The notes under the pieces: generated by a model
What the model was told of the DNA's origin: nothing
Database searches by the model: none
Seen by the model: the letters and a program-made list of their open reading frames with translations, nothing else
Part shown: piece by piece, positions 1-54,708 of the stretch
How positions within the stretch are numbered: position 1 is the stretch's first letter
Layout: every line of letters begins with the position of its first letter
Translations under genes and position numbers: made by a program
Assembly: GCA_021372675.1 (NCBI GenBank)
Contig: JAJFTZ010000121.1
Location: 1-54,708 of the forward strand
Direction: 5' to 3'
Origin: Eubacteriales bacterium
GTDB lineage: Bacteria; Bacillota; Clostridia; Christensenellales; CAG-138
Length of the DNA stretch: 54,708 nt

Positions 1-562
1 AGAGCTTAACGGTGCGGTGCGCGTCGAAAAAGTCCTTCTGCTTGAAGTTCATCAGGTCGTGAAACATGGTGCCGTTCTTCATGTTGTGACCGTAGATGAT
101 GATGTGGCGCTGCTGGTAGCTTTCCGCGTTTCGAAAATCCATGAAGATGGCGCCGTATTTGCTTTTTTTCTTTTCTACGTCATGCCCGAGATAGTAGCTG
201 TTGTCCGTGCCGCGAACCACCGGGTAATCGATGACCGTATCGCCGACGGTGATCCAGCCGATTACGTCGGGGTTTTTCGCCTTGGCCTCGTCGTAGGACG
301 CGTGCGAGGGAAGCTCCTCGTTGGGGTCGGCTACGCCGTTGAGCTCCTCGGGGGCGTACTCATCCTCAGGGGGGTCGGCGTTGAGATTATCCCCGGAAGC
401 GGGCGGCGGCGTGGCCGCCGGCGGCGCGGGCGAAGGAGACGGCGCAGGATCGACGGACGCGGACGGCGACGGCTCTATTTCCACGACCGGCGCAGGCTTA
501 CAGCCGGCAACCGCCAAAAAGCACAGCGCAAGCAAAATGGATAGGCTTTTCTTAAGTGTCAC
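1..562 (-). CDS. srtB: Class B sortase-like lipoprotein, 3' end outside window
   Basis: A sortase-family transpeptidase would attach a surface protein to peptidoglycan or polymerise a pilin outside the membrane. The 187 visible codons read as a lipoprotein signal peptide with lipobox LAVAGC (Cys21), a Pro/Ser/Ala linker to about residue 60, and then the start of a class B sortase domain: NPDVIGW, IDYPVV, GAIFMDFRN, and IIIYGHNMKNGTMF with the catalytic His at about 159. The catalytic Cys and Arg lie beyond the window edge. The start is GTG, five bases after AGGAGGG. Class B sortases usually have a plain transmembrane anchor, so the lipobox is unusual. The gene diverges from the mreB-family gene. 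The domain call is firm; the substrate is unknown. Confidence 0.85.
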   Translation of the reverse strand, partial: MTLKKSLSILLALCFLAVAGCKPAPVVEIEPSPSASVDPAPSPSPAPPAATPPPASGDNLNADPPEDEYAPEELNGVADPNEELPSHASYDEAKAKNPDVIGWITVGDTVIDYPVVRGTDNSYYLGHDVEKKKSKYGAIFMDFRNAESYQQRHIIIYGHNMKNGTMFHDLMNFKQKDFFDAHRTVKL

Positions 563-604
563 AGCCGCCCTCCTTTCCTCCCGCCAAGGCGGGTTGCTGT
601 ATGG

Positions 605-633
605 ATTATAGCCTAATCCGCTTCCAATCTCAA
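605..633 (-). promoter_or_regulatory. Sigma-A-like promoter of the sortase gene
   Basis: On the minus strand, TTGAGA is followed by a 17-base spacer and a perfect TATAAT. The predicted start is near 598. The short leader contains a 6-bp hairpin (580-593) just before the Shine-Dalgarno sequence. Confidence 0.7.
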
Positions 634-691
634 GCGAATACGCGCCATCCGCGTTTATTTTATAAAAAGTTCAATATTTCCCCGCGCGCAC

Positions 692-720
692 TTGTCCGCA
701 TTATGATAAAATGTTAGAAT
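692..720 (+). promoter_or_regulatory. Sigma-A-like promoter of the mreB-family gene
   Basis: TTGTCC, a 17-base spacer and TAGAAT. The predicted start is near 727, which leaves a leader of about 80 bases containing two small hairpins (GCGTG/CACGC near 728-743 and GGGGC/GCTCC near 766-778). Confidence 0.6.
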
Positions 721-806
721 AGTTGAGCGTGTAGCTTCACGCTTAAGTAAGCGTCATCCTCCTTTTGGGGCTTCGCTCCGAAATGTTTACGAAGGGATAA
801 CATCGT

Positions 807-1850
807 ATGGGTCTATTCGAGTTCAACGACGTCGGCATCGACCTCGGCACCGCCAGCGTGCTCGTTTATGTCAAGGGTAAGGGCATCGTGCTGCGCGAGC
901 CCTCCGTGGTCGCCATCGAAAAAGTGACGGGCCGCATCCTTGCCATCGGCGAGGAGGCGCGCAGGATGCTCGGCCGTACCCCCGGCAGCATCGTGGCCAT
1001 GCGCCCGCTTCGCGACGGCGTCATCTCCAATTACGACGTGACCGAGCGCCTTTTACGCCATTTCCTCAAAAAAGTGGTGGGCACGCATATCTTCTTCAAG
1101 CCCCGCGTGGTCGTATGCGTCCCCTCGGGCGTAACGGAGGTTGAAAAGCGTTCCGTGATCGACGCGACCGAGGAAGCCGGCGCGCGCCATACCTACCTCA
1201 TCGAGGAACCCCTCGCGGCCGCCATCGGCGCGGGCATCGACATCAGCCAGCCGCGCGGCTCCATGATCGTGGACATCGGCGGCGGCACCACCGATATCGC
1301 CATCCTCTCTTTGAGCAACGCCGTTCTCTCGAGCTCCCTCAAGGTGGCGGGCGACCGCTTCGACGAGGCCATCGTGCGCTACATGCGCAAAAAGCATAAC
1401 CTCCTCATCGGCGAGCGCACCGCGGAGGAAATGAAGATACGCATCGGCTCCGCCTACCCCCGCAAGGAGCAGGTATTTATCGACGTGCGCGGCCGAAACC
1501 TCATTTCCGGCCTTCCGCAGGCCATCGTGGTGGGCTCCAACGAAATGATCGACGCGCTCGAGGAACCCTTACAGGCCATTTTGGAGAGCGTGCGCACCAT
1601 GTTCGAGCGTACTCCGCCCGAGCTCGCGAGCGACATCACCGAAAGCGGCATCTGCCTCACCGGCGGCGGCGGCCTGCTCTACGGCATCGATAAATTCATC
1701 GCCGATCAAACCAAGGTGCCCTGCTACATCGCGGAAGACCCCATCTCCTGCGTGGCCATAGGCACGGGCAAGGCGCTCGAGCATATCGATAAATACTCCA
1801 ACGGCGCCATCTACGACTATAAGCGCGGCGATTACCTCGATTATCAGTAA
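807..1850 (+). CDS. mreB: MreB/Mbl-family rod-shape actin homolog
   Basis: Cytoskeletal ATPase of the MreB/Mbl/MreBH family. It polymerises on the inner face of the membrane and directs lateral wall synthesis. At 347 aa it has the usual family length. The phosphate-1 loop (VGIDLGTASV, residues 9-18), EEPLAAAIG (133-141), the phosphate-2 loop DIGGGTTD (156-163) and the C-terminal adenosine-binding TGGGGLLYG are all present. A Tyr/Asp-rich tail follows residue 330. It stands alone, without mreC or mreD, so it is more likely an Mbl/MreBH paralog than the core mreBCD copy. Its own promoter and terminator flank it. The family is certain; the subtype is not. Confidence 0.93.
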   Translation: MGLFEFNDVGIDLGTASVLVYVKGKGIVLREPSVVAIEKVTGRILAIGEEARRMLGRTPGSIVAMRPLRDGVISNYDVTERLLRHFLKKVVGTHIFFKPRVVVCVPSGVTEVEKRSVIDATEEAGARHTYLIEEPLAAAIGAGIDISQPRGSMIVDIGGGTTDIAILSLSNAVLSSSLKVAGDRFDEAIVRYMRKKHNLLIGERTAEEMKIRIGSAYPRKEQVFIDVRGRNLISGLPQAIVVGSNEMIDALEEPLQAILESVRTMFERTPPELASDITESGICLTGGGGLLYGIDKFIADQTKVPCYIAEDPISCVAIGTGKALEHIDKYSNGAIYDYKRGDYLDYQ

Positions 1851-1872
1851 GCGCCTCTTCCGTAATGAAACG

Positions 1873-1911
1873 AATCCGGACGGAGATGTGTTCCGCCCGG
1901 ATTTTCTATTT
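1873..1911 (+). terminator. Intrinsic terminator after the mreB-family gene
   Basis: AATCCGGACGGA (1873-1884) pairs with TCCGCCCGGATT (1892-1903), with one internal mismatch, and is followed by a T-rich tract. Confidence 0.7.
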
Positions 1912-2172
1912 TGGGGGAACCGGCGCGGCAAAAGCAAGCCCTTGCCCTACACAGGCTTTAAGCAAATCCAAATAACGCCCCGTTCAGGCGCGCACCGCCG
2001 CGCCGTGTGACCGGGCTTCATGGAGCAATCCATATAAAATAAGTCGCATCTGACGACATGTGCGTCAGGTGCGACACCCTGCAGACGGACGAGCGGTGAG
2101 CGAGTTCGGCTGAAAGTCCGCCGCAGCGACCTCTCCCAAGCGGCGGAACGACACTTGGGCAAAAGCGGAACG
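1912..2172. other. Gene-free gap between mreB and guaD
   Basis: This completes a 322-base stretch without a credible gene. Besides the minus-strand terminator at 2030-2075, the part at 2076-2172 can fold (for example CCCAAG at 2138-2143 with CTTGGG at 2154-2159) but matches no RNA family I recognise. It would form the 3' untranslated part of the guanine deaminase mRNA. I see nothing in 1912-2029. Confidence 0.4.
2030..2075 (-). terminator. Intrinsic terminator of the guanine deaminase operon
   Basis: A 13-bp stem (2043-2055 with 2063-2075, one G-T pair) has a 7-base loop. On the minus strand it is followed by TTATTTTATA. Confidence 0.85.
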
Positions 2173-3435
2173 CTAGCGCAGCTCGCCTTCGCTGTACCTC
2201 GCGGCGATCGTATCGTCGGAGGAAAAATACATAAGCCGCTCCAGACGCTCCTCCAGCGTGAGCGGGCGCGTTTCGGGCAAGCGGGAATCGTCGAGCACGA
2301 GCGCGTGGAGCGCGTCGCCCGCCTGAAAGCCCGGCCCCGCGCCGAAATAGGCCTGCCCCGCGGAGGTGGCGAGGTAAAAAGCCTCCGCCACGGTAAGGAA
2401 GTCCTCCTTTTTATCGGAGAGAAGCCAGCGTATTTTGGAGGTGCGCACGGCCGACGTAGCCGAATCGCGCATGGATAAGAGCGCGCCGCCCGCAATATCG
2501 GTGCCGAGCACCACGTTTAGACCCTCCTCGAGCATCCGCCTTACCGGCGCGAAGCCGGAGGCGATGTTCATGTTGGAATCCGGGCAATGCGCCACGACGA
2601 CGCCCGCCTCCTTCATGGCGGCGCGCTCCCGCTCGCCGGAGTACACGCAATGCGCCATGATGGTGTTCTCGATCCACAACCCGTACTTTTCGTAGGTTTC
2701 GTAATAATATTCGCTGTCGGGATGCAGGGCCTTTACCCATTCCACCTCCTGCCGGTTCTCGGAAAGGTGCGACTGCACGCGGACCCCGTATTCCCTTTGC
2801 AGCTTTCCTAGGCCCGCCATAAGCTCGTTGGAGCACGAGGGGGTAAAGCGCGGCGTGAGGATGGGCGTTAGATGCTTGTAGCGCCCCTTGCACTCCTCGA
2901 GGAAGCGGCGCGTTTCGAGAAGCGATTCCTCCGTGGTCTCGCGGGTATCGTCGGAGCAGTTGCGGTCCATATTGACCTTGCCTACATAACCCGTTACGCC
3001 CGCGCGCTCAAGCTCCTCCATGAGCACATGCGTGCTTTCGCGATGCACGCTCGAATAGACCGCCACGCGCGTGGTGCCTTTTTTGATGAGGGCGTCGGCA
3101 AACATGCGGTACACGCGCCGCGCGTAGGCGGTATCGGCAAACCGCGCCTCGGTCTTGAAGGTATATTTGTTGAGCCATTCGATCAGCTCCAGGTCCATGC
3201 CCATGCCGAGCATGGCGAACTGCGGCGCGTGCAGGTGCATGTCGCAAAACGAGGGGATGATGAGCTTATCGCCGTAATCCTCCACCCGCACGCCGCGGTA
3301 TTCCCCGGGCAATACCTTAAATACGCCCTCGATCACGCCGTTTTTCGTAACGATATATCCGTTTTCGACGCATGTAAGCTCCGTTCGCTTCTGCGCGTAG
3401 ACTACGTTCCCCTTAAGTACCTGAATGCTTCGCAT
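2173..3435 (-). CDS. guaD: Guanine deaminase
   Basis: Amidohydrolase-superfamily zinc enzyme that deaminates guanine to xanthine and ammonia in the cytoplasm. The 420-aa protein has the metal-binding HLHAPQ motif (His67/His69) within PSFCDMHLHAPQ, the later metal/substrate motifs SHLSEN and AHCVY, and the metal Asp in GTDIAGG. All are typical of bacterial guanine deaminases. The start is the ATG 6 bases after AAAGGGGACA; a 12-codon upstream extension has no ribosome site. It is the last gene of the hydantoinase-mocA-guaD unit. Its product xanthine is the substrate of the divergently encoded molybdenum hydroxylase. A related deaminase such as SsnA is less likely because of the HAPQ motif. Confidence 0.88.
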   Translation of the reverse strand: MRSIQVLKGNVVYAQKRTELTCVENGYIVTKNGVIEGVFKVLPGEYRGVRVEDYGDKLIIPSFCDMHLHAPQFAMLGMGMDLELIEWLNKYTFKTEARFADTAYARRVYRMFADALIKKGTTRVAVYSSVHRESTHVLMEELERAGVTGYVGKVNMDRNCSDDTRETTEESLLETRRFLEECKGRYKHLTPILTPRFTPSCSNELMAGLGKLQREYGVRVQSHLSENRQEVEWVKALHPDSEYYYETYEKYGLWIENTIMAHCVYSGERERAAMKEAGVVVAHCPDSNMNIASGFAPVRRMLEEGLNVVLGTDIAGGALLSMRDSATSAVRTSKIRWLLSDKKEDFLTVAEAFYLATSAGQAYFGAGPGFQAGDALHALVLDDSRLPETRPLTLEERLERLMYFSSDDTIAARYSEGELR

Positions 3436-3529
3436 GTTGTGTCCCCTTTCCATCCGATGGCCGATCGGCATGACGCCGAAAAACTAAAATGCCGGCGCAC
3501 CCCGCAAGCTTACGCGACGGCGCGGAAAA

Positions 3530-4126
3530 TTATGCCCCGTTTTGTTCCTTTGTAAGCTCCTTGAGGCGCGTAAGCTCGGCGACGCTGTCCACGTCGTAAA
3601 GCTCCAGCTCGTCCTCAAGCTCAAAAAGAAGCAAATCCTCGGAGTGGTTCCTTATGACCTCGCTGCCGCCGCTGTCCTCGTAAAGCCCCCGAAGGTCCTC
3701 AAAAAAGCGCTTGGGGAAAATGGCCGGGTTGCCGCGCCGTGTGCCGTGCCCCATGGCCACGAGGTTATCGGGGTTCGCGCGGAAATACGCGATTTCCGCC
3801 TCCACGCTTTCCCGCCTGAGCTTGGGCTGGTCGGCCACGAGGAACATCAGCGCGTCCGCGTCTTTTAGCGCGTCCATGCCGAGGCGTATGGTGCGGCTGA
3901 TGCCGTCCTCGGGGCGGTCGTTCTCGATCGCCAGAAAGCCGCGGCTTTTCGCGAGCTCTATCACGCGCGGGTATTGCGTCACCACCGCAACCTTGTAAAA
4001 CTCCCCCTCGGGGATCACGCAAAGCGCGCGTTCCGCGAGCGTTTTTCCCTCGAACATGGCGTCGAGCTTGTTGACGCCGAAGCGGCTGCCGCTGCCCGCG
4101 GCCATCAGGATACAGCCTAGCTTCAT
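3530..4126 (-). CDS. mocA: MocA-like molybdenum cofactor nucleotidyltransferase
   Basis: A 198-aa GT-A-fold NTP transferase of the MocA/MobA-like group. Such enzymes add CMP to molybdopterin to make the dinucleotide cofactor used by xanthine-dehydrogenase-type enzymes. The N-terminal nucleotide loop is LMAAGSGSRFGVNKL (residues 7-21), with Lys20 in the expected position. MFLVADQP supplies the metal-binding Asp, and RRGNPAIFP is the conserved downstream motif. Its ATG overlaps the stop of the hydantoinase gene (ATGA), so the two are translationally coupled. The neighbouring xdh genes make maturation of that enzyme the natural role. CTP preference is inferred. Confidence 0.85.
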   Translation of the reverse strand: MKLGCILMAAGSGSRFGVNKLDAMFEGKTLAERALCVIPEGEFYKVAVVTQYPRVIELAKSRGFLAIENDRPEDGISRTIRLGMDALKDADALMFLVADQPKLRRESVEAEIAYFRANPDNLVAMGHGTRRGNPAIFPKRFFEDLRGLYEDSGGSEVIRNHSEDLLLFELEDELELYDVDSVAELTRLKELTKEQNGA

Positions 4127-5490
4127 ACCGTTTTTTGATACCTTTCCCGTGCGATGTATTTCCCCGCGCCGCTTCCCTTCAAAACGCCGTTCTCCACGAC
4201 GTGCCTGCCGTTCAGCAGCACGTCGCGCGCGCGGCCTCTCACCGCAAAGCCCGCGTACGGGGAGTTATCACAATGATGCGCATGATCGGTATCGGTTATG
4301 CGCCCCTGCGCGTTCGGATCCCAAACCACGATATCCGCCGCCATGCCGGGCCGTATTTCGCCGCGGTCGGGCATGCCGAAAAGGAGGGCGGCATTTTTCG
4401 ACAGGCTCTTCACCATCTGTTCGAGACTAAGCTTGCCGGTCAGCACGCCGTAGGTGTACATGAGCTGCGGCCGGTGCTGTACACCCGGCGCGCCGTTGGG
4501 TATTTTTGTAAAATCACCTTCCCCCATGGCCTTTTGCGCCATGGTGAAGGAGCAATGATCGGTGCCTACGGTTTGTATGGCGCCCGCCGAAAGCCCGCGC
4601 CAAAGCGCCTCGCGATCAGTCTCCTGCCTAAGCGGCGGGCTCATCACAAACTTGGCGCCGTCAAAATCTTTATACCGTTCGTCGGTGAGCAGAAGATACT
4701 GCGGGCAGGTTTCAAGGTAAACCTCCTGGCCGCGCGCTCTAGCGCGCTCCGCTTCAAAAAAGCCCTCGGCGGTGGAAAGGTGCACCACATACGCGGGCGT
4801 TTGCGCAAGCTCCGCGATGCGCAAAAACCGCGCCACGGCCTCCGCCTCCACGGCGGCGGGCCGGGAAAGCGGGTGGCCCTCGGGGCCCAAAATGCCGCGC
4901 GCCTTCACCTCGTCGCACATCCGAAGCAGCACATGCCAGTTCTCGCAGTGGGCGCCGATGAGCGCCCCGCGCTTTTTTGCCTCCTTGAGCGCGGCGTAGA
5001 TCTGTCCGTCGTCTACATAAAGGCCGTTATAGACCATGTACATTTTATAGGAAGTAACGCCCGCGGCGGTCATATCGTCCATCTCGGCGGCGGTCGCTTC
5101 ATCCCACCGCGCGATGGCCATGTGAAAGCCGTAGTTGCAGGAAGCGCCCCGCGCCTTTTTATGCCACATTTCGAGCGCGGCCTTGAGCGTGCCGTTTCTA
5201 TCCTGCGTGGCGAAATCGAGCACCGTGGTGGTGCCGCCCAACACCGCGGCCTTTGAGCCTGTATCGAAGTTATCGGCGGTGACCGCGCTGCCCGTATCGA
5301 GGTCGAAATGCGTGTGCGTATCGATGAAGCCGGGCATCACGTACATGCCCGAGGCGTCGATAAGTTCCGCGCCGTCCGGCACGGGCATCCCCTTTTGCAC
5401 GCTTTCGATGCGCCCGTTTTCCACGAGTACATCCGCCTCGAAGCGGGAATCGAAATTGATGACGGTGCCGTTTTGAAGAAGCGTTCGCAT
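4123..5490 (-). CDS. hydA: Dihydropyrimidinase / D-hydantoinase
   Basis: Cyclic-amidohydrolase family enzyme opening dihydropyrimidine or hydantoin rings. The 455-aa protein has the binuclear-metal HxH (His59/His61 in FIDTHTHFD), the carboxylated bridging Lys149 (TSYKMYM), His181 (AHCEN), VHLST and GTDHCSF, all where the family has them. The start chosen is the ATG 11 bases after GGAGGGGAG; 36 in-frame codons upstream are rejected because they cross the riboswitch terminator. It is the first gene behind the variant purine riboswitch. Hydantoinases of this kind often sit in purine/molybdenum-hydroxylase clusters, where the real substrate is not settled. Confidence 0.85.
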   Translation of the reverse strand: MRTLLQNGTVINFDSRFEADVLVENGRIESVQKGMPVPDGAELIDASGMYVMPGFIDTHTHFDLDTGSAVTADNFDTGSKAAVLGGTTTVLDFATQDRNGTLKAALEMWHKKARGASCNYGFHMAIARWDEATAAEMDDMTAAGVTSYKMYMVYNGLYVDDGQIYAALKEAKKRGALIGAHCENWHVLLRMCDEVKARGILGPEGHPLSRPAAVEAEAVARFLRIAELAQTPAYVVHLSTAEGFFEAERARARGQEVYLETCPQYLLLTDERYKDFDGAKFVMSPPLRQETDREALWRGLSAGAIQTVGTDHCSFTMAQKAMGEGDFTKIPNGAPGVQHRPQLMYTYGVLTGKLSLEQMVKSLSKNAALLFGMPDRGEIRPGMAADIVVWDPNAQGRITDTDHAHHCDNSPYAGFAVRGRARDVLLNGRHVVENGVLKGSGAGKYIARERYQKTV

Positions 5491-5543
5491 GGCGTAGTTA
5501 TCTCCCCTCCGGAAAAAGAAGTATGCCCTGTGCTTTTCTTGGC

Positions 5544-5652
5544 AAACAAAAAGCGCCCGCGCAGAATATGCCCCATCTGCGCCGGACACCCATAGCAAGA
5601 GCCGAAGGCGGCTCCGTAGAAACTCCCGCGCCGTTTCGCGGAATTATATGAG
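5544..5652 (-). ncRNA. Purine-type riboswitch (loop-contact-less variant) with intrinsic terminator
   Basis: RNA read on the minus strand. P1 pairs CTCATA (5652-5647) with TATGGG (5594-5589). P2 is CCGCG/CGCGG with loop AAACGG. P3 is GAGCCG/CGGCTC with loop CCTT. The core segments CATATAAT, GTTTCTAC (J2/3) and CTATG (J3/1) match the guanine/adenine riboswitch core. The bases equivalent to U22, U47, U51 and C74, which contact guanine in the xpt aptamer, are all retained. Position 73 is G instead of A. The conserved L2 and L3 sequences that form the kissing contact are absent. A 13-bp stem with one bulge (5589-5576 with 5565-5553) follows, then TTTTTGTTT: an intrinsic terminator touching the P1 3' strand. 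It lies between a promoter and a purine-catabolism operon. The ligand is probably guanine or a relative; direction of control is unresolved. Confidence 0.82.
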
Positions 5653-5669
5653 AACCTGCTTACGGCATT

Positions 5670-5698
5670 ATCTTACCATCCTCACGGTGTTTTTGCAA
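5670..5698 (-). promoter_or_regulatory. Sigma-A-like promoter of the riboswitch-hydA-mocA-guaD unit
   Basis: TTGCAA, a 17-base spacer and TAAGAT on the minus strand. Transcription would begin near 5663, about ten bases before the P1 stem of the aptamer, which is the usual geometry. Confidence 0.65.
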
Positions 5699-5741
5699 GC
5701 AACGGCGCGGCAAATTTCACCCTCTCTATACAATTTCCATA

Positions 5742-5770
5742 TTTCTTTGGCCATAAAAGTGTGCTATACT
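5742..5770 (+). promoter_or_regulatory. Possible promoter of the adenine deaminase-xdh unit
   Basis: TATACT (5765-5770) is a good -10 hexamer. The sequence 17 bases upstream (TTTCTT) is a poor -35. There is no riboswitch-like fold between here and the start codon at 5849. Confidence 0.4.
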
Positions 5771-5848
5771 GATTGAAATCAAAAAGTTAGTTTGCTTCAT
5801 ACAATTTTTGTAATGATTCGGCGATTTAGCGAATAAGGAGGGGAACGT

Positions 5849-7531
5849 TTGAAGCAGCACGAGCTGATCCAGGCGGCGCTTGAGGGCCGAGCGACCTATG
5901 CGATAAAAAACGCGCGCGTTGTAAACGTGTTTACCGGCGAGATACTCGAAGCCGACGTCGCCGTTTATGAGGATACCATAGTCGGCGTCGGGCGCTTCGA
6001 CGCCGAGCGGGAGTATGACGCAAAAGGCGCATACCTCTGCCCCGGCTTCATCGACTCGCACGTGCACATAGAATCCTCGATGGTGATCCCCCCATCCTAC
6101 GCGCGCGTCATCATGCCGCACGGCACCACGGGCATCATCGCCGACCCGCACGAAATCGCCAACGTGGCGGGCGTGGAGGGCGTGCGCGCCATGTACAAAT
6201 TCAGCGAGGGGCTTCCCCTGCGCGTCTATTTTATGATGCCCTCCTGCGTGCCCGCCACCAAGTTCGAGACCTCGGGCGCGGAGATCCTCGCGGAGGACAT
6301 GGCGGCTTTCTCCAAAAAAAGCCGCATCCTTGGCCTTGGTGAGGTGATGGATTATACGAGTACCATCCACGGCGACAAGGATATGCTCGATAAGATACGC
6401 CTGTTCGAAGGCCGCCCCATCGACGGGCATGCCCCGCTCGTATCCGGCCGTGAGCTCAACGCCTACCGCATCGCCGGCCCCTCCACCGACCATGAGTGCT
6501 CCAACTACGACGAGGTTTTAGAAAAGCTTCGCACGGGCATGCGCATCATGCTCCGGGTGGGCTCAGCCGCCAAGGGCATGGATGATATTTTCCGTAAGAT
6601 CGCGCAAAATAAGCTTCCCACCGAAAATATGACCTTCTGCACCGACGACAAGCACATCGAAAACATCCGCGCCGAGGGGCATATCAATTGCATCGCGCGG
6701 CTCGCCGTTTCCTGCGGCATAAGCCCCGTGGATGCGGTGAAGATGTCGTCCTACAACGCGGCGCGCATCTACGGCCTCAAGCGCGCGGGGGCGGTGGCGG
6801 TGGGCTACCGCGCCGACATGGTGCTTTTCAGGGACCTTGAAAGCTTCGAGGTCGTTCAGGTGTTTACGGGCGGCGAACCGTATGTGGATAGGGAATTCCC
6901 CTACCCGCCCATCCCCAAGGAGGTGTTCGGCAGCGTGCGCATGGCGCCGCTCACCGCCGACTCGTTCAAGCTCAAGACCGACACGGACGTGATGCCCGTG
7001 ATACGCATGGTGGAGGAGCAGCTCGTGACCGAGCTCGTCTACCGTAAGGCGCGCGTTGAAAACGGCGCGTTCAGGCCGGACGAAACCCTTACGAAGCTCG
7101 CGGTGATCGACCGCCATCACGCCACGGGCAGGATGGCGCTCGGCATCGTGGAGGGCCTAGGTATCGTGAACGGAGCTATCGCCTCCACCGTGGCGCACGA
7201 CTCGCACAACCTCGTGGTGGCGGGCGATAACGACGCCGACATGCTGATGGCCGCGGATTCCCTGCGCGACTGCGGCGGCGGCTACAGCGTGGTGAGCCGA
7301 GGCGTCGTCATCGCGCGGCTGCCGCTCCCCGTAGCGGGCCTTATGACCGACGCGCCCATCGACGGCGTGGTCGAGCGCCAGCGCGCGCTTCTCGACGCGG
7401 CGTACAGCCTCGGCGCGAAAAAAGGCAGCGACCCGCTCATCGCTCTTTCCTTCCTCGCCCTCCCGGTGATCCCCGAGGTGCGCCTGACCGACAAAGGCCT
7501 GTTCGACGTGGCGAAGATGAAATTCATCTGA
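5849..7531 (+). CDS. ade: Adenine deaminase
   Basis: Deaminates adenine to hypoxanthine. The 560-aa protein has the Ade/YfkN-type layout: an N-terminal amidohydrolase domain with the metal site HVHIESSM (His71/His73), the conserved DPHEIANV, and GHAPLVSG. A C-terminal adenine deaminase domain carries DRHHATGRMALG, VAHDSHNLVVAGDN, and LPLPVAGLM. The start is TTG, 5 bases after AAGGAGGGG, and there is no competing ATG. It leads a unit with xdhA, xdhB and xdhC (61 bases to xdhA), so its hypoxanthine can be oxidised by the next gene products. Confidence 0.93.
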   Translation: MKQHELIQAALEGRATYAIKNARVVNVFTGEILEADVAVYEDTIVGVGRFDAEREYDAKGAYLCPGFIDSHVHIESSMVIPPSYARVIMPHGTTGIIADPHEIANVAGVEGVRAMYKFSEGLPLRVYFMMPSCVPATKFETSGAEILAEDMAAFSKKSRILGLGEVMDYTSTIHGDKDMLDKIRLFEGRPIDGHAPLVSGRELNAYRIAGPSTDHECSNYDEVLEKLRTGMRIMLRVGSAAKGMDDIFRKIAQNKLPTENMTFCTDDKHIENIRAEGHINCIARLAVSCGISPVDAVKMSSYNAARIYGLKRAGAVAVGYRADMVLFRDLESFEVVQVFTGGEPYVDREFPYPPIPKEVFGSVRMAPLTADSFKLKTDTDVMPVIRMVEEQLVTELVYRKARVENGAFRPDETLTKLAVIDRHHATGRMALGIVEGLGIVNGAIASTVAHDSHNLVVAGDNDADMLMAADSLRDCGGGYSVVSRGVVIARLPLPVAGLMTDAPIDGVVERQRALLDAAYSLGAKKGSDPLIALSFLALPVIPEVRLTDKGLFDVAKMKFI

Positions 7532-7592
7532 GTTAAAAATAAGTAAGCAGAGTAACCATACAACCAACCACAAGCATCCGGAGGTAACCGAT

Positions 7593-9881
7593 ATGGGCGC
7601 AGTAGGAAAAAGCGTCACCCGCGTGGACGCAGCCGATAAAGTAACGGGCCGCGCAAAATACACCGACGATATGGCCGATAAGCGGGCGCTTATCGCCAAG
7701 GTATTCCGCTCCACCATCGCGCACGGCATGGTGAAGCGCCTCGATACGTCCGAGGCGGAAAAGATAGAGGGCGTCGTAAAGATCGTCACCTGCTTCGACG
7801 TGCCCGACATCCTCTTCCCGACCGCGGGGCACCCGTGGTCCACCGACCCGCACCATCAGGACGTGGCGGACCGGCTACTGCTAAACAAGCACGTGCGCTA
7901 CTACGGCGACGACGTGGCGGCCGTGATCGCCGAAAACGAGGTGGCCGCCAACCGCGCCATCCGCGCCATCAAGGCCGAATATGAGGAATATCCCTTCGTG
8001 CTCGACCAGATCGAGGCCATGCAGGACGGTGCGCCGCAGCTCCACGACCAATTTAAAAACAACATCCTCGGAAGCTCCGGCTACGAGGAGGGCGATTTTG
8101 ACGAGGCCATCAAAGAGCCCGGTCTCATCTGCGTGGATAAGTGGTACGACACCCCCATGGTGCAGCATTGCCACATCGAAAACCACATCTGCTACGCCTA
8201 TGAGGAGGCAAACAAGATCGTGGTCGTTTCCTCTACGCAAATACCGCACATCGTGCGCCGCGTGGTGGGGCAGGCGCTCGGCCGCCCGTGGGGCAGCGTG
8301 CGCCTCATCAAGCCCTACATCGGCGGCGGCTTCGGCAACAAGCAGGACGCGCTCTACGAGCCGCTTTGCGCGTACCTCAGTACGCAGGTGGGCGGGCGTC
8401 TGGTGAAGCTCGATATGACGCGCGAGGAGACCTTCATCTCCAACCGCGTGCGCCACGCCATACGCTACCACCTCGTTTCCTACGTGCGGCCCGACGGCAC
8501 CTTCGTGGCGCGCAAATGCGACGCTTATTCCCAGCAGGGCGCGTACGCCTCCCACGGTCACGGCATCGCCGCCAAGGGTATCTCCGCGTTCAAGCAGATT
8601 TACAAATACGAAAAAGCCTGCCATGCGCATGCCTATACGGTTTACACCAACACCCCCTCGGCGGGCGCGATGCGCGCCTACGGCATCCCGCAGGTGACCT
8701 TCGCGCTCGAAAGCCACGTGGAGGATATCGCCAAGGCGTTGGGCATAAAATCCATCGACCTCCGCCGCAAAAACATGATGGACGTGGGCTATTACGACGC
8801 CTTCTCCAAAAATACGAACTGGTTCGACTCACTCAACCAGTGCATTGATAAGGGCAAAGAATACATCGGCTACGACGAAAAGATGGAGCGCTACGCGAAT
8901 CAGGTTGGCCCCGTCCGCCGCGCGGTGGGCATGGCTATCTTCTGGTACAACACCGCCGTATGGCCGATTTCTCTCGAATCCTCCTCCTGCCGCATGATTT
9001 TAAACCAGGACGGCTCGGTGCAGGTGCAGCTTGCGGAGACCGAGATAGGCCAGGGCGCGGACACCGTGTTTGCGCAAATGACCGCCGAAACGCTCGGCAT
9101 ACCGTTTGAAAACGTGCACATGATCTCCGCGCAGGATACCGACATCACCCCCTTCGGCACGGGCGCTTACGGCTCCCGCCAAACCTACGTGGGCGGCATG
9201 GCGGTACGCGAAACCGCCCTGAAGCTGAAGGAGCGCATCCTCGAATATGCGCAGCACCTCACCCGCATGCGCGCCTACGACATCGACATCGTGGAGGGCA
9301 AGGTCGTTCATAAGCCCGACGGCAAGGCGCTTATGACGCTTGGCGAGCTCGCCACCGAGGCGCTTTACAGCACGAACCGCTCCGAGCACCTCACGGCCGA
9401 ATGCACCTCGCAATGCAAATCGAACGCCTATTCGTTCGGCTGCTCCTTCGTGGAAATCGAGGTCGATATCCCCCTTTGCAAGATCACCGTGCTCAACGCC
9501 GTGAACGTGCACGACTGCGGAAAGCTCATCAACCCCGCCCTCGCGAAAGCGCAGGTGCACGGCGGCATGAGCATGTCGCTCGGCTACGGGCTTTCCGAAC
9601 AGCTTTTGTTCGACCAAAAAACCGGCAAGCCGCTCAACGGCAACCTTTTAGACTATAAGCTCCTGACCGCGCTCGACCACCCGCATCTTGAGGCGCAGTT
9701 CGTGGAAAACTACGAGCCCACGAGCGCGTACGGCACCAAGGCGCTCGGCGAGCCGCCCGCCATCTCGCCGGCGCCCGCGATCCGCAACGCCGTCCTCAAC
9801 TGCACCGGCGTGGCCATCGACAAAGCCCCCCTGAACCCGCACATCCTGTTCGCGCGCTTCAGGGAAGAAGGGCTCATCTAA
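7593..9881 (+). CDS. xdhA: Xanthine dehydrogenase, molybdopterin-binding subunit
   Basis: Large subunit of a three-part molybdenum hydroxylase, 762 aa, close to E. coli XdhA in length. The N-terminal aldehyde-oxidase/xanthine-dehydrogenase a/b hammerhead begins with DKVTGRAKYTDD. The molybdopterin domain has IGGGFGNKQD, MRAYGIPQ (substrate-side Arg), GQGADTVFAQM and the C-terminal ALGEPP with the presumed catalytic Glu. It is a cytoplasmic enzyme oxidising hypoxanthine or xanthine with water as oxygen source. A GGAGG ribosome site lies 8 bases before the ATG. Purine neighbours on both sides support xanthine as substrate, although related hydroxylases for other purines cannot be excluded. Confidence 0.9.
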   Translation: MGAVGKSVTRVDAADKVTGRAKYTDDMADKRALIAKVFRSTIAHGMVKRLDTSEAEKIEGVVKIVTCFDVPDILFPTAGHPWSTDPHHQDVADRLLLNKHVRYYGDDVAAVIAENEVAANRAIRAIKAEYEEYPFVLDQIEAMQDGAPQLHDQFKNNILGSSGYEEGDFDEAIKEPGLICVDKWYDTPMVQHCHIENHICYAYEEANKIVVVSSTQIPHIVRRVVGQALGRPWGSVRLIKPYIGGGFGNKQDALYEPLCAYLSTQVGGRLVKLDMTREETFISNRVRHAIRYHLVSYVRPDGTFVARKCDAYSQQGAYASHGHGIAAKGISAFKQIYKYEKACHAHAYTVYTNTPSAGAMRAYGIPQVTFALESHVEDIAKALGIKSIDLRRKNMMDVGYYDAFSKNTNWFDSLNQCIDKGKEYIGYDEKMERYANQVGPVRRAVGMAIFWYNTAVWPISLESSSCRMILNQDGSVQVQLAETEIGQGADTVFAQMTAETLGIPFENVHMISAQDTDITPFGTGAYGSRQTYVGGMAVRETALKLKERILEYAQHLTRMRAYDIDIVEGKVVHKPDGKALMTLGELATEALYSTNRSEHLTAECTSQCKSNAYSFGCSFVEIEVDIPLCKITVLNAVNVHDCGKLINPALAKAQVHGGMSMSLGYGLSEQLLFDQKTGKPLNGNLLDYKLLTALDHPHLEAQFVENYEPTSAYGTKALGEPPAISPAPAIRNAVLNCTGVAIDKAPLNPHILFARFREEGLI

Positions 9882-9899
9882 GGGAGGGGAAGAAATCAC

Positions 9900-10781
9900 A
9901 TGTACGACATCAAGGCCCTGTACGAGGCGACTTCCGTACAAAACGCCATCGAGCTTTTGCTCGCGCACCCCGGGGCGAAAATACTCGCGGGCGGCAGTGA
10001 CGTGCTCATCAAACTGCGCGAAGGCCACCTCGCGGGCGCGGAGCTTGTGAGCATTTACGGCCTCGACGAGCTTCGCGGCGTTTCCCTCGACCCCGACGGG
10101 ACGATCCGCATCCTCCCGCTCACGAGCTTTTCGCACATCACGGCCAGCCCCATCATCGCCGAGCACATCAAGGTGCTGGGCGAAGCGGTAGATATGGTGG
10201 GCGGCCCGCAGATACGCAACATCGGCACCATCGGCGGCAATACCTGCAACGGCGTGACGAGCGCGGACTCCGGTTCCACCCTCACCGCCTACGACGCCGT
10301 GATGGAGCTTACCGGCCCCGAGGGCGTGCGGCGGCTCCCCATCCGCGAGTTCTACGTAAGCGCGGGCAAGGTCGCCCTAAAACCCGCCGAGCTTTTGACC
10401 GCCATCCTTATCAAAAAGGAAAGCTACGTAGGCTACAAGGGCCATTACATCAAGTACGCCATGCGCAACGCGCTCGACATCGCAACGCTCGGCTGCTCGG
10501 TGAACGTGAAGCTCTCCGCCGGTAAAAAAACCGTGGACGACGTGCGCGTCGCCTACGGCGTAGCCGGGCCCGTCCCCATGCGCGCCCCCTCCGCGGAGGC
10601 CGAGGGCCGCGGCAGGCCCGTTTCCGAGGAAACCATAGCGGCCGTCGGCAAGGCGGCGCTTGCGGACGTGAACCCGCGCACGAGCTGGCGCGCCAGCAAG
10701 GAATTCCGCCTGCACCTCGTGGAGGAGCTTACCAAGCGCGCCATGCGCGAATCCATTTTGCTTTCGGGAGGTGCACTCTGA
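9900..10781 (+). CDS. xdhB: Xanthine dehydrogenase, FAD-binding subunit
   Basis: Middle subunit, 293 aa, passing electrons from the iron-sulfur clusters through FAD to the acceptor. The FAD_binding_5 motifs are intact: AKILAGGSDVLIKLREG near residue 30, and GGPQIRNIGTIGGNTCN near residue 100. A CO_dh_flav_C-type tail follows. The gene starts 18 bases after xdhA behind GGGAGGGG, and its stop overlaps the xdhC start by one base, indicating fixed stoichiometry. Confidence 0.92.
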   Translation: MYDIKALYEATSVQNAIELLLAHPGAKILAGGSDVLIKLREGHLAGAELVSIYGLDELRGVSLDPDGTIRILPLTSFSHITASPIIAEHIKVLGEAVDMVGGPQIRNIGTIGGNTCNGVTSADSGSTLTAYDAVMELTGPEGVRRLPIREFYVSAGKVALKPAELLTAILIKKESYVGYKGHYIKYAMRNALDIATLGCSVNVKLSAGKKTVDDVRVAYGVAGPVPMRAPSAEAEGRGRPVSEETIAAVGKAALADVNPRTSWRASKEFRLHLVEELTKRAMRESILLSGGAL

Positions 10782-11272
10782 TGCAGTATAAGCACATCCA
10801 TTTCACCCTCAACGGCAAGCCTTCCGAGGCCGTGATCGACGTGCGCGCCTCCTTGACCGATCTGTTGCGCAACGACTTCCGCATGACTTCCGTGAAGAAG
10901 GGCTGCGAGGTGGGCGAGTGCGGCGCGTGCACCGTGCTCGTGAACGGCGAGGCCTTCAACTCCTGCATCTACCTCGCGGTTTGGGCCGACGGAAAGGACA
11001 TCCGCACCGTGGAAGGGCTTCTCGCCCCCGACGGCACGTTAAACGACCTCCAGCAAAACTTCGTGAACGAGGCCGCCGTGCAATGCGGCTTCTGCACCCC
11101 CGGCTTTTTGATGACCGCCACCGCCATTTTGGAAAGCGGCAAGGAATATACACGCGACGAGCTGAAAAAGCTCTTAAGCGGCAACCTGTGCCGCTGCACC
11201 GGCTACGAAAACATCGTTACCGCCGTGGAAAAGACGATGAGGGAACGGTTACTTTTCTTAAAAGAAAAGTAA
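10781..11272 (+). CDS. xdhC: Xanthine dehydrogenase, 2Fe-2S subunit
   Basis: Small iron-sulfur subunit of 163 aa. An N-terminal plant-ferredoxin-like fold binds one 2Fe-2S cluster (GCEVGECGACTVLVNG), and a C-terminal helical domain binds the second (QCGFCTPGF and LCRCTGY). All eight expected cysteines are visible. A strong AGGAGGTG-like site inside the end of xdhB (TCGGGAGGTGC) precedes the ATG. It closes the unit; a bidirectional terminator follows about 45 bases later. Confidence 0.93.
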   Translation: MQYKHIHFTLNGKPSEAVIDVRASLTDLLRNDFRMTSVKKGCEVGECGACTVLVNGEAFNSCIYLAVWADGKDIRTVEGLLAPDGTLNDLQQNFVNEAAVQCGFCTPGFLMTATAILESGKEYTRDELKKLLSGNLCRCTGYENIVTAVEKTMRERLLFLKEK

Positions 11273-11317
11273 CCAAAAGAATTTTATGCTAGGGATTATG
11301 AAATAAACTTTGCATGC

Positions 11318-11345
11318 AAAAGCGCCCCGAAAGCGGGGCGCTTTT
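11318..11345. terminator. Bidirectional intrinsic terminator between xdhC and the NifX-like gene
   Basis: AAAAGCGCCCCG, loop AAAG, CGGGGCGCTTTT: a perfect 12-bp stem with T tracts in both orientations, serving the convergent xdh and nifX-like units. Confidence 0.9.
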
Positions 11346-11391
11346 GACATGCTGCGGCTGGAATCATGTAGGGGTAAATCGACCTTAGTCC

Positions 11392-11808
11392 TTAGTCCTT
11401 GCAGCCACCCTCGTGCTCCCCGCAGGAGCCGTGGTGGTGTTCGCCGTGATGGTGTTCTCCATGATGGTGTTCGCCGTGATGCTCGCATGCCACATCGGGA
11501 TCGTACTTCAGCCTTTTGGCGAGCAGATCAGCGACCGCCTCGTCCGCATCGCCGGAAACGCCGCCGTAAAGCGTGATACCCGCCTCCGCCAGCGCCCTTT
11601 TGGCGCCCGCGCCGATGCCGCCGCATATCAGCGTATCGGCGCCGATTTTTTTGAGGATGTCCGCCAGCGCGCCGTGCCCGCTGCCGTTGGTGTTAACGGT
11701 GGTGGCTACCGTTACCTCGCCGTTTTCCACGTCGTAAACCTTAAAACGTTCCGTATGCCCAAAATGCTGAAATATGTTACCGTTTTCATACGCTACCGCG
11801 ATCCTCAT
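11392..11808 (-). CDS. NifX/NifB-type Fe-Mo cofactor-binding-fold protein with His-rich tail
   Basis: 138 aa. Residues 1-105 match the dinitrogenase iron-molybdenum cofactor family (Nitro_FeMo-Co fold): MRIAVAYENG, FGHTERFKVYDVE, TLICGGIGAGAKRALAEAGI. These are small proteins that bind metal-sulfur cofactors; most members outside nitrogen fixation have no proven role. The tail (about residues 108-138) is a GEHHH repeat ending in Cys/His residues, a likely metal-binding or storage segment. The ATG overlaps the DUF134 stop (ATGA). A much longer in-frame ORF upstream is only the shadow of that gene. A link to molybdenum handling for the adjacent hydroxylase is my inference. Confidence 0.85.
   Translation of the reverse strand: MRIAVAYENGNIFQHFGHTERFKVYDVENGEVTVATTVNTNGSGHGALADILKKIGADTLICGGIGAGAKRALAEAGITLYGGVSGDADEAVADLLAKRLKYDPDVACEHHGEHHHGEHHHGEHHHGSCGEHEGGCKD
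11428..11472 (-). repeat. Three 15-bp tandem repeats encoding the His-rich tail
   Basis: Units GCCGTGGTGGTGTTC, GCCGTGATGGTGTTC and TCCATGATGGTGTTC (plus-strand spelling), followed by a partial fourth copy. Each encodes a GEHHH-like block. Confidence 0.8.
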
Positions 11809-12194
11809 TCTTTTCTCCTCTCCTTCTGATGCGCCGTTCCTTCCCGATCCGCCTCTTTCGGGCACCGCCCATGCCGGCAGCCCCGCCCGCAGCATCCGTC
11901 CCTGTGCTCGCAAACGCGGTATTCCCCGCCTTCTATCACAAGGGGCGCGCCGTTGACGATGCATGCCGCCAGCTTTTTTCTCGCGCCTGCGTAAATTGCC
12001 TGCGCGGTCGTTCTCGCGATCTCCATTTGGTCGGCGCATTGCTCCTGCGTCAAGCCCTCCAAATCGATCAGACGGATCGCCTCGTATTCGTCCACCGTCA
12101 TTTTGATGGGGTCGCCACGCTCTATGCCTCCCGCGCCAAAGTCGGTATAACGCGGCATCGTACAGACCCTGCGCCACTTTCGCGGTCTCGGCAT
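11805..12194 (-). CDS. DUF134 family predicted DNA-binding protein
   Basis: 129 aa. The N-terminus MPRPRKWRRVC and the helix-turn-helix-like segment MTVDEYEAIRLIDLEGLTQEQCADQM followed by ARTTAQAIY are the signature of DUF134, a family of presumed transcription regulators. It usually neighbours NifX/NifB-type cofactor genes, as here. The C-terminal 40 residues are Cys/Arg-rich (CEHRDGCCGRGCRHGRC) and may bind metal. The ribosome site GGAGGTG precedes the ATG. Autoregulation of this two-gene unit is plausible but untested. Confidence 0.85.
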   Translation of the reverse strand: MPRPRKWRRVCTMPRYTDFGAGGIERGDPIKMTVDEYEAIRLIDLEGLTQEQCADQMEIARTTAQAIYAGARKKLAACIVNGAPLVIEGGEYRVCEHRDGCCGRGCRHGRCPKEADREGTAHQKERRKE

Positions 12195-12235
12195 AGCATC
12201 ACCTCCCGTACCGTTATCGGCATATGCTATTTACT

Positions 12236-12264
12236 ATTGTGCGCGCGTTTCTGTCATATGTCAA
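12236..12264 (-). promoter_or_regulatory. Sigma-A-like promoter of the DUF134-NifX unit
   Basis: Consensus TTGACA, a 17-base spacer and CACAAT on the minus strand; predicted start near 12229. Two CATATG hexamers (12221-12226 and 12255-12260) bracket the region and could be operator halves. Confidence 0.5.
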
Positions 12265-12316
12265 TAATTCTTTGAAATTTTATGGAGCGGGCACATCAAA
12301 ACCGCTGTAAGGAACG

Positions 12317-12970
12317 TTACTTTTTCCGTTTTGCCATGGCGAGAAGCAGGCCGAGCACGATGGACAGCGCGGCGGAAAGAAATACGCGGTAGCTTGGCTC
12401 CAGCAAAAAGGTGACGGTGTGCGCGGGTATCCAAAACAAGGGAATGGCGCGGAACACCACAGCCTCGGCAAAGCCCGCCCAATCCACCGCCCTTACGGCC
12501 CGCATGGGGTTTAAGTTTTTTTCCGCAAAGAATTGCTCGATCATGGTATCGGTAATGCGGTGAAACGCCATCATCGCCACGCCGAACGTCGCGTTCATCA
12601 GTACGCTTGTGAACAGCGCCGTCAAAAACGGGCTGTCTTTGCCGGGGAGCAGCCCCGATGCCTGCACGGCGGCTACGCCGCCCGCGTATACGGGCATCAG
12701 CAAGGTGAGCATCAGGCCGATTGTTCCCCATACGGCCGCCTTTGCCCACACGCCTTTGGGGAAGGCAAACCTGCCTGCCGCCACCTTGGAAGCGAGCACC
12801 TCGCCCGTGGTCGCCAATAGCGCAAACTTCAAAAAGCCCATAAGGTAGGGCATTGCGGCCGTATATTCCAAAAAAACGGCCCTGCTCGACGGAAAAACAA
12901 GCACCGCCGCCATACAGAGCGGCACAAAAATCACCATAGCGGCAGCAAGCCGCCCCGTTTTCGGTTCCAT
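12317..12970 (-). CDS. Multi-pass membrane protein of unknown function
   Basis: 217 aa with about five hydrophobic segments (roughly residues 8-26, 37-54, 75-95, 117-137 and 190-212). Charged tails KAVAAGRF and AKRKK suggest cytoplasmic loops and a cytoplasmic C-terminus. I do not recognise the family; the WIPAHTVTFLL segment recalls Mpv17-type proteins only weakly. The start lies one base beyond the stop of the hydrolase-GNAT gene, so the two are co-transcribed and probably coupled. No function is assigned. Confidence 0.7.
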   Translation of the reverse strand: MEPKTGRLAAAMVIFVPLCMAAVLVFPSSRAVFLEYTAAMPYLMGFLKFALLATTGEVLASKVAAGRFAFPKGVWAKAAVWGTIGLMLTLLMPVYAGGVAAVQASGLLPGKDSPFLTALFTSVLMNATFGVAMMAFHRITDTMIEQFFAEKNLNPMRAVRAVDWAGFAEAVVFRAIPLFWIPAHTVTFLLEPSYRVFLSAALSIVLGLLLAMAKRKK

Positions 12971-12971
12971 T

Positions 12972-14459
12972 TCAGCTCTCCCCCAGTCGCATCTTCAGCA
13001 GCACGCCCTCTTCATACACCTCGGCCGCGGCGAAGCCCAAGCTTTCATACAGCCGCCGCGCCGCGTGGTTTCTGCGGTTCACGCCGATCGTAAGCTCCTT
13101 TGCGCCGCGTTTTTTCAAATACCCGATGCCGAAGCGCAGCAGTATTTTACCGTAGCCGCGGCCTTGGAAGCGGCGGTCTACAAGCAGAAAATCGATGCGG
13201 TATTCCTCCTTTTTCCCGTTTGCTCTCAGCGCGATCAGGCCGATGGGGCGGTTCCCCTCCACGAGCACGAACGGCTTGAGATATGGGCGCTCAACGTAGC
13301 AGATCGCGACGCAGCTCTTTGCATCCGGCACGAATTCCATCTGCTCCGGTTCTATTTCAAGCCGCATCGCGCCGTAGCCATAGCGCTTGCCGCAGCTCAC
13401 CACGCGCGGCGCACGCGGGAAAGTGGACGCCGCCTCCACCTCGCGGCGGAGCTTGGGGCAGAACGCCTCGTAGCTGCCGCCCACATACTCGCCGCTTTGC
13501 TCCTCGTTAAAAAGCACGATATGGCCCGATGCGCTTTCCTGCGAAAAATAAAGGAAGGGAGCACCCGCGGCGAAGCCCGCGTCGGCATCCGCCACATAGG
13601 TGCCGTCCGCGTCGGAAAATCCTATGCCGATGCCCTCCGCGCTCATTTTGAGCGCGTTCTTCCACGTGGCCTTGCTTAAGAGCGCGCCGCTCATAAACGC
13701 GGCGAGAAGCTTTTCCATATCGCCGAGCGTGGTGGTAAACGCAGGCAGCGGCGCGTCCTCCGGCATACGCACGAGCGTTTTGCCGCTGATTCGCCCGTAA
13801 TAGGCGGTATCCCCCGCGCGGCCCTCCACGGTTTCGCGCATGCCGAGCGGATCGAGCACGCGCGCCTTGAGGCAGTCGAACAGCCGCATTTGGGAGGCGC
13901 GCTCGATAAGCTCCCACAAAAGCACCTGCTCCGAGGGGTTCATCCCCATATCCGTACCGGGTTTGAATGCGAGCTCCTCGCCGCCGATCTCCGTAAGGAG
14001 CCGCGCGAAGCCCACGCGCTCGGAGGAGAGAAGCCTCTCGCGCGCGAAGCGGGCCTCCGCGCTGAGCGCGCGGTGCGCCTCGTCCGCGTCGAGCCGCTTG
14101 AACCACTTGCGGGCGAGATAGTCCGGCACGCCGGAGCTCCCTTGGAAAAGCTGGCGTACCGTGATGCTTTTCGCGTGTTTATACTCGGGCAGAAACCTAT
14201 CGAGCGTGTCGTTTAAGCCGAGCTTTTTTTCGTCCGCGAGCGTTAAAGCGCACAGCGCCAGAAGATAGCGCGCGCGAAGGTCGAACGCGAAGCGCGCGTC
14301 AAGCCCCATGGGCGTTCCCTTTTCCCTGTCCTTATAGCCGTAGGCCGCGCGGAACAGCGCTTCGCCGTTTTTGTAAACGCCCACGACGCAGGACGCGTCG
14401 CGCTGCTTCGCGAGCGCGTCGACACGCGCCCTCAGGCCCTCGGTATCGTATGGTTTCAT
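12972..14459 (-). CDS. Degenerate beta-lactamase-like domain fused to GNAT acetyltransferase
   Basis: 495 aa, two domains. Residues 1-340 follow the class C beta-lactamase/serine hydrolase fold: a CVVGVYKNGE strand, KLGLNDTLDRFLPEY, ITVRQLFQGSSGVPDYL, and PLGMRETV. At the place of the catalytic SxxK motif the protein reads FDLRARYLL, so both Ser and Lys are missing and hydrolysis is unlikely. Residues 350-495 form a GNAT domain with the acetyl-CoA loop RRFQGRGYGKILL and the typical ending NHAARRLYESLGF. The gene starts at an ATG preceded by GGAGGCGCT. No signal peptide is seen, so the protein is cytoplasmic. Substrate unknown. Confidence 0.78.
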   Translation of the reverse strand: MKPYDTEGLRARVDALAKQRDASCVVGVYKNGEALFRAAYGYKDREKGTPMGLDARFAFDLRARYLLALCALTLADEKKLGLNDTLDRFLPEYKHAKSITVRQLFQGSSGVPDYLARKWFKRLDADEAHRALSAEARFARERLLSSERVGFARLLTEIGGEELAFKPGTDMGMNPSEQVLLWELIERASQMRLFDCLKARVLDPLGMRETVEGRAGDTAYYGRISGKTLVRMPEDAPLPAFTTTLGDMEKLLAAFMSGALLSKATWKNALKMSAEGIGIGFSDADGTYVADADAGFAAGAPFLYFSQESASGHIVLFNEEQSGEYVGGSYEAFCPKLRREVEAASTFPRAPRVVSCGKRYGYGAMRLEIEPEQMEFVPDAKSCVAICYVERPYLKPFVLVEGNRPIGLIALRANGKKEEYRIDFLLVDRRFQGRGYGKILLRFGIGYLKKRGAKELTIGVNRRNHAARRLYESLGFAAAEVYEEGVLLKMRLGES

Positions 14460-14476
14460 AGCGCCTCCGTTGTAAA

Positions 14477-14510
14477 AGAAATGCCCCTTTCGAGCCGTGA
14501 AAGGGGCATT
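14477..14510. terminator. Intrinsic terminator or attenuator after csrA
   Basis: ATGCCCCTTTC/GAAAGGGGCAT forms an 11-bp stem (14481-14491 with 14499-14509), followed by TTCTTTT on the minus strand and TTTTTATAT on the plus strand. It ends the csrA unit. It also falls between a candidate promoter (14534-14562) and the hydrolase-GNAT gene, so it could attenuate that gene. Confidence 0.75.
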
Positions 14511-14533
14511 TTTATATGCTCGGATGTACCGTA

Positions 14534-14562
14534 AGTATAGCGTGGCAGGCCGGGCCGCGCAA
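14534..14562 (-). promoter_or_regulatory. Candidate promoter of the hydrolase-GNAT/membrane protein pair
   Basis: TTGCGC, a 17-base spacer and TATACT on the minus strand, directly after the csrA stop. Confidence 0.45.
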
Positions 14563-14571
14563 GCCCGCGTC

Positions 14572-14844
14572 CTAGCTTTCGCCGGGAACCTCGCCTTGCG
14601 CCGTTTCTTCCGGCGCCTTTTGCTGCGCCGCGGCCGCCGCGAAAAACAGCCTTACGTCGGGCGCGTTGATGGCGGACTTGTTGGTTTCGATGGTCGCGTC
14701 CATCAACTCCTTGCGGAAGATTCTTGTCTCCTTGGGCGCGGTGATGCCGATGCGCACGCGGTCGCCCTCGACGCTCAAAATCTCCACGGAAATATCCTTG
14801 CCGATGAAGAGGACTTCACCTGCCTTGCGTGACAGCACCAGCAT
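14572..14844 (-). CDS. csrA: Carbon storage regulator / translational repressor CsrA
   Basis: Small dimeric RNA-binding protein that blocks translation by covering GGA-containing leaders; in Firmicutes its main target is flagellin mRNA. Residues 1-55 are canonical (MLVLSRKAGEVLFIG, IGITAPKE, ATIETNKSA). The 90-aa length includes an Ala/Glu-rich tail of about 25 residues beyond the RNA-binding core. The start lies 29 bases inside fliW, giving tight coupling to its antagonist. It is the last gene of the sigma-28 flagellar unit. Confidence 0.95.
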   Translation of the reverse strand: MLVLSRKAGEVLFIGKDISVEILSVEGDRVRIGITAPKETRIFRKELMDATIETNKSAINAPDVRLFFAAAAAQQKAPEETAQGEVPGES

Positions 14845-15301
14845 TGGCTTTTCCCTCCCCGATCAGTTTTTGCATGATGATATCGTAGATGGGAAAGCGC
14901 AGCGGAAGCGTTGCGGCGTCTATGACAAGCTGCTTTCCTATGCCGCGCTTGGCGTTGATGACGATGGGCGAGGCGAGGTTGGCCGTCATCTTTTTGACGT
15001 CCTCCGGGATCACGACCACGCACAGGATCAAAAGGTCGTCCGGGGCCTCGAGGTTCAGGTCGGAAAGCTCGTTTTCGCGCACATCCACATAATAATCGCC
15101 GATCAGCTCGAACGGGATCACCACCGGCAGCGCGATGTGCTTATTCTCGATGGATTGCAGCCACAACAGCGGCTTGTTTTCCTCCGTCTCCAAGAGGATA
15201 AAGCTTCGAAGCTCCTCGAAGCCCGGTATCCCGTTAGGAAAACGAAGGGTCTTTTTATCCTTCAGCTCGAAAATGCCGAAGCGTTCCGTTTCGATTAACA
15301 T
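14816..15301 (-). CDS. fliW: Flagellar assembly factor FliW
   Basis: Protein antagonist of CsrA that also binds flagellin, so that flagellin translation is matched to export. The 161-aa sequence has the family motifs FGIFELKDKKTLRFPNGIPGFEEL, and PLLWLQSIE. LLILCVVVIPEDV and a C-terminal PIVINAKRGIGKQLV stretch complete it. It overlaps csrA and follows the DUF6470 gene, the same fliW-csrA order as in Bacillus. The flagellin gene itself is not in this window. Confidence 0.95.
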   Translation of the reverse strand: MLIETERFGIFELKDKKTLRFPNGIPGFEELRSFILLETEENKPLLWLQSIENKHIALPVVIPFELIGDYYVDVRENELSDLNLEAPDDLLILCVVVIPEDVKKMTANLASPIVINAKRGIGKQLVIDAATLPLRFPIYDIIMQKLIGEGKANAGAVTQGR

Positions 15302-15326
15302 AGTGCTTACTTGTCCTCCCCCTAAG

Positions 15327-15917
15327 TCAAACCTTCTCGTCCACCCTGTCCCCCACGCCGTTTCTAAGCGCTTCGCGGTTTACCCTTATCACGACGGACG
15401 GCTGCTGCTTGAGGCGGATCTCCACATAGTACGGCTCCACCTCGATGACGGTGCCCTCGCCCATGTTCCATTCGATATCGATGCCGGGTTTCGTCCACTG
15501 TACCTCGAAAACGCCCTGATCCCACTCGATACTGGCCCGCTTTTCCGCAACGCGGCGCTTTTTTACCTCCTGCGGCTTCGCGAGCGTATTGCTCCTTTTC
15601 ACGATCTCGCCCAGCGCGCTGCCGCCCAAGATGGTTTTTAAGGCCTCGGTGCTTTCGGTTTGGGTATCCTTCACATTGCCGATGGCGCCGCCGAACTGGC
15701 GCGACAGCTGAAGGGTCGCGGACTGCGAGCCCGTACCCGGCAGCTCCTCCCATTCGATATCGAATTGGGGCATCTGCCGTACGACGCGCATTTCAGGCCT
15801 CGTGCGGTTGACCACGAAGGTAGGCCTCGCGTTGCTGATTGTTACCTTGGCGGGCTCGGTATGGATCTCAAGCTGCGCCCGCTCGGTATGGATCGATAGC
15901 ACATTCATACGCGGCAT
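15327..15917 (-). CDS. DUF6470 family flagellar-operon protein
   Basis: 196 aa from the chosen ATG (MPRMNVLSIHTE). The sequence carries the repeated short beta motifs of this family: LEIHTEPAKVTI, ARPTFVVNRTRPEMRV, FDIEWEELPGTG, and later FEVQWTKPGIDIEWNMG and YYVEIRLKQQPSVVI. Homologs (B. subtilis YviE) sit between flgL and fliW, exactly as here, but have no defined function. GGGAGGGA lies 19 bases before this ATG, so an in-frame TTG at 15923 is an alternative start; a 45-codon longer ORF overlapping flgL is rejected. Confidence 0.8.
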   Translation of the reverse strand: MPRMNVLSIHTERAQLEIHTEPAKVTISNARPTFVVNRTRPEMRVVRQMPQFDIEWEELPGTGSQSATLQLSRQFGGAIGNVKDTQTESTEALKTILGGSALGEIVKRSNTLAKPQEVKKRRVAEKRASIEWDQGVFEVQWTKPGIDIEWNMGEGTVIEVEPYYVEIRLKQQPSVVIRVNREALRNGVGDRVDEKV

Positions 15918-15964
15918 CCCCAAAACCGATGTTGCTTTCCCTCCCAGAAGTATTCCCCATTTTA

Positions 15965-16903
15965 TCAGCGCATGTAATCGACCAAGGAATTTTGCAGGAT
16001 CGACGAGCCGATCTTGAGCGCATACTCGTAAACGGCCATCGCCGTTTTCCATTGTACCGTGACCTCCGCCACGTCGATATCCTCCACCTTGGATTTTATC
16101 TCGGTAAAGTTGACCTCGTCCACCGAGTAGCGGTTTTCCAAGAGCTTCAAGCGGTTGGTCTTGCCGCCGATCTCGGCGAGGTTCGAAAGCGTTCTGCTCT
16201 GCGCGGCGGAGAACTTTTCCGTATATTCCGCGAGATCGCTCGCGGAGGCGCCGCTTTCCAGCGCGTTATAGTAATCGTTCATCAGGTTGTAAAGGTTATC
16301 CTCGCCCACGCCCAAAAGCTGTATGCCCGTTATGGAAACGTCCATCCTCAGGTTCAAGCCGAGGGAATATTCGATAACCTCTCCGCTTTCCACGCCGAGC
16401 TGCGCATTGGCGGAATCGCTCATATCCACGCCGTTATAAAGGAGCTTACCCGTTGCGCTATCCACCGTAAAGGGTTGCACGGAGGTGTTGTAGCCCGCGA
16501 AAATATACTTATCGCCGAACTTCGAGTTGCCCACGGTGACCAAATGATCGCGCATTTCCGCGATCTCCTCCGAAATCGACTTCCTGTCTTCTTCGCTTAG
16601 GGTATCGGTGGAAGCCTGCACGGAGGATTCGTACACCTTTTTGAGCACCTCGTTGAGCTCGTTGAGTGAAGTCTCCGTTTGCGTGAGCCAGCTCTGCGCG
16701 CTTTCGACGCTATCCTGATACCGCTCGAGATTGGCGAGCTTCACGCGCGCCTGCATGCTTCTTACGATACCGATGGGGTCGTCGCTCAGTTTGGTGAGCC
16801 GCTTCTGGGACGAAAGCTGATATTCGTACTTTTGAAGCTGCGTGAGGTTGTTGTTGATGTTGCGCATGTATCCACCGGATATCATGCCTGTCGTAACGCG
16901 CAT
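15965..16903 (-). CDS. flgL: Flagellar hook-filament junction protein FlgL (HAP3)
   Basis: Second junction protein between hook and filament, exported by the flagellar type III system. It is 312 aa with flagellin-like termini: an N-terminal coiled coil (NNLTQLQKYEYQLSSQKRLTKLSDDPIG) and a C-terminal LENRYSVDEVNFTEIKSKVED and LVDYMR. The middle contains GDKYIFAGYNT, typical of FlgL. It begins 12 bases after flgK. Confidence 0.94.
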   Translation of the reverse strand: MRVTTGMISGGYMRNINNNLTQLQKYEYQLSSQKRLTKLSDDPIGIVRSMQARVKLANLERYQDSVESAQSWLTQTETSLNELNEVLKKVYESSVQASTDTLSEEDRKSISEEIAEMRDHLVTVGNSKFGDKYIFAGYNTSVQPFTVDSATGKLLYNGVDMSDSANAQLGVESGEVIEYSLGLNLRMDVSITGIQLLGVGEDNLYNLMNDYYNALESGASASDLAEYTEKFSAAQSRTLSNLAEIGGKTNRLKLLENRYSVDEVNFTEIKSKVEDIDVAEVTVQWKTAMAVYEYALKIGSSILQNSLVDYMR

Positions 16904-16915
16904 GAGTTACCCCCC

Positions 16916-18400
16916 TTACCCGCGGCCCACGATGCCGGTTCTGTTGATGAGCGTTTCGAGCGCCTCGTCGATGGCTGTTATGATGCGCGACGAGGCCGAA
17001 TACATCTGCTGGGCCTTTATGAGATTTACCATTTCCTCGTCCACCGAAACGCCGGAAACGGATTCCTTGCGCGTTTCGAGGTTTTCGACCACCGCGTTTT
17101 GGGTGTCGAGCATGGTGTTTGTATTCCCCGCCTCGATGCCTATGCTCGTCATAAAGCCCTGCAAATAGCCTTGAAAGCTCGAGACAGAGGTGAGGCCGAG
17201 CGAGTTGGAGCTGCACAGCTCGTAAAGCAGCAGCGCCTTGTTGGCGTCGCCCTGGTTGGCCTGCGTGCCGTCCTGCGAGACATAGGTCGGTTCCGAGGAC
17301 GCGGCGAACATGTTGATATCGGCGAGCACCTCGGCGGAAAGCGAGAAGTTACCCGCCGTGATGCCGCTATAACCGCCCGAGGGCACCTCGAAAAGATTTA
17401 TGCCGTCGGTCGAAGCCTTGCCCGCGGTGGCCAGCGTATAGCCCGCGGAATGTATGGCGTTCATTTCCCGCGCGAGGCTCTGCGCGAGCAGATCGAGGCT
17501 ATGCATCAGGTACGGGATGCCCATATCGTCGGCGGCGTCGCCGTCGCGCATCTGCCTGTAGCCCTCGAGCTCGCCGCTCGTATAGTTGAGCGCGTCGCCC
17601 GAACCCGCGAACACCACGTCGTAAAAGCCGTCCGCGTTCGTCTCCACGCCGAGCCCGTTGACGGTGATATGGTTCAAAAGCTCCTGCGTGCCTGTTTTGA
17701 TGGAGAGGTACCCGTCGGAATCGTAGGAATACTCGATGTTGACGAACTGGGAAAGCTTGTCGAGCTCCAAGTTTCGCTTATCGCGAAGGTCGTTCGCCAT
17801 TTCGCCGCTGAGCTCGTAGCTTGCGATGCTCTTGTTGTACGCGGCGATGTTTTTCAGCGTGCTGTTGATGCTCTCCACGGTCGTCGCCATCGAATCGTTC
17901 TGGGCGGCCTGATACTCGGCGAGCTGCTCGTAGAACATGTGGAACGCGTCGGTGAGCATGATGCCGCTCTGCCTGAGGTTCGTGCGCATTTCCGTGCTCG
18001 AGGGGTTTTCGGAAAATTCCTTGAGTGCGTCGATAAAGCCATCCAGCGACTTGGTGAGGGAGCTCGAATCCGTTTCGTCGAACATCGTTTCGATGTAATT
18101 GAGCGAGTCGGCGCGCTTGGACCAATAACCCTGGCCGCTGTACTCGCGCCGAAGCTCCTTATCGATGAAGGCGTCGCGCACCTGCTCGAGCGACTGCGTG
18201 CGCGCGCCGCCGCCCACCCTGCCGTTTGCGGCCACCGTGAAGCGGCTGATGTAGGACGCGGGGTCGATGGCCTCGCTTACCACCCTCTGGCGCGTATACC
18301 CGGCGGTGCTGGCGTTTGCGATGTTGTGACCGGCAAGGTTGATCATCTTTTGGCTCAGGAACAGGCCGGTCCTCGCGATTTCAAGCCCATAAAAGCTCAT
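16916..18400 (-). CDS. flgK: Flagellar hook-associated protein FlgK (HAP1)
   Basis: First junction protein, 494 aa. The N-terminus has LEIARTGLFLSQKMINLAGHNIANASTAGYTRQR, the rod/hook-family motif with the FlgK-specific Tyr-Thr-Arg-Gln. The C-terminus has SVDEEMVNLIKAQQMYSASSRIITAIDE, the coiled-coil ending of the family. It belongs to the flgM-flgN-flgK-flgL late-gene block; flgN just upstream encodes its export chaperone. An 87-base gap to flgN contains no promoter I can identify. Confidence 0.95.
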   Translation of the reverse strand: MSFYGLEIARTGLFLSQKMINLAGHNIANASTAGYTRQRVVSEAIDPASYISRFTVAANGRVGGGARTQSLEQVRDAFIDKELRREYSGQGYWSKRADSLNYIETMFDETDSSSLTKSLDGFIDALKEFSENPSSTEMRTNLRQSGIMLTDAFHMFYEQLAEYQAAQNDSMATTVESINSTLKNIAAYNKSIASYELSGEMANDLRDKRNLELDKLSQFVNIEYSYDSDGYLSIKTGTQELLNHITVNGLGVETNADGFYDVVFAGSGDALNYTSGELEGYRQMRDGDAADDMGIPYLMHSLDLLAQSLAREMNAIHSAGYTLATAGKASTDGINLFEVPSGGYSGITAGNFSLSAEVLADINMFAASSEPTYVSQDGTQANQGDANKALLLYELCSSNSLGLTSVSSFQGYLQGFMTSIGIEAGNTNTMLDTQNAVVENLETRKESVSGVSVDEEMVNLIKAQQMYSASSRIITAIDEALETLINRTGIVGRG

Positions 18401-18487
18401 ATATGTACCTCAAACTGGGGGTCGAACCGTCGCGCCCCTCCCCCCCGGGTCGAGGCGCGCGCCTTTGTTATCGCGGATCGCCGCGGA

Positions 18488-18997
18488 TTACGCTTTCGTA
18501 TCGATAAGGCTTTTGAGCGCGGGCACTTCGCCGCGCACATGCCCCGTGTTCTCGTAGGTATCAAGCCCTTGGGAGCCGCCGGCGAGCATCGACAGGCAGA
18601 ATTCGGTGTATTGTATCTGCGTTTCGATGAGCCTTTGGTTGAGCGCGTTGACCCCGGCAAGCTCCGCCACGGCCTCGCGGAAGGAGTTTTTAAAGCCTAC
18701 GGCCTCGGCGCGCCTCTCCTCGGGAAGGAGCATTAACACGTCGTCGAAGGAGAGCTCCTCCAACGCGCCGTGCTCGAGCGCGATGGCCCTAAGCGCCTCC
18801 TGCCTCCGCTTCGCGGCGGTTCTGAGCTTTTTTACGGCCTCCGATTCGGCGCGCACGGTAAGGTTGAGCTCGGTTACCCGGTTGTAGACGAGTTGGTCCT
18901 TTTTTGCTTTCCCGAGCTCCAAAAGCCGCATGCAAGCATCCCGCTCGGCGGCCATAGCCTCCATGAGTTCCCCTAAAAAAGCAGACAAATCAAGCAC
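18488..18997 (-). CDS. flgN: FlgN-family flagellar export chaperone
   Basis: 169 aa, almost entirely helical (heptad Leu/Ala pattern from residue 5 to 130), matching the FlgN family of chaperones that hold FlgK and FlgL for export. Key stretch: LMEAMAAERDACMRLLELGKAKKDQLV near the N-terminus. The sequence is poorly conserved, so the call rests on fold and on its place between flgM and flgK. A shorter FliT/FlgN-like gene lies at 43995-44426. Confidence 0.82.
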   Translation of the reverse strand: MLDLSAFLGELMEAMAAERDACMRLLELGKAKKDQLVYNRVTELNLTVRAESEAVKKLRTAAKRRQEALRAIALEHGALEELSFDDVLMLLPEERRAEAVGFKNSFREAVAELAGVNALNQRLIETQIQYTEFCLSMLAGGSQGLDTYENTGHVRGEVPALKSLIDTKA

Positions 18998-19015
18998 CTC
19001 GCGCCGCGCGGCAGC

Positions 19016-19294
19016 TTACATGCCGAGCATCTTCTCGGCTACGGCAACGCCGGGAATGTTGTAGTCGTTGTTTTCGATGCGCCTTTTAACGCTCTCTACC
19101 TTGGCGGTCGAGGCGGCTTCGTCCATAGTACCCGCCTTGGCTGCGCGAAGAACGGCGGAAAACGTTTTTGCGCCGTCCGTCAGCTCGACCTTATCCGTTC
19201 CGAGAGACGGCCTGGCCGCGGCCGGGCGGATATCCCTCGCGCTGTTGACGTATTGCAGATAGAGGTCCTTTGGCGGTATGGAATTGATTCTCAC
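19016..19294 (-). CDS. flgM: Anti-sigma-28 factor FlgM
   Basis: 92-aa anti-sigma factor that holds FliA inactive until the hook is finished and FlgM is exported. The C-terminal half has the conserved helices VESVKRRIENNDYNIPGVAVAEKML, and the N-terminus is unstructured, as in the family. It sits behind the sigma-28-like promoter at 21398-21424 and in a different unit from fliA, giving the expected feedback. Confidence 0.92.
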   Translation of the reverse strand: MRINSIPPKDLYLQYVNSARDIRPAAARPSLGTDKVELTDGAKTFSAVLRAAKAGTMDEAASTAKVESVKRRIENNDYNIPGVAVAEKMLGM

Positions 19295-19321
19295 GGTGCA
19301 CCCCTCCCTTTTTATGCGGTA

Positions 19322-19777
19322 TTACCCCTTGCGGTAGCGGGAATAGATCATTCCCTGCCTGTCGTCTTTTCTGGAGCTTTGCTTTTGCGGCGGCGTTTTT
19401 TTCGCCTCGCTCTCGGCGGGCTCCGCGCCTTTTCGCACCACGTTCGCCGCGGGCGTGAAGGCCTTCAGAAGCTGGTTTTTACATTCGTCGCAGAAGCGGC
19501 CGCCCGTGATGGGCTTTGCGCAGCGCTCGCAGCCGAGGAGCCCGCTCGCCTTTTCCAGCACCAGCCTCTCCTCGCGCAAAAAAGCGAGGATGTTCTTCTC
19601 GGGCACGCCGGTCTTTTCCACGACCTCGGGTATGCCCGCCTCCGGGTGCGCGTAGATGAAATCGCGCACCTTCACGAAGCGCCGGTCCATTTCATCGTTG
19701 CATTCGCCGCAAAGCGGGTTGCCCAAGCTGTGAAAGAGCTTCCCGCACGCTTTGCACTGTCTGATATCCGCTGCCAT
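19322..19777 (-). CDS. yvyF: YvyF-type flagellar operon zinc-ribbon protein
   Basis: 151 aa of the flagellar operon protein family found just before flgM in Firmicutes. Two zinc-ribbon-like knuckles are visible: CKACGKLFHSLGNPLCGEC (residues 8-26) and CERCAKPITGGRFCDEC (near 82-98). Between them is a winged-helix-like stretch (GIPEVVEKTGVPEKNILAFLRE). The tail is Lys/Arg-rich. A regulatory role is supposed for the family but not established. Confidence 0.87.
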   Translation of the reverse strand: MAADIRQCKACGKLFHSLGNPLCGECNDEMDRRFVKVRDFIYAHPEAGIPEVVEKTGVPEKNILAFLREERLVLEKASGLLGCERCAKPITGGRFCDECKNQLLKAFTPAANVVRKGAEPAESEAKKTPPQKQSSRKDDRQGMIYSRYRKG

Positions 19778-19796
19778 CTACTTCCCCCTGCCTTCG

Positions 19797-20570
19797 TTAT
19801 GTGCGCAGGTTGTTGGCCATAGCGTCCATTTCATCGGCGGTGGTCAGCGCCCGCGCCGCGAAGGAAAACGCCCTTTGCGCGCGGATGAGCCGCGTCATTT
19901 CGAGCGCCAGATCGACGTTGGAGCTTTCATAAAAGCCCTGCAGCACCGTCGCCTTATCGGACGACTTGGCCGCGCCCGAGGCGGCGGTTTCCACAAAGCA
20001 GTTGCCGCCCACGGACTCGAGCCCGCCGGGGTTGGGAAACTCGCTCACGCCGAGCGTCGCAAACGGCGTTTTGCTGCCGTTTATAAAGAGCTCGCCCTTC
20101 TCGTTGCATACGAGCTGCTCCGCTTTGCCCTCGGCCGGCAGGGAAATGCTGTTGCCGGATTTGTCGAGCACAAAAAGCCCCTGCGCGTTCACGAGGTAGC
20201 GCGTGCCGTTGACGTTAGACACGGCAAAGGTGCCGTCGCGCGTGTAGAGCTTGGCGCCGTCGGCCCCCTTGAGGGTGAAAAAGCCCGCGCCGCTGAGGCA
20301 GAAATCGAGCGGCGCATCGGTGCCCACGGGCACGCCGTTTTCCATGGAGAGAGAGGTGGCGCCTACCATCACGCCGCTGCCGAGCTGCAAATTCGCGTTA
20401 TCTTCCATTTCCTCGGTGCGCTTGATGGTGTTGTAAAGCGTATCTTTAAAATCGACGCGGGAGGACTTGAACCCCGCGGTGTCGAGGTTCGACATATTGT
20501 TGGCGATGACGTTGAGCCTGTTTTGCTGCGCGAGGAGCGCGGTCTTTGCCGAAAATGCAGCCTGTACCAT
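19797..20570 (-). CDS. flgG: Flagellar basal-body rod protein FlgG-type (FlhP)
   Basis: 257 aa distal-rod protein. The N-terminal rod motif is LLAQQNRLNVIANNMSNLDTAGFK. The central FlgG-type segment GAGFFTLKG...LYTRDGTF is present, and it ends in ALTTADEMDAMANNLR, the classic FlgG/FlgF terminus. It follows the flgF-like gene after a single base. The pair corresponds to flhO-flhP of B. subtilis. Confidence 0.9.
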   Translation of the reverse strand: MVQAAFSAKTALLAQQNRLNVIANNMSNLDTAGFKSSRVDFKDTLYNTIKRTEEMEDNANLQLGSGVMVGATSLSMENGVPVGTDAPLDFCLSGAGFFTLKGADGAKLYTRDGTFAVSNVNGTRYLVNAQGLFVLDKSGNSISLPAEGKAEQLVCNEKGELFINGSKTPFATLGVSEFPNPGGLESVGGNCFVETAASGAAKSSDKATVLQGFYESSNVDLALEMTRLIRAQRAFSFAARALTTADEMDAMANNLRT

Positions 20571-20571
20571 G

Positions 20572-21333
20572 TTATACCCTTCCTACTTCGTTGACGGCCT
20601 TGCCGAGCGATTCGTCGAGCATTTTTACCACGCGCTGGCTGGTTTCATACGAGCGCGAGGCGCTCATCATATCGATCACCTGCGCGGCGATGTCGGTGTT
20701 GGAGACCTCGAGGTAGCCCTGCCTTACGCTGTAGCCGGTAGCCGACGCGACCGTTGCGCCGCCGTAGTTGTAAAAGAGGTTGTCGCCCGCCTTGCGAAGC
20801 GCCGCCGTATCGGAAAAGCCCACGAGCTTGAGCTTTGCGACGTTTTTCCCGTTCACGAGCACGTTGCCCTGCCCATCCACGGAGAATCCCGCGGCATTAA
20901 TCTGGACGCTCGAACCGTTTTCACCCTGCACGAGGTTGCCGCTGCTCGTGACGAGATAGCCTTCCGCGTTGATGTGAAAGCTGCCGTCGCGCGTGTAGCG
21001 ATCCCCCGCGGGGGTGGAGACCACGAAAAAGGCGTTTTCGCCGTTGATGGCGAGGTTGGCTTTCTCGCCCGTTTCCTCCATGGCGCCCTGCGAAAAATCG
21101 GTTATGAGCTCATCCACGTGCACGCCGGTGTTGAGGCTGCCCACGCGCTCGGCCGTGCGGAGGACGGCCGGGTCGTCGAGGCGGCTTAGGAGCATATCGG
21201 AAAACGAGCGGGAAACAAGCTTATCGTTCTTGTAACCGGTCGTATCGGTATTGGCGATGTTGTTGGAGATCACGTCCACCTTGGCACGCTGCACGATCAT
21301 GTTGGTCGCGCTCAGGTAAATGCTGCGAAGCAT
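20572..21333 (-). CDS. flgF: Flagellar basal-body rod protein FlgF-type (FlhO)
   Basis: 253 aa from the ATG behind AGAAGGAGGG; fourteen upstream in-frame codons are rejected. It has the rod N-terminus MIVQRAKVDVISNNIANTDTTGYK, the central INGENAFFVVST and RYTRDGSFHINAEGYLV, and the C-terminal NTDIAAQVIDMMSASRSYETSQRV. It is the first gene of the unit starting at the sigma-28-like promoter. FlgF and FlgG assignment between the two paralogs is by order and ending. Confidence 0.87.
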   Translation of the reverse strand: MLRSIYLSATNMIVQRAKVDVISNNIANTDTTGYKNDKLVSRSFSDMLLSRLDDPAVLRTAERVGSLNTGVHVDELITDFSQGAMEETGEKANLAINGENAFFVVSTPAGDRYTRDGSFHINAEGYLVTSSGNLVQGENGSSVQINAAGFSVDGQGNVLVNGKNVAKLKLVGFSDTAALRKAGDNLFYNYGGATVASATGYSVRQGYLEVSNTDIAAQVIDMMSASRSYETSQRVVKMLDESLGKAVNEVGRV

Positions 21334-21397
21334 TATAACCCTCCTTCTCCCGCTGAAGACGCCTTTTGTATACACCTAGCGTACTATCCTACATACT

Positions 21398-21424
21398 ACA
21401 TCGAACGAAATGCTTTTTTCTTTA
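21398..21424 (-). promoter_or_regulatory. Sigma-28 (FliA/SigD)-like promoter of the flgF-csrA unit
   Basis: TAAA, 15 bases, then TTCGATGT on the minus strand. The family consensus is TAAA-N15-GCCGATAA, so the -35 is exact and the CGAT core of the -10 is in register. It lies between the terminator at 21478-21515 and the flgF start. Confidence 0.55.
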
Positions 21425-21477
21425 GTAAAAAATGCGTGAATACATAAAGTTTTTAAAGCGCGGACGGCGATCGCGCC

Positions 21478-21515
21478 AAAAAATACCCGGCGTGCGCTTA
21501 AGGGCGCGCGCCGGG
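21478..21515 (-). terminator. Intrinsic terminator ending the early flagellar operon
   Basis: CCCGGCG (21486-21492) pairs with CGCCGGG (21509-21515), with an inner GCGC/GCGC stem, and is followed on the minus strand by TATTTTTT. Confidence 0.8.
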
Positions 21516-21543
21516 CGAAAAAACGCGTTTTGCTATAAAGCTC

Positions 21544-22065
21544 TTATTTCCCGATGCCCAGAATAAGCTCCACCTCGCCGCGCGAAATGGCAAGCGTTCG
21601 GGCGATCTCATCGGTCTCCATGCCCTCCTCGCGCATCTTGCGGACCTGCTCGGCCCGCGGCGAGCGCCGCCTGACCGCGCGCTTTTCGTCCGCGCGTTTG
21701 ACCTCCCGTTTAGGGGGCTCCGCCTTAACGGCCTCCGCCCTCGCCTCGGGGGCGTTCAGCGTGGAAAGCTCGGCGCGTACGCGCCCGATTTCGGCGCTGA
21801 GCGCGGCGCTCATGCCCTCCATGCGCTGCAAAAGCCCCTCCATGCGGGAGAGCTTTTCATCAGCCTCCTCGCGCGCACGCTTCACGTCGTCGTCGAAAGC
21901 GAGCATCTCCTCGTCGAGGTTTTGGTAGAGCGCGTAGAGCCTGCGCTCCCGGTCGTCGCGTGAATCGCCTTCGCTGCGCGATCTTTTGAACATGTGGTTC
22001 AAATAGAGCACGGCGGCCAGCAGCAAAAAGACAAAACCGGCGAAGAGATAATATTCGTATGCCAT
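21544..22065 (-). CDS. SwrB-like DUF6115 membrane-anchored coiled-coil protein
   Basis: 173 aa: one N-terminal membrane segment (residues 4-22), a charged coiled coil from about 35 to 100, a basic linker, and a C-terminal helix-turn-helix-like module (EQVRKMREEGMETDEIARTLAISRGEVELIL). This layout matches the DUF6115/SwrB group, whose B. subtilis member follows sigD and promotes basal-body export activation. Here it also closes the fliA-containing operon. Sequence similarity to SwrB itself is not obvious to the eye, so the role is inferred from layout and place. Confidence 0.68.
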   Translation of the reverse strand: MAYEYYLFAGFVFLLLAAVLYLNHMFKRSRSEGDSRDDRERRLYALYQNLDEEMLAFDDDVKRAREEADEKLSRMEGLLQRMEGMSAALSAEIGRVRAELSTLNAPEARAEAVKAEPPKREVKRADEKRAVRRRSPRAEQVRKMREEGMETDEIARTLAISRGEVELILGIGK

Positions 22066-22105
22066 ACCGTTCCTTTCCCGCCCCGCGCGTTTTCTCGCCG
22101 CGCAG

Positions 22106-22435
22106 CTAGATGCGGATATCGAGCAGGTGTTTTTCCGTGCCCACGTCCGCTTCCGCGATGATGATATCGTCGGCCTCTTGGTTCGCGTCGCTTCCCCCGC
22201 GTCCGCGCCGCGCGCCGCCGTCTTTTTTCTTGGGGTTATCGCGGGAGATAGCCGCGGCCTCAGCCTTGTTCACGTCCTGCACGGTCGACTGAAGCGCGTT
22301 CGCCTGCGCGTTCGCCGCCTTTTGCGCGAGCGCCTGCGCCTGCTCGGCGGATTTGAGCATATTGCTCGCCTCGCGCGAAAACTCCGTGGCCTTATGGATC
22401 ATGATCTTCGACGGCCCCATGCCGAGGTTAGCCAT
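22106..22435 (-). CDS. Small flagellar-operon protein of unknown function
   Basis: 109 aa. The N-terminal half is an Ala/Gln-rich helix (AEQAQALAQKAANAQANALQ), the middle is basic and Gly-rich (KKKDGGARRGRGG), and the end reads EKHLLDIRI, a terminus I have seen in short proteins next to DUF342 genes in Clostridia. The ribosome site GAGAGGAGGTG precedes the ATG. It follows a 335-base hairpin-rich spacer after fapA. No function is assigned. Confidence 0.7.
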   Translation of the reverse strand: MANLGMGPSKIMIHKATEFSREASNMLKSAEQAQALAQKAANAQANALQSTVQDVNKAEAAAISRDNPKKKDGGARRGRGGSDANQEADDIIIAEADVGTEKHLLDIRI

Positions 22436-22770
22436 AAGCGCACCTCCTCTCGCTTATGCAAGGAATTATAGAACTCCTTACGGGTAGTTCGGAGGGCCAA
22501 GGCCCTCCGGGTGCTCAATTCCGGCTTTGGCGACGGCCCGCAGGCCTAGTGCCTCTAGGCGTGTCCCGCCTAGGGGCCGACATGCGCGCGCCCGGCGAAG
22601 CCGGAGCCCTATGGGCCAAGGCCTGCGGCCTTGCGTGCCAAAACGGATGAAAACCGAAGGTTTTCGTTCCTTGCACGGTTTGCCGCCCGAAAATACCGCA
22701 GTATTTTAGGCAAACCGTGAAAAACCCCCTCGCGCAAATGGCGCAAGCCATTTGTGCGAAAGCGAAGCGC
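22436..22770. other. Hairpin-rich spacer between fapA and the small flagellar gene
   Basis: No gene is supported. Almost the whole 335 bases fold into separate inverted repeats: 22491-22508 (GGAGGGCC/GGCCCTCC), the repeat unit at 22523-22625, 22649-22665 (GAAAACC/GGTTTTC), 22674-22719 with a nested AAAATAC/GTATTTT, and 22732-22758 (AAATGGC/GCCATTT). Plus-strand loops are mostly GAA, GCA or GCAA closed by C-G. No T tract follows any of them, so they do not look like terminators. Confidence 0.8.
22523..22625 (+). repeat. GC-rich intergenic repeat, copy A
   Basis: Contains GACGGCCCGCAGGCCTAGTG, then AGGCGTGTCCCGCC, then CGGCGAAGCCGG. The same order of blocks recurs at 30118-30201 and 32412-32486 in inverse orientation. 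It is rich in short palindromes. Confidence 0.75.
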
Positions 22771-24453
22771 CTACCCTTCCTCCACGTCCCCCTCGTAAGC
22801 CGCGGCGACGATGGCACCGTCGCGGCACTTGTAGGTTACGCTGAAGGCGCGCGAGCGCGTGACGATGGCAATGCCGTCGATGGATATCTTCACATCCGCC
22901 GCGACCTCGCCGCGCACATGAAGCTTGCCGTCGGAGCGCTTTTTGATCTCGGCCTTGAGGTTATCGATCTCGCGCGCGAGCTCGTCGAGGTTTATGATCA
23001 CCATGTCGCGGCTCATCACGAGCTTTTTCCGCATCTCGAGCCGTTCGGGGCTCTCCGCGCGCGGCACGGGGACGCGCGCGAGGTTATCGATCTTCTCGAG
23101 CTGCGCCTTAGTCTGCGCACGCTTTTCCTCAAGCTCCAGAAGCTGCCTGCGAAGCTTGGGCGACGAGCCGATCTCGATCACCGTTTTTTCGCCCGATACC
23201 GCGCCTATGGCGGTTACCCACACGCGCGACGAGGCGCGCAGCATCCCCCCGAATATTTTTGCGTGACTCCCCATCATGCGCACCGTGCCCATGACGCTTA
23301 TTTGCGAGCTCACGATATAGTCGCCGTACAAATTGCTGTCGGCCTCCACGCTGGAGCGTATGATGTAACGCGCGAAGATATCGCCGCCCGCGCGCAGCGC
23401 CCCGGTATCCGAGCCCTGCATGCCCTGATAGAGCACGAGGTCGCGCCCCGCGTCGATGGCGGCGGCCTCCACCGCGCCCGCGATCTCGATATTGCCCGTG
23501 GCACGCACGATCATGCCGCTTTGCACGTTGCCACTGATGAGCACATCCCCTTCAAAATCGATATCGCCCGTGCTTATATCCACGTTGCCGTCCACGGCAA
23601 GCACGTCCGAGACCATCACCCGGCCGCCCGAAAGGTAGGGCCGGCCCTCCCGCGCAGCGCGCAGATAGATGCCGTCATCCGACGGATGCACGCCCCTTCC
23701 CTCGGGAAGGCGGCAGTCACGCCCCTCCACGGCGGGGAGCGTCATCCCGCGCACGGTAATGCCCGCGGCGCCCTCGTTATGCGGTATTTTTTCCACCAAA
23801 ATGTCATTTTCGTGCACGATGGAGAAAAACTCGTTTTCGTTGTATTCCGGAAGCTCCGCGCGGCGCGCGTCGTCGAGTATGCTCGTTTTGAAACGGTAAA
23901 CGAGCCGAGCGTCCGTGCCCGTTTCCGCGGGCTTGCCCTTGGCAATGGGCACCGGCTCGAAGTATAAGGCGTTTTCCACGGTGCGCAGCACCGCGCTTTC
24001 GTCGAGCCCGTAGGTGATCTCAAAGCGTTTCTTCACGGCGGCGAGCGTTTCCTCGAAGCTTAAAACGCGGCCTTGCGCGCTCGGCGGCAGAAGCTGCAAG
24101 CACGCGGTCATCTCGTCGCGCGTCATGTGCACGTAAACGCCGCCGTCCACCTGCCTTTCCTCCTGCGCCGGCGCGATGCGGCAGCGCATCTCGCCCAGCA
24201 GCATCATCTCGTTGAGATCGGAGGTATCCGCGTTTTCGATGCCGCGGCGGGAAATATCGTAAATTACAAGGTCGCTTTTGAGCGGAGAATTCAGCCCCGT
24301 GTTGTAATAAAAGCGCACGTACACGCCGTCCGGTTCGAAGCTGAAATCGTACCACGGCAAAGAAAGGCTTTTTTCTTTTTCCCTTTTCATGTCGTCCGGC
24401 TGCGGCGCGTTCTTTTTCCCAAGCCCGAACAACCCTCGTTTTTCTTTCTCCAT
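22771..24453 (-). CDS. fapA: FapA/DUF342 family polymer-forming protein
   Basis: 560 aa. The N-terminal region (about 40-220) is a DUF342 N-domain (VRFYYNTGLNSPLKSDLVIYDI). The centre is a right-handed beta-helix of short repeats: YLSGGRVMVSDVLAVDGNVD, FEGDVLISGNVQSGMIVRATG, VEAAAIDAGRDLVL, GGDIFARYI. A coiled coil follows (LRRQLLELEEKRAQTKAQLEK), then a basic C-terminus. Homologs are common in Firmicutes flagellar operons; in Vibrio, FapA is linked to glucose-dependent polar flagellation. The ATG after AAGGAGGGCAGCGTG is preferred over the GTG one codon earlier. Confidence 0.88.
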   Translation of the reverse strand: MEKEKRGLFGLGKKNAPQPDDMKREKEKSLSLPWYDFSFEPDGVYVRFYYNTGLNSPLKSDLVIYDISRRGIENADTSDLNEMMLLGEMRCRIAPAQEERQVDGGVYVHMTRDEMTACLQLLPPSAQGRVLSFEETLAAVKKRFEITYGLDESAVLRTVENALYFEPVPIAKGKPAETGTDARLVYRFKTSILDDARRAELPEYNENEFFSIVHENDILVEKIPHNEGAAGITVRGMTLPAVEGRDCRLPEGRGVHPSDDGIYLRAAREGRPYLSGGRVMVSDVLAVDGNVDISTGDIDFEGDVLISGNVQSGMIVRATGNIEIAGAVEAAAIDAGRDLVLYQGMQGSDTGALRAGGDIFARYIIRSSVEADSNLYGDYIVSSQISVMGTVRMMGSHAKIFGGMLRASSRVWVTAIGAVSGEKTVIEIGSSPKLRRQLLELEEKRAQTKAQLEKIDNLARVPVPRAESPERLEMRKKLVMSRDMVIINLDELAREIDNLKAEIKKRSDGKLHVRGEVAADVKISIDGIAIVTRSRAFSVTYKCRDGAIVAAAYEGDVEEG

Positions 24454-24496
24454 CACGCTGCCCTCCTTACAACAGAATCCCCCCGCGGCCTTCCGG

Positions 24497-25255
24497 CTAC
24501 AAGCCCAGGGTAGGCTGCAGCTTCATGCGGAACTTGAGCATCGCCTTGGAATGTATCTGCGAGGCGCGGCTCTCGGACACCCCGAGTACGCGCGCGATCT
24601 CCTTTAAGGTCATTTCCTCGTAGTAGTAAAGCGTGATGACGAGCCTTTCCTTTTCGGGGAGCGCCTCGATCATCTCGCCGAGCACGCGCTTCAATTCCTT
24701 GCTTTCGAGGCGTTCCTCCGGCGTTTCCGACGTATCGGGCACCACGGCGGCCACGCTCATCTCCCCCGCCACCATTTCCTCGAAGTGCAAAACGTTGAAG
24801 GTATGCGTTTTGTCGAGTATTTTCTGCAGCTCCTTTTCCTCCATGCCGAGGAAATCCGCCACCTCGCCGTCGGTCGGCTCGCGCAGTAGCTCCTTTTCGA
24901 GGCTCGCGTAGGCGTTGCCAACGGCCTGAATCTTTCGGCGCAGGCTCGACGGGGCCCAGTCCTGCCTGCGCATATGGTCGATGATCTCCCCGCGGATGCG
25001 GAGCTTTGCGTAGCTTTCAAAACGTATGTCGCGCGATATGTCGTACTTGTTGATGGCGTCGATCAGCCCCAGGACGCCGCAGCTCAAAAGATCGTCGAAA
25101 TTGGAGTATCCCTCGTAAGTGGGCATCAGGCGATACACGATGCTCTTCACAAGGTATACGTAGTGCATGACGAGCTCGTTTTTGTTTTCAACCGAACCGT
25201 CGCGCTTATATCTCTCCCATAGCTTTTCCGCCGCGCCGCTGTTGATCTCGGCCAT
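24497..25255 (-). CDS. fliA: RNA polymerase sigma factor for flagellar genes (sigma-28)
   Basis: 252 aa FliA/WhiG/SigD factor. Region 2 contains NELVMHYVYLVKSIVYRL, and DDLLSCGVLGLIDAINKYD. It continues RFESYAKLRIRGEIIDHMRRQDWAPSSLRRK, the diagnostic FliA stretch. Region 4 has LPEKERLVITLYYYEEMTLKEIARVLGVSESRASQIHSKA. It directs late flagellar genes and is encoded in the sigma-A-driven early operon, while its inhibitor FlgM lies in the late unit. Matching promoter motifs occur at 21398-21424 and 43325-43351. Confidence 0.95.
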   Translation of the reverse strand: MAEINSGAAEKLWERYKRDGSVENKNELVMHYVYLVKSIVYRLMPTYEGYSNFDDLLSCGVLGLIDAINKYDISRDIRFESYAKLRIRGEIIDHMRRQDWAPSSLRRKIQAVGNAYASLEKELLREPTDGEVADFLGMEEKELQKILDKTHTFNVLHFEEMVAGEMSVAAVVPDTSETPEERLESKELKRVLGEMIEALPEKERLVITLYYYEEMTLKEIARVLGVSESRASQIHSKAMLKFRMKLQPTLGL

Positions 25256-25282
25256 ACCGCACCCCCCAATTCGGGATTCGTA

Positions 25283-25933
25283 TCAGGAATCCTCGCGCTC
25301 CGGCCGCTTCATCTGCCGCTTCATGATGAATTTGCGGATGTAGGCCGTTTCCACGCCCGTAAGCTCGGTGAACTGCGCGCCGATCACATACGCGCCTTCC
25401 TTTTTGATGAGCGGCTCACACCTTAAAACCTCGGCCGCAAGCACCATGAAGCCCATCTCGTCGAGCTCCATCTGAACGCTTATGCGCTTGCCGCGCGGCA
25501 GGCGCTCGCGGCAGGTAAAGCATACGCCGCGTTCGGAGATGTTGATGGTCTCAGCCGGGTAGCCCATGGCGGCCATGTTAAGCTCCCGCGCCCTCGGGCG
25601 CACCATGATGCCGAGCTTCGCCGGCAGGCGGTAGAAATAGCGCCTCTGCTCGCGCTCGATCTCGCCGAGGAGCCTCAAAAGGCATTGCTGCCTTCCCTCC
25701 CGTATAAAGGTCTCCTCCACGGCGGCGCTCATGGTGAACACGCCGTTGTTGCGAAACACCGAGAGCTTCGCGCGCTCGTTCTGCGCGATGATGAGCGGCC
25801 TTAGCCTGTACTCGGGTTGATCCACGATAAAAAGCTTGTCGCCTAAGATATCGCGGAGCGTCGTTCTGGTCGCGATGCGGCCGACCTTGAACTCCAGCGT
25901 TTCGCCCACGCGGGCCAGCTCCGTCAGTTTCAT
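25283..25933 (-). CDS. ycgR: PilZ-domain c-di-GMP receptor, YcgR/YpfA type
   Basis: 216 aa with an N-terminal YcgR/YpfA-like beta domain (residues 1-95) and a C-terminal PilZ domain. The c-di-GMP motifs are present: RYFYR (RxxxR, about 98-102) and NISERG (D/NxSxxG, about 131). Proteins of this family slow the flagellar motor when c-di-GMP is high. The gene overlaps flhG by four bases. With the HD-GYP phosphodiesterase at 53298-54371 it implies c-di-GMP control of motility. Confidence 0.87.
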   Translation of the reverse strand: MKLTELARVGETLEFKVGRIATRTTLRDILGDKLFIVDQPEYRLRPLIIAQNERAKLSVFRNNGVFTMSAAVEETFIREGRQQCLLRLLGEIEREQRRYFYRLPAKLGIMVRPRARELNMAAMGYPAETINISERGVCFTCRERLPRGKRISVQMELDEMGFMVLAAEVLRCEPLIKKEGAYVIGAQFTELTGVETAYIRKFIMKRQMKRPEREDS

Positions 25934-26790
25934 GCGTCACCCTCCCCTGTTTTGCCGAACAGCCGTTTGATGAAGCCCCGCATGCCCGGCACATCCGTGA
26001 CGGGGCTTTGCAAAAAGTTCGCCGCAAGCCTGTCGAAATTGTAGGCGGCCCTGCTGTTAGGGTAGCTTATAAGAAGCGGCACCTGCAGCTTTACGGCGCG
26101 CACCATGTTATCGTCGCGCAAAATGTACCCGAGCGGGTCGATGGTCATGCCGGTGTACTTTCCCGCGATGCGGACGAAGCCATCTATGGCCGCCTCCGCC
26201 TCCTTTTCGGTTTCCGCCCGGTTCACCACGAGCCTCAGCGAGGGCTTCAGCTCCCGCTTGCCCACGATCTTCACGAGCGCGTAGGCATCCATGAAGGAGG
26301 TGGGTTCGGGCGTCGTCACAAGAAGCGTTTCATGGCTCGCGCAAATGAGCCTTAAGATGTTTTCGTTGATGCCCGCGCCGGTGTCGAAAAGGATGCAGTC
26401 CGCGATATCGTCGAGGCACATGAGGTTTCTGATGATGCGCTGCAAATCGTGGTCGCCTAAGGTTAAAAGCTCCTCGATCCCCGAGCCGCCCGATATGAAC
26501 TGCACCCCGTAAAGCCCGCTCACCACCGCCTCGCGGATATCCGTCCGGTCCTTGATGACGTTGTACAGGTCGTATTTTGGCTTCACGCCGAGCATCACGT
26601 CGATGTTGGCGAGGCCGAAATCGGTATCTACGATGAGCGGGCGCTTGCCGCGGCGGGAAAGCGCGATCGCCAAATTCACCGCCACGCTCGACTTGCCCAC
26701 GCCGCCCTTCGCGCTCGTTACGGTGATGACGCGGATGGCGGAGTCCTCCGGGGGCTGCATCATTTTTTTTAAATTCTTTGCCTGCTCCAT
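25930..26790 (-). CDS. flhG: FlhG/YlxH, MinD-like flagellar number ATPase
   Basis: 286 aa ParA/MinD ATPase that sets flagellar number and position with FlhF. It has the deviant Walker A KGGVGKSSVAVNLA (near residue 30), DTDFGLANIDVMLG, ILFDTGAGI, and the C-terminal membrane-proximal region. The N-terminal 15 residues resemble the FlhF-activating stretch (LKKMMQ). One-base overlap with flhF (TAATG) and ATGA overlap with the PilZ gene show coupling. Confidence 0.93.
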   Translation of the reverse strand: MEQAKNLKKMMQPPEDSAIRVITVTSAKGGVGKSSVAVNLAIALSRRGKRPLIVDTDFGLANIDVMLGVKPKYDLYNVIKDRTDIREAVVSGLYGVQFISGGSGIEELLTLGDHDLQRIIRNLMCLDDIADCILFDTGAGINENILRLICASHETLLVTTPEPTSFMDAYALVKIVGKRELKPSLRLVVNRAETEKEAEAAIDGFVRIAGKYTGMTIDPLGYILRDDNMVRAVKLQVPLLISYPNSRAAYNFDRLAANFLQSPVTDVPGMRGFIKRLFGKTGEGDA

Positions 26791-28034
26791 TACATACCAG
26801 TGCTTTCCAAGATGTTTGCCACGGCCTTGCGCGCGTCGAAGCGCTCGATGTCGTAGGGAACGTTCTGCCCCATGGTGACGTAGGCGATGGGCCGCTGCGC
26901 GAGATACGCGATGTTGAGCACGTTGCCCCAGGACGCGACCTCGTCGAGCTTGGTCACCACGAGCTTCGCGTTTTTCAAAAACGCAAACTGCTCCAAAAAG
27001 GATTTGCAGGCGGAAAAACCCATGGAGGCGCTCACCGTTAAAAGCACCTCGTCGGCGCCGCTTTGGCTCACGTACGCCTCGATCTCCTTCGCATATTCCT
27101 TGTTGGCCATGCTCTTGCCCGCGGTGTCGATGAGCACCACGTCGCGGTCGTCGAGCTCGCTTAAAGCGCTTTCCGTTTCCTCGGGCGCGTACAGGGTGTG
27201 AAGCGGTATGTCCATGATCTCCGCGTAGGTTCTGATCTGCTCCTGCGCGGCGACGCGGTAGGTATCGGTATTGATGAGCCCCACCTTGAGGTTTTGGTCG
27301 ATGGTGAAAAGCCCCGCGAGCTTCACGAGTGTGGTGGTCTTGCCAACGCCGGTGGGCCCCACGAGCGCGATCACGTTCATGCGGTATTTCTTGAGGCGGA
27401 TGGCCGCGCTCTCGCCGAGGGTTTCCAAAATAAGGCTTTGCGCCACCCGCGAGGGGTCTTCCCCTACGCGCGCGGATAACTCCTGGGTTTGGCGGGCGAG
27501 CTTGCGCGCGACGCTAAAATGCACGTCGTGCTCCACGAGCGTTTCGTAGATGCGCGTGACCTCGGCGCTGAGCTTCTGCGGGGGTTTTTTCCCCGGCGCG
27601 GAAGCGGGCGTATTTATTTTTTCGGCAACATCCGCCACAACTCCTTTTATTTCGCTCAGGCGGTCGTAGAGCTGCTTGAGGTTTTTCCCGTCCTCGGAAG
27701 GGGCCTCCGCGCGCTCCGAAGAAAGCTTTTCAAACTGCGCGGGCCTAAAATTCTCCTCGGCACGCTGCGCGGGCCGGGCCGGGGCCGCCGGCGCGGGCTT
27801 TGCCTCCTGCGGCGCGTACTTGCGGGGGGGCGCTGCCTTCTCGGGGACGAGGCGCCTGTCCGGCGCGGGCTCGTAGGCCACCATCACCTCGAGGAGCGGT
27901 TTTTTGAACCAAGCTGCAACGCCCTTTTGCTTGATCTCGCGGTTCGATAAGATAACCGCTTCCGGCCCCAGTTCGCGCCGTATCTTCTCCATGGCCTCCG
28001 ACATATCCTTGACAATGTAGCTCTTGACGAACAT
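26790..28034 (-). CDS. flhF: Flagellar biosynthesis GTPase FlhF (SRP family)
   Basis: 414 aa. The N-terminal B domain begins MFVKSYIVKDMSEAMEKIRRELGPEAVILSNR, the family signature. A Pro/Ala-rich linker covers about residues 65-120. The NG GTPase domain has GPTGVGKTTTLVKLAG (G1), DTYRVAAQEQ (G2 region), DTAGKS (G3) and TKLDEV (G4). It places new flagella together with FlhG. It begins three bases beyond flhA. Confidence 0.95.
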   Translation of the reverse strand: MFVKSYIVKDMSEAMEKIRRELGPEAVILSNREIKQKGVAAWFKKPLLEVMVAYEPAPDRRLVPEKAAPPRKYAPQEAKPAPAAPARPAQRAEENFRPAQFEKLSSERAEAPSEDGKNLKQLYDRLSEIKGVVADVAEKINTPASAPGKKPPQKLSAEVTRIYETLVEHDVHFSVARKLARQTQELSARVGEDPSRVAQSLILETLGESAAIRLKKYRMNVIALVGPTGVGKTTTLVKLAGLFTIDQNLKVGLINTDTYRVAAQEQIRTYAEIMDIPLHTLYAPEETESALSELDDRDVVLIDTAGKSMANKEYAKEIEAYVSQSGADEVLLTVSASMGFSACKSFLEQFAFLKNAKLVVTKLDEVASWGNVLNIAYLAQRPIAYVTMGQNVPYDIERFDARKAVANILESTGM

Positions 28035-28037
28035 GCC

Positions 28038-30083
28038 TTAAATGCTCACCACCCCGTCCGAAAGAATTTCCACGTCCCGCTCGAGCTCGCTGTAGGAGAG
28101 CACCACGAGATCGGTATCCATCTGATCCACGATCTGGCGGAAAAACCGCCTGACGGCCGGCGCCGTAAGCACGATGGGCGAGGAGCCGCCGCCCACCGCG
28201 CGCTCCACCGCCTTTCTGGTGTTGAAGAGTATTTTCTGTATCTGCACGGGCTCGAGCGCCACATACGCGCCGTGCTCGGTCTGGCGTATGTTATCGGCGA
28301 TGAGCTGCTCGAGCGCCGCGTCGAGCGTAATGACGCGCGCCTTGTTATCGGGCACGAAACGGCGGCTCACGGCGCGCTTCAGGCCCTGCCGCACGTATTC
28401 CGTGAGGATGTCGAGATCGCGCGTGATGGTGCCGTAATCGCCCAGCACCTCGAGGATCGAGCTGATGTCGCGGATGGAAACGCCCTCCCGCAAGAGGTTC
28501 GCGAGCACCTTTTGCACCTCGCCCACGCTGAAAAGCTTGGGTACGACCTCCTCCACGAGCGCGGGCTGCTGCGCCTTGAGGTTGTCGATGAGCACCTGCA
28601 CCTGCTGGCGGCCCATGAGCTCGTGCGCGTGCTTTTTGATGACCTCCATCAAATGCGTGGCGATCACCGACGGCGCGTCGATGGTGGTGTAGCCGTAAAG
28701 CTCCGCCTTTTCGCGCTCGCTTTCCGCCACCCAGAGCGCCGGAAGCCCGAACGCGGGGTCCACGGTTTCGATGCCGTCGATATCGCCGTTTTCCTCGGCG
28801 TCCGCGGGGCGAAGCGCCATGAAGTGATCGGGGATCACCTCGCTGGCCGCCACCTCGATGCCCTTGATTTTGATGGAATAGCCGTTGGTGGGGATCTGTA
28901 TGTTATCCCTGAGGCGCACCACCGGCACGATAATGCCAAGCTCCAAGGCGCATTGGCGGCGTATCATCACCACGCGGTCTAAAAGGTCGCCGCCCTGCGA
29001 GGCGTCAATGAGCGATATGATGCCGTAGCCGAACTCCATCTCGATAAGATCCACCTTCAGAAGCGAGGTGACGCTTTCGGGCTTGCGCTTTTCCTCGGCC
29101 ACGGCGGCCGTGGCGGTGGTGGCCGCCGCGGCTTCTAATTTTCTGCGGTTATTGAGCGTGAAATAGCCCGCCGCCGGAAGCCCCGCCGCGAAGAACAGCA
29201 GCGGCAGCGTGGGCATGCCGGGCACGACGCTCAATAGGGCGAGCATGCCGCCGATCACGAAAAGCACCGAGGGCTTCCCGAAAAGCTGCGCGGTGAGCGT
29301 GGCGCTGAAGCTTTCGGCGTTGGAGGAGCGCGTTACGATGATGCCCGAGGCGGTGGAAACAAGAAGCGCGGAAATCTGGTTTACGAGGCCGTTGCCGATG
29401 GCGACGGGGAGATATCTCTCGATCGCCGCGGAAAAATCGAGGCTGCCTAAGACCCCCACGACCACGCCGCCGATCAGGTTGATGACCACGATGAGGATGC
29501 CCACGATGGCGTCGCCCTTGACAAACTTCGACGCGCCGTCCATGGAGCCGTAAAAGTCGGACTCGCGCTGCACGTCCGTGCGGCGCTTGCGCGCCTGCTC
29601 CTCGGTGATGACGCCGGTGTTGAGATCGGCATCGATGGCCATCTGCTTGCCGGGCATGGCGTCGAGCGCGAACCTCGCCGCCACCTCCGCCACGCGCTCG
29701 GAGCCCTTGGTGATGATCATAAACTGCACGATGATGATGATGATGAACACCACCACGCCCACCACGAGATTACTTCCCGTGACGATGCCGCCGAACGCCT
29801 GTATGACGCTGCCCGCCTCCCCGCTTTCACCGAGGATGAGGCGCGTGGCGTTGATGTTGAGCGCGATGCGGAAAAGCGTGAACAAAAGAAGGAGCGTGGG
29901 GAAGGTGGAAAACTCCAGCGTCTCCGTCATAAAAAGCGAGGTCAAAAGCACGATGAGCGAGAGCGCGAGGTTGACGATGAGAAACAAATCCAGCACGCCT
30001 GCGGAAAGCGGGATGAGGATGAGCAGCACGATCACAAGCACCGCGACCGCAACGATGATATCGGTGGCCTTTATGCCCTTCAT
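28038..30083 (-). CDS. flhA: Flagellar export apparatus protein FlhA
   Basis: 681 aa from the ATG behind AAGGAGGGGAAAGGC; an 83-codon upstream extension runs through the intergenic repeat and is rejected. Eight membrane segments fill residues 10-310, with the FHIPEP-type cytoplasmic loop RVAEVAARFALDAMPGKQMAIDADLN near 150-175. The C-terminal cytoplasmic domain (about 340-681) receives export chaperones. It forms the proton-driven export gate together with FlhB, FliP, FliQ and FliR. Confidence 0.96.
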   Translation of the reverse strand: MKGIKATDIIVAVAVLVIVLLILIPLSAGVLDLFLIVNLALSLIVLLTSLFMTETLEFSTFPTLLLLFTLFRIALNINATRLILGESGEAGSVIQAFGGIVTGSNLVVGVVVFIIIIIVQFMIITKGSERVAEVAARFALDAMPGKQMAIDADLNTGVITEEQARKRRTDVQRESDFYGSMDGASKFVKGDAIVGILIVVINLIGGVVVGVLGSLDFSAAIERYLPVAIGNGLVNQISALLVSTASGIIVTRSSNAESFSATLTAQLFGKPSVLFVIGGMLALLSVVPGMPTLPLLFFAAGLPAAGYFTLNNRRKLEAAAATTATAAVAEEKRKPESVTSLLKVDLIEMEFGYGIISLIDASQGGDLLDRVVMIRRQCALELGIIVPVVRLRDNIQIPTNGYSIKIKGIEVAASEVIPDHFMALRPADAEENGDIDGIETVDPAFGLPALWVAESEREKAELYGYTTIDAPSVIATHLMEVIKKHAHELMGRQQVQVLIDNLKAQQPALVEEVVPKLFSVGEVQKVLANLLREGVSIRDISSILEVLGDYGTITRDLDILTEYVRQGLKRAVSRRFVPDNKARVITLDAALEQLIADNIRQTEHGAYVALEPVQIQKILFNTRKAVERAVGGGSSPIVLTAPAVRRFFRQIVDQMDTDLVVLSYSELERDVEILSDGVVSI

Positions 30084-30117
30084 GCCTTTCCCCTCCTTCC
30101 GCAGCCGGCGGGCGCGT

Positions 30118-30201
30118 CCCCCGGCGCCGGCTTCGCCGGCGGATATGACCCTCGGGCGGGAGACGTCCCCAGGCACCAGGCCTGCGGGCCGTCGGAATCC
30201 G
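30118..30201 (-). repeat. GC-rich intergenic repeat, copy B
   Basis: On the minus strand: GACGGCCCGCAGGCCTGGTG, CCTGGGGACGTCTCCCGCC, then CCGGCGAAGCCGG. It lies in the 140-base flhB-flhA gap and aligns with copy A block by block. Confidence 0.75.
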
Positions 30202-30223
30202 CCCTCATAAGATGCTGTTGACC

Positions 30224-31309
30224 CTACGCCCTCGCACGGCGGCCGACCCTGTGCTTCAAGCGGTAGACGTAGGCCAGTACCTCCGCGACCGCCTGATACA
30301 TATCCTCGGGCACCTCTTGGTTGATGTCGCAAAAGAAGTACAGCCCGCGCGCGAGCTCCCTGTTTTCCACCACCGCGATACGAAGCTCGGCCGCCCGCTC
30401 CCTGATCTTTTTAGCGAGATAATCCGTGCCCTTGGCGACCACGACGGGCGCCTTGTTAACGCCCTCCTTATAGCTGAGCGCCACCGCGAAATGCGTGGGG
30501 TTGGTGATCACCACATCGGCTTCCGCGACCGCCTGCATCATGCGCGCGCCGCTCATCTGCCTTTGCTTTTGGCGGATGCGGCTCTTGGTCTGCGGGTTGC
30601 CCTCGGTAAGCTTGTACTCGTCGCGCAGCTCCTGCTTGGTCATGCGAAGCTCCCGTTCGTAGCTCCACCACTGGTACAGATAATCGAACGGCGCGAACAC
30701 CGCGAGCGCGATGGCGAGCTTGAACCCCATGGACAGGAGCATTTCCATCGTCTGCGACGCCGTGAGGGCGACCTCGCCCCGCATGAGCTGCGGGGTCATC
30801 TGCACCTGCAGCATGTATTGATCGTAGCCGACCTTCACGAGGATGGCGAGACGGAGGATGGATTTTAAAAGTTCGACCAAAGTCTTTCGCGAAAAGATGC
30901 GCTTGAACCCCTCGATCATGTTGATGCGCGAAAACTTCGGCGCGGCCGCCTTGGTGGAAAACAGAAAACCCACCTGAAGGTAGTTGAACACCAGCGCGCC
31001 CAAAAACGCGGCCGCGAGCGGGATTAAAAGAATATAGGCCATGCGCAGCACCACGCCGCCGAGGAGCGAGCGCATGGAGGCGATGTCGTAGCTTTTCGGC
31101 AGCGACGCGCCCGCGCCCAGAAAACCCTTGAGCAGGCCCGAAAGCCCGTTCACCATCGTGTAGCCGAACGCCGAAAGCGCCAGAAAGATGAGAAGGAGCG
31201 AAAGCGCCGTCACAAGGTCGTGGCTTTTGATGATCTGCCCGCGTTCCCTTGCCTCTCTTCGCTTTTTTGGTGTTGCTCTTTCTGTCTTTTCCCCGCCCTG
31301 CTGCGCCAT
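30224..31309 (-). CDS. flhB: Flagellar export switch protein FlhB
   Basis: 361 aa. Four membrane segments lie in residues 30-210. The cytoplasmic tail has the autocleavage motif NPTH (VVITNPTHFAVAL) at which the protein cuts itself to switch from hook to filament export. The N-terminus GGEKTERATPKKRREARERGQI is typical. Its start overlaps the fliR stop by one base. A short paralog of its C-terminal domain lies at 45937-46227. Confidence 0.96.
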   Translation of the reverse strand: MAQQGGEKTERATPKKRREARERGQIIKSHDLVTALSLLLIFLALSAFGYTMVNGLSGLLKGFLGAGASLPKSYDIASMRSLLGGVVLRMAYILLIPLAAAFLGALVFNYLQVGFLFSTKAAAPKFSRINMIEGFKRIFSRKTLVELLKSILRLAILVKVGYDQYMLQVQMTPQLMRGEVALTASQTMEMLLSMGFKLAIALAVFAPFDYLYQWWSYERELRMTKQELRDEYKLTEGNPQTKSRIRQKQRQMSGARMMQAVAEADVVITNPTHFAVALSYKEGVNKAPVVVAKGTDYLAKKIRERAAELRIAVVENRELARGLYFFCDINQEVPEDMYQAVAEVLAYVYRLKHRVGRRARA

Positions 31310-32100
31310 TACGCCACCCCCGCCAAGCCGCGTATCATGTAGTCGACGGAGCTGAACATCTCCTTAAAAATATCCTGGGTGAACGAAACGTACACCGGGA
31401 GTATCATCAAAAGCACGATGAAGCCGAGGATGATCTTGAGCGGTATGCCCACCACGAAGATGTTGAGCTGCGGGGTGGTGCGTACCACGAAGCCCATGAA
31501 CACCTCCGCGATCAGCCCCGCCGCCACGACGGGCATGGCGATATTGATCACGAGCCCGAACGAAAGGGCGAACACCTCGAGCGCGCTGTAGCCGAGCATA
31601 GGGTTTAGGCTCACCTCGCCCACGGGGATGTTGCGGAAGGTGGAAAGCAGAATGTAGATGAGCTGCCTGTGCGCGTCCACCGCAAAAAACGCCGCGAGCA
31701 GCACGATGTAGAGGAAGTTGCCCATCATGGGAACGCTCAGGTTACTCTGCGCGTCGAGCACGTTTACCATGCCGAAGCCCATCTGCATGTCGATGGCCTG
31801 GCCGGCCGTCTGCGCAAGCGAGAAGAACAGCGTGGTCACATACCCGAGCACCAGCCCGAACATGAGCTCCTTCACGCACAGAAGCGCGTATTCGAACACG
31901 CCCCTGTACTCTAAAACAGGTACCGTTTCCCACGTGGAATACAATAGGCCCGTGAGCGCGATGCACAGCGCAATCTTCACGAGGTTGGGGAGGTTCTTAC
32001 GCCCGAAGATGGGCGAGGATACCACGAGCGCGCTCACGCGGATCAGCACCAAAGCGAAGTAATCCGCGTGGTTGGCGACGGCGTAGACAAGCGCTTCCAT
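31309..32100 (-). CDS. fliR: Flagellar export protein FliR
   Basis: 263 aa, six membrane segments, with the family stretches FGRKNLPNLVKIALCIAL, and ELMFGLVLGYVTTLFF. Also QAIDMQMGFGMVNVLDAQS. The preferred start is MEALVYAV, 14 bases after the fliQ stop; an ATG four codons earlier (32112) is possible but has no room for a ribosome site. A 124-codon upstream extension is the shadow of fliQ. Confidence 0.94.
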   Translation of the reverse strand: MEALVYAVANHADYFALVLIRVSALVVSSPIFGRKNLPNLVKIALCIALTGLLYSTWETVPVLEYRGVFEYALLCVKELMFGLVLGYVTTLFFSLAQTAGQAIDMQMGFGMVNVLDAQSNLSVPMMGNFLYIVLLAAFFAVDAHRQLIYILLSTFRNIPVGEVSLNPMLGYSALEVFALSFGLVINIAMPVVAAGLIAEVFMGFVVRTTPQLNIFVVGIPLKIILGFIVLLMILPVYVSFTQDIFKEMFSSVDYMIRGLAGVA

Positions 32101-32114
32101 ACCGCCCTGCATCC

Positions 32115-32381
32115 TTAGTGGATCGACTGCACGTAGTCGAAGACGCGGTAGGTGAAATCCGACAGGTTCGTGAGGATGAACCCGCCGAACACCACGATCG
32201 CCACAAAAATAGCGATGATCTTGGGCACGAACGAAAGCGTTTGCTCGTTGATCTGCGTGGTGGCCTGAAAGATGGAGACGATCACGCCCACCACCATGCC
32301 CACGATGAGCATGGGCGCCGAGACCACCATCACCGTGGTGATGGCGTCCTGCAAAACCTTGATAATCATGGCCTGGCTCAT
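32115..32381 (-). CDS. fliQ: Flagellar export protein FliQ
   Basis: 88 aa, two membrane helices, with the typical DAITTVMVVSAPMLIVGMVVG, FQATTQINEQTLSFVPK. It is part of the FliPQR gate. AAGGAGATACCCC precedes the ATG. A repeat-bearing gap of 148 bases separates it from fliP, although the other gate-gene junctions overlap or nearly touch. Confidence 0.95.
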   Translation of the reverse strand: MSQAMIIKVLQDAITTVMVVSAPMLIVGMVVGVIVSIFQATTQINEQTLSFVPKIIAIFVAIVVFGGFILTNLSDFTYRVFDYVQSIH

Positions 32382-32411
32382 GGGGTATCTCCTTTTTCCG
32401 GGTGTATAGAA

Positions 32412-32486
32412 ACCGTTGCGAGTCACTCGCGGGCCGGCGGCCGCTCGGCGGGGTACGCCTCGCGCCACTAGGCCTGCGGGCCATCG
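32412..32486 (-). repeat. GC-rich intergenic repeat, copy C
   Basis: On the minus strand: GATGGCCCGCAGGCCTAGTG, GCGCGAGGCGTACCCCGCC, then GAGCGGCCGCCGG. It lies in the fliP-fliQ gap. The first half is nearly identical to copy A; the second half diverges. Confidence 0.7.
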
Positions 32487-32529
32487 AGGGCGTCGGCCCC
32501 TATGGGCGGGGTAGGCGGCCGGGCCGCCT

Positions 32530-33345
32530 TTAATTAAAGCTTGTGATCAGCGTTTTTACCGTGAGCGTCCACCCGTCCACCATCACGAAAAGCAAAAGCT
32601 TGAACGGCAGCGAGATCACCGTGGGCGGCAGCATCATCATGCCCATCGCCATGAGCGTGCTCGCCACCACCATGTCGATGACGATAAAAGGAACGTAGAG
32701 GAAAAAGCCTATCTCGAAGCCGTGCTTGATCTCGCTCGTGATGTACGCGGGGATGAGCGTCGTGTTTTTGATCTCGCTCAGGTCGTCCACCGGCGCATCC
32801 TGCCCCGCCGCGCTCATGAAAAACTTTAGGTCGCTCTCGTAGGTCTGCGCGAGCATGAACGTGCGGATGGGCGCCATCGCGCGATCCGCGGCCTCCTCCT
32901 GCGTGATGCGCCCGTCCACATACGGCTCGTAGGCCGTTTCCTTGATGGTATCGATGGTGGGCGTCATGATAAACAGCGTAACGAAAAGCGCGAGGCCGAT
33001 GAGCACCTGGTTGGGCGGCATCTGCTGCATCCCGAGGCCGTTTCGCACGAGCGAGAGCACGATCACAATGCGCGTGAAGCAGGTGAGCATGATGAGGATG
33101 GACGGCAAAAGCGTGAGCACCGTGAGCATCAAAAGGATTTCCACGCTTTCGCTGCGGTTGCCCAAGATGCCCCCGAACGGGCCTTCCTCCTGCTCGACGC
33201 CCGCCGTGTCGCCGCCGTTATCCGCCAATACCGAACAGCCCGCGAACACGAACAGCGTGAGAAGCGCCAACAGTATCACGAGCGTTTTTTTGATCGCCCG
33301 CTTGTTTTTTTCCACGTACAGCCGCGCGCGCAACTCGTTCATCAT
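32530..33345 (-). CDS. fliP: Flagellar export protein FliP
   Basis: 271 aa. The core has TVLTLLPSILIMLTCFTRIVIVLSLVRN, QMPPNQVLIGLALFVTLF and the C-terminal FEIGFFLYVPFIVIDMVVAS, all diagnostic. FliP is made with a cleavable signal; here the N-terminal hydrophobic stretch (about residues 20-37) ends in FVFAGC, which also fits a lipobox. The ATG overlaps the fliO stop (ATGA). Confidence 0.95.
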   Translation of the reverse strand: MMNELRARLYVEKNKRAIKKTLVILLALLTLFVFAGCSVLADNGGDTAGVEQEEGPFGGILGNRSESVEILLMLTVLTLLPSILIMLTCFTRIVIVLSLVRNGLGMQQMPPNQVLIGLALFVTLFIMTPTIDTIKETAYEPYVDGRITQEEAADRAMAPIRTFMLAQTYESDLKFFMSAAGQDAPVDDLSEIKNTTLIPAYITSEIKHGFEIGFFLYVPFIVIDMVVASTLMAMGMMMLPPTVISLPFKLLLFVMVDGWTLTVKTLITSFN

Positions 33346-33920
33346 GCGTCGCCCTTCGTATCGTCGAAAAGGGATTCATCTAAGATTTCCTGAAACTCAG
33401 GCTTGCGGTTTGCGGTGCCGTAGCGCTCGCTGCGCCTTAATTTCATCTGCTTGAGAAGCGCGTCGAGCTCGTCCTCCCGCCCGGTCTCTTTACGCGTTTT
33501 CGCGCGCGGGGCGAACAACGAAAAACCGCCCTTTTTACCGCCGGAAAGACCCATCGCCTCGAGCACCCCCCTCGCCCCCTGTTTTTGCCCCGTTTCTTCT
33601 TCCTCGAGCTCGCCGAGCGCCTCGCGGCCGACCGCGGCGATGAGCTGCACGCTCTGCCCTGTGACGCCGAGCAGGTAGAAGGTTTCCTTTGTTTCCAAAA
33701 GCACCACGCTTTTGTCCTTGGCGAGCATCACGCGCTCCTTCACGCGCATGTGCGCGGCTCTGCTAAGGCCCCCGCTTTTTTTGGCGATGTAGCGCGTCGC
33801 GTAATACGCGAGCAAAAGCACCGCCAAAAGCACCGCGATAAGCCCCAGCGTTGCGCCGAAATTATCTTGGAGCACGAGCGCCACCCTGTGCGGCGCGAAA
33901 AACGTTGCGCTTCCCGTCAA
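33342..33920 (-). CDS. fliO: Flagellar biosynthesis protein FliO/FliZ
   Basis: 192 aa: one membrane segment (about residues 18-36, LGLIAVLLAVLLLAYYATRY), the conserved KERVMLAKDKSVVLLETKETFYLLG beta domain, and a long charged tail. FliO stabilises FliP during gate assembly. The start is TTG, 7 bases behind GGAGGG; no ATG alternative fits. Confidence 0.88.
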   Translation of the reverse strand: MTGSATFFAPHRVALVLQDNFGATLGLIAVLLAVLLLAYYATRYIAKKSGGLSRAAHMRVKERVMLAKDKSVVLLETKETFYLLGVTGQSVQLIAAVGREALGELEEEETGQKQGARGVLEAMGLSGGKKGGFSLFAPRAKTRKETGREDELDALLKQMKLRRSERYGTANRKPEFQEILDESLFDDTKGDA

Positions 33921-34024
33921 GCAAATACCCTCCGATAATCGAAAATGCCCCGGCGGTACGTCCTGCGCCGCCGGTTGCGCGAAGATACGCCAGCCAAGGC
34001 ATCGTCTTTTTCAACCACCGTGCA

Positions 34025-34327
34025 TCAAAGCTGCATACGCATCACTTCGTTGTACGCGTCGATCACCTTGCTGCGCACCTGCACCGCAAGGTTGAATGTG
34101 AGCTCCGCCTTCTGCGCCTCGATGAGCGCGGTGTGGATCTCGGTGCTCTCTCCGCTCAACAGCTCGAGGCTGTTAGCGTTGTTTTCGGCCTGTACGTCCT
34201 GCACCTGCCCGATGGCGTCCTTCAAGAGCTCGGAAAAGCTTGTGCCGGCGTTTTCCGCGCTCGTCTGCGACGTTGCGTTAAGGCTGTTGAGCAGCGAATT
34301 GATGCCGGATACGGATTCGATCGCCAT
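34025..34327 (-). CDS. fliE: Flagellar hook-basal body protein FliE
   Basis: 100 aa rod-MS-ring adaptor. It has SFSELLKDAIGQVQDVQAENN and the conserved C-terminus ALIEAQKAELTFNLAVQVRSKVIDAYNEVMRMQ. It directly follows flgC. In most Firmicutes fliF, fliG, fliH and fliI come next; here fliO follows after 104 bases. Confidence 0.94.
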   Translation of the reverse strand: MAIESVSGINSLLNSLNATSQTSAENAGTSFSELLKDAIGQVQDVQAENNANSLELLSGESTEIHTALIEAQKAELTFNLAVQVRSKVIDAYNEVMRMQL

Positions 34328-34353
34328 AGAATTACCTCCCCGCGAGATACGGC

Positions 34354-34785
34354 TTACTTGCCGATCTCAAGCGCCTTGAGCATCATGCTCTTCATGGAAT
34401 TGAGGGCGGTCACGTTCGCCTCGTAGGCGCGCGTGGCGGCCATCATGTCGATAAGCTCCGTAACCTCGTTCACGTTGGGATAGTGCACATAGCCGTCCGC
34501 GTCCGCGTCGGGGTTGGTAGGGTCGTACTCGAGCTTGAAATCGGAATCGTCCTCCACGATGCCGGAGACCTTCACCCCGCCGCCCGTGGTGCCGAGCGCC
34601 GAGTTGAGGTAGCTCGAAAACGACGCCTTGTTTTCAGAAAGCACTGTGACCTGCCGCCTGTACGGGCCGCCGTCCTCCGTGCGCGTGGTGGAGGCGTTTG
34701 CGAGGTTTTGCGCGATCACGTCCATGCGCATGCGCTGCGCGGTGAGCGCCGAGCCGCTGATATTAAAAGCGTTTAAAAAGCTCAT
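34354..34785 (-). CDS. flgC: Flagellar basal-body rod protein FlgC
   Basis: 143 aa proximal-rod protein: AFNISGSALTAQRMRMDVIAQNLANASTTRTEDGGPYRRQ at the N-terminus, YPNVNEVTELIDMMAATRAYEANVTALN near the C-terminus. It begins 7 bases after flgB. Confidence 0.95.
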   Translation of the reverse strand: MSFLNAFNISGSALTAQRMRMDVIAQNLANASTTRTEDGGPYRRQVTVLSENKASFSSYLNSALGTTGGGVKVSGIVEDDSDFKLEYDPTNPDADADGYVHYPNVNEVTELIDMMAATRAYEANVTALNSMKSMMLKALEIGK

Positions 34786-34792
34786 TCCGGTA

Positions 34793-35203
34793 CTACCTGC
34801 CTTCCGTGATCGCCATCCGCAGCATGGAAAACTCGCTGTTGAGCTTTTCCACGAGCGTGTTGTAGTAGAGCGTGTTCTTGGCGAGCTCCACGTTTTCGTA
34901 GTCGATATCCACGTTGTTGCCGTCCATCCGCATATCGGTACCGCTGTTTTTCACCACCGTGGGGACTACGCCGTCGGGATCGACACCCGAAAAGGAGATG
35001 TGCTTATCGCGCGTCATTTTATTATCGAAGCCGTTTGTATCGTCGAGCGCGGCGGCGAAAACATCTTCAAACTCGACGCTCGAGCTTTTGAAGCCCGGCG
35101 TTTCGGCGTTGGCGATGTTGTTGGAGATCACCTGGTTGCGAAGCCACGCCGCGTCGAGCCCCTTCTCGAGGTACTTGGTGGACGCGAAAATGTCTTTTAT
35201 CAT
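34793..35203 (-). CDS. flgB: Flagellar basal-body rod protein FlgB
   Basis: 136 aa proximal-rod protein: GLDAAWLRNQVISNNIANAETPGFK at the N-terminus and NNVDIDYENVELAKNTLYYNTLVEKLN near the end. It follows the lytic transglycosylase by 12 bases, behind GGGAGGGA. Confidence 0.95.
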   Translation of the reverse strand: MIKDIFASTKYLEKGLDAAWLRNQVISNNIANAETPGFKSSSVEFEDVFAAALDDTNGFDNKMTRDKHISFSGVDPDGVVPTVVKNSGTDMRMDGNNVDIDYENVELAKNTLYYNTLVEKLNSEFSMLRMAITEGR

Positions 35204-35215
35204 ATTACTCCCTCC

Positions 35216-35785
35216 CTAAACGGAAGCGTACGCGCTGTAGTAGGAAAGCACCTTATCGACATAGGAGCGGACGGAGGGGCTTATTTTAGCGTACTCGGAG
35301 GCGTTGTCCGCATCGGCGATGCCGTAGGAGGCCACCCGCGAGGGGCCAGTGTTATAGGCCGCGAGCGCCAGGCGTATATCCCCGAAGCGGTCAAGCTGCT
35401 GGGCGAGATACTGCGTGCCCGCAAAGATGTTCTGCGTTGCGTCGAACGAATCGGTCACGCCCAAGGAATTAGCCGTACCCGGCATAAGCTGCATAAGGCC
35501 CTGCGCGCCCGCCGACGATACGGCGCTTTTGTTGTAGCCCGATTCCACCCGTATGACCGCGCGGATGAGATCCGCATCAAGACCGTAGCGCGAGCTCGCC
35601 GCCTCGATGACCGCATCGTACGCGGCGGAGGACGTTACGGAAACCTCCGACGTACCGGCATCCGCGCCGCCGACGGCCTGCGCGAGAAGGCTCGAAAACA
35701 GGGGAGCGTTGAGGCCTGCCCGCGCCGCGGTGCTATCGAGCTTCGACTGCACCTCGGTAAGCTTTTGGTAATAGATGGTGTTCAC
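35216..35785 (-). CDS. Lytic transglycosylase (SLT family), rod-associated
   Basis: About 189 aa. The SLT domain shows the catalytic Glu in LIRAVIRVESGYNKSAVSSAGAQGLMQLMPGTA and the AAYNTGPSRV motif. The protein probably opens peptidoglycan for rod growth, replacing the FlgJ muramidase. As the first gene of the early operon it precedes flgB. The start is uncertain. The promoter at 35824-35852 would begin RNA near 35817, which disfavours the ATGs at 35836 and 35818. The GTG at 35785 (behind GGGGGTGG) or the ATG at 35809 remain. No signal peptide is evident, so it may be exported by the flagellar system. Confidence 0.85.
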   Translation of the reverse strand: MNTIYYQKLTEVQSKLDSTAARAGLNAPLFSSLLAQAVGGADAGTSEVSVTSSAAYDAVIEAASSRYGLDADLIRAVIRVESGYNKSAVSSAGAQGLMQLMPGTANSLGVTDSFDATQNIFAGTQYLAQQLDRFGDIRLALAAYNTGPSRVASYGIADADNASEYAKISPSVRSYVDKVLSYYSAYASV

Positions 35786-35823
35786 TGTGGAAATTGCTAC
35801 CACCCCCATGGTATTCATAAAAT

Positions 35824-35852
35824 AGTATAACAACAAAAGATACCTTATTCAA
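35824..35852 (-). promoter_or_regulatory. Sigma-A-like promoter of the early flagellar operon
   Basis: TTGAAT, a 17-base spacer and TATACT on the minus strand. It precedes about 14 kb of co-directional genes down to the terminator near 21.48 kb. No c-di-GMP riboswitch motif is present in the short leader. Confidence 0.7.
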
Positions 35853-35948
35853 CAATATTTTCGTATTTTCCCACATCCTTCCGCTGTATTTTGTGTAGAC
35901 CTTGGATTGCGGCCACAACAATTTGTCGTTTCCCGCCGCGCGGGATTT

Positions 35949-35986
35949 ATAAAAATACGGACGTACGGCATATGCCGCGCGTCCGT
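35949..35986 (-). terminator. Intrinsic terminator after cheB
   Basis: ACGGACG/CGTCCGT (35957-35963 with 35980-35986) encloses the palindrome CGGCATATGCCG; TATTTTTATA follows on the minus strand. Confidence 0.82.
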
Positions 35987-36194
35987 GCATTCCATCACCC
36001 CACTCGTCCAAGGTGGGTAACCCATGCTGCCAAAACAACCATGGGGTCCGGGGCCGCGGCCCCGGGGGCCCTAATCCACCGACAACGGCATGCGCGGTGG
36101 CGGTGGGGGGTGCCCAGGTCACCCGGCCCACAGGCCCCGCAGGTACTTCCTGTAACCCTCAAAAAAGTGGCGCGGCCAATTTTTTGACGCGAAG
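35987..36194. other. Gene-free GC-rich stretch between cheB and its terminator
   Basis: Holds an 18-bp perfect palindrome CCGGGGCCGCGGCCCCGG (about 36048-36065) and long G or C runs unlike the flanking coding DNA. No gene, promoter or known repeat could be supported. GGCCCACAGGCCCC here only weakly recalls the GGCCCGCAGGCC core of the dispersed repeat. Confidence 0.5.
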
Positions 36195-37232
36195 CTATTT
36201 CATCTTTTCGTCGCGCCACGCATAAACGTCATGCGCGATGGCGTTGAGCGGCAGCTCCTTATCGACCGCGCCGAGGCTCATCGCCACCGCGGGCATACCG
36301 TAGACCACGCAGGTCGCCTTGTTTTGCCCCACGGTGTGCGCGCCGCCTTTTTTCATCTGCAAAAGCCCGTTCGCACCGTCGCCGCCCATGCCGGTGAGAA
36401 GGATGCCCATCGCCTTTTTTCCGGCGGCCTTCGCCACGGATTCAAACAGAACGTCCACCGACGGGCAGTGGCCGCTTACCTTTTCGCCCTTTTGGCAGCG
36501 CACGCGATAGCCGCCCGCGTACTTTTCCACCGTCATATGGAAATCGCCGGGCGCAACGAGCGCGGTACCGGGGCGCAGCACGTCGCCATCCCCGGCCTCC
36601 TTCACGGCGAGACGGGTGGTGTTGTTGAGCCTTTCGGCATAGAGCCGCGTGAATACCGGCGGCATGTGCTGCACGATGACGATGCCGGGAAGATCGTCGC
36701 GGAGCGCCGACAGTATCTGTGCTGTGGCCTCCGTGCCGCCCGTAGACGCGCCGAGCGCGATCACGTGGCCCTGCGTATCCCGCAGCGTGGGGGCGCCGGG
36801 CTCCTGCCGCTGCGGCGAATTTTTATGCTGCCCCACTTTGGCGATGGAGGCGATCTTCAATTTAACGATGAGTTCGGAAACAAACGCCGCGCGCCCTGCC
36901 TCGCCGCTTTCCGCGGGCTTGGTCACAAAATCCACCGCGCCGGCCTGCAGCGCGTCGAACACGACGCCGCTCACGGAGCTGACCACGAGCACGGGCAGCG
37001 GGTGCTGCGGCATGAGCTGCTTCAAAAATTCTATGCCGTTCATCCCCGGCATCTGCACGTCGAGGGTCATCACGTCGGGGTCGAGCGAGAGCACCTTTTC
37101 ACGCGCCTCGTAAGGGTCGCTCGCGGTGCCCACCACCTCGATGGCGGCGTCCTTGGTGATCTCGTTGACAATCAAGGTGCGTGCGAACAGCGAATCATCC
37201 ACGACGAGCACGCGTATTTTTTTAAACGGCAT
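36195..37232 (-). CDS. cheB: Chemotaxis methylesterase CheB
   Basis: 345 aa: a receiver domain (VLVVDDS, phospho-Asp in MTLDVQMPGMNG, Lys in FVTKP) followed by the methylesterase domain. That domain has the catalytic Ser in ALGASTGGTEA, His in IVIVQHMPP and Asp in LLTGMGGDGANG. It removes methyl groups from the receptor and can deamidate it. The ATG in ACCATGCCG is preferred; a TTG four codons earlier is possible. Last gene of the fliD-to-cheB unit. Confidence 0.94.
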   Translation of the reverse strand: MPFKKIRVLVVDDSLFARTLIVNEITKDAAIEVVGTASDPYEAREKVLSLDPDVMTLDVQMPGMNGIEFLKQLMPQHPLPVLVVSSVSGVVFDALQAGAVDFVTKPAESGEAGRAAFVSELIVKLKIASIAKVGQHKNSPQRQEPGAPTLRDTQGHVIALGASTGGTEATAQILSALRDDLPGIVIVQHMPPVFTRLYAERLNNTTRLAVKEAGDGDVLRPGTALVAPGDFHMTVEKYAGGYRVRCQKGEKVSGHCPSVDVLFESVAKAAGKKAMGILLTGMGGDGANGLLQMKKGGAHTVGQNKATCVVYGMPAVAMSLGAVDKELPLNAIAHDVYAWRDEKMK

Positions 37233-37368
37233 GGTCTCACACAAGCCTTTCGTACGATTCTAAAATAAAAAGCCGGCGCCTTTTATTCGGCCGCGCGTAA
37301 GCGGCAGAAATCCGCCCACGCCCCCGCCGCTGCGCGGTGATGCCGATCTCGTTGAAGCGAGCTCCGTA

Positions 37369-38211
37369 TCATACTTTGTGGTAGATGGAGGGCATCACAT
37401 AGGAGAGCCGCGTGGCGCTGCGGTCGAGCGATTCGGACTGCCCTACGATAAGGTATCCGCCCGGCGCGAGCGCGTCGTAAAAACGACCTACGAGCTCGAT
37501 CTTCGTTTGGGGTTCGAAGTAGATCATCACGTTGCGGCAAAAGATCACATGGAACTTCTTTTTGAAGGGGAAACTCTTCTCCATGAGGTTGAACGGGCGA
37601 AACAGCACTTCCTTCCTGAGGCTTTCCTTCGCCTGGTAGCGCCCGTCGGGCAGCTTGGTAAAGTGCGCGAGCTTCCAGCCCTTGGGAAGCGGCTCCACCG
37701 CCTCCGCGCTGTACGCGCCCGCGGTCGCGAAGTTGAGCACCTTGCGGGAGATGTCGGTGGCGAGCACCGTCCTATCCCACGATGGCGCGTCTGCGCCGAA
37801 AAAATCGCCCGTGACCATGGAGAGGGTGTATGCCTCCTCGCCGGTGGAGCAGCCCGCGCTCCAAAGCCGAAGGTCGTGATCCTTCACGGTTTCTTTAAGC
37901 TCCGGCAGGATGCGCGTGCGGTAAAACTCGAAATGCTCCCATTCCCGCATGAAAAAGGAGTAGTTGGTGGTGAGGTAGTTGAGGATGTTTGAAAGCTCCG
38001 CGCCCGTAGGGTCGGCAAACACCGCGTCGAGATAGTTCGTATAATTATCGTAGCCGTTGCGCACAAGGTACTGGTTGAGCCTCCCCTCGATGAGCACGCG
38101 CTTTTTTGTAAGGTTGATGCCGAAGCGGTTGCGGAGGTATTCGGTGAGCCGCACAAAATCGCCGTCGCTGATGCGGATGACCCCCAAACCGTCCGTGCTC
38201 TCGTTGCCCAC
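37369..38211 (-). CDS. cheR: Chemotaxis methyltransferase CheR
   Basis: 280 aa from the GTG behind AAAGGAGGGATCCT. An N-terminal helical domain (LTEYLRNRFGINLTKKR) precedes the SAM-binding domain with LRLWSAGCSTGEEAYTLSM, VLATDIS, FHVIFCRNVMIYF and PGGYLIVGQSES. It methylates glutamates on the MCP encoded upstream. A gap of 136 bases to cheB holds only a weak hairpin. Confidence 0.94.
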   Translation of the reverse strand: MGNESTDGLGVIRISDGDFVRLTEYLRNRFGINLTKKRVLIEGRLNQYLVRNGYDNYTNYLDAVFADPTGAELSNILNYLTTNYSFFMREWEHFEFYRTRILPELKETVKDHDLRLWSAGCSTGEEAYTLSMVTGDFFGADAPSWDRTVLATDISRKVLNFATAGAYSAEAVEPLPKGWKLAHFTKLPDGRYQAKESLRKEVLFRPFNLMEKSFPFKKKFHVIFCRNVMIYFEPQTKIELVGRFYDALAPGGYLIVGQSESLDRSATRLSYVMPSIYHKV

Positions 38212-38248
38212 AGGATCCCTCCTTTCAAAAAGATGGCCACGGACATTT

Positions 38249-40210
38249 TTACGCCCGTCCAAGCTTAAAGCGGCCGATGCTCTGGTTCAAAAGCTCCGCC
38301 TGACCCGAAAGCTCCTCGCTCGCGGCGGCGGCCTCCTCGGCGGTGGCGGAGTTACTTTGCACCACCTGCGACACCTGCTCGATGCCGCGGTCGATCTGCG
38401 ATATAGCCGCCGCCTGTTCCCCCGAGGCCTTGGCGATATCGCCCGTAAGGCGCACGGCCTGCTCCATGCCGCTCACGATGGAGGACAGCGCCGCGGCGGT
38501 CTCGTCCGCGATGCGCGTGCCCGCCCCGGCCTTTTTCACGGAGCCCTCGATGAGCTCGGCAGTCTCCCTCGCGGCCTTCGCACTTCTGCCGGCGAGGTTT
38601 CTCACCTCCTCGGCCACCACGCCGAAGCCCTTGCCGTGCGCGCCCGCCCGCGCGGCCTCCACCGCCGCGTTGAGCGCGAGGATGTTCGTTTGGAACGCGA
38701 TATCGTCGATCACCTTGATGATCTTCGATATGCTTTCGGACGATTCGTTGATCTCCGCCATGGCGTTTTGCAGCTTGCGCATTTTCTCGTCGCCGTGCAC
38801 GGCGCCGTCGCGCGCGGCCACGGAAAGCTCGTTGGCGCGGTCGGCGTCGCCCGCGTTGCGGCGCGTCTGCCCGGCGATAGCGGAAATGCTCGCGGTGAGC
38901 TGTTCGATGGAGCTCGCCTGCTCCGCGGCGCCCTGCGATATGGCCTGGCTGCCTGCGGATACCTGCTTGGTGCCCGCGTTCACCTGCGCGGCGGCGGTGT
39001 TGATATCTAAGATCACGGCGCTCAGGGAATCGACGATGCGGTTGATGGAAACCTTCAGCGAGTCGAAATCGCCCACAAAGCTTTCCTCGACGCGCACGGT
39101 GAGGTCGCCTCCGGCGATGCTTCCTAGCACCGCGTCGATCCTGCCGATGTGCGCGCGGAGCGTGTCGGCGGTGGTGTTGAGCGCGTTCTTGAGGATGGCG
39201 TGATCGCCCTCGTACTCCCCGAGGACGCGGGCGTTCAGTTCGCCGCGCGAGAGCCCCCCGAGCGCACGCGTCGCCTCGGCGACGGGATCGATCACCGCGT
39301 CGAGCGTGCGGTTGACGCCATCGACCATGTCGTAATAATAGCCCTTCATATTGCTCGTGTCGGCGCGCGTAGAAAGCCTTCCGTGCGTGGCGGCATCCAC
39401 GAGGCCCACGATGCCGTCGTACATTTCGTTGAGCGTGGCGCGAAGCTTCACGATGTTTTCGCTTATCAGGCGGAATTCCCCGTGCAGCGTGGCGGGATCG
39501 ACGTCCGCGGCGTCCGTCCCCTCGGCGAGGCTCTCGATCTGCCCGGCCGTGATGAGGAGCGGCCTTACGACCATGCGCGTGAGCGCAAGGCCCAAAACGA
39601 TCGCAAGTATATCGCATACGGCGAGCACGGCAACGAGCACGGTGATGTTTCTTTGCCCCTTCGCCTCGATATCCGCATAGACGGAGCCCGCGCGGCCGAC
39701 CACGGATTTTTCAAGCTCCGTAAGGGTATCCTGCACCCGCGTTGCGGCCTCGTCCGCTTCGGCGGACATGAGTATCTCATACCCGTCCTTGCCGCTCAAT
39801 TCCGCGTTTACGGCCTGTTCGTTGTAAGTGCGCGCCGCTTGGATCTGCTCGCCGACGGCGGCGAGGATAAGCTTATCCTCCGCGCTCAAAAGCGGCTCCA
39901 TGGCGGCAAGCGCCTCGTCCGTGAGCGTATACTTTTTTTGCAGGTTCTCTCTCTCCGCCTGTTTGGCATCCTGATCGTCGAGAAGGATGATATCGCGCAC
40001 GATCACGCGCGTGCGCTGGTAGAACTGCATCGCGTCCATCAGGTGCGTTTCGGCCAGGGTATTGTTGTTGTAAAGGCCGTCCGTTTCCGCGAGGATAACC
40101 TTCAGCGTCTGCACCGCCTGCACCCCCAACGCCGTTAGAAGAAGCGCGATAAACAGGAAGCTGCCCAGCACCTTGTAGATCGTTTTCACACGCCGAAAAG
40201 CCTTACTCAT
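38249..40210 (-). CDS. Methyl-accepting chemotaxis protein with multiple HAMP units
   Basis: 653 aa. TM1 (about residues 14-32) and TM2 (about 198-222) flank a helical 4HB-type periplasmic sensor. After TM2 come at least two and probably three HAMP-like units ([49 protein letters not shown]), then the signalling domain. The hairpin tip is [35 protein letters not shown]. It is the only MCP in the window. The ligand is unknown. Confidence 0.93.
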
Positions 40211-40230
40211 AGCTTACCTCCACGAGCATT

Positions 40231-40722
40231 CTACATAAGAGGGGCGGAAACGGCTTCCTCCTCGTCGAGCAGCTTGTCCGCGTCGAGGATGAGCGTTACG
40301 CGGCCGTCGCCCGCGCCGATCCCGCTGATGTAGCGGTTCTGCGCGTTCGCGCCGTATTCCGGCGGCGGGACGATCTCCGCTTCCGCTATGGTGAGCACCT
40401 CGCTCACGCTGTCCACGATAAGCCCTGCGCTCAGGCCGCCCGTTTCCATCACGATGATGCAGGTGCGCTCGTCGTACTCCGCGGCGGGCTTTTTGAACTT
40501 GAGGCGCAGGTCCACAACCGGCACGATCTTGCCGCGCAGGTTGATGATGCCCTTCACGTGGGACGGCACCTCGGGCAGCCGCGTGATGGGATAGATGCCG
40601 ATGATCTCGTTGACGCAGCTTATCGGGACAGCGAAGGTCTCCTCGCCCACCGGAAAGGTCAAATACCGGCCCTGCTGCGTGTCTTCCTCCTCGCCAATGC
40701 GTTCGAGCTTACTCTCTTCCAT
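40231..40722 (-). CDS. cheW: Chemotaxis coupling protein CheW (copy 1)
   Basis: 163 aa from the ATG behind GCGGAGGTTCCC; an ATG seven codons earlier lacks a ribosome site. It has the CheW core: RYLTFPVGEETFAVPI, HVKGIINLRGKIVPVVDLR, and AGLIVDSVSEVL. It links the MCP to CheA. It is strongly similar to the second CheW at 43470-43964. Confidence 0.93.
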   Translation of the reverse strand: MEESKLERIGEEEDTQQGRYLTFPVGEETFAVPISCVNEIIGIYPITRLPEVPSHVKGIINLRGKIVPVVDLRLKFKKPAAEYDERTCIIVMETGGLSAGLIVDSVSEVLTIAEAEIVPPPEYGANAQNRYISGIGAGDGRVTLILDADKLLDEEEAVSAPLM

Positions 40723-40745
40723 GGGAACCTCCGCATTTTTCAAAT

Positions 40746-41198
40746 TTACAGGAACATATCCACGATAAGGCCGCGAATGTCGTCGGCAATATCCAAAAGC
40801 TTGATGCGGTCGGACTCGTTCTTGAGCACCTCGGCCGCCATGTCGTCGAGCCGCTTGTTCACCTTGCGGATCACCGCGTAAACCTTGTGCCGGCCGCGCG
40901 CGTCGAACTGGCTCAGTTTGCAGAAAGCATAGGAATTGCTGATGGTCTCGCTGATGAGCTCGCTGATGAGCTCGCGGTATTTTTGATATTCCGAAAGGTC
41001 GGCGCGCTTGGCGACCATTTCGCCCTGCTTGTAGATCTTTTCCTTGAGCTCGCCGATGTACTGCTCGTAATCGGCGCGGCTCCTATCCTGCATGCTGTGC
41101 TCAAAATCACGGGAAAAGCCCGTATCCGTTTTTCTGTGGCCGGATGCGGGCAAAACGCCGTTCGTCGCCTGCAGCTTTTCGATCTCTTTTATATTCAT
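40746..41198 (-). CDS. yaaR: YaaR/DUF327 family protein
   Basis: 150 aa. The C-terminal two thirds match the YaaR (DUF327) family: YKQGEMVAKRADLSEYQKYRELISELI, then DARGRHKVYAVIRKVNKRLDDMAAEVLKNE, and LLDIADDIRGLIVDMFL. The family is of unknown function but often lies with fliS/fliD or flagellar genes in Clostridia, as here. It is soluble and helical. Confidence 0.85.
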   Translation of the reverse strand: MNIKEIEKLQATNGVLPASGHRKTDTGFSRDFEHSMQDRSRADYEQYIGELKEKIYKQGEMVAKRADLSEYQKYRELISELISETISNSYAFCKLSQFDARGRHKVYAVIRKVNKRLDDMAAEVLKNESDRIKLLDIADDIRGLIVDMFL

Positions 41199-41230
41199 GC
41201 TTTTTAAGGCTTCCCGCCCCGCGCCCTACC

Positions 41231-41626
41231 TCACTCGGCGACGGCGACGGACGCCGCGCCGCTTTTGGAGACCTGCGCCCACGCGCCGCGAAGCTCCTCG
41301 AGAAGCTCCATCGTGCCGAGGACGGGGGCCTTTTCCTTTTTCAGGTTGCCCTCCACGATCTGTTCGAGCATGAATTCGTAAAGGCGCATGAGGTCGTGCG
41401 CCAACTCGTAGCGAAAATCGAGGCTCGTGATGAGCTCCATGATGATGCGCTGCGCTTTTTGAAAGCTGACGTTCGATTTCTCGTAGTTTTTATCGTCCAA
41501 CGCGAGGCAGCCGAGCTTAAGCTGCTTGATGCAGCCGTCGTAGAGCATGACGATCAGCTCCACGGGGTTGGCCGTAAGGATGCCCTGCTGCCGGTAGGCG
41601 TCCTGGGGATTCGGTTTCGCGTACAT
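41231..41626 (-). CDS. fliS: Flagellin export chaperone FliS (copy 1)
   Basis: 131 aa helical chaperone that keeps flagellin unpolymerised before export. Diagnostic stretch: NPVELIVMLYDGCIKQLKLG; then KAQRIIMELITSLDFRYELAHDLMRLYEFM. It follows fliD directly. More than half of its residues match the second FliS at 44423-44827, pointing to a local duplication. Confidence 0.93.
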   Translation of the reverse strand: MYAKPNPQDAYRQQGILTANPVELIVMLYDGCIKQLKLGCLALDDKNYEKSNVSFQKAQRIIMELITSLDFRYELAHDLMRLYEFMLEQIVEGNLKKEKAPVLGTMELLEELRGAWAQVSKSGAASVAVAE

Positions 41627-41648
41627 TTCCCTGCCTCCGCTTTCAGTT

Positions 41649-43217
41649 TTAGCTGCCCAGAAGGGCGCTGATCCAGCTCGTTTGGCTGTTGAGCTTCGCG
41701 AGCGCGGTCTCCATGACGGTGAAGCGCTTGTAATAGTTCTCCTCGTTTTCGGAGAGCCAGTCCTCCAGATCGCTCATCTTCGTCTCCGCGGCGGAAAGGT
41801 CGCGCTGGTTGTTATCGAGCGTGTACGCCGTGACGTAGGAGGTATAGGAGGCCATGGTGTTGTTCAGCCGGGTTATAAGGCCGCCGGACTGCGCGCCGCT
41901 TTCGGAACCGTCTTCCGATGCGCTCGAGGCTGTGAAGAGGTTTGTAACCTGCGCGGGATTTTTTTCGAGGGCGGCGCGCAGCTTTTCCTTATCGACCACG
42001 ATCTTGGCGCCGTCGGTATAAGTGCCCGTGGTGAGGCCGATCTCGGCGGCGCTTTTGCCGGCGCTCTCCACCACGGTGTAAAAGGAGCTTCGCAGGGAGG
42101 AGATGAGGCTCGAGAGCTTGCTATCGCCCTTCAGCAGGCCGCTTTTTGCCTTTTCCTCCCACTGCTCGGCCTGTTTTTCGGTGAGCTGGCCGCGCTCGGT
42201 ATCCGTGAGAGGCTCGTAAGTGCTGTAGACCGTTTCGTTGAGCTTGCCCTGCAGGCTCGTGATAAGCTCGTTATACGCATCGATGAAGCTCGCGATCTTA
42301 TCGACCACCGCGTCCACGTCGCGTTCCACTTCGAATTTGATCTCGGTGTTTTTGCTTTCCGCCTTGAGCAAGTAGGTGATGCCGTCGATGGTGAAGTTGT
42401 TGGAGTTCCTCTCCACCTCCACGCCCTCGATGGTGAGCTTGGCGTTTTGGCCGCTCTTCTCGCCGCCCGTAATGCCTACGGCGCTGTTTTCACCGAAGAA
42501 ATTGCCCGTGAGATTTTCGATGTTGACGGCGCTGCCGGCACCCGTGGTGTTGCCGGTAACGGTGAAGCCCTGCTTGAGGGTGCTGTAGCTCATGGTGACG
42601 CCCGCCTTGGCGCTGGCGTTGACCGTGCTGATCACATTGGAAATGGTGGTATCGGCGTCGAAAACGAATTCCGCACCGTTGATGGAGAAGCTGAAGGACC
42701 GCTTGACCGTCGCGGGCGTGACCACGTTGCCTTCCTCATCGAGCTCGGCGGGGGCGGTCTCCGTCTCCTCGAACTCCATGCCCGCGAGATCGCTTATTTT
42801 CGTGTTGACGTTGACGTCGGCGCCGAGCTTCTTATCGGTGCTCGAAAAGCTGGCCGCGGAGGCGAGCTGATCGATGCTGTTGATGGTGTACGCGCCCGCC
42901 GTCACGCCGCTGGCCGCGGTGATTTTCACGGCGGAGGTATCGGTAGTGAGCGTGGCTTTGGAAATATTATAGGCCTTTGAGGTGAGCATGTTATCACTCG
43001 ACGACAGGCGCATATACTTTTCGCGGAAGTTCTTGAGCTGGAGGTTTACGGCGCGGTACGCCTCCCCCTGCCATTCGAGCTTGGTGACGGCCTTAAACTG
43101 CTTGTCGACCTTGAGCTGGTCGATCTCGAGCAGGCTCTTGACGATGCTTTCGGTGTCGAGGCCCGAGGTAAGGCCCGTAAGCCTGAGCGTCGACGAATTC
43201 AAACTGTTGACTGCCAT
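41649..43217 (-). CDS. fliD: Flagellar filament cap protein FliD (HAP2)
   Basis: 522 aa from the ATG behind AGAAAGGAAACCGCC. The N-terminus has LTGLTSGLDTESIVKSLLEIDQLKVD, the family signature, and the C-terminus has FIDAYNELITSLQGKLNE and a coiled-coil end. The centre contains SAVKITAASGVTAGAYTI-type repeats of the exposed leg domains. It caps the growing filament and folds exported flagellin. It is the first gene after the sigma-28 promoter. Confidence 0.94.
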   Translation of the reverse strand: MAVNSLNSSTLRLTGLTSGLDTESIVKSLLEIDQLKVDKQFKAVTKLEWQGEAYRAVNLQLKNFREKYMRLSSSDNMLTSKAYNISKATLTTDTSAVKITAASGVTAGAYTINSIDQLASAASFSSTDKKLGADVNVNTKISDLAGMEFEETETAPAELDEEGNVVTPATVKRSFSFSINGAEFVFDADTTISNVISTVNASAKAGVTMSYSTLKQGFTVTGNTTGAGSAVNIENLTGNFFGENSAVGITGGEKSGQNAKLTIEGVEVERNSNNFTIDGITYLLKAESKNTEIKFEVERDVDAVVDKIASFIDAYNELITSLQGKLNETVYSTYEPLTDTERGQLTEKQAEQWEEKAKSGLLKGDSKLSSLISSLRSSFYTVVESAGKSAAEIGLTTGTYTDGAKIVVDKEKLRAALEKNPAQVTNLFTASSASEDGSESGAQSGGLITRLNNTMASYTSYVTAYTLDNNQRDLSAAETKMSDLEDWLSENEENYYKRFTVMETALAKLNSQTSWISALLGS

Positions 43218-43324
43218 GGCGGTTTCCTTTCTGCCGGAGCGGCACGACCTCTGTCCCACATGCGGATCGCGTGCTTTGAATGGTTGTGGGAAAAAGGGCG
43301 TAACCCCGCTTCCCGTCGTTATCT

Positions 43325-43351
43325 ATATCGGCATTTTTCCGATAAACTGAA
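43325..43351 (-). promoter_or_regulatory. Sigma-28 promoter of fliD
   Basis: On the minus strand a perfect GCCGATAT -10 element (43332-43325) lies 15 bases after TTCA (consensus TAAA). The predicted start is near 43318, giving a leader of about 100 bases to fliD. Confidence 0.75.
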
Positions 43352-43406
43352 TGGCAAAATTGGGAAAAAACGCAAATTCACGGGATTTTGCGGCAACGCG
43401 GCGGCA

Positions 43407-43436
43407 CGAAAAAGGCGGGATGACGACCATCCCGCC
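43407..43436 (-). terminator. Intrinsic terminator after the second cheW
   Basis: GGCGGGATG/CATCCCGCC perfect 9-bp stem, loop of 5, followed by TTTTTCG on the minus strand. It insulates the fliD promoter from the upstream unit. Confidence 0.9.
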
Positions 43437-43469
43437 CTATAGGCTTTTATATGTCCGCTTCCGCCAAAG

Positions 43470-43964
43470 CTACACGGCCGAACGCAAAACGGCTTCCTCG
43501 TCCGCGCGGAACAGCTTTTCGCAATCGAGCAGCAGCTTCACGTTGCCGTCCGCCTTGCCGATGCCGCGGATGTAGCTGTTGTGCACCGTGGCGCTATACT
43601 CGGGCGGGGGCACGACGTCCGCATCCGCGATGGCGAGAACCTCCGCGACCTGATCGACGATGAGCCCGGCGACCAGATCGTTCGCCTCCACCACAATCAC
43701 GCAGGTACGGTCGTTATATTCCATGGGAGGCTTTTTGAATTTAAGACGCACGTCCACCACGGGAACGATCCTGCCGCGCAGGTTGATGACGCCCTTGATG
43801 TGCTCGGGCGCCTCGGGGAGCTGTGTGATGGGTTGGATGCCGATGATCTCCGTAACGTAACGAATCTCGATGCCGAACACCTCCTCGCCCACGGCGAAGG
43901 TCAAATACCTGCCGTGCTGGGTATCCTCCTGCTCCTCGAGCAGTTCCAGTTCTTCAAGTGCCAT
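43470..43964 (-). CDS. cheW: Chemotaxis coupling protein CheW (copy 2)
   Basis: 164 aa CheW: RYLTFAVGEEVFGIEI, HIKGVINLRGRIVPVVDVR, and AGLIVDQVAEVLAIAD. It shares the unusual EDTQxGRYLTF opening and the VVPPPEYSA stretch with copy 1 (EDTQQGRYLTF, IVPPPEYGA), so the two are recent paralogs. It ends a unit with fliS copy 2. GGAAAGGAAGCGGCC precedes the ATG. Confidence 0.93.
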   Translation of the reverse strand: MALEELELLEEQEDTQHGRYLTFAVGEEVFGIEIRYVTEIIGIQPITQLPEAPEHIKGVINLRGRIVPVVDVRLKFKKPPMEYNDRTCVIVVEANDLVAGLIVDQVAEVLAIADADVVPPPEYSATVHNSYIRGIGKADGNVKLLLDCEKLFRADEEAVLRSAV

Positions 43965-43994
43965 GGCCGCTTCCTTTCCGCCCGGTGGGGCGCG

Positions 43995-44426
43995 CTATCT
44001 TTTTTTATCGATATAGATACCGTCGGACTGCCGGTACATCTTCGTATAGCCCGTGACCTGTTTGCCGCTTTTTTTGAGCGACTTGAGCTTTCCGCGGTAC
44101 TCCTCCATCAGCGCCTTCGCCTTTTCCCGCGCGGCGCCGTCCGCGGCGCGCACGTTTCTTAAGAGCTGCCGCGTTTCCTCTTCGAGACCCTCGAGCGCCG
44201 CGCGCGCGCTCTCGGAAGCTCCGGCCTTCGCGGCGGCGTAAGCCGCCTCGAGCGCGTCCATCCTCTCGATGAGCTTCTCGCGCGCCTCGAGCGTGCTGAG
44301 ATACGCCGCGGCGTCGCCCTCGTCGAGCGCTTTCGCGCCGTTTTGCGCCGCCTCGTACAGCCCTTCGGCCGCCTGCTTGCGCTGCGCGCGGTTTTTGTAG
44401 AGCGCGCCTTCCTCCGCGGCGGTCAT
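43995..44426 (-). CDS. FliT/FlgN-like flagellar chaperone
   Basis: 143 aa, helical throughout (AREKLIERMDALEAAYAAAKAG; EEYRGKLKSLKKSGKQVTGYTK), ending MYRQSDGIYIDKKR, an ending typical of FlgN/FliT-type export chaperones. Its ATG overlaps the fliS copy 2 stop. The place after fliS is where fliT lies in other bacteria, which suggests a FliD chaperone, but the sequence alone does not decide between FliT and FlgN. Confidence 0.68.
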   Translation of the reverse strand: MTAAEEGALYKNRAQRKQAAEGLYEAAQNGAKALDEGDAAAYLSTLEAREKLIERMDALEAAYAAAKAGASESARAALEGLEEETRQLLRNVRAADGAAREKAKALMEEYRGKLKSLKKSGKQVTGYTKMYRQSDGIYIDKKR

Positions 44427-44827
44427 GAGAGCGCCTCCGCGGCGGCTATCGCGCCCGCGCCGTTTTTGGCCACCTGCGTCCAAGCGGCTTTGAGCTCGCT
44501 CAAAAGCGACAATACGCCCTCCAGGCGCGCCGCGTCCTTCGTTTGGTTGACGAGAACGATCTCGGCCGCCATATACTCGTAAAGCTCCATGAGATTTTTT
44601 GAGATATCATAGCGCATATCGAGGCTCGCCGCAAGCTCGGCAATGATGCGCTGCGCTTTTTGGAAGCACGCGTTCGCCCGTTCGAAATCCTTTTTCTCCG
44701 CCGCGAGCGCACCGAGCTTGAGCTGGCGGATGCAGCCGTCGTACAGCATGACGATGAGCTCCGCGGGCGTGGCCGTGAGCACGCCCTGACGCTTATAGGC
44801 GTCCGCCGGGTTTTGATTGGGATACAT
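44423..44827 (-). CDS. fliS: Flagellin export chaperone FliS (copy 2)
   Basis: 134 aa FliS: TPAELIVMLYDGCIRQLKLG, FQKAQRIIAELAASLDMRYDISKNLMELYEYM. It keeps the family core but differs from copy 1 mainly after residue 90. It could serve a second flagellin or share work with copy 1. GGAGGACTCC lies just before the ATG. Confidence 0.92.
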   Translation of the reverse strand: MYPNQNPADAYKRQGVLTATPAELIVMLYDGCIRQLKLGALAAEKKDFERANACFQKAQRIIAELAASLDMRYDISKNLMELYEYMAAEIVLVNQTKDAARLEGVLSLLSELKAAWTQVAKNGAGAIAAAEALS

Positions 44828-44864
44828 AGGGAGTCCTCCTCGGTGGATAATTATTCGCGCCGCC

Positions 44865-45902
44865 CTACGCGTGGGCGTAATAAACGACCTGATCGAGGCT
44901 TTCGCCGTACACGCTTTTTATGGAGCCGTAGCTGAAAAGCCGCCTGCCCGCCTGCGCCACCGCGACCCCGCGCGCCTCGTCGTACGCGCCGTCCTCCGAC
45001 GGAACGACCACCTGCACGTGCCCGTGCCCCGAAGGGTTCTTCCACGCGGTCACGACGGGATGCCCGTCGTTGGCGAGCGATTGCGCCGAAGCGGCCGATA
45101 CCTGCTTCCAGCCGTAGTCGCCGCCCTTTTTCGAAAGCCAGTCGTAAATGCCGTTGGCGTTGAGCTCCTTCGCGCCGGAAACATCCGGCCAATCGCGCGC
45201 CTCAAGCGTGGCGGCGTCCACATAATGCGGAATTTCGGCGCCCATGGCGCGCGTTACGTCCCAAAGGTAGATGTTGCAGTAGGTGTCGCCCGTGCCGCCC
45301 TTGTTGACGGCATAGCGCGGGTTTGACTCCACCTTGAACTGCGCGACGACCTTTTCGTAAAGCGAGGCGCTCCTGTTTTTATCGTCGCTCGTGACGAGCG
45401 GCGTCACCGCCTTGGAGGCGTTGTAAGGGTAGTTTGCGTCCGAGGTGTTGGAGGAAAAAAGCGCGTCGTTGGCCTGCGTTAAAACGCTCCGCGAAAAGCC
45501 GCCCGATAAAAGCGCGGCCCGGAGGCTTTCGGCCGCGCCCTCCGGCGCGTTTTTCAGCGCCGAGGAAAGGCTTGAAACCGCCGCCACAAGCCCCGCGCCC
45601 GAAACGCCGGAGCCCAAAAGCATGCAGAAGCTCTCGAGCGCCCCGCCGAGCCCGTCCCCGCCCGACTTGTCGCCGAGCGCCGAGTATAGCGCCGTCATGC
45701 CGAGCAAGGGGGCCGAGGAGGAGCTTGAGAAAAGGCCGTCCTCCGTATCGGAGGCGCCGAAAAGGGAGCCGCCGTTAAGCTGCGCGCCCAAGAGGTCGTA
45801 AAATGCCGTGGCCCCGCTAGACGCGGCGGATGAGGAAGCCGTGCCCCGGGTGCCCGACGCGGATAAAAGCGCGGATAATTCGTTGAGGGAGATACCGTCC
45901 AT
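44865..45902 (-). CDS. Putative Cys/His peptidoglycan hydrolase in flagellar unit
   Basis: 345 aa. Residues 1-180 are Ser/Ala/Gly-rich and low in complexity, without a signal peptide, as in proteins exported by the flagellar system. From about 195 a compact domain follows with TYCNIYLWDVTRAMG (Cys near 208), NANGIYDWL, HPVVTAWKNPSGHGHVQVVVPS (His pair), as in NlpC/P60- or CHAP-like Cys/His amidases. A wall-remodelling role for the flagellum is inferred from these residues and from its place between fliS and the FlhB paralog. Confidence 0.6.
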   Translation of the reverse strand: MDGISLNELSALLSASGTRGTASSSAASSGATAFYDLLGAQLNGGSLFGASDTEDGLFSSSSSAPLLGMTALYSALGDKSGGDGLGGALESFCMLLGSGVSGAGLVAAVSSLSSALKNAPEGAAESLRAALLSGGFSRSVLTQANDALFSSNTSDANYPYNASKAVTPLVTSDDKNRSASLYEKVVAQFKVESNPRYAVNKGGTGDTYCNIYLWDVTRAMGAEIPHYVDAATLEARDWPDVSGAKELNANGIYDWLSKKGGDYGWKQVSAASAQSLANDGHPVVTAWKNPSGHGHVQVVVPSEDGAYDEARGVAVAQAGRRLFSYGSIKSVYGESLDQVVYYAHA

Positions 45903-45936
45903 AGAACCTCGTTTGCGGGTTTTCTTCTATAAATCA

Positions 45937-46227
45937 TTACCGCGGACGCATGGCGCCGCGATCCATTTTATACAAAAACGCGAGAACCTCGGCCACCGCC
46001 TGATAAAGCTCCACGGGGATTTCCTGTCCGATGTCGAGCTTAGAAAGGCTTCTCACGAGCGCTTCATCCTCCTTCATGGGGACGTTGTGCTCCTTGGCGG
46101 CATCGAGCATTTTTTTGGCGAGGTGCCCCTTTCCGAGGCCCACCACGCGCGGCGCGGCGTTTGAACCCGCGTCGTACTTGAGCGCGGCCGCGCTCAGCTC
46201 GCGCTGTTTTTTTTCACGCTCGCTCAT
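45937..46227 (-). CDS. FlhB C-terminal domain paralog (YlqH/FhlB-like)
   Basis: 96 aa corresponding to the cytoplasmic export-switch domain of FlhB alone: AALKYDAGSNAAPRVVGLGKGHLAKKML, and ELYQAVAEVLAFLYKMD, which closely matches DMYQAVAEVLAYVYRLK in FlhB of this window. The NPTH cleavage site is missing; the protein starts just about where the cleaved fragment would begin. In B. subtilis the same pair (ylqG-ylqH) occurs. Its ATG overlaps the FliK-like stop. Confidence 0.87.
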   Translation of the reverse strand: MSEREKKQRELSAAALKYDAGSNAAPRVVGLGKGHLAKKMLDAAKEHNVPMKEDEALVRSLSKLDIGQEIPVELYQAVAEVLAFLYKMDRGAMRPR

Positions 46228-48059
46228 ATCTTCACGTCGATGGAAGCGCCGTTTTTCCGCGCGTCGCCGCTCAGAACGGCCTCGGCGTTTTCCACGGTGG
46301 TACGCTCCCCCAGGGGGTTCACGCGCATTTCGCCCAGGCGGTAGGGCGTGCTTGCCGAAAGCGACTTGCGAAACTCGCGCATGTTTTCCTTGAGCGCGTC
46401 AACGCCGCCCTGAAGCTCCACGGAAAACGTCACGGTGAGGGAGCCGTTTTCCGTGCGCAAAAGCGTTTCCACCCTGCCGAAGCTTTCCGTGGGGATGCTG
46501 ATGAGCACGGAGGCGTTGTCGGCATCGATCTCCCTTTTGCCCCTCGCGCGGCGGTATACGTAAAGCTCCGCGGTACCGTATTCCCCGTTGTGCACGGGGA
46601 GCTCGAAGCAAACGAAGCGCGTCACGTCCTGCGCGAGCTTTGCCTGCGCCTGCGCCTGCTCGAGCCGGGGCTGCACGGCGCGCATATTTTCTCCATCGTA
46701 CTTTTCGGCCATAAACTTGAGCGCCTCGAGCTTGGCGTTCGACTCGGAAACAAATTTTTTAAGATCATCCGCGTCCTCGCCGCCCGTCAATTCCAGAAAA
46801 ATATCAAAAATGCGCGAAGGGAGCTCCTTTAGTTCGGCCCGCGCCGCGCCGCTTTCGCTTTGCGCGGCCCGCGGGATCGCGTCCGGCGCGGCCCCGCCCT
46901 GCGGCATGGCCTGCCCGGGGGCATTTGCGGCCTCGCTTCGGGCCTGCGGTACGGCGCGTTCGGGGACGTTTACGGCTCCATTTTGCGTGGCCGGATCCGG
47001 CAGTTCCGCCCGTACGGGCGGCGCATTTTCCCCGTGCGCCGCCGGTGCGGCAGGGACGCCGGGGCCACCCCCGGCCGGCATAACGCCGTTATGTCCGGGG
47101 GCTGGTAGATCCTCTACCATATGCGTAGTGCCGCCGTCCCCCCGCGCATCCGGTTGCGCAGCTTGCACGCCGCCCGTGGCCTGCGCGGCCCGCGGGGCGA
47201 CGTCACCCGCCCGCGCCGCGCCTTGCGCGGCTTGGTCGCCCGTTGTCTGCGCCGCATCCTGCATCGCGTGCCCGCCCACTGTCTGCGCCATCCCCCCCTG
47301 CGCCTGTGCGGGGGGCTGTGTGGTACCGGGGGCCGTATCGCGCACCGTGTCGGGGGCGGGCGCTCCGGTCCCGCCCTGCAAGGCAGGGGCATCCCCCTCC
47401 GCTTGCGGTGCGGCGGCGCCGCCACCGTTTTGCGTTTGCGGCGTCTGCTGCGTTTGCTGCAATTGTGATGCCTCGGCCGTTTGCGCCTGATGCGCGGTTT
47501 CCGGCTCCGGCCCGTTTAAAATCCCGCCGAGCGCCTGCGCTGCCTCGTAGAGCGTTTCGCCCGGCCCCCTCCCTGAGGTGAGGGCCTGGTACGCCGCGAG
47601 GCGTTCGGGCGTCGCCTCCATGCGGTTTAACGCAAAAAAGAGCGCCGCCTTGGGCGCAAGCCCATTTTGGCGCATCAAAACAAGCGCGGACACAAGCATG
47701 CGCGCGTCTGGCTTTATGCCGGCCTGCTCGAACGCCTCCAAAATGGAAGCTTCCGCCGCGCTCGCGGCCGACAGCGCGGTATTTTTTTCCGCCTGCGGCT
47801 CGACGTAAACGATGCGCAGGAGGATGCCCTCCTTGCCGCTTTGCGCCACGAGGAACTCCACTTTATCGTTTTGCCTGAGCTCGGCGTTTTCCGCAAGGCG
47901 CGCGTTAAAAACCTTGCCGTCGGAGGTTTTGAGTACGACCGCGTCGCCCTCCGCCTTCTGCACGGTGGCCGTAAGCACGTCGCCCGCCTCGAGCCGCGGC
48001 GAAACGCCCGTCGCGGCTTGCGCGTTTGTTTTTTGGATGCCGATGCCCTCAATCCTCAT
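46224..48059 (-). CDS. fliK: FliK-like hook-length control protein (YlqG-like)
   Basis: 611 aa. Residues 1-95 form a small beta domain (GDVLTATVQKAEGDAVVLKTSDG). The centre (about 170-400) is a low-complexity Gln/Ala/Pro/Gly stretch expected of an unfolded ruler. The C-terminal 200 residues resemble the Flg_hook domain of FliK (ELPVHNGEYGTAELYVYRRARG; GRVETLLRTENGSLTVTFSVE). Coupled to the FlhB C-domain paralog, it may be a second ruler/switch pair or the YlqG-type protein of unknown role. Confidence 0.72.
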   Translation of the reverse strand: MRIEGIGIQKTNAQAATGVSPRLEAGDVLTATVQKAEGDAVVLKTSDGKVFNARLAENAELRQNDKVEFLVAQSGKEGILLRIVYVEPQAEKNTALSAASAAEASILEAFEQAGIKPDARMLVSALVLMRQNGLAPKAALFFALNRMEATPERLAAYQALTSGRGPGETLYEAAQALGGILNGPEPETAHQAQTAEASQLQQTQQTPQTQNGGGAAAPQAEGDAPALQGGTGAPAPDTVRDTAPGTTQPPAQAQGGMAQTVGGHAMQDAAQTTGDQAAQGAARAGDVAPRAAQATGGVQAAQPDARGDGGTTHMVEDLPAPGHNGVMPAGGGPGVPAAPAAHGENAPPVRAELPDPATQNGAVNVPERAVPQARSEAANAPGQAMPQGGAAPDAIPRAAQSESGAARAELKELPSRIFDIFLELTGGEDADDLKKFVSESNAKLEALKFMAEKYDGENMRAVQPRLEQAQAQAKLAQDVTRFVCFELPVHNGEYGTAELYVYRRARGKREIDADNASVLISIPTESFGRVETLLRTENGSLTVTFSVELQGGVDALKENMREFRKSLSASTPYRLGEMRVNPLGERTTVENAEAVLSGDARKNGASIDVKI

Positions 48060-48122
48060 CGCGCTTAAACAATCCTTTATTTTTTCGATCGGAAACCGCC
48101 GGAGGCCGTTTGCGCCTATCGC

Positions 48123-49187
48123 CTATATCGCGAGATCGATGTGGTGCAATGCGCCCGCCTGCCCGTTTTCCTTCAGGTATACGGAGCTTTTGCGCAGCTC
48201 GCCCTGTACCTCCCGCCCCTGCTTAAAGGAATACTGCGTATCGGCCGAGCCGAGGTACAGCGCGCCCACGCCCGCCTCGCCCAAGGATAGGAGCGTTGCG
48301 GTTCCGTCCTCGTTCATATTGAAAACTTTAAGGTTCTTGAAAACGGAATCCCCCTCGTCGATCCAGCCGTTCTTATCCTCGTCGTATACGGCGAGGTCCT
48401 TGAAACCGTCGCCCGAGCGCGTGCCGAAAAGCTCCGTGCCGTCGCTGATTTTGCCGTCGCCGTTTTTGTCGAGCGCGAGGAAGCCCGCGCCGCCCGTGAG
48501 GAAGGAGATGTTTTCGGCCGCGCCGTCGCCGTCGAGATCGAAGGAGAACTTGGCGTTTGTAAGGCCGATCGCATCGCCCCCGAGGTTGATGGCGAGCGGG
48601 TCCACGGTGTGCGCGGCGTCGCCCAAGCGCAGCTCCGTGCTGTGCGCTTCGTAGTACGAGCGTTCCATGGCGAGGCGCATGTCGAAGGAGATTTTCCTTC
48701 CGTCGGCGGTCTCAACGCTGCCCGTGGCCGCGAAATTCACGCTTTCAGCCTCAAAGTACGTTTCGGAGCTGCGGAAGATGATGCCGTAGCCCTGCGCCTG
48801 CATTAGGCTTGGCTGCGCGTAGCCGTCTTCGGCGTCGTCCATGCATTCCGAAGGGTCCTTGATGCGGATGCGCTTGCCGGTGAGCATGTACATGAGCTCC
48901 TCTATAAGCTTCAGCCGCGCGTCGGAGTAGGCGTCCTTCGCGTCCTTGTGCTCGCGCCTTGTATCCTTGGTGCGGGTGATGGAAAAACTCGGGCGCGAGA
49001 AGCGCCGCGCGCCGAGCTCCGCCTTATAGGCGCGCTCCCCTTCGGCCATATCGTGTGCGCCATCCGCGCCGCTTAAGCGCGCGGAACCCCGGTTTGTTCC
49101 CCAGATGGTGAGGCTCGTCAAGCTTTTTCGCTCCGAGACGAGCGCGTGGCTGCTCCTGAGCGCCACGCTCGAATTGGTGATTTTCAT
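48123..49187 (-). CDS. Flagellar-linked protein with EF-hand-like calcium motifs
   Basis: 354 aa from the ATG behind GGAGGCGGGGCAT; 26 upstream codons are rejected. The N-terminus (MKITNSSVALRSSHA) is typical of a clostridial family found near flagellar genes. Residues 245-330 hold three Dx[DN]xDG calcium loops: DLDGDGAAEN, DKNGDGKISDGTELFG, DEDKNGWIDEGD. No signal peptide or membrane segment is visible. Function unknown; surface exposure and calcium binding are suggested by the motifs. Confidence 0.75.
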   Translation of the reverse strand: MKITNSSVALRSSHALVSERKSLTSLTIWGTNRGSARLSGADGAHDMAEGERAYKAELGARRFSRPSFSITRTKDTRREHKDAKDAYSDARLKLIEELMYMLTGKRIRIKDPSECMDDAEDGYAQPSLMQAQGYGIIFRSSETYFEAESVNFAATGSVETADGRKISFDMRLAMERSYYEAHSTELRLGDAAHTVDPLAINLGGDAIGLTNAKFSFDLDGDGAAENISFLTGGAGFLALDKNGDGKISDGTELFGTRSGDGFKDLAVYDEDKNGWIDEGDSVFKNLKVFNMNEDGTATLLSLGEAGVGALYLGSADTQYSFKQGREVQGELRKSSVYLKENGQAGALHHIDLAI

Positions 49188-49275
49188 ATGCCCCGCCTCC
49201 ATGCAGTATTTTTTGCCCTCCCCGGGCGTATGAAAAGCCGTCCGTGGCTTTCCCCATATCCACAATATCGTTTTT

Positions 49276-49301
49276 TTATCGCAAACCCTTAATGTTTTTA
49301 G
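49276..49301 (-). promoter_or_regulatory. Possible sigma-28 promoter of the EF-hand/FliK-like unit
   Basis: TGCGATAA (consensus GCCGATAA) lies 13 bases after TAAA or 14 after CTAA on the minus strand. The spacing is shorter than the usual 15, so this is weak. Confidence 0.35.
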
Positions 49302-49323
49302 TGAAAAAGCACGATATTTGTGA

Positions 49324-49352
49324 GTGACAGAATCAGCCTTTTTCCGTATAAT
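49324..49352 (+). promoter_or_regulatory. Sigma-A promoter of the cheC-cheD-cheY-cheA unit
   Basis: GTGACA, exactly 17 bases, and a perfect TATAAT; predicted start near 49359. Confidence 0.8.
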
Positions 49353-49411
49353 GGAAGCTGTTTAGGAATCTCCTTTTTGGGATTTTGCGCAAGAACGCTC
49401 GAAAGGAAGGT

Positions 49412-49423
49412 ATGGAGCCATAA
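49412..49423 (+). CDS. Three-codon leader ORF overlapping the cheC start
   Basis: ATG-GAG-CCA-TAA, two bases after AAAGGAAGG. Its TAA overlaps the ATA that begins the cheC frame (ATAA), in the arrangement of stop/start coupling. Confidence 0.35.
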   Translation: MEP

Positions 49424-50037
49424 AAGATATCTCTCCCGTTCAGCTCGATTTCTTCAAGGAGCTCGAAAACATCGGCGCGGGCCACGCGGCCACGGCGCTC
49501 GCGTCCATGCTCGGCCGCCCCATCGCGCTCAGCGTGCCCACGGCGAAGCTTTGCGATTTCAACAGCATCTGCGGCCTTTTGGGCGGACCGGAAAACCTCG
49601 TGGCAGGCATGCTCGTGGGCATGAACCAGGACCTCGACGGCTCCATCCTCTTCGTGCTCACCATGCGGGACGCGAGCGACCTCACCGCAGCGGTCATCGC
49701 CGCGATGGGCATGGAGGAGGAGCGCACGGAGGATTCGCTCACCGAGATGCAGCAATCCGCGCTCATGGAGCTCGCCAACATCCTGTGCGGCTCCTACATC
49801 AACGCCATCAGCGAGCTCACGGGGCTTTTTGTGAACTGCACCGTGCCGAGCCTCGTCATCGACATGGCGGGCGCCATCATGAATCTGCCGGCCGCCCTGT
49901 ACGGGCAGTATGGCGATACGGTGCTGCTGCTCGAAACCGTTTTTTCCGACGATGAACGGCAGATCACAGGCCATTTTTTCCTGATGCCCGAGGTGGAGTC
50001 ACACCGTATCCTGATGCAAAAGATGGGAATCGCTTGA
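49420..50037 (+). CDS. cheC: CheY-P phosphatase CheC, with ATA as apparent start
   Basis: 205 codons from ATA. Both phosphatase motifs of the family (D/SxxxExxN) are intact: DFFKELEN (then IGAGHAATALA) near residue 10 and SALMELAN (then ILCGSYINAIS) near 112. CheC dephosphorylates CheY-P and is stimulated by CheD, encoded one base downstream. The first in-frame ATG (49507) would delete the whole first motif. Upstream the frame is open only back to a TAG at 49363 and contains no ATG, GTG or TTG, so the ATA at 49420, nine bases behind GGAAGG, is the best start. A base error or frameshift is the alternative. Confidence 0.8.
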   Translation: MKDISPVQLDFFKELENIGAGHAATALASMLGRPIALSVPTAKLCDFNSICGLLGGPENLVAGMLVGMNQDLDGSILFVLTMRDASDLTAAVIAAMGMEEERTEDSLTEMQQSALMELANILCGSYINAISELTGLFVNCTVPSLVIDMAGAIMNLPAALYGQYGDTVLLLETVFSDDERQITGHFFLMPEVESHRILMQKMGIA

Positions 50038-50038
50038 T

Positions 50039-50524
50039 ATGTCCAACACCATGGTGGGGATTGCGGAGATGGCGGTCGCCAAAGCTCCCGAAACCATAAC
50101 GACGCTCGGCTTAGGCTCCTGCGTCGGCATCGTACTTTACGACAGGGTGCACAAGATCGGCGGACTTGCCCATGTGCTGCTGCCGTGCGCGCCCGAAGGC
50201 GCGGACGATGTGAACATCGCAAAATACGCCAACACCGCGGTGGACGAGCTCGTCCGCCGTATGGCCGTTTCCGGCGCGAACCCGCGCCTTCTAACCGCGA
50301 AGCTCGCGGGCGGCGCGCATATGTTCGGCATGGCCGAGCAATCGGACGTGATGCAGGTGGGCAAGCGCAACGTGGAAAACAGCCGCGCGGCCCTCAATCG
50401 CCAGTCCATCGCCGTGCTCGCCGAGGATGTGGGCGGCACGAACGGGCGCACCATCGTGCTCGACTGCGAAACCGGCGCGCTTACGGTGCGCACGGCATGG
50501 CCGCGCACGGAAAAAAACATTTAA
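50039..50524 (+). CDS. cheD: Chemoreceptor glutamine deamidase CheD
   Basis: 161 aa. The catalytic Cys28 and His45 are in TTLGLGSCVGIVLYD, and GGLAHVLLP. Also AKLAGGAHMFG and the C-terminal region present. It deamidates receptor glutamines and binds CheC. Its ATG follows the cheC stop by one base. Confidence 0.94.
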   Translation: MSNTMVGIAEMAVAKAPETITTLGLGSCVGIVLYDRVHKIGGLAHVLLPCAPEGADDVNIAKYANTAVDELVRRMAVSGANPRLLTAKLAGGAHMFGMAEQSDVMQVGKRNVENSRAALNRQSIAVLAEDVGGTNGRTIVLDCETGALTVRTAWPRTEKNI

Positions 50525-50604
50525 CCTCGGGCGTTCCTTAAGTTTCAATTCATAAAATACGAAGTAATTAAGTAAGGCACAGATACAGGGAGGTTCAAGG
50601 CATT

Positions 50605-50964
50605 ATGAAGAGGGTTCTTGTGGTGGACGACGCCGCTTTCATGCGGGTTTCTATCAAAAACACCATCACCAAGCACGGCTACGAGGTCTGCGGCGAAGCG
50701 GAAAACGGCGCCGTGGCATTCCAGAAATATTCCGAGCTTTCCCCGGATATCGTGACCATGGACATCACGATGCCCGAAATGGACGGGTTGGCATCCCTCA
50801 AAAAAATACTTTCCATCAACCCCAAGGCGAACGTCATCATGGTTTCCGCCATGGGGCAGGAAAGCATGGTGCGCGAGGCCATCATCTCCGGCGCGAAGGG
50901 TTTTATCGTAAAGCCGTTCAAGGAGGACGTCATCATCAGCGCTCTCAACAACATCAACGTTTGA
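50605..50964 (+). CDS. cheY: Chemotaxis response regulator CheY
   Basis: 119 aa single receiver domain: RVLVVDDAAFMR (Asp10/Asp11), phospho-Asp in VTMDITMPEMDG (about 54), Thr/Ser at MVSAMG and Lys in FIVKPFKE. It carries the signal from CheA to the motor switch. GGGAGG precedes the ATG by 10 bases. Confidence 0.95.
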   Translation: MKRVLVVDDAAFMRVSIKNTITKHGYEVCGEAENGAVAFQKYSELSPDIVTMDITMPEMDGLASLKKILSINPKANVIMVSAMGQESMVREAIISGAKGFIVKPFKEDVIISALNNINV

Positions 50965-51013
50965 GCGGCGCGTATCGCGGCGCCCGTTTCCTTATATAGT
51001 AGGAGGTGTTCTC

Positions 51014-53125
51014 TTGTCACAAAACGATTCGCTCCTTGAAGTCTATGTGTTTGAAAACCTTCAGCTTCTCGAGCAGCTCGAGGGGATTCTTCTCGTTGCG
51101 GAAAAAAGCGACCGCTTTTCGGCCGAGCAGGTAGGCGCGGTATTCCGCATCCTCCACACCATCAAGGGCTCCTCCGGCATGATGAGCTACGATACCCTCA
51201 TGCGCCTTTCCCACGCCGTTGAGGACCTTTTCGACCTCATCCGCGAGGACCCCGCGCGGCCCTACGACCACCGCCTTGTTTTCGACCTCGTATTTGCCGC
51301 GCAGGACTTTTTAAAGGGCGAGATCGAGCGCCTGCAGGAAGGCGTGCCCCCCTCGGGCAACGCCGACGCGCTCATCAAAAAGATCACCGCCTACCGCGAA
51401 ACGCTTTCGAACGGCAGCGCGCCCGAAAAGCCCGGAAAGCCCGCGAAAAAGAAAAAGACCGCCGACCCGGCGAAGGAAGCGCGGGCCGAGGAAGCGTTTA
51501 CGCCCGCCGAGTCCGCGCCTGCCTGCGCGGCCTACCGCGCCAAGATATACTTTGAGCCGGACTGCAAAATGGAAAACGTGCGCGCGTTCGGCGTCGTCAA
51601 ATCCATCGAGGAGATATGCCTGAGCCTTCACACCGTTCCCGAGGACGTTTTAAGGGAACAAAGCGAGGATTGGATCATAGAAAACGGCTTCGAGCTTTTC
51701 TTTGAGACCGCCGCGAGCGCGGAGGAGGTCAAAAAAAGGCTTTTATCCAACTTCTTCATCAAATCGCTTGAATTCGGCGCGCTCGCCGCGGCTGCGCCCG
51801 CGCCGGCGCCCGTAGCCGTATCCGCCCCCGGGGAGGAAGGCGCCGCGCCCAAAAAGGCCCGCGCAAAAACCGCGCGGGAGGAACTGCCGCCCGTCGCGCA
51901 GGAGGCCGAGGCCGCTTTAAAAAACGCCGCGGACACGCAAAGCCTGCAGCAAAAGCAAAACTACATGAGCGTGAAGCTCGATAAGCTCGATAAGCTGATG
52001 AACCTCGTAGGCGAGATCGTCATCACCGAGACCACCGTGACCAAGAACCCCGGGGTGGTGGATCTGCACCTCGATTCCTTCGACAAGGCGGCGCGCCAGC
52101 TAAGGAAGCTCACCGACGAGCTGCAGGACACCGTGATGTCCATCCGCATGATCCCCATCTCCGCCACGTTCCACCGCCTAGAGCGCATCGTGCGCGACAT
52201 GTGCCGCAAAACGGGCAAGCAGGCCGATCTCGTAATTGTCGGCGAGGACACTGAAATGGACAAGAGCGTGATCGACAACCTCGGCGATCCGCTCATGCAC
52301 CTCATACGAAACGCCATGGATCACGGCATCGAGCTGCCCGAGGCGCGCGTGCAGATGGGCAAGCCCCCCGCGGGGAGGATCGTCGTGGAGGCGCGCAACA
52401 CCGGCGGCGACGTGGTGATTTCCGTGAGCGACGACGGCAAGGGCCTCGACCGCGACCGGCTCATACAAAAGGGCATAGAGCGCGGCCTCGTTAAAAAGCC
52501 TGAAAACGAAATCACCGATAAGGAAGCATATTTGCTTATCTTCACGCCGGGCTTCTCCACCACCGAATGCGTAACGGAGTTTTCCGGGCGCGGCGTAGGC
52601 ATGGACGTGGCCCTTCGCAGCATCGAAAAGATGGGCGGCGCCATCTCCGTGGACAGCGCGCCTTTTAAGGGCATGTCGGTGCAGATGCGCATCCCGCTCA
52701 CCCTCGCCATCATCGCGGGCATGCAGGTGAACGTGGGCGGCAACGTGTTCATCGTGCCCCTTTTAAGCATACAAAAATCCTTCAAGCCGAGACCCGGCGA
52801 GGTATTCAGCGACCCCGACGGCAACGAGATGATCCTTGTGCGCGGCAAATGCTACCCGGTGGTGCGCCTCTATAAGCTTTTCGGCATCGAAAACGCGCGC
52901 ACCGATCTGGAAGACGGCATCCTCGTTTTGATCGAGGCCGACCAGCAAAGCTGCTGCCTGTTTGTGGACGAGCTCGTCGGCGAACAGCAAACGGTCATAA
53001 AGCCCCTGCCTCCCTACATTGCACGCTACCGCCGTTGGACGCGCGGCATCGCGGGCTGCACCATTTTGGGCGACGGCGGCGTGAGCCTCATCCTCGATAT
53101 CAACAGCCTGTACGCGGGCGCATAA
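51014..53125 (+). CDS. cheA: Chemotaxis histidine kinase CheA
   Basis: 703 aa from TTG, 8 bases behind AGGAGG. Domains: P1 Hpt with phospho-His48 (FRILHTIKGSSGM). An Ala/Lys/Pro linker and a P2-like domain follow (about 170-250). P3 dimerisation has KLDKLDKLMNLVGEIVITET. The P4 kinase has the N-box LIRNAMDHGIE, SDDGKGLD, FSGRGVGMD. P5 is the CheW-like domain. It phosphorylates CheY and CheB. A terminator follows the gene. Confidence 0.95.
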   Translation: MSQNDSLLEVYVFENLQLLEQLEGILLVAEKSDRFSAEQVGAVFRILHTIKGSSGMMSYDTLMRLSHAVEDLFDLIREDPARPYDHRLVFDLVFAAQDFLKGEIERLQEGVPPSGNADALIKKITAYRETLSNGSAPEKPGKPAKKKKTADPAKEARAEEAFTPAESAPACAAYRAKIYFEPDCKMENVRAFGVVKSIEEICLSLHTVPEDVLREQSEDWIIENGFELFFETAASAEEVKKRLLSNFFIKSLEFGALAAAAPAPAPVAVSAPGEEGAAPKKARAKTAREELPPVAQEAEAALKNAADTQSLQQKQNYMSVKLDKLDKLMNLVGEIVITETTVTKNPGVVDLHLDSFDKAARQLRKLTDELQDTVMSIRMIPISATFHRLERIVRDMCRKTGKQADLVIVGEDTEMDKSVIDNLGDPLMHLIRNAMDHGIELPEARVQMGKPPAGRIVVEARNTGGDVVISVSDDGKGLDRDRLIQKGIERGLVKKPENEITDKEAYLLIFTPGFSTTECVTEFSGRGVGMDVALRSIEKMGGAISVDSAPFKGMSVQMRIPLTLAIIAGMQVNVGGNVFIVPLLSIQKSFKPRPGEVFSDPDGNEMILVRGKCYPVVRLYKLFGIENARTDLEDGILVLIEADQQSCCLFVDELVGEQQTVIKPLPPYIARYRRWTRGIAGCTILGDGGVSLILDINSLYAGA

Positions 53126-53144
53126 CCTAAAAAAGCACGCTTTC

Positions 53145-53190
53145 GGCGGCGCCGGCAGGAGATGATATCCTGCATGCGCCGCCCTTTTAT
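53145..53190 (+). terminator. Intrinsic terminator after cheA
   Basis: GGCGGCGC (53145-53152) pairs with GCGCCGCC (53176-53183), with an inner GCAGGA/TCCTGC stem, then CTTTTAT. Confidence 0.85.
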
Positions 53191-53215
53191 CGGGCGCAAC
53201 AAACGCACATTCGGC

Positions 53216-53243
53216 TTGCGGGCCGCGATATTTGTTGTATAAT
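53216..53243 (+). promoter_or_regulatory. Sigma-A-like promoter of the HD-GYP gene
   Basis: TTGCGG, a 16-base spacer and a perfect TATAAT; predicted start near 53250. The leader of about 48 bases holds a small GGGAAT-type inverted repeat but no c-di-GMP riboswitch motif. Confidence 0.6.
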
Positions 53244-53297
53244 GGGAAATGTAGAAGGATTGGGAATGGATTCCCTTTCCCCGAAAGGCCGATACCC

Positions 53298-54371
53298 ATG
53301 AGGTTTGTCCCCGCGAATTGCCTGCGGACGGGGCAGGTGCTGGCATCCGATCTGGTGCTTAACAAAAACAGGATTCTCATCGGCAAGAACGTGCGCCTCA
53401 ACGAGGCGCTGATCGGCAGCATCAATGCCTTTGGCTTTCAGGGCGTCTATATCGACGACGAAATCTCCGAAGACCTCCGCATCGCCAACGTCATAAGCGA
53501 CGAGCTTAAGACCAAGGCCAAGCGCGAGGTTCGCACCATGTTTGCAAGCGTGGAAACGCCCTCGGGCAAGCGCGGCGTGCGCAACATCGATACCCTCAAG
53601 GACGTTGTGACCAACATCGTGGAGGAAGTCATCTACAACCGCCAGGCCATCGTCAACGTAGTGGACATCCGCTCCTACGACGACTATACCTACAGCCACA
53701 GCCTGAACGTGGCGGTCATCGCGAGCGTGCTCGGCGGCGTATTGAACCTGAGCCGCAAGGATCTCAACGAGCTTGTGACGGGTGCACTGGTACACGACAT
53801 CGGCAAGGTGTTCATCGATAAAAACATCATCAACAAGGTGAGCCGCCTCACGCACGACGAGCTTGAGGACGTGCGGCGCCACAGCCGACTCGGCTACGAT
53901 TACATCCTCACCAACAGCAAAATCTCCGAGGCGTCCAAGATCGCGGTGCTCACCCACCACGAGCGCTTCGACGGCTACGGCTATCCCGCCGGCCTCAAGG
54001 GGGAGGAAATCCCCCTGTTCGGCCGCATCATCTGCGTGGCGGACGTGTACGACGCGCTCGTTTCGGACAGGCCCTACCGGCGCGCCATGCTCCCATCCGA
54101 CGCGATGGAGTACATCATGAGCGGCTACGGCACCATGTTCGACCCGGATATCGTGGACGCGTTTACCAAGCGCATCGCCCCTTACCCCGTTGGCACCTGC
54201 GTACGCCTGAGCTCCGGCGTGATCGGCATCGTGGTGGGCAACTACGAGCATTCGCGCCTTAGGCCCATCATCCGCGTGATCGACGAGGGCAGGCTGACCT
54301 CCACCTACATCGACCTCGCGGAGGATTACAGCACGCTCAACACCACCATCGTGGAGATCGTAAATATTTAG
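53298..54371 (+). CDS. HD-GYP domain c-di-GMP phosphodiesterase
   Basis: 357 aa from the ATG behind GAAAGGCCGATACCC; 22 upstream codons are rejected. An N-terminal domain of about 110 residues precedes an HD-GYP domain with all signature parts. These are HDIGK (His166/Asp167), HSRLGYDYI, HHERFDGYGYP (220-230), and VADVYDALVSDRPYR. It would hydrolyse c-di-GMP in the cytoplasm. A C-terminal beta segment (GTCVRLSSGVIGIVVG) is common in such proteins. Together with the PilZ protein in the flagellar operon it suggests control of swimming by c-di-GMP. Confidence 0.92.
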   Translation: MRFVPANCLRTGQVLASDLVLNKNRILIGKNVRLNEALIGSINAFGFQGVYIDDEISEDLRIANVISDELKTKAKREVRTMFASVETPSGKRGVRNIDTLKDVVTNIVEEVIYNRQAIVNVVDIRSYDDYTYSHSLNVAVIASVLGGVLNLSRKDLNELVTGALVHDIGKVFIDKNIINKVSRLTHDELEDVRRHSRLGYDYILTNSKISEASKIAVLTHHERFDGYGYPAGLKGEEIPLFGRIICVADVYDALVSDRPYRRAMLPSDAMEYIMSGYGTMFDPDIVDAFTKRIAPYPVGTCVRLSSGVIGIVVGNYEHSRLRPIIRVIDEGRLTSTYIDLAEDYSTLNTTIVEIVNI

Positions 54372-54388
54372 CTCCGAGAAAAATGGAA

Positions 54389-54424
54389 CGGCCCGCGGCA
54401 GTATGCCGCGGGCCGTTTGGCGTT
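54389..54424. terminator. Intrinsic terminator between convergent genes
   Basis: ACGGCCCGCGGCA (54389-54401) pairs perfectly with TGCCGCGGGCCGT (54405-54417); the following TTTGGCGTTTTC is moderately T-rich. Confidence 0.75.
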
Positions 54425-54438
54425 TTCTTTGTTATTTC

Positions 54439-54708
54439 TTATATCCGTTTTTCGCGCCTCCGCAGCGGCAGATAGCCGCAAAACGCGCCGAATAGAAGCA
54501 AAACAGGCCATAGCGGAAGGCCCCCACCGCCGCCGGTATTGGGCACGCCGATCGTTTTGGCCGCGCCCGCGAACACCGCGAACGGGGAAAGGCCCGTAAC
54601 GGTAAAGACCGCTTTCCCATCCGCCACCGTGGTGGTATAGGTTTGCAGTATACCGTTCACGCAGTGGAGTATCGTCACGATCTGCCCGTTGTAGGCGGCG
54701 TCCACGGG
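54439..54708 (-). CDS. C-terminus of a surface protein with VPNTG sorting signal
   Basis: The last 89 residues of a longer protein whose start lies beyond the window. A beta-rich segment (TILHCVNGILQTYTTTVADGK; VTGLSPFAVFAG) resembles the terminal repeats of clostridial wall proteins. It ends in a sorting signal: VPNTGG, a hydrophobic stretch (PLWPVLLLFGAFCGYL) and the basic tail RRREKR. Such proteins are cut after Thr and linked to the wall by a sortase. VPNTG suggests a class A/D-type enzyme rather than the class B-like one at the other end of the window. Confidence 0.8.
   Translation of the reverse strand, partial: PVDAAYNGQIVTILHCVNGILQTYTTTVADGKAVFTVTGLSPFAVFAGAAKTIGVPNTGGGGGLPLWPVLLLFGAFCGYLPLRRREKRI

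Follow-up and report, generated by a model that had tools for sequence, protein, structure and literature searches.

The leader at 5544-5698, on the minus strand of the Eubacteriales bacterium contig JAJFTZ010000121.1 (its 54,708 nucleotides are referred to here as the window), precedes a set of purine-breakdown genes, which raises the question of what RNA it encodes, which purine this RNA senses and in which direction it controls the genes behind it. The initial annotation had read it as a variant purine riboswitch without the loop-loop contact, ahead of an operon of hydantoinase, mocA and guanine deaminase that faces xdh genes. This gene arrangement was recovered, together with a divergent adenine deaminase, which is followed by XdhABC reaching 11272:

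4123-5490, minus strand: hydantoinase, first gene (TIGR02033, 531.6 bits; cut-off 393)
3530-4126, minus strand: MocA-like nucleotidyltransferase, second gene (below the TIGR03310 cut-off)
2173-3471, minus strand: guanine deaminase-like, third gene (TIGR02967, 348 bits; cut-off 375)
5849-7531, plus strand: adenine deaminase, divergent (TIGR01178, 565.5 bits; cut-off 472.5)

The leader proved to be a genuine purine riboswitch. Scanning it with the Rfam Purine covariance model (RF00167), as had been proposed, gave 44.2 bits against a cut-off of 37 and the sole match across the 2.56 Mb genome; with the operon genes identified as above, the reading of a purine riboswitch variant ahead of a purine-breakdown operon was borne out. 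A model of the family leaders called set B below (R1, built in the present analysis) places the aptamer core including P1 at 5586-5656 and scores the window aptamer at 76.7 bits, the window itself being within the R1 training set. In xpt numbering, the aptamer is laid out as follows:

5573-5671, minus strand: purine riboswitch aptamer, RF00167 match
5647-5652, minus strand: P1 5′ strand, six contiguous pairs, xpt positions 16-21
5637-5643, minus strand: P2 5′ strand UUCCGCG, with 7 of 7 P2 pairs changed on both sides in relatives
5631-5636, minus strand: L2 AAACGG, ending in G37 G38, complementary to the CC of L3 (18 of 18 relatives)
5624-5630, minus strand: P2 3′ strand CGCGGGA, supported by covariation
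5616-5623, minus strand: J2/3 GUUUCUAC with U47 and U51, identical in 17 of 18 relatives
5609-5615, minus strand: P3 5′ strand GGAGCCG, its first base G54 in place of C54
5605-5608, minus strand: L3 CCUU, with C60 C61 retained and A64-A66 gone
5598-5604, minus strand: P3 3′ strand CGGCUCU, with U72 paired to G54
5595-5597, minus strand: J3/1, with the extra U (5597), G73 (5596) and C74 (5595)
5589-5594, minus strand: P1 3′ strand UAUGGG, pairing extendable, its end common to the terminator

RF00167 matches were found in 32 of the 103 genomes of the window's family and in 53 of 396 genomes sampled from the order. The 33 family hits split into two sets, which were drawn from gene context and sequence, so that the contrast between them is a descriptive one, and related sequences do not count as independent. 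Set A carries C54, A73 and a P1 of the type GCCAAUA/UAUUGG and precedes xanthine phosphoribosyltransferase-like genes in every case with a readable downstream gene (14 of 15), as judged by shared N-terminal sequence with one gene verified by NCBIfam. Set B comprises 18 leaders, the window included, with mostly G54 (A54 in two, C54 in one), G73 in 14 of the 18 and a P1 of the type CUCAUA/UAUGAG, and the gene that follows is a hydantoinase (14), a guanine deaminase (2) or an 8-oxoguanine deaminase-like gene (2). Guanine deaminase lies within the controlled unit in all 12 set-B contigs that are long enough, twice as the first gene, and in one genome (G002) the riboswitch is located between MocA and guanine deaminase. 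The sister genome Christensenella sp. UBA7707 encodes a hydantoinase 82% identical to that of the window. Among the class-wide hits read, hardly any outside the window's family had breakdown genes downstream, with one weak adenine deaminase match (L218). The set-B model found no diverged aptamer ahead of the family's remaining hydantoinase genes. In L061, a hydantoinase leader about 400 bases upstream of 4703 contains a terminator and hairpins resembling P2 and P3, gives no match to this model, and may be a riboswitch that has decayed or diverged strongly.

The three-way junction core first noticed in the leader (CATATAAT, GTTTCTAC and CTATG) is present in full, and so are the guanine-contacting bases of xpt (U22, U47, U51 and C74), all four of which are unchanged in 18 of 18 set-B leaders. 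J3/1 of the window holds one extra U, at 5597, without counterpart in the relatives or sister species. The helices were supported by covariation in homologous leaders, a check that had accompanied the initial annotation. In an alignment of 17 distinct set-B aptamers, standard pairs occupied 91.3% of the P1-P3 cells versus 80.9 ± 1.2% in shuffles, double-changed cells numbered 47 versus 19.5, and pairing fell to 38-56% when the partners were slid out of register. Changes on both sides were seen in 7 of 7 P2 pairs, 4 of 6 P3 pairs and one P1 pair, for which a second, independent count was made. The aptamer region of the window alone folds no better than its shuffles (z -0.15), and the minimum predicted for it pairs P1 with P3, in competition with the aptamer fold.

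The proposal that L2 and L3 are unable to kiss did not stand. In xpt, the kissing contact consists of the Watson-Crick pairs G37-C61 and G38-C60, joined by the non-canonical U34-A65 and A33-A66 (PMC3764141, PMC5480868), and these outer loop-quadruple partners are conserved in the purine riboswitch family (PMC3764141). AAACGG keeps G37 and G38 and CCUU keeps C60 and C61, so that both Watson-Crick pairs could be formed in the window, where U34, A65 and A66 are absent; as far as the loop sequences tell, the contact is reduced, not lost. Across set B, 18 of 18 leaders have an L2 dinucleotide beside P2 that complements the L3 dinucleotide, with L2 lengths from 6 to about 29, and one member (L009) carries a compensated A37-U61 in place of G37-C61. 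On this complementarity and the compensated change, a loop-less purine aptamer class was rejected. Given sufficient magnesium, xpt with the G37A/C61U change still makes the loop contact and binds its ligand (PMC5480868); L009 is thus a natural case of a combination studied as an xpt mutant, other members have a four-base L3, and set B amounts to an experiment of nature on the extent of loop-loop contact that a guanine aptamer requires. The CC lies one base later than that of xpt in most set-B members, a shift also seen in 42 of 55 other leaders of the order, and L111, outside the family, apparently has GC/GC by eye, that is, a swapped G38-C60. Nor did the precedent of natural loop-less variants hold, because guanine-II, xanthine-II and 2′-dG-III keep their kissing loops and are altered in J2-3 and J3-1 (Hamal Dhakal et al. 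2022, PMC9295807).

Compared with known systems, the window aptamer is most readily set beside guanine-I (xpt type, RF00167), with which it shares the three-way junction, the pocket bases of J1/2, J2/3 and J3/1, and the GG of L2 and CC of L3. The pocket bases, three covarying helices and the G37-C61 and G38-C60 kissing pairs are all found in the window and set B, whereas U34-A65 and A33-A66 have no equivalent in the window. It further differs from guanine-I by G54 and G73 (C54 and A73 in xpt), by the short L3 without A64-A66, by a terminator on the P1 3′ strand and by breakdown genes where guanine-I has salvage genes. G73 and the altered first P3 pair, here G54-U72, had been correctly noticed, but they are not diagnostic: the combination also stands ahead of xpt in another family (f57, L191), and G54/G73 was rejected as a specificity signature. 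The same G54-U72/G73 core occurs in L215, L225 and L226; among 84 parsed class-wide hits, G73 is present in 13 and G54-U72 with G73 in five, including the xpt leader of one genus. Since the combination occurs at xpt genes, the classical guanine target, it implies no new ligand and is compatible with guanine sensing.

Guanine-II resembles the window in its guanine-class pocket with U51 and its predicted ON switching, but it controls phosphoribosyltransferases, and its J2-3 carries a one-base insertion and its J3-1 further insertions (PMC9295807), whereas throughout set B J2-3 is of normal length and J3-1 is normal save for the one U of the window. Xanthine-II is likewise linked to purine-breakdown genes and described as consistent with ON switches, but its U51G and two inserted J2-3 bases/junction insertions are absent from the window. 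The 2′-dG-II model (RF03165) gave the window 40.1 bits in a local scan, with a better E-value than that of RF00167, and was listed first for four set-B leaders including the window, all at 36-41 bits; G54 after C53 is a further likeness. This assignment was rejected despite the E-value, because the score is 20 bits below the cut-off of 60 and U51 is retained, the position at which 2′-dG-II has C; J1/2 and J3/1 also differ. The window leader is a conserved, modest variant of the guanine riboswitch, not a new loop-less one, and a new-class label is not justified for it or for the other set-B leaders, in which guanine binding is a prediction.

The leader was also annotated as being framed by a promoter and a terminator, of which the terminator was supported by folding (-22.9 kcal/mol, z -3.6, 0 of 200 shuffles as good) and the promoter is weak: TTGCAA-17-TAAGAT matches 8 of 12 consensus bases and falls below the scan threshold; its hexamers and spacing are shared with the sister species. 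The automatic promoter/terminator scan of the window reported neither element, the terminator having a loop over the length limit of the scan, and its outcome was given no weight as evidence. The candidate elements are:

5693-5698, minus strand: candidate -35 hexamer TTGCAA (4/6 match to TTGACA; same in the sister species L059/L006)
5670-5675, minus strand: candidate -10 hexamer TAAGAT, spacing 17 (4/6 match to TATAAT; same in sister species)
5576-5589, minus strand: terminator 5′ arm GUGUCCGGCGCAGA, overlapping P1
5553-5565, minus strand: terminator 3′ arm UCUGCGCGGGCGC, from folding and the shuffle test
5544-5552, minus strand: U-tract UUUUUGUUU, read from the sequence

Compensated changes in the terminator foot are seen in the two sister species (GUGUCC/GGGCGC versus GUGUCU/AGGCGC). 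In 18 of 18 set-B leaders, positions 77-79 mark the start of the best hairpin with a U-tract, and 1-8 nt of the terminator 5′ arm also belong to the P1 3′ strand, a count in which the window's terminator was defined by separate folding and not by the automatic T-run choice; the overlap is as small as 1-2 nt in L003, L004 and L027. By comparison, the 5′ P1 strand can re-pair downstream, an antiterminator layout, in 41 of 62 other leaders of the order versus 1 of 18 in set B. Because of this P1/terminator overlap as opposed to downstream re-pairing, set B appears to be laid out as ON and set A as OFF. In the adenine pbuE riboswitch, too, the P1 3′ strand is part of the terminator and the ligand turns the genes on; it shares this feature with the window but has U74 and binds adenine, whereas the window has C74. 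What is new here is a family-wide set of 18 ON-layout leaders at purine-breakdown genes, with the canonical OFF-type aptamer standing before xpt in sister genera.

From this layout and gene context we infer that the guanine-class riboswitch is probably a transcriptional ON switch for guanine breakdown, with guanine as its ligand. Without ligand, the nascent RNA would fold the strong terminator that starts inside the P1 3′ strand, and transcription would end before the operon. Abundant guanine, on the other hand, would bind at the three-way junction, pairing Watson-Crick with C74 and contacting U22, U47 and U51, and would lock P1, removing the shared bases from the foot of the terminator stem, so that the polymerase could read into the hydantoinase, the MocA-like protein and guanine deaminase. 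The terminator state is predicted at -50.9 kcal/mol versus -43.3 kcal/mol for the forced aptamer state, a gap of about 7.6 kcal/mol, and binding must therefore act during transcription (kinetic switching). Guanine or xanthine had been named as the expected ligand, a sensible choice for a breakdown operon; guanine is favoured because the pocket is unchanged, guanine deaminase is the common gene and xpt provides a precedent for the same core. The G37A mutant of xpt loses hypoxanthine binding and keeps guanine binding (PMC5480868), and for this reason the reduced loop contact also points to guanine. Ligand binding in the window could be weaker because U34/A65 are missing and a U is added at 5597.

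It is rather unlikely that the same ON switch responds naturally to xanthine, hypoxanthine or an oxopurine mix and in this way reports a general purine surplus to the neighbouring xanthine dehydrogenase pathway. The divergent XdhABC and adenine deaminase found at the locus in several relatives would suit such a signal, and in the classical pocket xanthine and hypoxanthine are bound less well than guanine by a factor of only about 10 (PMC9295807), but the gene common to the 12 long contigs is guanine deaminase, which is sometimes the sole riboswitch-proximal gene. Moreover, the xanthine-II hallmark U51G is not present, and it was hypoxanthine binding, not guanine binding, that the weakened loop contact of xpt G37A cost (PMC5480868). 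We regard it as improbable that the window copy alone is decaying or non-switching while set B as a whole is functional, since every core base is intact, the promoter hexamers, aptamer and terminator align with those of the sister species and the terminator arms co-vary, although the extra U missing from the sister species, an aptamer fold not above shuffles and the related hydantoinase leader of L061 without a model match would all agree with decay.

Least probable is 8-oxoguanine as the ligand, as in the Paenibacillaceae 8-oxoguanine riboswitches, which are reportedly ON switches upstream of 8-oxoguanine deaminase and a class defined by pocket mutations. Two set-B leaders, L003 and L004, stand directly upstream of 8-oxoguanine deaminase-like genes (that of L003 above the NCBIfam cut-off), and the L027 operon has such a gene after guanine deaminase; against this, all 18 leaders keep the guanine-contacting bases, and most set-B members control guanine deaminase. 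It is less likely than not, though a fair possibility, that set B forms a separate guanine aptamer subclass, in which an L3 trimmed to the two-pair kiss and G54/G73 would tune it to guanine (or 8-oxoguanine) alone, at the higher levels of a breakdown sensor, with sister genera keeping the classical OFF aptamer at xpt.

If guanine-driven ON switching is true, one bacterial family puts the same guanine sensor to opposite uses by genus, OFF at salvage (xpt) and ON at guanine breakdown, and the family-level label 'Purine riboswitch' conceals the direction of control. This gut-type Clostridia family has probably wired a guanine-class RNA sensor in reverse, with breakdown genes on when guanine is plentiful.

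Several other purine aptamers were met among the genomes. One with G54-C72, U55-A71, a bulged U in P3 and G73 (L035:1501-1603, minus strand) stands directly upstream of an adenine deaminase-like gene with 43% identity to that of the window; its bulged-P3 form also occurs in other families, at L214, L228 and L269, with an apparently OFF layout at L214. In another family of the order, an aptamer with extra J3/1 bases (CCAGGC; L052:1501-1602, minus strand), directly upstream of an XdhA-like gene with 69.8% identity to the XdhA of the window, is a possible relative of guanine-II or xanthine-II. In a different family, an aptamer with U73 that precedes guanine deaminase (L050:1501-1598, minus strand) is apparently an independent link of the purine riboswitch class to guanine breakdown. 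At both L187 and L189, an IMP dehydrogenase-like gene lies downstream of a purine aptamer that has A54-U72 and U73.
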